Positions 1 through 32,416 of a stretch of 32,416 nt of DNA are shown here, in pieces. The DNA lies in assembly GCA_003645255.1 (NCBI GenBank), contig QNES01000028.1, positions 1 through 32,416 on the forward strand. Direction: 5' to 3'. The notes below the pieces were generated by a model. That model ran no database searches. It was not told the DNA's origin and saw only the letters and a list, made by a program, of their open reading frames with translations. How positions within the stretch are numbered: the stretch's first letter is position 1; every line of letters starts with the position of its first letter. The stretch comes from Gammaproteobacteria bacterium (GTDB lineage Bacteria > Pseudomonadota > Gammaproteobacteria > Beggiatoales > Beggiatoaceae). The position numbers and the translations under genes are program-made.

Positions 1-813
1 AAAAGTTATTGAAGAATTGGCACCCGCGGTTATAGTTGCCTCATCACTACTTGACCATTCATAGCTACTAATCGTACCATCAGAATCAGTAGAGGCAGAC
101 GCATCTAAATTCACCGTAAGCGGTGCTTTACCAGAAGTAGGATTTGCGGTGAAACTTGCGGTAGGTGGTTGATTATTGCTGCCACTTTTTCCCAACTTTT
201 CAAAAGCATCTAAATCAGATATTGTATATGTAACCCTCACAGTTTGAAGTTGGAATAATGCAGGGTTATTAGCGTTATGGAATCCGAAAACAACACAAGA
301 TTCGCTATTAGACAAACTATCATCTCTTTCATGAGGGAGAATGCTGTTACCAGTCTTAGGTTCCCATCCAGAAGAATCACCAAGATAATCAGCTTCATTA
401 AAGTCAAGAGACGTATCATCACGAACAGGAAATATAACATCATCATCACAACGGTGTTCGCCAAAGTTCTTAAACAGAATGGATTGACTACCTGCTAAAT
501 GTTCACTATTGATAGACACATTCAAACTGCTTACACCAGGTGGAATATAGATTTTTAAAAATGCGCTGTGTCCTTTTGAAATCTTCCACGGAATTGGTTT
601 TTCTTTAGTAGCCGCTATATAAGTCAAATGTTCTTTTTTTTCATCTAGCTTATTTAAATTGAAAGCCCCACCTTCATTAACATGCTGTTGCTCTTTCGGA
701 GGACCCTCAAAGCCATTTATCCAGTAAGCTTGTACAGAGTTGACGAAAAACGCAAGAAAAACTAGGATTATTAATTGAAGAAGATAAGTTTTTAAATCAT
801 TAGAAATATTCAT
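1..813 (-). CDS. Secreted PKD-domain protein, 3' end beyond the window
   Basis: An uninterrupted minus-strand frame of 271 codons begins with ATG at 813 and is still open at base 1. GGTGA sits 8 nt before the ATG as ribosome binding site. The N-terminus (MNISNDLKTYLLQLIILVFL... up to VQA) reads as a signal peptide or membrane anchor. The middle, about residues 30-200, is not recognised. From about residue 213 comes a typical PKD start: PPTASFTANPTSGKAPLTV, followed by DASASTDSDGTISSYEW. PKD domains are extracellular beta-sandwich modules that usually mediate adhesion or spacing, so an exported surface or secreted protein is likely. The catalytic or binding part, if any, lies beyond the edge. 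The start and PKD call are directly visible; the role is inference. Confidence 0.8.
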   Translation of the reverse strand, partial: MNISNDLKTYLLQLIILVFLAFFVNSVQAYWINGFEGPPKEQQHVNEGGAFNLNKLDEKKEHLTYIAATKEKPIPWKISKGHSAFLKIYIPPGVSSLNVSINSEHLAGSQSILFKNFGEHRCDDDVIFPVRDDTSLDFNEADYLGDSSGWEPKTGNSILPHERDDSLSNSESCVVFGFHNANNPALFQLQTVRVTYTISDLDAFEKLGKSGSNNQPPTASFTANPTSGKAPLTVNLDASASTDSDGTISSYEWSSSDEATITAGANSSITF

Positions 814-942
814 AATAACATTCACCCATCAAATAATGTGAGTTTGCACAGTGTAATGAGATAATACTGTCGCCAACAATTCGCCGACAGTTAGGGTAAG
901 AAAAAATTAATATACCACCATAAAGGATTGTCCTAAATGTTG

Positions 943-1050
943 TTGCCCTAACTACACTGATTGAATATTGTAGGGTGCAATCCCTTGTGGTTGCCCTGAC
1001 CACATTGATTGAATGTTGTAGGGACAATCCATTGCGGTTGCCCCTGACTG
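943..1050. repeat. Imperfect tandem repeat, about 48 nt, 2.3 copies
   Basis: Unit 1 (943-990) and unit 2 (991-1037) both run TTGCCCT-A/G-AC-nACA-TTGATTGAAT-TTGTAGGG...CAATCC...TTG-GG; a third copy starts at 1038 (TTGCCCCTGAC) and stops. The TAGGG...CAATCC/GGTTGCCC phrases can base-pair within a unit. The block is bounded by AATATACC (about 908-916) and GGTATATT (about 1049-1057), an inverted pair, which suggests a defined repeat element. Confidence 0.75.
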
Positions 1051-1247
1051 GTATATTATTTTTTTTGCGAGTTGCCTAGAGTATTAAAATAGGCGATTAT
1101 GAAAAATGCTTTAAAATTAATAGAGATTCAAAAAAGGGTTTGGCTGCAAAAATACAAAAAATGGCTAAAATTTAATGATTTTTAATAATATAACTTTTTG
1201 ATTTTTGCAACAATCGGCGAAAGTATTAACGAAAAATATTTTTAAAG

Positions 1248-1295
1248 AAATTCCCCATTTTACCAATCAATTTCGATTAATAAAAAGGGGAATTT
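1248..1295 (-). terminator. Inverted repeat downstream of the 1319-2605 gene, possible terminator
   Basis: AAATTCCCC (1248-1256) and GGGGAATTT (1287-1295) form a perfect 9-bp stem with a 30-nt loop, 24 nt past the stop of the upstream minus-strand gene. On the minus strand the second arm is followed by a T-rich stretch. The long loop makes it an imperfect rho-independent terminator. Confidence 0.35.
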
Positions 1296-1318
1296 GGGAA
1301 GAAAAATCCCATCTGGTA

Positions 1319-2605
1319 TTATTGAATACGTGAATTCAGAAAGAAATCGCCGCCTAAACCATTCAATGTACCTACCCAAGCAGGCACACCCGTAGCCCGT
1401 ATCATATCAAGCTCAAGTGAGTACCAACCAGAATCAAATGCCCAATTCGGCATAAACCATTCCACACAAGAGGTTATAGTCTGTTCTGAGGTCTTTCCGC
1501 CAGATACTGCTATACTCGTTGATTCAGCCTCCCTTTCCTGATTGTCAAACTGACTCAGCTCATAGTCCACACTACCTGTTGAATTAAATGGAAATGACCA
1601 AGTGTCTGTTGCCAACCCAGGTACATCAACAAAGTGCTTGTACTTCGTTGGAAGAGTTACAAAAACAATGCTATTGTTTTCGTTGGCACTTATAAAAGAT
1701 TTACCGGACAAGGCAGTTTCAATATCCGAGATAGTATCACTTCCATCTATACCAAAGCCGGTACCCATATCCACACTCATTTTGACAGCAACATCATAGT
1801 ATGGGTTTGCTATTACCTTACCCCCATTGACATCAGTCGTATCGCCGCCTTGATCCAAGGCAAGCATTGGATAGGAAATTTTTTCCCCTATATCAATAGA
1901 AACTTCACCGCGCAATTGAACACTTGCCGGCTCATCAGTACGAATCACACAACCCCCAGTGGCACCACTCGTACAACCATTCCTATCCAACAGGGTCTCA
2001 ATGGAAGTATCAAAAATTTTCCTCAACTCAAACTTGGACATACCCTGTTCGACAATAACATTGCCAAGGGGGGTTATTACAGTGCCTCTTGCACTATAGG
2101 CACCGATAACCTCAAAAATACCCATTTCATTATAATCGTTCCCTGCAAGGTTAACGTCAAAAAACTTAACATTAGCCGTTTTTCCTTCAACAGAAGCAAA
2201 TGAATCATCATTCGGCAAGTTACGCACTGAATCGTCATCAGACACCAAATAAGCTTGATCATCCACGTTCACCACTCTTCCACGCCAGGCATCATTTGGA
2301 CTCAGGTAGAGAATGAAGTCCAAGACTTCCGTGCAATTCACTTTAGAACGAAATGCAATACGAGCCTTGACAGCATGAGTAGAGCTTGAGTTGATAATCC
2401 TAATATGAGTTGTACCTCTAACAAGCACCTCATCCGTTTCAGCATGACGCGCTGCAACGATATAAAGTGGACCCAAAAGCACTTGACCAGTACCATCAGC
2501 AGCCACTTCCACAGCATTGGCACTGCCACTAAAGGCAAAACCAGAAACCAAAGCCGCCGCCATGACAGAAGGCAACAGTTTCTTCCTCAAGGAAAATTTC
2601 TTCAT
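1319..2605 (-). CDS. Secreted protein of unknown function, about 428 aa
   Basis: I chose the ATG at 2605, which gives a clean signal peptide (MKKFSLRKKLLPSVMAAALV, then SGFAFSGSANA, cleavage after ANA) and has GGAG about 11 nt upstream; an in-frame TTG at 2629 would only add eight poor residues. The mature protein begins VEVAADGTGQVLLGPLYIVA and is probably beta-rich. Visible features are a block HAVKARIAFRSKVNCTEVLD followed by FILYLSPNDAWRG, and Cys pairs (NGCTSGATGGC and TSCVEW) that could form disulfides. I have seen similar exported hypothetical proteins, but no function can be named. It is monocistronic with long AT-rich spacers on both sides. Export is well supported; the role is unknown. 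Confidence 0.8.
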   Translation of the reverse strand: MKKFSLRKKLLPSVMAAALVSGFAFSGSANAVEVAADGTGQVLLGPLYIVAARHAETDEVLVRGTTHIRIINSSSTHAVKARIAFRSKVNCTEVLDFILYLSPNDAWRGRVVNVDDQAYLVSDDDSVRNLPNDDSFASVEGKTANVKFFDVNLAGNDYNEMGIFEVIGAYSARGTVITPLGNVIVEQGMSKFELRKIFDTSIETLLDRNGCTSGATGGCVIRTDEPASVQLRGEVSIDIGEKISYPMLALDQGGDTTDVNGGKVIANPYYDVAVKMSVDMGTGFGIDGSDTISDIETALSGKSFISANENNSIVFVTLPTKYKHFVDVPGLATDTWSFPFNSTGSVDYELSQFDNQEREAESTSIAVSGGKTSEQTITSCVEWFMPNWAFDSGWYSLELDMIRATGVPAWVGTLNGLGGDFFLNSRIQ

Positions 2606-2962
2606 ATATATTTCCACTCCGTAAAACAAACAAGAAAAAGAAAAATAGATTACTAAATTGATGCAAATTTAAAAATGAGTCAATTTAAAAATGAGTGATT
2701 TATTAAGATTATTATACCTAGATAATTTAGCAAAATAATAATTTTTAATATAACAAAACTCAACTCTATAATAACAAACTTTATTTGCATCACTACTATA
2801 CAAACATAATAACAAAGTTTCAAAAAAAAGCAAGGGAATTACCAATAAATTTTCCCTTTAATTTTAATTTCTCACCTGTTAATTAATTAAAATAACAAAG
2901 TTTGGGATGTGATTGCAACCAATATTTATTTCACAAACTAATGCTTCTAATTTGTTCTACCA

Positions 2963-2978
2963 GTTGTAAAAAAACAAC
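2963..2978. promoter_or_regulatory. Inverted repeat GTTGTAAAAAAACAAC, possible operator (copy 1)
   Basis: A 16-nt inverted repeat with GTTGT and ACAAC arms. A near-identical one lies at 3072-3087, 109 nt away. It is about 360 nt upstream of the secreted-protein gene. Binding-site function is a guess from the paired occurrence. Confidence 0.3.
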
Positions 2979-3071
2979 ATCCCCCACGATTAAAAATATT
3001 ATACATAATTAAAAATATAATTGCAACATTTATTTTAACATTTTTATAAAAAATTAAATCCAGCTAAAAAT

Positions 3072-3087
3072 GTTGTAAATAAACAAC
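3072..3087. promoter_or_regulatory. Inverted repeat GTTGTAAATAAACAAC, possible operator (copy 2)
   Basis: Differs from copy 1 at a single central base, while the GTTGT/ACAAC arms are intact. It also lies about 95 nt past the glycosyltransferase stop, so a weak transcript hairpin is an alternative reading. Confidence 0.3.
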
Positions 3088-3180
3088 AGAGCCAATAATT
3101 TAACTATATTATAGTACAGCGAATTAAGAATTATAAAGAATATTATTATTCAAAAATAGTATTTCTAATTCAATTTTCCA

Positions 3181-5253
3181 CTAATCTCCAAACAATAAAT
3201 CCAAAATACGATAAGCAGATCTTTCAGGATAAAAATGGGCAATGTCTTTAATAGCTTGGAGCATTAATGATTTTCGCATTTTATCATCATTCACCAATGT
3301 TGTCAAGGCGGTATAACAACTTTTATAAGAAATCGTATCTATAACCAGGGCATTTCTTTGATGAATCGCAAAACTATCCGTGCCACCGGTATTAGGAACA
3401 ATCACTGCCACACCACAAGCCATCGCTTCCATCGCAGTCAATCCCATCGCTTGAAAGTTTGAAAAATCAGCGAATATATCAATTTGGTTAAATAATACAG
3501 CAATTTGTGTCGGTATGCAAATCCCCAAATTGCGATATTTAAAATCGCGTGGCAAAGCTAAAAATTCGGGATCATCATCAGCTGCTCCAAACAATATAAT
3601 TTCGACTTGATCCGCAAACTGGTGCTGGATTTCGCGTAGCACTTGCATAGTACGTTTCGCTCCACGCCGAGTGCTAGAAGGGCGAATCATGGCACTAATC
3701 CATATTTTATCCTGTACCATTCGTTCCAAACGGGGCATAAAAATATCTACACTACAGCTTGCACCAATGACCGTACAAGGTAGTTTGATTTGTTTTTCAA
3801 CTTCCCTTTTATTCCAATGCGTTTTTGTAAAGCATACTATATTAGGAATACGTAAATAAGATATCCAAGCGGCGCGAAAACCAGGCTCGGTGCGAAAATA
3901 ATAAGATGCAAACCGACGGCGCAACCAAGCTGATTGCCAAAATGACCGGTAATGTGCCGGTTTGTCAACATAAAAATAAGGTTCAAAATCTTGAATATAG
4001 TAAGCAATTATAGGAGCATCTGGCTGTTCAGCTAAAGGTGCAATCCATTCAACCGAATTATTAGCCGTCGCAATGACCGCATCAAAATCATGACATAAAT
4101 TGGGTATATCAAAATATGCCGCCGCATAAATAACCGGCACCTCTAATTGGGGATAACATTGCTCAAATCCCGTTTTATGATGCAAAAAATTCAGAATATG
4201 AACATCAATTCCCATACGTCGCATAGCGCGGGCTTCATCAATCACCACATTAGCACCGCCCCCAATTTCCATAACAGGTAAGATAAAAACCACCCGTTTG
4301 CCACGCCAATAGTATTCAGCCTGGGTAATCAAATTCCAGCGTTCTATGATCAATTTGGCACGAATACGGATACCTTGTAGTACCCGACTCTGCCTACAAA
4401 AATCAATGCCCGCATCAAGAGTCGCTTGCCCATACTGACGAACTAAAGCAACAAACGCTTGCTCGGCTAACGGCTTACGACGTTCATGGGAATAACTTTT
4501 TGATTGTGCATGATAAATGTACACATCATCAGCAACGGCTAGTTCCCAACCGGCTTGACGGGCGCGAATACAATAATCGTTTTCTTCACCATACCCCTGT
4601 GGAAACGTTGCTTCATCAAAAAAACCTATTTTTTTCAAAAGGGAACGTTTAATCAATAAACAAAAACCATTCAAAAAAGGTAAACGCGGATATAAGCGTA
4701 CCGAGTGTGCTGCTATTCTCGCTGCCATTTGTGCGATGCTCAAATCGGTAGGTAAAGGATTGCTAGCCCAATCCCCTTGATGTTCAAATTCAGGGATAGA
4801 TTGCCAAGAGGCGGTATTACTCAAAGGACCAACCATACCAATCTGAGTATCTGATTCTGCACAGGCTACCATACGTTCTAACCAATGGGGTGTAACAATG
4901 GTGTCACTATTTAAAAGTATAAGATGAGTACCGGTTGCCGCCCGTAATCCTTGATTAGCCGCACAGGTATAACCACGCGCCTTTTCATTTCTTAATAGGA
5001 TAGTTGGATAAGTACGAGCATGATCGCGCAAATAGTGACAAGTATCCGCTTGACTCCCATCATCAACAATAATTAAGGTATAGGGAGGCATTGTACATTG
5101 TACGATAGAATCCAGACAGCGTTGAACATCGGCTAGGGCATTATGTACACAGACAATGATGTCAACAGGTTGTTGATGGTGGGATACGCCTACAGTGTCA
5201 AGTTGATAAGTAGGTTGTGTGATTGATACTGACGGTGATATTTGCAAATTCAT
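3181..5253 (-). CDS. Two-domain glycosyltransferase (GT2 + GT4), 690 aa
   Basis: The N-terminal half is a family 2, GT-A fold transferase: DIIVCVHNALADVQRCLDSI at 31-50, nucleotide-sugar loop IIVDDGSQ at 61-68, LNSDTIV near 114-120 (metal-binding DxD-like position), GFCLLIKRSLLKKIGFFDE, and GYGEENDYCIRARQAGW with the ED base motif near 220. The C-terminal half, from about 315, is a GT-B fold family 4 type: VVFILPVMEIGGGANVVIDE, then the acceptor/donor region with TAMEAMACGVAVIVPNTGG near the end. Such bifunctional enzymes build surface polysaccharides or glycans in the cytoplasm. Start and stop of the upstream Panacea gene overlap by one base (TAATG), indicating translational coupling. No membrane segment is seen. 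The sugar specificity is not readable. Confidence 0.9.
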   Translation of the reverse strand: MNLQISPSVSITQPTYQLDTVGVSHHQQPVDIIVCVHNALADVQRCLDSIVQCTMPPYTLIIVDDGSQADTCHYLRDHARTYPTILLRNEKARGYTCAANQGLRAATGTHLILLNSDTIVTPHWLERMVACAESDTQIGMVGPLSNTASWQSIPEFEHQGDWASNPLPTDLSIAQMAARIAAHSVRLYPRLPFLNGFCLLIKRSLLKKIGFFDEATFPQGYGEENDYCIRARQAGWELAVADDVYIYHAQSKSYSHERRKPLAEQAFVALVRQYGQATLDAGIDFCRQSRVLQGIRIRAKLIIERWNLITQAEYYWRGKRVVFILPVMEIGGGANVVIDEARAMRRMGIDVHILNFLHHKTGFEQCYPQLEVPVIYAAAYFDIPNLCHDFDAVIATANNSVEWIAPLAEQPDAPIIAYYIQDFEPYFYVDKPAHYRSFWQSAWLRRRFASYYFRTEPGFRAAWISYLRIPNIVCFTKTHWNKREVEKQIKLPCTVIGASCSVDIFMPRLERMVQDKIWISAMIRPSSTRRGAKRTMQVLREIQHQFADQVEIILFGAADDDPEFLALPRDFKYRNLGICIPTQIAVLFNQIDIFADFSNFQAMGLTAMEAMACGVAVIVPNTGGTDSFAIHQRNALVIDTISYKSCYTALTTLVNDDKMRKSLMLQAIKDIAHFYPERSAYRILDLLFGD

Positions 5254-5795
5254 TAGTCAAGCATCCTGGATACGATATTCAAATTTTTTAACAGTGACGA
5301 GGCATTAGGAAATAAAGCAATTATATGCTCAATGTTGATGCAATCATTTCTAGTTGTCGCCTGCCAAGGGGCTTCACAACTTAATTCGCTCAGGGTTTGG
5401 AATGATAAAGCACCATATTGATTGATAGCCGTATTTAAACAAGCTACCTCATGCTTACTGAATTCTTCTAAATGAGCTTCCCGCTGCGGTTTAACGATAA
5501 AGTTATCTTGAACAGTCAATGCACTATTCGCCATTTTAACAATATGAGTTGCTAAAATGGAATTATCACCCTGCACCGCTTTTAGAATGTTGAAAGTACA
5601 ACCGGGTACAGGTCCATGTTTCATCGCCATGTAATGATCACCACAGATAAAACATTTAAATTTTTCTAAATGTGCCTTATCAGCAAAATACATGATTTTG
5701 GAAATACGATGAATATCAGCCATGGGCAATTTGTTGATTATATACAAGATCGTTTCTATGCACTTTTCTGGTTCAAATATGAAAGGATGTTTCAT
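5253..5795 (-). CDS. Panacea (SocA-like, formerly DUF4065) domain protein, 180 aa
   Basis: The family hallmark is clear: KLPMADIHRISKIMYFADKA at 23-42, then ICGDHYMAMKHGPVPGCTFN, i.e. the YFAD(K/R)xH helix and the GD.Y.A..xGPVP motif. Panacea domains are antitoxin or adaptor modules (SocA of Caulobacter delivers SocB to ClpXP), known to pair with many unrelated toxins in two-gene operons. Here the downstream partner, overlapping by one base, is a 690-aa glycosyltransferase rather than a small toxin. Upstream lie a TAACTGA repeat and a DUF433/DUF5615 pair, so it may be a third member of a toxin-antitoxin cluster or a solitary regulator. Domain identity is solid; partner and function are inference. 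Confidence 0.85.
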   Translation of the reverse strand: MKHPFIFEPEKCIETILYIINKLPMADIHRISKIMYFADKAHLEKFKCFICGDHYMAMKHGPVPGCTFNILKAVQGDNSILATHIVKMANSALTVQDNFIVKPQREAHLEEFSKHEVACLNTAINQYGALSFQTLSELSCEAPWQATTRNDCINIEHIIALFPNASSLLKNLNIVSRMLD

Positions 5796-5799
5796 GGTT

Positions 5800-5813
5800 T
5801 AAGTTATCAGTTA
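5800..5813 (-). promoter_or_regulatory. TAACTGA repeat before the Panacea start codon
   Basis: On the minus strand TAACTGA TAACTTA is followed by AACC and the ATG, so the exact heptamer lies 11 nt from the start. No GGAG-like site is present between it and the ATG. TAACTGA direct repeats just upstream of starts are documented in Beggiatoaceae as candidate post-transcriptional sites. Confidence 0.7.
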
Positions 5814-5838
5814 TCAAAATTTTTTAATGGTTTTTTGA

Positions 5839-5876
5839 GGCAGAAATACCCTTTTTTCAAAAAAGGTATTTCTGCC
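5839..5876. repeat. Dispersed hairpin, AGAAATACCC type
   Basis: GGCAGAAATACC...GGTATTTCTGCC with a T6-C-A6 centre, almost perfectly paired. Member of the AGAAA...TTTCT hairpin family found throughout the window, here with GC-extended ends. It lies between the DUF5615 stop and the Panacea start and could attenuate transcription between the two units. Confidence 0.85.
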
Positions 5877-5893
5877 CTTTTAAACAATCCTTG

Positions 5894-6235
5894 CTACCAA
5901 GGCTCACTTATTTCAACTAACTTTTCGCCTGAAGCTAACAATACTAATACTTGTGGTAAAGCGGTGGATAAAATTTTTTTAAGATAGCTATTACTAGTAT
6001 TACCACAAGTTATCCAAATGATTTGTGGCGGCATACCATACCTATCAAGTAAATTAATGAAATCAATATCTTTTGTCATAACAACCGCTTTTGCTTGTTT
6101 AGCCGCTAAAAAGATATCCTTATCTTCAGAATCGCGTAGCCCTAAGTCGCGTAGTGCGTAGGCTTCAAGCGGAAAAGTGGCGTTTAGCCACCCACCGAGT
6201 TTGGGTGATAGTTGTGCATCTAACCAAAGTTTCAT
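5894..6235 (-). CDS. DUF5615 PIN-like protein, probable toxin, 113 aa
   Basis: MKLWLDAQLSPKLGGWL at the N-terminus carries the first conserved Asp (D6). LGLRDSEDKDIFLAAKQAKA and VVMTKDIDFINLLDRYG carry the other acidic positions typical of PIN-like (Mut7-C/VapC-related) RNase folds; PPQIIWITCGNTSN is the usual following strand. Length and motif order match the DUF5615 family, which is almost always encoded with a DUF433 partner. The upstream DUF433 gene overlaps by four bases (ATGA), confirming a two-gene module. RNase activity is predicted from the fold only. Confidence 0.88.
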   Translation of the reverse strand: MKLWLDAQLSPKLGGWLNATFPLEAYALRDLGLRDSEDKDIFLAAKQAKAVVMTKDIDFINLLDRYGMPPQIIWITCGNTSNSYLKKILSTALPQVLVLLASGEKLVEISEPW

Positions 6236-6462
6236 GCGGCAAGTACCATTGGGTGATTAAATTTCATAGCTGCAAATTGCAAACAAGCAAAAATATCTTC
6301 TGCTTCAATATCTGGCATTTCATCCAGTATTTGTTCAACTGTTAAGTTATTTGCCAGTAAATTAAGTACATCAGAAACTCGTATTCGCATTCCACGAACA
6401 CAAGGGCGTCCACCACATTGCTGCGAATTGATTGTAATACGATTCAGTAGATTTAATTTCAT
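6232..6462 (-). CDS. DUF433 family antitoxin, 76 aa
   Basis: INSQQCGGRPCVRGMRIRVS followed by DVLNLLANNLTVEQILDEMP and the final helix with AAMKFNHP is the DUF433 pattern (GGxPxIxGTRI...VxxIL...G.s.eeil.dyP). The domain has a winged-helix/HTH-like fold and acts as VapB-type antitoxin to DUF5615 PIN-like proteins. It is the first gene of the pair and probably autoregulates the promoter. A four-unit TAACTGA array sits directly before the ATG in place of a Shine-Dalgarno sequence. Confidence 0.88.
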   Translation of the reverse strand: MKLNLLNRITINSQQCGGRPCVRGMRIRVSDVLNLLANNLTVEQILDEMPDIEAEDIFACLQFAAMKFNHPMVLAA

Positions 6463-6471
6463 AACGGCTCT

Positions 6472-6499
6472 TCAGTTATCAGTTATTAGTTATCAGTAA
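6472..6499 (-). promoter_or_regulatory. TAACTGA array (4 units) before the DUF433 start codon
   Basis: Four contiguous heptamers; minus-strand order TTACTGA, TAACTAA, TAACTGA, TAACTGA, two exact and two with one change. The last exact unit ends 9 nt before the ATG at 6462. This occupies the position of the ribosome binding site. Confidence 0.8.
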
Positions 6500-6505
6500 A
6501 AATAT

Positions 6506-6538
6506 AGGGTGGGTAGGAATTTTATTACAACCCACCCT
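6506..6538. repeat. AGGGTGGGT inverted repeat
   Basis: Perfect 9-bp arms AGGGTGGGT (6506-6514) and ACCCACCCT (6530-6538). Related single or paired copies occur at about 18442 and 29048-29076. It lies just upstream of the TAACTGA array and could be part of the 5' leader of the antitoxin transcript. Confidence 0.75.
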
Positions 6539-6603
6539 TTTTCAACTTTAAAAATACCCTTTAAACTCATATAGTTAGCCAGAAAAGTTTTGTCCCTGCT
6601 ACA

Positions 6604-6636
6604 AGACCTGCCAGGTTTTAAAAACCTTTTAGGTCT
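6604..6636. repeat. AGACCTGCCAGG-type inverted repeat, imperfect
   Basis: AGACCTgccAGGTTTT pairs with AAAACCTtttAGGTCT. It belongs to the CCTG(C/A)CAGG hairpin family seen again at 12414-12444, 18309-18337 and 18363-18396. It is about 80 nt past the stop of the mutase gene on the minus strand and may end that transcript. Confidence 0.65.
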
Positions 6637-6715
6637 AGCTTAAAACTTATCTGGACATCTATACCTATATAAATCCCTTCTTATATACAACCCTTGTCAT
6701 TCCATTCTAATAAAA

Positions 6716-8080
6716 TCAAAATGGCAGCGTCAACGTACTATCTACCGCCAAAAATTGCCGACGAAATTGCCCTTGAATTTTTTCGAGAGCTGCTTGGCTA
6801 TCCGCCTCAAAACGGATAACTAAACAAGGTGTCGTATTAGAAGGGCGAACCAAACCCCAGCCATCTTCAAAATCTGCACGTATGCCATCAATATTATTCA
6901 CTTTTGCCTCTTCAAAGTGAAAAGTGTCACGGATTTTTTGCATTAATTCATAATGCTCACCAAAATTTTCCATTTCTAATTTTAATTCCGGCGTATTCAC
7001 AGCATCAGGGAGGGTCGCAAAAACTTCTTCGGGGGTGCGGCTATCCTGGGATAAAATTTCTAATAAACGCGCTGCGGTGTATAGGGCATCATCAAAACCA
7101 TACCACCGCTCTTTAAAGAAAATATGTCCACTCATTTCACCGCCTAGCAAGGCACCGGTTTCCTTCATCTTGGATTTAATAAAGGAATGACCGGTTTTCC
7201 ACATCAAAGGCGTACCATTATGCGCCTTAATGGCATCTGGAAGATGCCGAGTACATTTTACATCATAGATAATTTCAGCACCCGGGTGACGTTTTAACAA
7301 ATCGGTCGCATATAAAATCATTTGTCGGTCCGGCCAAATAACCCGCCCTTTGGCATCAACCACGCCTAAACGATCACCATCGCCATCAAATGCCAAACCT
7401 AAATCTGCCCCTTCTGCTTGTACTGTTTTGATCAAATCTTGCAAATTTTCTGGCATACTCGGATCCGGATGATGATTAGGAAAATGACCATCTACTTCGC
7501 AAAATAATTTGAGGACTTCACAACCTAAAGTCTGTATCAGATGAGGAGCGATGACACCTGCCACCCCATTTCCACAATCAATGACTACTTTAAAAGAGCG
7601 TGCTAATTTCACATCTTTATGAATATGGGAAAGATAAGCATGGTGAATATCAGTTGTGTGTCGTGAGCCAGTACCGGTGATTAAGTCGCCTGTATCGATA
7701 CGGGTTTTTAAAGCAGCAATTTTCTCACCTGATAGGCTATTACCGCTAATCATTATTTTTAAACCGTTATAATTAGGGGGGTTATGGCTACCGGTCAACA
7801 TGACACCGCTACCCGTTTTTAAATAATAGGTAGCAAAATAAAGTAGTGGGGTTGGCACCATACCAATATCAATGACTTCACGCCCTGCAGCCTGTAAGCC
7901 TTCGCTCAAGGCATCTAATAAATCGGGACCCGATAAACGCCCATCACGGGCAACCACGATTTTAGGCTGATTTTGTGCCGCCGCTTCACTTCCTATCGCT
8001 TGCCCAATTTTGGTAACGATTTCAGGCGTTAGCGTTTCACCGACAATACCACGAATGTCGTAAGCTTTAAAAATAGACAT
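6716..8080 (-). CDS. algC: Phosphomannomutase/phosphoglucomutase (AlgC/ManB type), 454 aa
   Basis: Alpha-D-phosphohexomutase interconverting mannose-6-P/mannose-1-P and glucose-6-P/glucose-1-P. The four-domain layout is complete: FKAYDIRG at the N-terminus, active-site phosphoserine loop MLTGSHNPPNYNGLK with Ser98, metal loop FDGDGDRLG near 235, sugar-recognition loop GGEMSGHIFF, and phosphate-binding loop RPSNTTPCLVIRFE near the end. At 454 aa it matches the family. AAGGA lies 8 nt before the ATG. It follows pgm on the same strand, 76 nt apart with a hairpin between, so the two may be co-transcribed. Product feeds GDP-mannose or NDP-glucose for polysaccharides. The symbol follows Pseudomonas; manB would also be acceptable. 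Confidence 0.92.
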   Translation of the reverse strand: MSIFKAYDIRGIVGETLTPEIVTKIGQAIGSEAAAQNQPKIVVARDGRLSGPDLLDALSEGLQAAGREVIDIGMVPTPLLYFATYYLKTGSGVMLTGSHNPPNYNGLKIMISGNSLSGEKIAALKTRIDTGDLITGTGSRHTTDIHHAYLSHIHKDVKLARSFKVVIDCGNGVAGVIAPHLIQTLGCEVLKLFCEVDGHFPNHHPDPSMPENLQDLIKTVQAEGADLGLAFDGDGDRLGVVDAKGRVIWPDRQMILYATDLLKRHPGAEIIYDVKCTRHLPDAIKAHNGTPLMWKTGHSFIKSKMKETGALLGGEMSGHIFFKERWYGFDDALYTAARLLEILSQDSRTPEEVFATLPDAVNTPELKLEMENFGEHYELMQKIRDTFHFEEAKVNNIDGIRADFEDGWGLVRPSNTTPCLVIRFEADSQAALEKIQGQFRRQFLAVDSTLTLPF

Positions 8081-8114
8081 AGCTTTTTTCCTTGATTATA
8101 CAAATGTGCAAGAA

Positions 8115-8146
8115 AGAAATCCGATTTTTTCAAAAATCGGATTTCT
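8115..8146. repeat. Dispersed hairpin, AGAAATCCGA type, perfect
   Basis: AGAAATCCGATTTTT and AAAAATCGGATTTCT form a perfect 15-bp stem around TC. It sits between pgm and the AlgC-type mutase gene, 10 nt past the pgm stop, where it may act as a partial terminator or 3'-end stabiliser of pgm mRNA. Confidence 0.88.
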
Positions 8147-8156
8147 AACACGGATA

Positions 8157-9845
<1,689 letters not shown>

Positions 9846-9934
9846 TTAAATTGACTACTTAAATATAGTTTGTAAATGGGAAATAGGGCGTTGTGAATTT
9901 TAAATCTTCCAATATTTTGTTAGAATTAGCAATT

Positions 9935-10018
9935 AGAAATACTTTTTTTCAAAAAATATTATTTCTTTAAAAAAATATCACATTCAGGCGTGTTAGAAAT
10001 ACTATTTTTCAAATTTCT
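9935..10018. repeat. Dispersed hairpin plus a truncated second copy
   Basis: A degraded AGAAATACT...TATTATTTCT hairpin (9935-9966) is followed by a shortened copy (9995-10018) that keeps AGAAATACTATTTTTC but has lost most of the right arm before AAATTTCT. The second copy ends only 7 nt before the ATG at 10026 and takes the place of a Shine-Dalgarno site. Confidence 0.7.
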
Positions 10019-10025
10019 TTAAAAA

Positions 10026-12332
10026 ATGAACCTATTACAACTTTTAAAAAATACCTGGTTAGGGCAAAAAAATGATTCCCAAACCCCTCAATTTTCTACG
10101 CTCATCGAAGATAGATTACCTGCTTCTACCTTACTTGGTGAACAAAGGGCGTTTATTACGGAGGCGACGTGCTATGGTAATATACCCATTACCCTTACAA
10201 AAGATACGTGTATTAATTTTAGCCTCATTCCCAATAGCGATGTCATTACCGGAATACGTTTAAGATTTGGAACTTATTGCCGCGCTAATCGTTGTCATGT
10301 CACGGTGCAAATAAATGATGTCGCGCACCGTTTTAATACCAGTTATTTAGTCGATAATGAATATGTCGATATTCCCTTCTCGGCGTTACAAATGTCTAAG
10401 TCAGGGCAGGCTGTGGCTATTTCAATTTATTCAGAAGATGCTGCTGAAGATAATGTAGTGGCATTGTGGTGTTCCAGAATACCACCTACTTTTATACAGG
10501 CACTGGATTTAAAATCTATCGCTTTTCCAAAGGTTATATCGCCCCGTGTCAGTATCATTATTCCTGTGTTTAATAAAGTATTATACACTTATAATTGCTT
10601 ATTAACATTGCTAGCTTGTGATACGGAAATTAGTCAAGAAATTATTATTGTTAATAATGCCTCTACTGATGAAACGGCTGCTTTGTCAGCACAAGGCACA
10701 TTTCATATCATTAATAATCTGGAAAATCAAGGCTTTGTGCAAGCCTGTCGGCAAGGGGCAGAAATAGCTAACGGCGAATTTGTCTTATTTTTAAATAATG
10801 ATACCCAAGTTATGCCCGGCTGGCTATCGAATATGATTAAAATCATGGAGGCTGATCCAACTGTTGGGATTACAGGTTCAAAGTTAATTTATCCCGATGG
10901 GCGTTTGCAAGAAGCAGGTGGGATTATCTTTAATGATGCCAGTGGCTGGAATTATGGGCGCTTACAAGACCCCACGCTGCCGCAATTTAATCAAAGCAGA
11001 GCCGTTGATTATTGCTCCGGTGCCAGTTTAATGATTAGAAAAAGCTTATGGGAGCTACTTGGCGGTTTTGATATGCGTTACGCGCCCGCCTATTATGAAG
11101 ATACTGATTTATGCTTTGCGGCGCGTCAAGCCGGCTATAAAGTATTTTATTGTCACGAATCGGAAGTGATACATCATGAAGGTGTTACTGCCGGTACAGA
11201 TATCAACAGTGGCTATAAAGCCTTTCAAGCCATTAACCATGATAAATTTAGAGAAAAATGGCAAGCCGTCTTAGCGACGCACTATCCCCCTGGCACGCCG
11301 CCAGAACAGGCAATAGAACGATTGAGCCAATCAGATTATCAATCGCGCATAGCAAAAGAGATAGATAATTACAAACAAGTAGAAAATGTTCATGATCTAC
11401 CTGAAATAGCCCATTATTGGTCAAATAAATATCTTTTGCCCATCGTATCACAATTTGGCTTTGCTAATGCAGAAGAATTTTATTGCCTCTATATACAACG
11501 TATTTGTCAGGCATTTTCCATTGGCTCTAGCGAGAACGAAGTTTGCCACTTAATTAGTATCGGCGCGGGAAATTGCGACATTGAAATTAAACTGGTTGAA
11601 ATGCTACTTGATAAAGGACTTGAGCATTTTACTTTGGAATGTCTGGACATCAATCAGGCAATGTTAGATCGTGGGTTAGCATCAGCGCAACAGCTTGCCT
11701 CCAAAATGCAGTTTACCTGCTCAGATATTAATGGCTGGCAACCCAAGCAACAATATCACATTGTAATCGCTAACCAATCATTGCATCATTTTGTTGAACT
11801 TGAATTATTGTTTGATAAGATTGATCATGCTTTGCACCCCCAGGGCTATTTTCTAACCCATGATATGATAGGGCGAAATGGACATCAGCGATGGCCGGAA
11901 GCCCTCGAAATAGTGAATGAATTATGGGCAACATTACCAGAACGCTATAAATACAATCACCTACTCAAGCGCGTTGAACTTGAAGAATATGAAAACTGGG
12001 ATTGCGCCACCGAAAGTTTTGAAGGCATTCGGGCGCAAGACATCCTGCCATTGCTAGTCGAAAAATTCAGTTTTGACTTATTTCTGGCTTATGCCAATGT
12101 GATTGATATATTTATTGATCGCTGCTTTGGACATAATTTTGATGCTAACGATCCCCATGATCAGGCATTTATTGATAAAGTTCATCAAATAGATCAATCT
12201 GCCATTGAAGAAGGGCGGATTAAACCAACTCATATCACAGCAGCTATGACTAAAAAGTCGCTTAACACACAAGCCCGTTCTTATAAAGAACTGACACCTG
12301 AGTTTTGTATTAGATGGGCAAACCTCAATTGA
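10026..12332 (+). CDS. GT2 glycosyltransferase fused to a SAM methyltransferase, 768 aa
   Basis: Three parts. Residues 1-165 form a beta-rich region without recognised family. About 173-400 is a rhamnosyltransferase-like GT2 domain: PRVSIIIPVFNK, IIIVNNASTDET, LFLNNDTQVMPGWL with the DxD-like NNDT, GASLMIRKSLWELLGGFD, and YEDTDLCFAARQAGYKV followed by HHEG. About 510-700 is a class I methyltransferase: motif I LISIGAGNCDIE, acidic ECLDIN after strand 2, VIANQSLHHFVELELLFDKI and ALHPQGYFLTHDMIG. Such fusions decorate surface glycans, transferring a sugar and methylating it or its neighbour. It is the only clear plus-strand gene here, divergent from pgm. The start lacks an SD; the next ATG would cut into the N-terminal region, so 10026 is kept. 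Confidence 0.9.
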   Translation: MNLLQLLKNTWLGQKNDSQTPQFSTLIEDRLPASTLLGEQRAFITEATCYGNIPITLTKDTCINFSLIPNSDVITGIRLRFGTYCRANRCHVTVQINDVAHRFNTSYLVDNEYVDIPFSALQMSKSGQAVAISIYSEDAAEDNVVALWCSRIPPTFIQALDLKSIAFPKVISPRVSIIIPVFNKVLYTYNCLLTLLACDTEISQEIIIVNNASTDETAALSAQGTFHIINNLENQGFVQACRQGAEIANGEFVLFLNNDTQVMPGWLSNMIKIMEADPTVGITGSKLIYPDGRLQEAGGIIFNDASGWNYGRLQDPTLPQFNQSRAVDYCSGASLMIRKSLWELLGGFDMRYAPAYYEDTDLCFAARQAGYKVFYCHESEVIHHEGVTAGTDINSGYKAFQAINHDKFREKWQAVLATHYPPGTPPEQAIERLSQSDYQSRIAKEIDNYKQVENVHDLPEIAHYWSNKYLLPIVSQFGFANAEEFYCLYIQRICQAFSIGSSENEVCHLISIGAGNCDIEIKLVEMLLDKGLEHFTLECLDINQAMLDRGLASAQQLASKMQFTCSDINGWQPKQQYHIVIANQSLHHFVELELLFDKIDHALHPQGYFLTHDMIGRNGHQRWPEALEIVNELWATLPERYKYNHLLKRVELEEYENWDCATESFEGIRAQDILPLLVEKFSFDLFLAYANVIDIFIDRCFGHNFDANDPHDQAFIDKVHQIDQSAIEEGRIKPTHITAAMTKKSLNTQARSYKELTPEFCIRWANLN

Positions 12333-12379
12333 AGGGTTCTTATAACTAAAGATGTTCTGAAAAATAAATTCTTAGAAAC

Positions 12380-12400
12380 AAAGTTTTTTCAAAAAACTTT
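12380..12400. terminator. A/T hairpin after the glycosyltransferase-methyltransferase gene
   Basis: AAAGTTTTTT and AAAAAACTTT pair perfectly around one C, 48 nt past the plus-strand stop. First of three stacked hairpins in a 180-nt convergent spacer. A weak AT stem with no strong T-run after it, so terminator function is only suggested by position. Confidence 0.4.
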
Positions 12401-12413
12401 AAGGGCAAAAAAA

Positions 12414-12444
12414 AACCTGACAGGTTTTGAAAACCTGTCAGGTT
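12414..12444. terminator. Perfect CCTGACAGG hairpin, likely bidirectional terminator
   Basis: AACCTGACAGGTTTT and AAAACCTGTCAGGTT form a 15-bp perfect inverted repeat around G. A-rich on the left and T-containing on the right, between convergent genes. The same CCTG(A/C)CAGG core recurs at 6604, 18309 and 18363, so it is a dispersed element recruited to a terminator position. Confidence 0.6.
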
Positions 12445-12452
12445 TATTAAGA

Positions 12453-12485
12453 AGAAATCCGATTCTTTGAAAAAATCTGATTTCT
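12453..12485. repeat. Dispersed hairpin, AGAAATCCGA type
   Basis: AGAAATCCGATTCTTTGAAA pairs with the right arm ending ATCTGATTTCT; one mismatch inside the CCGA/TCTG block. It lies 28 nt from the stop of the minus-strand VWA reading frame. Confidence 0.8.
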
Positions 12486-12512
12486 AAACTCGTTAAAGTT
12501 TATAACGATTAT

Positions 12513-14414
12513 TTAGGGCAGAACATTCCAACTATCCTGATTAGAACAATCACCCGTCAATATAGCTGAGAACTTCATGTCTTTTCCCTTTAGCAGGGTG
12601 TCGAGTTTCCCAAGATCAGCATCGGCATAAGGAGATGCGTCAGTTGTGAATAGTATCACGCCACCATCTTTGAGGTGTTCGACTGCCAGCGTCAAGGCTT
12701 CTACCGAGGCTTCAGGGCAGGTACCACCGCCTTCCGCTTTCAGGGATTTAACCGCTTTGAGTAAAACATTTAAGTCCCTCGTTGCTGCGATGAACCGCAC
12801 ATCGTCTTTAAACTCTACCAAGACAATCAATGGTGCTTTGCTTGGATCAATCTCTTTGGCGATGAAGTTATTGAGGGCATGAATCACACCATTTATCTCT
12901 TCAGTCATGCTGTGAGTGGTGTCTACGACTAATACCATATCCACTTTCACATCATCACCAATGGAGACTTTGGTGCGTTCTTTTGTGGTGTGGGCGGGAT
13001 ACTCATTCGCCGTCACCTTCGCTTCATGCGTCAATAGCAGTAACCCAGCATCTTTGAGAAGTACGTCCACATTAACGGTGACTTGACTTATGTCATCCGC
13101 GTTGTCAACACTCAAGTCAGTCAGTGAGCAAATTAGTGTCGGCAGATTGCTGGTGTCGCACATGCCATAATCGGTGTTTACCGATTGCAGTTCAACCCCT
13201 TTTGGTAATCTCGTCACCAGTTCAACACCCGTTGCTGCGGTAAGCGCATTGGCACTCAGTTCAACCGTTATCGTGTAGTGTAGTATTCTTTCTACATCCA
13301 CTTTCGCCATTGCTATTGGATCTGGCGTATCGGTAATATCTACCGATAGATATGGAATCACTTGTGTCCTCTTTTTGACCACGTCTGTTGGGTATTCGTT
13401 AGATGTGACGGTAGCTATATTTAGCAACGTATTAGTTTGCGTGTTATTGACTACCAATTCGACTCTAGCAAAATTACCCGTCGTTAAGTCAGGCAAAGTA
13501 CAAGTGACGGTTTCTACATCGCACTCGCCACCATCTAATACTCCAATGGAAACAAGGCTGGTTCCTTCGGGTAGTTCATCAGTCAGTACAATACCTGTTG
13601 CCGTTTTAGTGCCACCATTGGTCACTGTCATGGTATAGGTAATGTTGTCATCCTGTCTGATTGTCCGACTACTTGCCACAATACTCACTTTGATATCGGA
13701 AATGGGTTTAATGGGTACTTCTTGTCTGAAGTCTTCATTACCGAGTGCAAAGTTAGTTTGAGCAAATGTGTAGCCCTCTTTACTAGCAATAGCAACATAG
13801 TCATCGCCTTCTCGTAAGCCGCTGATTTCCCAGTAGCCAAAGTCAGTTGTGACAATTTTTTCATCACCGATTTTCACTTCAACACCGGCGATTGGTTTGC
13901 CAAGCTCATCAACGATTGCGCCACCAACAGTATATGGCCCATTGCTACCCATTTCAACAATGACATCAGCGTCAATGACCGCTAATTTCTTGGGTGCAAA
14001 CCAATGGCCATCTTTACTAGCTGTGACCGTATGTATGCCATCAGTGACACCATCTATTTTCCAAAAACCAGTTTCATCAGTGACAACTGTTTTATCACCC
14101 ATTTGTACGGTGACATCAGCAATTGGCTTGTTATCGCCGTCAAGGATGTAGCCACTAGTGGAACGAAGTTTAGCAGCATCGTTTATGCTGTCAACTGAAG
14201 TTTCATGGTTAATAATGACATCATCGTCCTCGAAAATAAAGGTTTGTGGTACAAATTCATAACCTTCTTTACTCGCCGTTACGGTGTATTCACCTTTAGC
14301 TAGATCGGTGATTTCCCAGAAACTAACTTCATTAGTGACAGTGGTTTGATCACCTATTTGCACGGTGACACCCATAATTGGATCACCAGCTTTATCTAGG
14401 ATTAGTCCAGTCAC
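12513..14414 (-). CDS. C-terminal half of a split secreted protein: carboxypeptidase-regulatory-like repeats, DUF11, VWA
   Basis: 633 aa if started at the GTG at 14414, but this frame is the direct in-frame continuation of the 14424-17546 gene after one TAA. It has no Shine-Dalgarno site and no signal peptide, so independent expression of an exported protein is unlikely. Three carboxypeptidase-regulatory-like repeats (GLILDKAGDPIMGVTVQIGD; GYILDGDNKPIADVTVQMGD; GAIVDELGKPIAGVEVKIGD) cover about 1-230. Two DUF11-type domains (ITYTMTVTNGGTKTATGIVL and following) cover about 235-480. The VWA domain has a MIDAS-like DTTHS near 499-503 and FTTDASPYADAD. The frame stops abruptly after GDCSNQDSWNVLP, just before hairpin repeats, so the end may also be truncated. 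Extracellular adhesion is the likely role. Confidence 0.75.
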   Translation of the reverse strand: MTGLILDKAGDPIMGVTVQIGDQTTVTNEVSFWEITDLAKGEYTVTASKEGYEFVPQTFIFEDDDVIINHETSVDSINDAAKLRSTSGYILDGDNKPIADVTVQMGDKTVVTDETGFWKIDGVTDGIHTVTASKDGHWFAPKKLAVIDADVIVEMGSNGPYTVGGAIVDELGKPIAGVEVKIGDEKIVTTDFGYWEISGLREGDDYVAIASKEGYTFAQTNFALGNEDFRQEVPIKPISDIKVSIVASSRTIRQDDNITYTMTVTNGGTKTATGIVLTDELPEGTSLVSIGVLDGGECDVETVTCTLPDLTTGNFARVELVVNNTQTNTLLNIATVTSNEYPTDVVKKRTQVIPYLSVDITDTPDPIAMAKVDVERILHYTITVELSANALTAATGVELVTRLPKGVELQSVNTDYGMCDTSNLPTLICSLTDLSVDNADDISQVTVNVDVLLKDAGLLLLTHEAKVTANEYPAHTTKERTKVSIGDDVKVDMVLVVDTTHSMTEEINGVIHALNNFIAKEIDPSKAPLIVLVEFKDDVRFIAATRDLNVLLKAVKSLKAEGGGTCPEASVEALTLAVEHLKDGGVILFTTDASPYADADLGKLDTLLKGKDMKFSAILTGDCSNQDSWNVLP

Positions 14415-14423
14415 TTTTGGTAG

Positions 14424-17400
14424 TTAGCTACCAGTGCTACCACCATTGGATGTGGAATTACCACCACCAGTACTGGTATCATCATTAACTTCTTCTACTA
14501 CGTCAGTACGTACTACTTCTGCATTTTTACGTTCTACGGTTCGTTGAAGTCTGGAAGTGACAAAATTGCGTCCTGTTGGATCATAAAACTGCGTTTGTGC
14601 TAGTACTAAACCTGAACTACGCTTACCAACAGTAGTACCATTCCGTGTTCCCCTTCTCGTCGTTGTTTTAGATTTAAGACGCAGTTTCACAGAGACTAAG
14701 GCACCGCTACCATTGATTGGTTGACGATCTGCCATTGCAATACGTACTTTGCCTTCACCATTATCGCGAGAATAAATGCTAAACCTTTTGGTGAACTTTG
14801 TTTTCTTGACATCGGTAATACCTTCAACTACTGCCGGGTCATAAGAGAGAATAAACTCACCACCTGTGAAATTACTCAGATTTTCAACATTTAGCATGGT
14901 TTCTGTTTCCGTACCAGATTCTCCATCCACGTTACCCAATTCGATAGTCATCGGTGAGTCATTTTGTGCCGATTGGGAATCATCACTGGATAGAGAAGGC
15001 CATTTTCCATAGTATGAATAGTAGAAAATTGCTGCTGCATCGTTAGCATCTATCTTACCATTACCGTTAGTATCTGCTGCTGCAATCTGTCGTTCAGTAA
15101 AGGGATAGGTACTTTTATTAGTGATGTGTCTCAGGACGAGTTTACCATCATCAATGTCTACCAACGCATTCATATTAGGATCACCTAATTGACCGGTAGC
15201 ATCAACTGTAAATAAACCATCAACAATCAAAAGTGGTTCTCCGGAATCTCTCGTACCTCTTCTGGTTGCAACGTTAAAGATTGCATCACCAAAACTTAAG
15301 GGGATATTATTGCTGGTATCCTCATCAATATATTCCATGAGGACAGAATTATTTGGTTCCCACAAAAATTGAGCTGTGGTTCCATCAATAACGTCCCTTA
15401 CTTCACCAGAAATCCAGAAAAACAATTCTTGACCACCAACAAGTTCTGATGGTAATACTTCATCGTCACCCGTGACTATAAAGTTTACTACTCTACCCTT
15501 GTCAGTATCAGTGAAGATTGGTGTTGGGTCAAAGTAATAAGAAAAATCTTCCATATCTGGGTCCCACAGGAAGGAGCTAGGAGTGGCGGACAAATCTAAA
15601 TTTGGTGTGTCAACAGTAATAACACTATTATCAAACCCCAATTTTAGGTTGCCTCCAGAAATTTTTAATCCTTGAGCATTGGAAATTCTCACAGGAATTC
15701 TAACCTCTTCTCCGGGAGCAGCTGAAGCAACACTGTCGATAAACAATCTGACTGCTCCAAAAGTATCACATGCTTCTGTGGATTGAGCCAACAAGTTTTT
15801 ACCACCAACATCATCGTGTTTGTGTACTTTGAAACGGTAGCAATACTTATCAGGTTTCACCATTGGTGTCTTGGTATCTTCATCAAAGTATTGATTGACG
15901 GATATCAAAGAGGCCATGTAATCAACAGTTTCTATCTCTAGCCACTCATCGAGATCAGTAGGTTTATCATTTTCAGGAGCACGCAAAAATGTAACATGAG
16001 TATTTACAGGATCAATATAGGTGTTAATAGGATTCGCTGACCAATCCAAATTCATGGTATTAGCACCCGGGCGAACCACCAGAGGAACAAACTCCAATGG
16101 TTTGACAGTGATGTTCCCAGTAGCACTTACATCTCCCACTTTGAGTGTAATTACATAATGAACCACATCGTTTTCACCCATATCGTTTTTAGTGAAGGTA
16201 AAAGATGGTTCCTTATCGTTACTACTATCCCACGTACTATCACCTTGTTTTACTTCCCATATCCACGGTGTTTCTTCGACTATACCGCCGGAAGAATTAT
16301 TCGTGATTTTAGGGGTAAAACTAATGCCTTCGGCCACAAAACCTTCTTCAAAGTCAATACTGAAAGCAGCTTTAGCAGGCTCAGGTAAAGATTTCGTGTC
16401 AAATTGCCAGATAGGCCCTTTCGTAATGCTATGTCCATCCTTAGCCACGACACGCCAGTAATAGGTTTTGCTACCGCCCAAAGTAGAAGGAAGTGTACAA
16501 TCTTTTTCTTCTTCATTTTCACAAACAGGACTTGACAAAGTAAATAAATTTGATGATAGTGACACGGTATCACTCAAATAAACATCGTATTTCACCGTAT
16601 CAGTGTCATCAATACCACCATGCCAACTCAGTTTAAATCCAGTGGTTCCATAGTCTACAGCATCATCACCACTTGTACCATTTTCTGGGTCAGGAGTTGT
16701 AGCTTTAGTTGGGGGAGCGTTGTCTCTAATTGAAAACCCCCAAGGAGGTCCCTTTCGACTGTTTCCAAGACTGTCCTTCGCTTCAACTTGCCAAAAATAG
16801 CTTTTACCAAACTCAAACTTGTTTTTGTCATCAAGGAAGGCATTTACAACGGTGTAATTATCAGACTCAATACCTGGACCAATAGGTTCAGTTCCAATTC
16901 CAAAAAAAACATCGTAAGTGAGTGGATAATTACCTTCAGGATCACTTCCACTCCACTTCAAGTCAACTTGTATAGGAAGTTCAGTAAGAGTAGTAGGGAT
17001 TCCTGGTGATTCCAAACTAACTGTTGGTGGATGGTTAATTGGTGGAGCTGGCTGTTGAACATATACTACATCAGGACCACACTTCTGAAATAAGGTGATA
17101 ATGCAAACAGCACCACCTACAACTGTATTTACAACACCACCAACAAATTTACCAACACTACTAATTGCATTTCCTATATCTTTAATAGGATTCCACCCCC
17201 TTGTCTTTCTTTCCAATACATCCTCGACACAAGCAGGATCACGATAAGTAGTACCATCACGACCTTCGACAGTGCAGCCACCAAAGTCTATCTCGTTAAA
17301 GACTAACTCACCATCTGGTGACTGAATAGCACGATTATCGAATAGAATTGACGTAGCGTTGTTCTGAGGTTCTGTAATATCAGAACCTTCAGTGGTAGTA

Positions 17401-17546
17401 GCCCAGCTAGGCACAGCACTACCAGCGAGCAATGTCAACATGAGTGCCCCTGATGTGGGTATAGATCGCCACCGCCTATTGGGTGGCTCACAACAATGAG
17501 TGTCCCGCGTAGGAACACGTTTTCGTCGTAAATATGAGGTCATCAT
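14424..17546 (-). CDS. Large secreted protein with Fn3/PKD-like, cohesin-like and dockerin modules, 1040 aa
   Basis: AAAGGA precedes two adjacent ATGs; the second (17543) has better spacing. A 30-residue polar N-region precedes the hydrophobic TSGALMLTLLAGSAVPSWA, with cleavage after Ala49. Then: two Fn3-like modules at about 170-390 (PPTVSLESP...YFWQVEAKD; YYWRVVAKDGHS), a PKD/Ig-like module at about 395-480, a further module to 595, a cohesin-like domain at about 597-760 (VASAAPGEEVRIPVRISNAQ, LKLGFDNSVITVD), a dockerin with two EF-hand-like calcium loops DPNMNALVDIDD and DTNGNGKIDAND at about 780-835, a second cohesin-like domain at about 860-965, and a Gly/Ser/Thr linker. The stop TAA falls in that linker and the frame continues into the 12513-14414 part. 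Probably a surface or matrix scaffold; no enzyme domain is seen. Confidence 0.88.
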   Translation of the reverse strand: MMTSYLRRKRVPTRDTHCCEPPNRRWRSIPTSGALMLTLLAGSAVPSWATTTEGSDITEPQNNATSILFDNRAIQSPDGELVFNEIDFGGCTVEGRDGTTYRDPACVEDVLERKTRGWNPIKDIGNAISSVGKFVGGVVNTVVGGAVCIITLFQKCGPDVVYVQQPAPPINHPPTVSLESPGIPTTLTELPIQVDLKWSGSDPEGNYPLTYDVFFGIGTEPIGPGIESDNYTVVNAFLDDKNKFEFGKSYFWQVEAKDSLGNSRKGPPWGFSIRDNAPPTKATTPDPENGTSGDDAVDYGTTGFKLSWHGGIDDTDTVKYDVYLSDTVSLSSNLFTLSSPVCENEEEKDCTLPSTLGGSKTYYWRVVAKDGHSITKGPIWQFDTKSLPEPAKAAFSIDFEEGFVAEGISFTPKITNNSSGGIVEETPWIWEVKQGDSTWDSSNDKEPSFTFTKNDMGENDVVHYVITLKVGDVSATGNITVKPLEFVPLVVRPGANTMNLDWSANPINTYIDPVNTHVTFLRAPENDKPTDLDEWLEIETVDYMASLISVNQYFDEDTKTPMVKPDKYCYRFKVHKHDDVGGKNLLAQSTEACDTFGAVRLFIDSVASAAPGEEVRIPVRISNAQGLKISGGNLKLGFDNSVITVDTPNLDLSATPSSFLWDPDMEDFSYYFDPTPIFTDTDKGRVVNFIVTGDDEVLPSELVGGQELFFWISGEVRDVIDGTTAQFLWEPNNSVLMEYIDEDTSNNIPLSFGDAIFNVATRRGTRDSGEPLLIVDGLFTVDATGQLGDPNMNALVDIDDGKLVLRHITNKSTYPFTERQIAAADTNGNGKIDANDAAAIFYYSYYGKWPSLSSDDSQSAQNDSPMTIELGNVDGESGTETETMLNVENLSNFTGGEFILSYDPAVVEGITDVKKTKFTKRFSIYSRDNGEGKVRIAMADRQPINGSGALVSVKLRLKSKTTTRRGTRNGTTVGKRSSGLVLAQTQFYDPTGRNFVTSRLQRTVERKNAEVVRTDVVEEVNDDTSTGGGNSTSNGGSTGS

Positions 17547-17660
17547 ATTTCCTTTAGTATTAATAATAAAAAATGAAATAGCTAATTCCTAATTAAAAAA
17601 AGAATTACCCATTTCGCCCTACCAAAATTACCAAAACTGGTCATATCGGCACCCCTATTA

Positions 17661-17693
17661 AGAAACCAAGTATTTTGGAAAAACTCGGTTTCT
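17661..17693. repeat. Dispersed hairpin, AGAAACC variant
   Basis: AGAAACCAAG...ACTCGGTTTCT, arms matching except inside the CAAG/CTCG block. Variant of the AGAAA...TTTCT family, immediately followed by a perfect member. Confidence 0.7.
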
Positions 17694-17698
17694 AACCA

Positions 17699-17731
17699 AG
17701 AAATACTATTTTTTGAAAAAATAGTATTTCT
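17699..17731. repeat. Dispersed hairpin, AGAAATACTA type, perfect
   Basis: AGAAATACTATTTTTT and AAAAAATAGTATTTCT pair perfectly around one G. The cleanest ACTA/TAGT member of the family in the window. Confidence 0.88.
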
Positions 17732-17799
17732 AATAATGAGTGGCATTTTAAAACGACCACCCGGCACCGCTTGAAACTAGGGGGGTGTTCCAAGTGGTT

Positions 17800-17828
17800 G
17801 TGTTAATGGACACCGGTCCATTAGACAC
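17800..17828. repeat. TAATGGAC hairpin
   Basis: GTGT-TAATGGAC pairs with GTCCATTA-g-ACAC around a short ACCG loop. It is not part of the other repeat families and no gene starts nearby. Function unknown. Confidence 0.5.
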
Positions 17829-17837
17829 CTAAAGAGA

Positions 17838-17851
17838 TCAGTTATCAGTGA
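17838..17851. repeat. Orphan TAACTGA pair
   Basis: Minus-strand order TCACTGA TAACTGA, one exact and one changed heptamer. No start codon with a credible coding frame lies within 20 nt on either strand, unlike the three other arrays. Confidence 0.5.
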
Positions 17852-18308
17852 TCCAGTTAATCAAGAAATACTATATTCTTCTTTCGATTGGATACCCATT
17901 TTACAGCAAATCGAAATTAAGTCAAATGAATTTTGCATAAGTTTTACTTTTTGATGAAAAAAAGCTTATTTTATACAAAATTAAATTATCATAAAGCAGC
18001 TATTTATATATGACTACAGTCTATTTGTCATTTTAATTAGGACTTAATAGATAGGTATAAAAAATAATGCTCCATTATTCGATTTACAAAAAAAAATGTT
18101 ACGCGCTGAACTGGCTATTTTAGGCATGTTACAAATTCGCAAAAATCAATTTAGCCTTTTTTATAGAAAACCTAAGCAAAAAGCTTGTATTTTCATATCA
18201 AATCTGTTAAAATATTAAAGTGCATTTTAAAAATTCTTAGTTCACAAAATAGAACCCCAGGACATTTTACAAAGTTTAGGAATGTGCATGAAATAAATTC
18301 GACAACCA

Positions 18309-18337
18309 GACCTGGCAGGAAGAAAACCTGCCAGGTC
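18309..18337. repeat. GACCTGGCAGG hairpin, perfect
   Basis: GACCTGGCAGG (18309-18319) and CCTGCCAGGTC (18327-18337) form a perfect 11-bp stem. It lies downstream of the rloB remnant on the minus strand. Confidence 0.7.
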
Positions 18338-18362
18338 AAAATCCAGTTTGGACGCTGCCCTT

Positions 18363-18396
18363 GACCTGCCAGGTTTTGTTTTAAAGCCTGGTGGGC
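18363..18396. repeat. GACCTGCCAGG hairpin, imperfect
   Basis: GACCTGCCAGGTTT pairs with AAAGCCTGGTGGGC with several mismatches. Second copy of the CCTGCCAGG family within 60 nt of the first. Confidence 0.55.
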
Positions 18397-18530
18397 AAAC
18401 GTGTTTTTGTGTGCATCGGCATTCATTTTCTATCAGATATGTAGGGTGGGTAGAAATTTTTCAAACGAGGGGTTGCAAACGATTTCATATTTCTTATGTT
18501 TCACATAAGACTACTATATTCCAATAGCAT

Positions 18531-18848
18531 TCAATTATTGTAAAATTTTATCCCATCTCGTAATTCTTTAACAAGAAAAGGTTTACTTTTTTCAACATTT
18601 GTTAAATGCAGTAGCAACCATAATTCAAACGCTTCATTACTGTATGCAATTTGAATATTTTCCTATTTAGCGATCTTAAAAGCATCATTAAATTTATTAA
18701 TTTTTGTTTCATTTTCATCAGCATCGTCTTTATCAAAAACAGCCCAAACGAAATCAATTTCTTTGTGGCATTCAAAATCAGTTCGATTCTTTATAGCCTG
18801 ATCAATAACACCTTTAGGATTCCGTCCCGTTCCAACAGTTCTTATATA
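18531..18848 (-). pseudogene. rloB-like remnant (RloB family, PF13707)
   Basis: Minus-strand reading from 18848 gives YIRTVGTGRNPKGVIDQAI, then HKEIDFVWAVFDKDDADENE, then FNDAFKIAK, an in-frame TAG (18663-18665), and on in the same frame ENIQIAYSNEAFELWLLLHL to TGA at 18531. GTG(R/K)NP, VW.VFDKDD and AYSN..FELWLLLH are RloB hallmarks. RloB genes travel with restriction-modification systems and rloA. The first part of the protein is missing, and the preceding TAG (18849-18851) and internal TAG show that it is dead. It follows the rloA remnant, out of frame with it. Confidence 0.75.
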
Positions 18849-19227
18849 CTACGTCAGGACGTTCAGGCTTATTTTTTTCATCAAAATATCTAAAATCAGA
18901 AAGCGCATAAATCTCAGTCGCTTCCCAATTATTCTTCTCTACAAAATTTATTTGATCTCTCCAAAGTGGGCAATACGTCAGTATATTTGTATCATGAGTG
19001 GCAAAAATAATTTGTGCCCCATACGGATTGGTTGCTTTATTTAAAAATAAATTTATCGTATTAATTGTCATCATCGGGTGCATTTTAGCTTCAATTTCAT
19101 CAATAAGCATAATACTCCCTTCGCTCAAGGTTCTAATGATGGGTCCACTTAAATGAAATGCTTTTTTTGTACCTTCTGATTCATTATCATCTAAATCCCA
19201 ACTACTTATACGTATATTTAAATAATG
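18814..19227 (-). pseudogene. rloA-like AAA15 ATPase remnant, C-terminal part only
   Basis: Open minus-strand frame from 19227: LNIRISSWDLDDNESEGTKK, AFHLSGPIIRTLSEGS, then Walker B IMLIDEIEAKMHP and IIFATHDTNILTYCPLWRDQ with the sensor/switch His. This is the C-terminal part of an AAA15-family (COG1106, RloA-like) ATPase. Walker A and most of the N-terminal domain are absent; a TAA lies just upstream at 19228-19230, and the DNA methyltransferase gene ends 40 nt away. The tail runs out of frame into RloB-like sequence near 18845, suggesting a deletion that joined the two genes. It cannot encode a working ATPase. Confidence 0.75.
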
Positions 19228-19267
19228 TTAAAATACTTTTGTACTACTACTTATATGAAAAACTATA

Positions 19268-22075
19268 TTACTGTTCTAAGCGCACCATAGCTAAATCATA
19301 TAATTGTAATAGCTTTTCATCCTCATACAAAGCCGCTTCCGGTATTTTGTGAGACATTTCGATAATGGTTTTATAATCTTGTTGCGCCCATGCGTTTTTA
19401 AAACCAGTACGCATCACTTCTAAACGAAAAGCTTTGAGACGCTTTTTCTGACTTTGGCGATATTGTTTAAATTCATGCAATAAATGGGCTTCACGGATTT
19501 TTTCTAAATCTTGTGCTTTATGTTGTTCTGGAATATACCAGCGTTCTGTTGCGTATTGTTGTAAAATGGTGTTATCTTTTTCCAGATTGCGACAAGCTTT
19601 AAATTGATGGGATAAATAGTGATGAATTTGACTTGGTACCGCGCCCTTGCCCTCATATTTTAAGAAGTTAAATTCTAACAGGGTATCTAATTCTACCATG
19701 AGTTCATGTTTTTTCCAACCAGCACCGAGAAGCTTAATCAATTTAGGATGAATATCCTGGCGAGTTGATGGCTGTTTTTTCAAAAAATTATTCAGCCAAT
19801 CAATTGCGCTGCGTTCATCGGAGATAAGTAGTGCCAGTTGGGGCGAATTTTTAGTCTTTTTGCGCTTTTGCTCATAATTTTCTATTTGCTCCAAACGAAA
19901 AATCATGCCATCGCGTTCTTTAAAATGTTCTCTTAAACCAGCTTGAAATTGTTGACTAGACAGCGGTACTGAGTAACCATGCCCGATAAAATACGCTACT
20001 GTGCGATCATATAAAATGCGCGGTTCGCGTTCTGAAATCCATTCGAGTTCACCGTTTTTTATTTTAGTAATCGGCAAGTAATTTAAATGGTTGCGAACAA
20101 ATTCCCATACCCCCGCCTCAGAACCAGCCGCTTTTTCAAAGCGTTCTTCTAAGCTACTATTAGGTTTATAAGCGGAAATAATTAAATCTTGTTTAACCGA
20201 GATTGTATTTGTGACAGCGTTGAAACTGCCCTGTTTTTTGTCTAAAGCCGATACATTGGCAATGATAAATCCAGCTTCTTGCAAAGTGGTTTGTAATATA
20301 TTCCAAACCCCGGCTCGCGTGTTAGAAAACTCCACCGTCATCCAGTGCCCAGGTTTGAGAATACGAAAAGCTTCTTTGAAACAATTTACTATCAGGGCAC
20401 GGTAATCACTTAACTTTTTGTTCTGGGTTTTATTGACAATGGCTTCCTGTTGGTTATTGGTAAAAACTTGTAGCCATGATTCCCAGAGAAAATTGAGCTC
20501 TGAATACATGAGATTCGAGCCAAAGGGCGGATCAAGGAAAATATAGTCTATAACCGCATCTTCCATTTTGAAATCCGAGAAGTTTTGACAGGCAACCAAC
20601 GCTTCATTAACTTTATGATATGTTCCAAGTAGCTGAGTTAATCGCCTGATTTTTCCAGCTATAATATACTCTAACGACACATCTACTATTTGGGAGCTAA
20701 TATAAAGTGTTCCACTAAGATATTGATTAACTTGAGAATAATGATTGGGAACGTAGCGTGCGATCTTTGCCATTCCTAACACAGCCTGCTGAATAACAAA
20801 TAACATATAATGCTTTATATTTTCATTCAAAGAAGAAACATTGTGATATCCACATTGAAGAGTTAATAATGCCCGCTTAGAATAAAAATGGTGTACATGT
20901 GTTATACCAAGATGCAACGGTTCAGCCATCTTATCACCTTTTGGCAAGGCAACCGTCGGAAACCAATATGGTACCTCTGTCTTCTCTATTTTTTCTAATA
21001 ACGCTAAATCAAATTCATCTGGTGTTTTTTCATAACGGGTTTTGCCCACAGAATAATTAATCAAAACTGGCACTTGCTTTGCCTGTCGTACCGTTTCACT
21101 AATGGCAGTATCAAAGCGCGTTATCCAAGCGCGTTCTAAGGTGCGTTTTGTCAATGTCGCGTCACAATGGGGGCAAGGAAATTGAGGTTTTCCCGCCTCT
21201 CTATTGACAGCCGCTTCCCAAAATATGACATCGTTGGCACATTCAGGGCAAATAAAGATATCAGACCACACCGTATAATTAATGCGCCCCAGGATTATCC
21301 ATATAGGGCAAGCCATTTCACCTAAAATAATTTTCTTAATGTCATTGGTGTGTTCTTTGATATTTTTGGTGCTGAAATGCAGGGTTTGATACATCCAACC
21401 ACATTCTGTTTCCACAGCTTGCAGAATGCGATGCGCCTCTTGTTCAAGGGTGAAGGCATCAACAGGCGTATTGTAGTTATAAGCAATAAATGTCGCTGCG
21501 GGCGATAAATCATTTAAAATGGCTCGCCGTGCGCCTAACTTTGAAAATGGTTGCCAACCTGATTTGCCATTTTCATCTTGCGCCTCAATCGTGCCGTCAG
21601 GCTGTACGCGATAGCCTAAAGATTCAATGGTTTTTTGATCGCCACACAGTTGCGCCGCTACCCCCGTCATACCCGTACCACAAAAACCATCAAATACCAC
21701 ATTACCAGGCTCAGTGTAATGCAATATATAGCGCATAATCGCCTTATGAGGAACCTTGGTATGATAAGAATGCGCGTTATAAATGGGATCATTTTTGCCT
21801 TCGGTGACATCGGTGGCAAAGGGTTCGCGGTGGTAATTGTTATGATTTTGTTCCCATTCGTTTAAAAAATCAGCTAACCAGGGATTAGGGCAAGCGGTGT
21901 AATAGGGTGGATCAGAAAGGGCTAAAATAGCCTCATCGGTGGCGTGAGGAAATCCTGAAAATCTTTTAAAATCAGGACCTTGCAGTTTTTTGCGGAGTTC
22001 TTCTAAAAAATAGGCACGACGCGCTTCATCGTTTTCAAAGTGAATACCTAAACATTTTACGGGTAAGTTTAACAT
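19268..22075 (-). CDS. Large DNA methyltransferase (N4/N6 amino type), about 935 aa
   Basis: SAM-dependent DNA methyltransferase. Motif I is FDGFCGTGMTGVAA (about residue 130 from the chosen start). There are two DPPY/F motifs: LSDPPYYTACPNPW near the N-terminus and DYIFLDPPFGSNLMYSELNF in the middle, the latter in the usual catalytic context. A probable zinc ribbon, ICPEC...CPHC, lies between them. The C-terminal 300 residues are helical, possibly target recognition. The ATG at 22075 (MLNLPVKCLGIHF) is preferred to a TTG at 22123, which would add a duplicated SELKLK phrase; neither start has a good SD. No restriction endonuclease is adjacent; only rloA/rloB remnants follow. Could be an orphan modification enzyme or the survivor of a defence island. 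Confidence 0.85.
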   Translation of the reverse strand: MLNLPVKCLGIHFENDEARRAYFLEELRKKLQGPDFKRFSGFPHATDEAILALSDPPYYTACPNPWLADFLNEWEQNHNNYHREPFATDVTEGKNDPIYNAHSYHTKVPHKAIMRYILHYTEPGNVVFDGFCGTGMTGVAAQLCGDQKTIESLGYRVQPDGTIEAQDENGKSGWQPFSKLGARRAILNDLSPAATFIAYNYNTPVDAFTLEQEAHRILQAVETECGWMYQTLHFSTKNIKEHTNDIKKIILGEMACPIWIILGRINYTVWSDIFICPECANDVIFWEAAVNREAGKPQFPCPHCDATLTKRTLERAWITRFDTAISETVRQAKQVPVLINYSVGKTRYEKTPDEFDLALLEKIEKTEVPYWFPTVALPKGDKMAEPLHLGITHVHHFYSKRALLTLQCGYHNVSSLNENIKHYMLFVIQQAVLGMAKIARYVPNHYSQVNQYLSGTLYISSQIVDVSLEYIIAGKIRRLTQLLGTYHKVNEALVACQNFSDFKMEDAVIDYIFLDPPFGSNLMYSELNFLWESWLQVFTNNQQEAIVNKTQNKKLSDYRALIVNCFKEAFRILKPGHWMTVEFSNTRAGVWNILQTTLQEAGFIIANVSALDKKQGSFNAVTNTISVKQDLIISAYKPNSSLEERFEKAAGSEAGVWEFVRNHLNYLPITKIKNGELEWISEREPRILYDRTVAYFIGHGYSVPLSSQQFQAGLREHFKERDGMIFRLEQIENYEQKRKKTKNSPQLALLISDERSAIDWLNNFLKKQPSTRQDIHPKLIKLLGAGWKKHELMVELDTLLEFNFLKYEGKGAVPSQIHHYLSHQFKACRNLEKDNTILQQYATERWYIPEQHKAQDLEKIREAHLLHEFKQYRQSQKKRLKAFRLEVMRTGFKNAWAQQDYKTIIEMSHKIPEAALYEDEKLLQLYDLAMVRLEQ

Positions 22076-22254
22076 TTTCAATTTTAATTCTGATACTTGC
22101 TTTTTAAGTTTTAATTCTGACAATAATAACAGAAAGCGATTTTATATAATTAAGCTTTGTACAAAAGACATTTTTTATTGTCTGAATCAGAATTAACAGA
22201 ATTTTAGAATTATTGAGATATCGGCTAAAGTTTTTTTCTTTTGGGTGAGATACA

Positions 22255-22276
22255 GGGCAACCATAAAGGATTGCCC
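22255..22276. repeat. GGGCAA...TTGCCC hairpin
   Basis: GGGCAACC ATAAA GGATTGCCC, one bulge. The right half CCATAAAGGATTG matches about 918-930, marking it as a dispersed repeat. Confidence 0.6.
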
Positions 22277-22383
22277 CTACAAAAGATGTACTTCACTCAA
22301 AAGGGAAATGCTATATATTAACTTTTGAAAAACACCAGTTACTACAAGAATTGTATATAAAAAAGCTTTGTACAGAACAATAT

Positions 22384-22463
22384 TGTAGGGTGTATAAGTG
22401 ATAACGTCATACACCAAGCTATAAATCATAGGGCTCCTGACGCGGAACTTATCCACCCTATAA
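22384..22463. repeat. TAGGGTG-bounded inverted-repeat element, about 80 nt
   Basis: The left end TTGTAGGGTGTATAAGT and the right end ACTTATCCACCCTATA are inverted copies with two mismatches. A smaller hairpin, GGTGTAT...ATACACC, is nested at the left (about 22389-22415). Confidence 0.6.
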
Positions 22464-22521
22464 ACAATTGTCTAAGTTATTTCATGCATGTTCCTATCAA
22501 AATTGGAATGTGAATTTTTCC

Positions 22522-22554
22522 AAAAAAAAAGCCTAACCAAAGAATGGCTAGGCT
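22522..22554 (-). terminator. Rho-independent terminator of aprBA
   Basis: On the minus strand AGCCTAGCCA, a TTCTT loop and TGGTTAGGCT form a 10-bp stem with one G-T pair, followed directly by nine T. It is about 150 nt past the aprA stop, correctly oriented for the aprBA transcript. The best classical terminator in the window. Confidence 0.85.
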
Positions 22555-22702
22555 GATTTAAGGGTTAATGATTAATTATGAACTATTCACTATTAGGGAC
22601 TTCCAGAAAATAAATTATCCCAAACACCCGTTTTTTCGAGATGCAAGTCTTTTCTACCGAAAAAACTTGAACCTCGAAACTTATTTTTTTGTAAAGCGTT
22701 TG

Positions 22703-24607
22703 TTACTTAGCAACTAAGTTAACATGAGGTACCTTCTTCAAGCTCCACTTTTTAGACTTACGATCATAAGTGGAGTTGACGAAGCACTTCCAATTTTCTT
22801 CATCAACGAAGTTGAAGTCCATGCGATAGTAGAAGCCCGGATAACGGGATTCTTCACGGAATTGAATGTGTTTCATGTGAGCTTCTGCCGTGATGATGCG
22901 GTGATAGTTTTCCCAAGCACGGAGCAATTCGTGCAAATCTTTTGCCCGCATTTTGAAGGAATCTTCCTTGAGCATTTCCAACTTGTATTCGCAGACTTCC
23001 AACATTTTCGCGTTGGTTTGATACCAAGTCGCTACACCCGCGCAGTATTCGTCCATAATCTTTTGCAGACGGAATTGCAACATTTTGGGGGTGATGTAGT
23101 TAGGATTGACATCAATAGCGGTGCTGTAATCTTTGTGTTCCAAGAAGGTTTTCACTGGCTTGTAGATATCAGCTACCAATTGATCAACAGGCGCATCTAA
23201 TTCCGGTTTCCAGTCTTTGTGATCCAGCGCATACTTCACCATAGCTTTAGCCGCAATACGACCTTCTGCATGGGAGCCAGATGAGAATTTGTGACCAGAA
23301 GCACCAACACCGTCACCCGCTGTAAATAACCCCTTGATTGTGGTCATGGAACGATAACCCCAAGACCATTCTGGTGGTGCGCCTAAGTCAGTCGGACCGG
23401 AGACCCAAATACCACAGCAACCAGAATGTGAACCCAGTAAATACGGTTCGGTCGGCATCAACTCAGATGGCCTCTTTTCTGGTTCAATGTTTTCACCAGC
23501 CCAGACACCTGCTTGACCGATACACATATCCAAGAAATCTTCCCAAGCTTCAGCTTCTAAATGCTTGATTTCCTTGGGAGTCATGGTTTCAGCCAATTTA
23601 GCTAAAGCGGTTGGCGTATCCATATAAATTGGACCACGACCTTCTTTCATCTCATGCATCATGAGATGGTTACGTAAACAAGAAGCTGGCACCGCAGCTA
23701 GACCATAAGGCGGATAGTCATTCAACATCTCCTTGTTTCTTTCCATGTAGTTTTCACCAAAGGCATTGGTTGCCTTCGCTTTAAACAACAAGAACCATGC
23801 ACCGACTGGACCATAACCGTCTTTAAAGCGGGCTGGTACAAAGCGGTTTTCCATCATGGTTAATTCCGCACCGGCTTCAGCAGCCATAGCGTAGGTGGAA
23901 CCTGCATTCCAGACTGGATACCAAGCGCGACCGGAACCTTCACCAACAGAGCGTGGGCGGAAGAGATTAACGCAACCACCAGCGGCGAGCAGACAAGCTT
24001 TGAACTTATAGACATACACTTTGTGTTCACGCACGGAGAAACCGATAGCACCTGCTACACGTTCCGGATCGTTTTTATCGTTGATCAATTTAACGATGAA
24101 CACACGTTCCTGGATACGGTCAGTCCCCAGGGCTTTTTTAGCGGCTTCGGCAACAATCCATTTATAGGATTCGCCATTAATCATAATTTGCCATTTACCA
24201 GAACGGACCGGTTTACCGCCATCTTTCAAGGATTTGCCTTCATCACCTTTTTGTTTCCAAATCGGCAGTCCCCATTCTTCAAACAACTGTACCGAGTCAT
24301 CAACGTGACGACCTACATCATAAGCCAAATCGTCACGGGTAATACCCATTAAGTCATTAGCGACCATACGGGTATAATCTGCCGGATCATTATCACCCAG
24401 GTAAGTATTAATTGCAGATAAACCTTGAGCGACTGCACCGGAACGATCCAAAGCGGCTTTATCAACCAATTTGATTTTGAGATCAGTGCCTTCAGTCCAA
24501 CGCATGATTTCATACGCTGCACCACAGCACGCCATTCCACCACCAATCAACAGGATATCGACTTCTTCTTCAATAACTTGTGGATTACCAAAAGTGCCTT
24601 CTGCCAT
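22703..24607 (-). CDS. aprA: Adenylylsulfate reductase, alpha subunit
   Basis: FAD subunit of dissimilatory APS reductase; in sulfur oxidisers it runs in the direction sulfite + AMP to APS in the cytoplasm. The 634-aa length is typical. The N-terminal FAD fold is visible at 16-29 (VDILLIGGGMACCG), then LVDKAALDRSGAVAQGLSAI, YPVWNAGSTYAMAAEAGAEL and MMENRFVPARFKDGYGPVGA, and the flavoprotein C-terminal signature GLFTAGDGVGASGHKFSSGS. AGGA lies 7 nt before the ATG. It is 87 nt downstream of aprB, with a hairpin between, and is followed by a strong terminator, so the operon is just aprBA. No aprM, qmo, sat or dsr gene is present here. Confidence 0.97.
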   Translation of the reverse strand: MAEGTFGNPQVIEEEVDILLIGGGMACCGAAYEIMRWTEGTDLKIKLVDKAALDRSGAVAQGLSAINTYLGDNDPADYTRMVANDLMGITRDDLAYDVGRHVDDSVQLFEEWGLPIWKQKGDEGKSLKDGGKPVRSGKWQIMINGESYKWIVAEAAKKALGTDRIQERVFIVKLINDKNDPERVAGAIGFSVREHKVYVYKFKACLLAAGGCVNLFRPRSVGEGSGRAWYPVWNAGSTYAMAAEAGAELTMMENRFVPARFKDGYGPVGAWFLLFKAKATNAFGENYMERNKEMLNDYPPYGLAAVPASCLRNHLMMHEMKEGRGPIYMDTPTALAKLAETMTPKEIKHLEAEAWEDFLDMCIGQAGVWAGENIEPEKRPSELMPTEPYLLGSHSGCCGIWVSGPTDLGAPPEWSWGYRSMTTIKGLFTAGDGVGASGHKFSSGSHAEGRIAAKAMVKYALDHKDWKPELDAPVDQLVADIYKPVKTFLEHKDYSTAIDVNPNYITPKMLQFRLQKIMDEYCAGVATWYQTNAKMLEVCEYKLEMLKEDSFKMRAKDLHELLRAWENYHRIITAEAHMKHIQFREESRYPGFYYRMDFNFVDEENWKCFVNSTYDRKSKKWSLKKVPHVNLVAK

Positions 24608-24648
24608 GTTTGTTTCCTAACTATTCAGTTGTGTTAATATTTTATGCA

Positions 24649-24678
24649 CATCAACACCTACCTAAAAGGCAGGTGATG
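24649..24678 (-). promoter_or_regulatory. Intercistronic hairpin between aprB and aprA
   Basis: CACCTACCT (24655-24663) and AGGCAGGTG (24667-24675) pair with one mismatch, extended by CATC/GATG outside. It lies in the aprB-aprA spacer and has no T-run, so transcript stabilisation or differential expression is more likely than termination. Confidence 0.5.
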
Positions 24679-24694
24679 CCCGAAGTCTGTCACC

Positions 24695-25159
24695 TTACAG
24701 ACGAATTAATTGGCTTCTATCGCCCTTCAATTCTTTACCCATGTTGAAAAAGCCGGGTTTATCAATATCGTCCATATTAACCTGGGGTTTACCGGCATAA
24801 GGCTCAATAGAACCTTCAGGGGTGGTACGAATGGGGAATTTGAAACGTTTTTTATTGCCATTGCGGAAAACAATCGTCCACATGATGGAATCACTACCGC
24901 GTAGCGGTTGTACAGAGGCACCCAAAGGTACGATATCAGCATAGTGACGGACTTCAATCGCATTTTGCGGGCAAATTTTCACGCAGGAATAACATTCCCA
25001 ACATTGCTCAGGTTCTTGATTGAAAGCTTTCATGGCATGACCTGTTTCGGAGCCATCTTTATCCAGTTTCATCAAGTTATGGGGGCAAATATACATACAA
25101 GCGGTCTTATCTTGACCTTTGCAGCCGTCGCATTTTTCAGTACGCACAAATGTAGGCAT
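24695..25159 (-). CDS. aprB: Adenylylsulfate reductase, beta (iron-sulfur) subunit
   Basis: 154 aa, the usual length. Electron-transfer subunit with two [4Fe-4S] clusters: Cys10, 13, 21 and 25 in CDGCKGQDKTACMYICP, and Cys53, 56, 59 and 63 in CWECYSCVKICP. The C-terminal tail that wraps around AprA follows (GSDSIMWTIVFRNGNKKRFK). GAGG lies 11 nt before the ATG. First gene of the aprBA unit. Two overlapping palindromes about 70-100 nt upstream are candidate control sites. Confidence 0.97.
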   Translation of the reverse strand: MPTFVRTEKCDGCKGQDKTACMYICPHNLMKLDKDGSETGHAMKAFNQEPEQCWECYSCVKICPQNAIEVRHYADIVPLGASVQPLRGSDSIMWTIVFRNGNKKRFKFPIRTTPEGSIEPYAGKPQVNMDDIDKPGFFNMGKELKGDRSQLIRL

Positions 25160-25226
25160 TGTTAGACTTTCCTCATTAAAAGTGTACTCATTATTAAGTT
25201 TAAAAATTTCTACTCCTAAAAAATTT

Positions 25227-25258
25227 CAATTTGTACAAATTGATATAAATATCAATTT
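25227..25258 (-). promoter_or_regulatory. Two overlapping palindromes upstream of aprB, candidate operator
   Basis: CAATTTGTACAAATTG (25227-25242) is a perfect 16-nt palindrome. It overlaps AAATTGATA-TAAA-TATCAATTT (25237-25258), a perfect 9-bp inverted repeat; both share the half-site AAATTG. They lie 68-99 nt before the aprB ATG. Three to four AAATTG half-sites in 32 nt are consistent with a dimeric regulator site. Confidence 0.5.
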
Positions 25259-25350
25259 TTTTATACAAATATGTTAGCCGAGCAGATTTGCTAACGATTT
25301 AAGATTATAACATAATAAAATTATAATATTATAACATTCAATTAATAAAA

Positions 25351-25383
25351 AGAAATACTATTTTTGGAAAAAATAGTATTTCT
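25351..25383. repeat. Dispersed hairpin, AGAAATACTA type
   Basis: AGAAATACTATTTTT and AAAATAGTATTTCT pair perfectly around GG. Lies about 190 nt upstream of aprB. Confidence 0.85.
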
Positions 25384-25468
25384 GACAAGCTAATAATAAA
25401 AATAATTCTAACATATTTTTTAAAATCTATAACAATAAATTCTGAAATTTATTCAAGATTTTAATGAT

Positions 25469-25494
25469 AAGGGCAGTTCACTGCGATTGCCCTT
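25469..25494 (-). terminator. AAGGGCA/TGCCCTT hairpin after the small unknown gene
   Basis: 7-bp GC-containing stem; on the minus strand it starts 13 nt past the stop of the 25507-25818 gene and is followed by an AT-rich stretch. The flanking GGTATATTA phrase also bounds the repeat block near 1049, so it belongs to a dispersed element. Confidence 0.5.
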
Positions 25495-25506
25495 GTGACC
25501 GGTATA

Positions 25507-25818
25507 TTACCCCGGTCGCCGGCTAACTCTATTAGAATGGGGCAATGCTGCCAGTTTTGTATCAATTTCCGCAAACTTTTCAGTAAATACTTGGTGCATT
25601 TCACCAATGGTGGCAAATTTTTCGTTGATTTCTTTAGAACAAGGAAATCCTTCAAATTTTTCATAAACCATATCAACACAAGCCGAAAATAAATCTTTCA
25701 ATTCGGTTTCGTTCATAGAACCATTGTTAGCAGCAGCCTTTGCCGGGATGGCACTGGATGCTAAACTGGCTGAAATTTCAAGCAATTTTAATGCGTTGTT
25801 TTGCTGAATTTGAATCAT
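25507..25818 (-). CDS. Small protein of unknown function, about 103 aa
   Basis: I chose the ATG at 25818 (MIQIQQNNALKLLEISASLA) because GGAG stands 8 nt before it; an ATG at 25851 lacks one. The protein is soluble, with an Ala/Ser-rich stretch (SAIPAKAAANNGS) linking a short N-terminal helix to a longer helical part containing ELKDLFSACVDMVYEKFEGF and a possible amphipathic coil FATIGEMHQVFTEKFAEIDT. No family recognised. Its last residues (NRVSRRPG) abut a dispersed repeat, so the natural C-terminus may have been altered. Good RBS and codon pattern make it a likely real gene. Confidence 0.6.
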   Translation of the reverse strand: MIQIQQNNALKLLEISASLASSAIPAKAAANNGSMNETELKDLFSACVDMVYEKFEGFPCSKEINEKFATIGEMHQVFTEKFAEIDTKLAALPHSNRVSRRPG

Positions 25819-25939
25819 TAATTTTACTCCATGTATGGATTTTTCACACAAAACAATACTATATCAAATTAATAGGTATGGTTCAAGCTAAAAATATTCC
25901 CAATTACTTCACGCAGTGAACCAATTTCCAATTCCCAAA

Positions 25940-27682
25940 CTACTCTTGCGCTTCCAACTCTACGGCTGGACCCCACACCTTAATACTATTTAATTCATCA
26001 ACGGATGCTAATGTGCGTCCATCTAAACTAAACGCAACCGATTTTCCTAAAACTTCTAGTTGTAAAGTAGAAAGAGTATCTCCATTTTGTACCTTCCATA
26101 AATTAATATCAGAACCACTGACTGAGGCTAACACGTTCCCATCTGGGCTAAAAGCAAGCGAAACGACATTTTTTTCAAATACAGGAAAAATACGTGGTGG
26201 TTCACAGGGAGGAATACGCCATAGCTTAATCGTTTGATCATCACCTCCTAATGCTAAAAGTTTACCATCTGAGCTAAAGGCAAGAGATTGTATAACACCT
26301 TCATGCTCCCTTAATGTATAAAGTGGTACTGTATTAAACCACAGTTTAATCGTTTTATCCTGACTGCCTGATGCAATGACTAAAATATTATCTTCATAGG
26401 TGGTAATAGCAATAGATGTCACTTCATCTTTATGTCCATTCAATGTTTGTAGCACTTTGCCGGTATTGATTCCCCACACTTTAACCGTTTTATCTACACC
26501 GCCGGATACCAGTTGTTTGCCATCTTTAGTAAAGGCAACCGAATTAACCGCTTTTTTATGTCCTTCACTAAAAAATATTCCATCCCCTAGTGTACTTATT
26601 AAGGTGCCTGTCTTGACTTTCCATAGTTTAATGGTATTATCCAAACTACCCGATGCCAGTATTTTACCATCAGGACTGAAGGCAACCGAAGATACACCGT
26701 ATTTATGCCCTTTAAGGATATGTCGTATTTTACCTGTGCTGACTTGCCTTAACTTAATCACTTTGCCCGTGACGGAAGCTAAAGTTTTTAAATTTGGACT
26801 AAAAGCAGCCAGGGAAATGGCTTTTTTATCCCCTTGCCAATTCAATTGCTCAATTATTGGTAAATGTTGATTAAAATTAATCAACCATTCTTTTCCTAAT
26901 CCTACCAAAACGGACTTATAAGGCCTTAGTTGATTTTTTCCCCATTCTACATAGAGGTACAAAGATTTTTGGGAACCGCCTTCCCAAAGTTTTTTAGCAT
27001 CATCGCGTTTAGCTGTAATATAACCTTGGTTCGGCAATTCATAAGCTTTTGCCCACGACGCTTGCCATTCAACACGTACAGGAAAGGTTTGATTTTCAAT
27101 ATTGTAACTTTCTTTATCTAAGTAGGCGATACCGGCTTGATAATCCGCATTTTGTTGCAACACGGCTTGATTAAATTTGTCAATTAATTTCAGACGGCGT
27201 TGTTGAAATTCTTCTTCCGTTTCAAAAGCATCCCGTTTTGGTTCAAGCATATCCGATAAATGAGTGGATAAAGGTGTTGGTTGTGGTAAGTCAACCAGGA
27301 TAACTTTTTTGGACACCACCGCGCCGTTAGTAATCAGGATGTCTAAATTTTCACTTTTTTTTCCCACTTTTTTTATGGTTATTTGATGTTTACCTTCGGG
27401 CAGTTTGAGTACGATTGGGGTACTATTGCCAAAAAGTTTACCATTGACATAAATATCTGCCTCCCTAGGCGTTGTAGTTATTGCAATTACACCTTCATTG
27501 ATAGACTGGCTTGGTGAAGTTTTTTCTATAACTGGCTCAACGGGTACTGAAGTTTTTTCATGAGTTTCTTCATTGACAGGTGGTACTGAAAATTTAACTT
27601 CTTTTTTATTAACAGATTCAGCTAATACTGAAAAAGCGAAAAATAAATTCAAAACGGCTAGCAATAAACTCAGTTTTTTCAT
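25940..27682 (-). CDS. Exported PEGA-domain protein with WD40 propeller, about 580 aa
   Basis: The ATG at 27682 is chosen: AAAGG lies 7 nt upstream and it starts a clean signal peptide (MKKLSLLLAVLNLFFAFSVL, cleavage near AES). A PEGA domain follows at about 60-130 (ITTTPREADIYVNGKLFGNS, LKLPEGKHQITIKKVGK), a surface or cell-wall associated module. The middle (about 140-270) is charged and helical. From about 280 to the end there are six to seven WD40 repeats with GH...V.S.AFS.DG..LASGS.D.TIKLW patterns, e.g. GVSSVAFSPDGKILASGSLD. A periplasmic WD40 propeller suggests protein-protein scaffolding. Same strand as the helical exported protein upstream, 67 nt away, so probably an operon. No enzymatic motif. 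Confidence 0.88.
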   Translation of the reverse strand: MKKLSLLLAVLNLFFAFSVLAESVNKKEVKFSVPPVNEETHEKTSVPVEPVIEKTSPSQSINEGVIAITTTPREADIYVNGKLFGNSTPIVLKLPEGKHQITIKKVGKKSENLDILITNGAVVSKKVILVDLPQPTPLSTHLSDMLEPKRDAFETEEEFQQRRLKLIDKFNQAVLQQNADYQAGIAYLDKESYNIENQTFPVRVEWQASWAKAYELPNQGYITAKRDDAKKLWEGGSQKSLYLYVEWGKNQLRPYKSVLVGLGKEWLINFNQHLPIIEQLNWQGDKKAISLAAFSPNLKTLASVTGKVIKLRQVSTGKIRHILKGHKYGVSSVAFSPDGKILASGSLDNTIKLWKVKTGTLISTLGDGIFFSEGHKKAVNSVAFTKDGKQLVSGGVDKTVKVWGINTGKVLQTLNGHKDEVTSIAITTYEDNILVIASGSQDKTIKLWFNTVPLYTLREHEGVIQSLAFSSDGKLLALGGDDQTIKLWRIPPCEPPRIFPVFEKNVVSLAFSPDGNVLASVSGSDINLWKVQNGDTLSTLQLEVLGKSVAFSLDGRTLASVDELNSIKVWGPAVELEAQE

Positions 27683-27707
27683 GTTTTTACCTTTAAAGAA
27701 GCGTATA

Positions 27708-27741
27708 AGAAATACTATTTCTTTCAATAAATCGGATTTCT
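27708..27741. repeat. Dispersed hairpin with mixed arms (ACTA left, CCGA-type right)
   Basis: The left arm is AGAAATACTATTTC, the right arm is AATCGGATTTCT. Ends pair, but the core ACTA faces TCGG, so the arms come from two subtypes. Located between two co-directional exported-protein genes. Confidence 0.75.
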
Positions 27742-27749
27742 TTCAAACC

Positions 27750-28892
27750 TCAATTGTTTTTTGAACCAAATAAAATAGCCTGGTATTTACTTGGATTCGC
27801 TAAGGTTTTTGTGATAATCAGCGATATTTTACCTATCACTTTGGCTATTTTTAAACCGGTTAACACCGGTATTAACTCAGCCACATTTGTATCTATATGG
27901 GATCCGGCTTTAATATTTTTATTAAGCTGTTTAAATTGTTGTACTAATAAATAATTATGCCTAGCAATGATTTTTTCTAAACTCGGATTTTGTGCTGGCA
28001 ATTCTTTTACCATCGCGGGTTCCATCAGTTGAGTTTTAAGCTGGAGCGTTTCTATAATGGCATCTCGCATTTCCTTAATGCTTTTGGCTATTTCATTTTG
28101 CTTCGTTTGCATTAATTTTTGATAGGCAAAACGCTCTTTTTTATCTAATAGTGCCGTAAATACTTTAGTATCTATGAAAATATCTAAATTGAGCAATTGA
28201 TATTTACGAGCCGCAACCAAAGGTGCATGTTGTTTTTCTGCTATACGCCCTTCATTAAACAGGCGGCGAGCAATTTTTTCCCGCAATTCGATGTTATCTA
28301 TATCACTCAGTTCTTTTTCAATTCTTTGTTTTTCAGTTTCAAAAGCGAGTTCTATCGCCTGGGGGATTTGTTTTGCCCCATAAAAAGTCATGACAAACGC
28401 ATCAAAAACCAATGGTTCATTAAAATTTTTTGCTCTTTGGAAAGCAATTTCGTGAGTTTTTAGTAACGCCTCAATTGATTCAACTACATTAGAAAATTCG
28501 GCTATAAACCTTAAATAACCTTCAAACTTATCTGATGCCCTAATTAATTTAAATATGGCAGAAATCGCATAATGATTAAGCGAAGACTGTGGTTTAATAT
28601 TTAAAAAATCCCGATAAGTGGATTCTTGATTAAGCAAGTAAGCCTGTTGCCAAGCCTGTAAGTAAGCCCTATTATCGCTATCAAATTGACTATATTTAAT
28701 GGCGACTTCACGCCATACTGGGTAGGCATTTTGTTCACGAGCTATTTGAAGTGCCAATGGATAAGCTGCTTCCCAGTCATCCAAAGCTTCTAAACCGATG
28801 ACAATTTCTTCGTCAGTAATAGCAAACGCTGCTAACACAAAACCGAGTAAAAAGCCTGTTAGTAATAATTTTATATAAGTATTTGTTTTCAT
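27750..28892 (-). CDS. Exported alpha-helical protein of unknown function, 380 aa
   Basis: The N-terminus MKTNTYIKLLLTGFLLGFVL followed by AAFA reads as a signal peptide. The mature part is almost wholly helical, with TPR-like spacing of aromatic and Ala residues (LEALDDWEAAYPLALQIARE, AYLQAWQQAYLLNQES), then a long charged stretch likely to form coiled coil (about 180-300). A moderately hydrophobic segment near 350 (LKIAKVIGKISLIITKTLA) may bind membrane. No family recognised. No clear SD at the ATG. It precedes the PEGA/WD40 gene on the same strand and may form a periplasmic complex with it; that is inference from position. Confidence 0.75.
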   Translation of the reverse strand: MKTNTYIKLLLTGFLLGFVLAAFAITDEEIVIGLEALDDWEAAYPLALQIAREQNAYPVWREVAIKYSQFDSDNRAYLQAWQQAYLLNQESTYRDFLNIKPQSSLNHYAISAIFKLIRASDKFEGYLRFIAEFSNVVESIEALLKTHEIAFQRAKNFNEPLVFDAFVMTFYGAKQIPQAIELAFETEKQRIEKELSDIDNIELREKIARRLFNEGRIAEKQHAPLVAARKYQLLNLDIFIDTKVFTALLDKKERFAYQKLMQTKQNEIAKSIKEMRDAIIETLQLKTQLMEPAMVKELPAQNPSLEKIIARHNYLLVQQFKQLNKNIKAGSHIDTNVAELIPVLTGLKIAKVIGKISLIITKTLANPSKYQAILFGSKNN

Positions 28893-28931
28893 TATATTTA
28901 TTTAATTGTAACTGCTCAGCCTTGGCATTTT

Positions 28932-28965
28932 AGAAATACTATTTTTTTCAAAAATCGGATTTTTT
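28932..28965. repeat. Dispersed hairpin with mixed arms
   Basis: The left arm AGAAATACTATTTTTTT is of the ACTA subtype and the right arm AAAATCGGATTTTT of the CCGA subtype with its terminal TTTCT worn to TTTTT. Second chimera of the family. Confidence 0.65.
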
Positions 28966-29000
28966 ATAATAGACATGTTCCTAATTAATTTTGAACTGTG

Positions 29001-29027
29001 ATTTTTATGATTTTTATGATTTTTATG
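29001..29027 (+). repeat. Perfect tandem repeat ATTTTTATG x3
   Basis: Three exact 9-nt copies. A slippage-prone microsatellite-like tract in a non-coding spacer. Confidence 0.85.
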
Positions 29028-29050
29028 AAGGGTTGCTCAAAGTTATGTAG

Positions 29051-29076
29051 GGTGGGCAAGTTTTTTTTTGCCCACC
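29051..29076. repeat. GGTGGGCAA/TTGCCCACC hairpin
   Basis: Perfect 9-bp arms around an 8-nt T-rich loop, preceded by GTAGG. Same GTAGGGTGGG family as 6506-6538. Lies about 190 nt past slt on the minus strand. Confidence 0.75.
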
Positions 29077-29262
29077 AACCGTTTAAAAAAAAAGTCCAAA
29101 AATTACCCGTTAGTAGTATAACGAAAATTTTTAGCAAAAAAAATTTCTTTAAACCAGGCAGTCATATTAATCTATACTGATTGCCCTTGAGTTTCGTGAA
29201 AACATTGCCAAAAGACACCAGCGGAGTTGAAAAAAACGTAGGTGAATGAATTTTCACAAATT

Positions 29263-31215
29263 TCAAGTACGCTCAGTATATATACACTCATCAGCCAAAA
29301 TGGTATCAAGTAGCATCGGTTTGACTCGTGTATGTCCCACTATCTGAAATTCAAAAACTGGCGCGTAGCTTAACACGCGCTTAACATAATCACGGGTTTG
29401 CGTAAACGGAATCAATTCAATCCAAACATCCGGTGGAAAACAACCATATTTTTTACTCCAGCGTTTAGCACGGGTTGGTCCCGCATTATAAGCAGCTGTG
29501 GCTAACAAGTGATTATCATCAAAACGATTGAGCATTTGCCTCAAATAAGCGCTACCTAATTGAATATTCGTATCAGGCACTAAAATTTTTTGAGTACTTT
29601 TCAACCGGATTTTTTGTTTTCGAGCGACTTCCCTAGCCGTAGCAGGCATTAATTGCATCAGTCCTAAAGCCCCAGCACCAGAACGGACATCCGTTTGAAA
29701 AGCACTTTCCTGACGTATTACCGCATAAATGTAGGCAGAATCTAACTGTTGAGCCTTTGCATGAGTAAATACTGGATCATAAAATGGCAATGGAAAACGT
29801 ATCTTAAGGTCATTATAAACTTTAGCTTTATGAGCGGTGAAAATAGCTTGATCATGCCATCCCATTTCATGAGCAATAGCGACGGCTGCTTTTAACTCAT
29901 TTTGATTCAAAGTTGACTGTGCCTTATGCCATTCAGAACGGGCAAAGGCTGGCCATCCAACAAAATACAATTCACGAGCACGTACCAATCCGGCATTTTT
30001 TTTCACTTTAGCGATAAGTCTTTTACTCACATTCAAGGGCTGTTGTTGGAATGAATAAGGCTTATTAATTCGGTTCGCGGCTGAAAAACCATAATAGTCT
30101 CGATATTGGGATAAAATCCGAAAACGTTTTTCAGCCTCATCAGTTTGTTCGAGTTGTTCCAAAGCACGCGCCCACCAATATTGCCATTGGTACTGATTTT
30201 CTTCATCTTTGACGACTAAATCTTGACTCAGTGTGATCACCTTTTTCCAATCTTCAGCGATGAGAGCCATTTTTAATTTTGCTTGATTGACTTGGTCATT
30301 TCGCCACTCTTCATCCACTTTTTCCAGCCAATGCGCCGCTTCGGGATGATTTTGTGATACACCTTTGAGGGCAATATAGCGCAACATTTCCCCTTTTTCT
30401 GAGCGATTAAAGGTATAACGTTTTTTATACTCTTCCCAATAAGCATAAGCTTGATCAACATTTTTACGGGCTAACCGTTTAATGCCATGTAAAACTATCA
30501 CACGGGCAATCGCAGTATCGGGGTACTTAAATTTTTTGAGAGTGTAAGCTGATTTTTTGTGCATCGATTGCCACAGCTTGACTAATTTTTGGTCCGATTT
30601 TGGTAAACCTTTTGCAATAAAACGCGCTAATCCATACTTACCGTTTTCCATGCTGAGACGAATACGTTGCCAACGGTTATGATGGGTAATGAGATCATGA
30701 GCATATAAGTAATCAAATGCCGGATCACAAGCTTTAGGCTGAGATTTTCCAACGAGCCATAAATTTTTTGCTTCATCCACGAGATCATTATTCAATTTTT
30801 CCCGTGTGTGAAGGTGCGCTGTTAGGTAATTGCACCGCAAAAGGGTATTTTTTTGCGGCGCGTAAGCGGCGATAAAAGTTACCCAATCACGTTTTTTAGT
30901 CAGTTGCCGAAGCCAAGCCCGCCGTAAAGGCGGTATCATAGGACTGTCGTGGTATTGCTCTAAGAATGCTTGAATAGTTTGGGCATTTTCTGACTTAAGG
31001 TGGGCTCTAAGATAGAAGTAGCGTAGATAGTGAACAATTGGATAGTCTGATAATTGAGCAGACAAGCGTTCAAAAGATTTCAAGTCTTTACTTGATAAAG
31101 CTTGATAGGCAGATTTAAATTGCCAGCGTTGTTGCAACAAACTTTTGGCATAAGCGTTTGGTAAGCCACCTAATAGAAGGCATAATACCCATGATAAAAG
31201 TATTGTTATTTTCAT
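29263..31215 (-). CDS. slt: Soluble lytic murein transglycosylase
   Basis: Cleaves the MurNAc-GlcNAc bond of peptidoglycan in the periplasm with 1,6-anhydro product. The signal peptide is MKITILLSWVLCLLLGGLPN followed by AYA. The N-terminal ~450 residues are the superhelical U/L-domain repeats (short helical pairs, e.g. YQWQYWWARALEQLEQTDEA). The C-terminal catalytic domain carries VIRQESAFQTDVRSGAGALG with the catalytic Glu near 503, then LMQLMPATA and AATAYNAGPTRAKRW. At 650 aa it matches E. coli Slt70. GGA lies about 8 nt from the ATG. It follows trmJ by 65 nt on the same strand, with a hairpin between. Confidence 0.94.
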   Translation of the reverse strand: MKITILLSWVLCLLLGGLPNAYAKSLLQQRWQFKSAYQALSSKDLKSFERLSAQLSDYPIVHYLRYFYLRAHLKSENAQTIQAFLEQYHDSPMIPPLRRAWLRQLTKKRDWVTFIAAYAPQKNTLLRCNYLTAHLHTREKLNNDLVDEAKNLWLVGKSQPKACDPAFDYLYAHDLITHHNRWQRIRLSMENGKYGLARFIAKGLPKSDQKLVKLWQSMHKKSAYTLKKFKYPDTAIARVIVLHGIKRLARKNVDQAYAYWEEYKKRYTFNRSEKGEMLRYIALKGVSQNHPEAAHWLEKVDEEWRNDQVNQAKLKMALIAEDWKKVITLSQDLVVKDEENQYQWQYWWARALEQLEQTDEAEKRFRILSQYRDYYGFSAANRINKPYSFQQQPLNVSKRLIAKVKKNAGLVRARELYFVGWPAFARSEWHKAQSTLNQNELKAAVAIAHEMGWHDQAIFTAHKAKVYNDLKIRFPLPFYDPVFTHAKAQQLDSAYIYAVIRQESAFQTDVRSGAGALGLMQLMPATAREVARKQKIRLKSTQKILVPDTNIQLGSAYLRQMLNRFDDNHLLATAAYNAGPTRAKRWSKKYGCFPPDVWIELIPFTQTRDYVKRVLSYAPVFEFQIVGHTRVKPMLLDTILADECIYTERT

Positions 31216-31248
31216 TGTTATGTTCCAATAAATGTTTGTATTTGTTCT

Positions 31249-31281
31249 AAAAATACTACATCTTTAAAAAATAGTATTTTT
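31249..31281. repeat. Dispersed hairpin, ACTA type, worn
   Basis: AAAAATACTACATCTTTAAA pairs with the right arm ATAGTATTTTT; ends have decayed from AGAAAT. Its right end reaches the trmJ stop codon, so it likely serves as the transcript 3' structure. Confidence 0.7.
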
Positions 31282-32021
31282 CACTCATAATCCATCCGTT
31301 TTTCACACTGCGTTTGTGCTGCGGTCAGAATACCTCGCAAAATACTCACTTCTGAGTCAATCAATTGTACTCTATTAAATAAACGATGTAAGCGCCGCAT
31401 TAAGCGTCTCGGTTTTTTGGGGTCCAAAAAATCAATATCAATCAATGTCTGCTCAAGGTGTTCATAAAATTGTGCCATCTCTTCTGCTGAAGCAGGTACC
31501 GATTTTGCAATCTCCCCTCTTTCATGAAGGGTAGCTGGAGATTTCGCCAAATCAGCACACCGTAACTCATAAGCTAATATCTGCACAGCTGATGCTACAT
31601 TTAGGGAGCTAAACGTCGTTTTAGTGGGAATTTGTACTAAATAATGACATAATTCCAATTCTTGATTTGTCAAACCAGAACTTTCCCGTCCAAATACGAA
31701 AGCCACTTTACCGGGACAAGCGAAAGCTTTTTCAACACTAGCTTTGGGTGTTAATATTGGCCAGGCGATGGAACGATGTCGAGCACTGGTACCTAATATA
31801 AGATGACAATCCCGTAAACTTTCTTCATAACTTTCAAAGATTTGTGTATTGGCCAAAATATCATCGGCCCCCGCAGCGCGTGCAGTCGCTTCAGCGCAGG
31901 GAAAAAGTTTAGGTTGCACCAATCGCAAATGCGAAAGGCCCATCGTTTTCATGGCTCGCGCTGCTGCCCCGATATTACCGGGGTGCGTGGTTTCAACTAA
32001 GATAATTTTAATGTTATCCAA
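31281..32021 (-). CDS. trmJ: tRNA 2'-O-methyltransferase, Cm32/Um32 (TrmJ)
   Basis: SPOUT-class methyltransferase for position 32 of the tRNA anticodon loop. Motifs: IKIILVETTHPGNIGAAARA at 4-23 with the conserved Asn-Ile-Gly-Ala-Ala-Arg, then MGLSHLRLVQP, VAFVFGRESSGLTNQELELC (motif 2) and the knotted SAM site IPTKTTFSSLNVASAVQILA. At 246 aa it fits the family. The frame has no ATG before residue 24, and a stop (TAA of a TAACTGA-type repeat) lies three codons upstream of the TTG, so TTG at 32021 must start it, or the ATT one codon pair earlier. TTG is preferred because it keeps the 9-nt distance to the TAACTGA unit seen elsewhere. Confidence 0.92.
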   Translation of the reverse strand: MDNIKIILVETTHPGNIGAAARAMKTMGLSHLRLVQPKLFPCAEATARAAGADDILANTQIFESYEESLRDCHLILGTSARHRSIAWPILTPKASVEKAFACPGKVAFVFGRESSGLTNQELELCHYLVQIPTKTTFSSLNVASAVQILAYELRCADLAKSPATLHERGEIAKSVPASAEEMAQFYEHLEQTLIDIDFLDPKKPRRLMRRLHRLFNRVQLIDSEVSILRGILTAAQTQCEKRMDYE

Positions 32022-32023
32022 AA

Positions 32024-32058
32024 TAAGTTATCAGTTATCAATTATCAGTTATCAATTA
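32024..32058 (-). promoter_or_regulatory. TAACTGA array (5 units) before the trmJ start codon
   Basis: Five contiguous heptamers; minus-strand order TAATTGA, TAACTGA, TAATTGA, TAACTGA, TAACTTA. The last exact unit ends 9 nt before the TTG start. Exact and TAATTGA units alternate, suggesting a 14-nt duplication. Confidence 0.82.
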
Positions 32059-32100
32059 TAACCCACTAATATATTAGCATCAATAGCAATCATAATTTCA

Positions 32101-32133
32101 AAAAATACTATTTTTGCCAAAAAGAGTATTTCT
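32101..32133. repeat. Dispersed hairpin, ACTA type
   Basis: AAAAATACTATTTTT and AAAAAGAGTATTTCT pair with two mismatches around GCC. Its right end touches the MITE-like element that begins at 32136. Confidence 0.75.
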
Positions 32134-32135
32134 AT

Positions 32136-32273
32136 GAACCTATCCCACTATTTGTTTTTTAGCTAAGAAATCCGATTTTTTGAAAAAATGGGATTTCTTA
32201 AAGCTCGTGTTTTGGTCAAAAACCAAACAATTTTTCTTTGGGATTCTGCATTTTTGAATAGTGGGAGAGGTTC
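32136..32273. mobile_element. MITE-like element, 138 bp, with 17-bp terminal inverted repeats
   Basis: The left end GAACCTATCCCACTATT and the right end, read inverted, GAACCTCTCCCACTATT differ at one base. TAT flanks both sides (32133-32135 and 32274-32276), consistent with a 3-bp target duplication. There is no coding capacity; an AGAAATCCGA hairpin (32166-32198) sits inside. A probable transposase C-terminus begins 60 nt to the right. Confidence 0.55.
32166..32198. repeat. Dispersed hairpin, CCGA type, nested in the MITE-like element
   Basis: AGAAATCCGATTTTTT and AAAAAATGGGATTTCT pair with one mismatch around G (CCGA opposite TGGG). Either the element carried the hairpin or the hairpin entered it. 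Confidence 0.75.
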
Positions 32274-32332
32274 TATAAAATGGATTGCTGAATATTAGAC
32301 TTGTCCCGAAATAATAGCTTATAAAGTATTGA

Positions 32333-32416
32333 TTAACAACGTATTTTTAAATTCCATAATCCCGCCACTTGAAAAATAACTTCATCAACCCAATTTTTAG
32401 TTGTACGGTTACGAAA
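32333..32416 (-). CDS. C-terminal end of a probable transposase, partial
   Basis: Minus-strand frame open from the right edge to TAA at 32333, 27 residues: FRNRTTKNWVDEVIFQVAGL and then WNLKIRC. The pattern (basic turn, FxDEVIF-like helix, AGLWN) resembles the last helix of DDE transposases of the IS4/IS5 kind, but the fragment is too short to assign a family. The MITE-like element next to it is consistent with an insertion sequence here. Confidence 0.4.
   Translation of the reverse strand, partial: FRNRTTKNWVDEVIFQVAGLWNLKIRC

Follow-up and report, generated by a model that had tools for sequence, protein, structure and literature searches.

Among bacterial surface proteins, nonsense alleles and young pseudogenes carry a single derived in-frame stop in a frame that is otherwise open. 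The gene described here quite probably belongs with them, as a recent nonsense allele of a single gene for a large secreted protein. It lies on contig QNES01000028.1 of a gammaproteobacterium of the Beggiatoaceae, within the stretch from position 1 to 32,416 (hereafter, the window). Judged by genes that we take to be aprA- and aprB-like, the host is probably a sulfur-oxidising gammaproteobacterium.

On the minus strand, an ATG at position 17546, preceded by AGGA and followed by a long basic N-region and a hydrophobic stretch (by eye), opens a frame of 1040 codons (part 1) that is ended by a TAA at 14426–14424. CTA, CCA, AAA and a GTG (14414) come next without a change of phase; in all, 636 codons remain open from 14423 to 12516 (part 2) until a TAA at 12515–12513 closes the frame. 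An in-phase open run of 636 codons is not a chance occurrence. A sequence-only reading of the window had counted the downstream frame as 633 codons from the GTG and placed both frames in one phase; the coordinates and the sum (1040 + 1 + 3 + 633 = 1,677 codons) hold, and the codons that it gave between the two frames, as well as the C directly 3' of the TAA, are those read in the sequence. The stop had also been placed at a boundary between a linker and a domain, and indeed it falls between the Gly/Ser/Thr linker that ends part 1 and a CarboxypepD_reg domain whose match begins at residue 4 of part 2. Likewise, we see by eye neither a Shine–Dalgarno sequence ahead of the GTG nor a signal peptide in part 2, and the VWA and DUF11 domains attributed to part 2 were recovered there as Pfam matches (VWA_4 and DUF11). 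The features are listed in Table 1.

Table 1. Features of the interrupted gene, in window coordinates
Feature	Position	Strand	Remarks
Part 1, 1040-codon frame, secreted protein	14427..17546	-	Signal sequence by eye; dockerin-like and cohesin matches; Gly/Ser/Thr linker at end
In-frame TAA	14424..14426	-	Lysine codon in both close copies found
Part 2, 636 open codons and natural stop	12513..14423	-	Three CarboxypepD_reg stretches, DUF11, VWA_4
Dockerin_1-like match	15027..15185	-	Part 1 residues 788–840; weak, score exactly at the cut-off
Cohesin domain, best stretch	14628..14951	-	Part 1 residues 866–973
Gly/Ser/Thr-rich linker	14427..14483	-	Part 1 residues 1022–1040, adjoins the stop
First CarboxypepD_reg domain past the stop	14256..14414	-	Part 2 residues 4–56
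DUF11 domain, best stretch	13386..13697	-	Part 2 residues 243–346
VWA_4 domain	12537..12938	-	Part 2 residues 496–629
Tract with all 60 differences from L043	13885..14598	-	Identical sequence on both sides; stop inside

Three families scored above the Pfam cut-off in part 2 (CarboxypepD_reg, PF13620, 77.2 bits; DUF11, PF01345, 85.4 bits; VWA_4, PF25106, 81.3 bits). The cohesin family PF00963 reached 58 bits in part 1, compared with a cut-off of 24.1; by this match part 1 is a cohesin-bearing protein, with dockerin binding as a predicted property. The C-terminus of part 2 is the natural one, because its end coincides or nearly coincides with that of homologues: the last residue is shared with G000:C244, G000:C173, G000:C87 and one frame of G033:C402, and further homologues end within a few residues of it. 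A VWA domain cut short at the C-terminus was considered and rejected on these grounds. The three G000 paralogues have in common both their C-terminal end and the sequence past the stop codon, which suggests that their 3' ends were recently duplicated or exchanged. Nothing in the whole window reached the Rfam gathering level; two sub-threshold matches lie within 17500–18500.

Two close copies of the gene were found. One, L043 (contig JAOZMR010000264.1; 3,635 bp), was the only relative among 24 pattern matches in the genome_contigs scan, and its bin is named 'Pontiellaceae bacterium isolate GMC3.metabat2.52'. It encodes the same protein and aligns without gaps to window positions 17370–13736, as a single open frame of 1211 codons that reaches both contig ends. 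The other, G060:C542, turned up when 42 genomes of the family were searched, and belongs to another genus within it. It shares the N-terminus of part 1, is colinear with the window around the junction, and consists of a single 1477-codon frame that runs without a stop to the contig edge; identity is 54% over part 1 residues 316–1040 and 78% over part 2 residues 1–441, where its contig ends. At the column of the window's TAA, both copies (two of two) have a lysine codon, and the stop was found in the window's copy only. Among viral contigs, the viral_contigs scan found no relatives of part 1. L043 and two further contigs, G063:C20 and G063:C243, are binned as Pontiellaceae but seemingly derive from a relative of the window's organism, and the bin that holds them is probably contaminated.

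More distant homologues also treat the two halves as one gene. Counting the window's own genome, matches to part 1 were present in 6 of 57 genomes and matches to part 2 in 35 of 57. Four homologues were checked from the long part-1 match, which starts in them at residue 553–564, to the end of the part-2 match (G000:C58, G034:C36, G002:C228 and G021:C459), and none has a stop in this interval; identity is 24–27% in the long part-1 match and 31–40% in part 2. The whole of part 2 directly follows part 1 only in G000:C58 and G034:C36; in G002:C228 the match to part 2 is confined to its first repeats, and about 420 unmatched codons separate the halves in G021:C459. In a fifth homologue, G060:C171, one stop-free match spans the junction. 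The lysine codon in the two close copies found, together with the single frame through both halves in distant homologues, marks the stop as derived.

Comparison of the window with L043 places the stop within a sharply bounded region. The two sequences are 100% identical from 17370 to 14599 (2,772 bp), then differ at 60 sites, all of them within 14598–13885 (714 bp) and one of them the stop itself, and are again identical over the remaining 149 bases. Divergence in the tract is 7–8%. At a rate of 60/863, a clean stretch of 2,772 bases upstream is essentially impossible by chance, and the probability of 149 clean bases downstream is about 2e-6, indicating that a tract of ~714 bp, replaced or mixed, sets the two copies apart. 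The stop is thus part of either a recombined allele or an assembly that mixes strains, and both fit the pattern. Two further contigs of the bin that holds L043 have best matches to the window's genome that are 91–97% identical over 158–606 bp, and a sister strain is therefore plausible as the source of the tract. A search for a donor in the same genome gave longer matches of only 72–78% DNA identity; matches above this were short, about 16–40 bases.

Over the 180 codons past the stop, dN/dS is 0.31 between the window and L043, 0.25 between the window and G060, and 0.22 between L043 and G060. Constraint downstream of the stop thus resembles the history of an intact gene and is not visibly relaxed, from which the stop is probably young. 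Relaxed selection past the stop was considered from domain scores and a three-way comparison with G060. The first domain past the stop lies further from the family consensus in the window, with 38.4 bits, than in L043, with 51.6 (90.9 and 100.8 in a second scoring); the second domain (83.0 and 85.5) and the third (79.9 and 77.2) show little difference. Derived codons in the first domain number 11 nonsynonymous and 5 synonymous for the window and 3 and 1 for L043, an asymmetry of 16:4 (p about 0.012); over the stretch that follows, the two copies balance, with 5 and 5 nonsynonymous and 4 and 5 synonymous codons in the window and L043, respectively. Because synonymous and nonsynonymous changes are both in excess in the first domain, decay is not demonstrated, and import of a more divergent piece would explain the first-domain excess at least as well.

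The main rival to a nonsense allele is an artefact of metagenome assembly, by which a wrong base or a contig mixing strains would hide an intact gene in the living organism. The genome is fragmented (313 contigs), a second copy of the stop was not found, and the passage from 2,772 identical bases to 60 differing sites in 714 bp is chimera-like. Against this, apart from the stop itself the 60 differences resemble ordinary coding divergence, with 26 nonsynonymous and 17 synonymous codons past the stop between the window and L043. With 59 other differences in the same tract, the stop is less likely to be an isolated sequencing error, and we regard the artefact as a whole as unlikely, if a good deal more credible than the alternatives that follow. 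Programmed or tolerated readthrough of the TAA, yielding a short and a long secreted form, could draw on the entirely open frame past the stop, the low dN/dS there, and the position of the stop at a linker/domain boundary with C as the next base. However, both close copies have no stop at this column, and none of the four distant homologues has one between the halves. The window's aprA-like gene (22703–24607, as we recognise it) also ends in TAA followed by C; TAA ends 8 of 16 frames picked from the 25 listed for the window. The 100-base segment around the stop folds unremarkably (z -1.48; 16 of 200 shuffles as good). A search of the genome for tRNAs, in which 150 of 292 first-look candidates were scored, gave 44 matches, all read with ARAGORN (30 loci, plus 14 matches in 12 stretches). 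None of the 44 has a TTA, CTA or TCA anticodon, in a set from which expected tRNAs are missing (any for Ile and Leu-TAA were not seen among these matches). Literature listings returned nothing on stop codon readthrough in Beggiatoa, and nothing specific among the papers listed on readthrough generally or on cohesin, dockerin and Thiotrichaceae. We consider readthrough very improbable.

Isolated stops elsewhere in the family bear on the same question. G060:C111 (L187) has a single in-frame TAA near the end of a CarboxypepD_reg domain (about 3088–3336), flanked by at least 599 open codons on its 5' side and about 409 on its 3' side. In G061:C486, a TAA precedes a domain of this kind by a few residues, but the stretch ahead of it is a different, RHS-like one and a further stop lies upstream. 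Both could speak for readthrough, but neither TAA is at the window's column; the same holds for G012:C11, where the matched stretch has no internal stop and the gene's own stop comes directly after it, for G033:C67, where the stop lies directly ahead of the match and the sequence upstream is rich in stops, and for G033:C30 and G059:C219, whose flagged stops lie in sequence full of stops. The inspection covered these six; G033:C61, G033:C412 and G023:C317 are further matches flagged for an internal stop. That the 1,677 codons are instead two separate genes, the second starting from the GTG at 14414, is scarcely credible. The in-frame GTG lies 9 bases past the TAA and coupled re-initiation is conceivable, but one protein spans the junction in the relatives, and the second start has neither of the signals looked for by eye, a Shine–Dalgarno sequence and a signal peptide. 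Thus, of the options that the sequence-only reading had left side by side, nonsense mutation is the best supported, by the lysine in both close copies found; readthrough finds little support in the relatives, the tRNAs, the fold or the aprA-like TAA-C; and sequencing error gives way, as an isolated event, to the possibility of a strain-mixed assembly. The comparison with orthologues that this reading had proposed proved decisive, and the relatives do not have the arrangement that it named as contrary to its view, a pair of separate proteins that each carry a signal peptide.

Interrupted members are not rare in these assemblies, which fits gene decay or assembly error; G000:C87, G033:C67 and G060:C111 are truncated or interrupted family members elsewhere. 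The TAA of G060:C111 hints that such stops may exceed one chance event and makes recurrence slightly likelier. It would serve as a second case for a further scheme, which we think improbable, in which 0.7-kb cassette alleles with and without the stop interchange by recombination and the VWA-bearing half is off in some cells or strains. In L048 (G000:C117) and L028 (G001:C89), a CarboxypepD_reg–DUF11–VWA module lies behind an RHS/YD-repeat-like stretch (named by eye), and several in-frame stops occur further upstream in both genomes.

Upstream of the gene, the leader at 17531–17661 is 82–94% similar over about 80–130 bp in 4 of 10 loci compared (G060:C542, G002:C113, G000:C75 and the start of G063:C20), and it is possibly a promoter or leader shared by this secreted-protein family. 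A palindromic element of ~33 bp at 17699–17731 is also present at 25350–25383 and 9932–9967 and recurs across the genome. The leader query gave at least 69 matches in G000, itself included, with 40 of 613 candidates scored; most of them correspond to the ~33-bp stem, often on both strands. At 18814–19128, in a gap with little other coding sequence, lies what looks by eye like the remnant of an ATPase-like gene (LIDEIEAKMHP).

Taking the nonsense allele as the preferred reading, we infer that the ancestral gene encoded about 1,677 residues as one secreted protein and that this copy recently gained an in-frame nonsense change. Translation would most likely stop at the TAA and yield a secreted short form of 1040 residues that is without the VWA and DUF11 domains and the CarboxypepD_reg repeats. 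Expression of the 636 codons past the stop is unlikely, because the GTG has no visible Shine–Dalgarno sequence and the product would have no signal peptide. Recombination between strains probably introduced this allele or separated it from the other, because a 0.7-kb tract differs from the sister copy while both sides are identical.

For annotation, the two frames are best entered as one interrupted gene, and neither as two proteins nor as a case of readthrough; beyond that the distinction matters little. If the allele is real, some strains of this bacterium would make this large secreted protein with its VWA-bearing half and others without it, and recombination would act on a 0.7-kb tract of its gene. 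Compared with its closest relatives, the window's gene encodes the same protein as L043, and outside the divergent tract its DNA matches without a difference for 2,772 bp on the upstream side and 149 bp on the downstream side, but it has TAA where L043 has a lysine codon; with G060:C542 it shares the N-terminus and a colinear junction, whereas that copy is without the stop. Compared with known nonsense alleles of surface proteins, what is peculiar here is the position of the stop at a domain boundary and the divergent tract that surrounds it.
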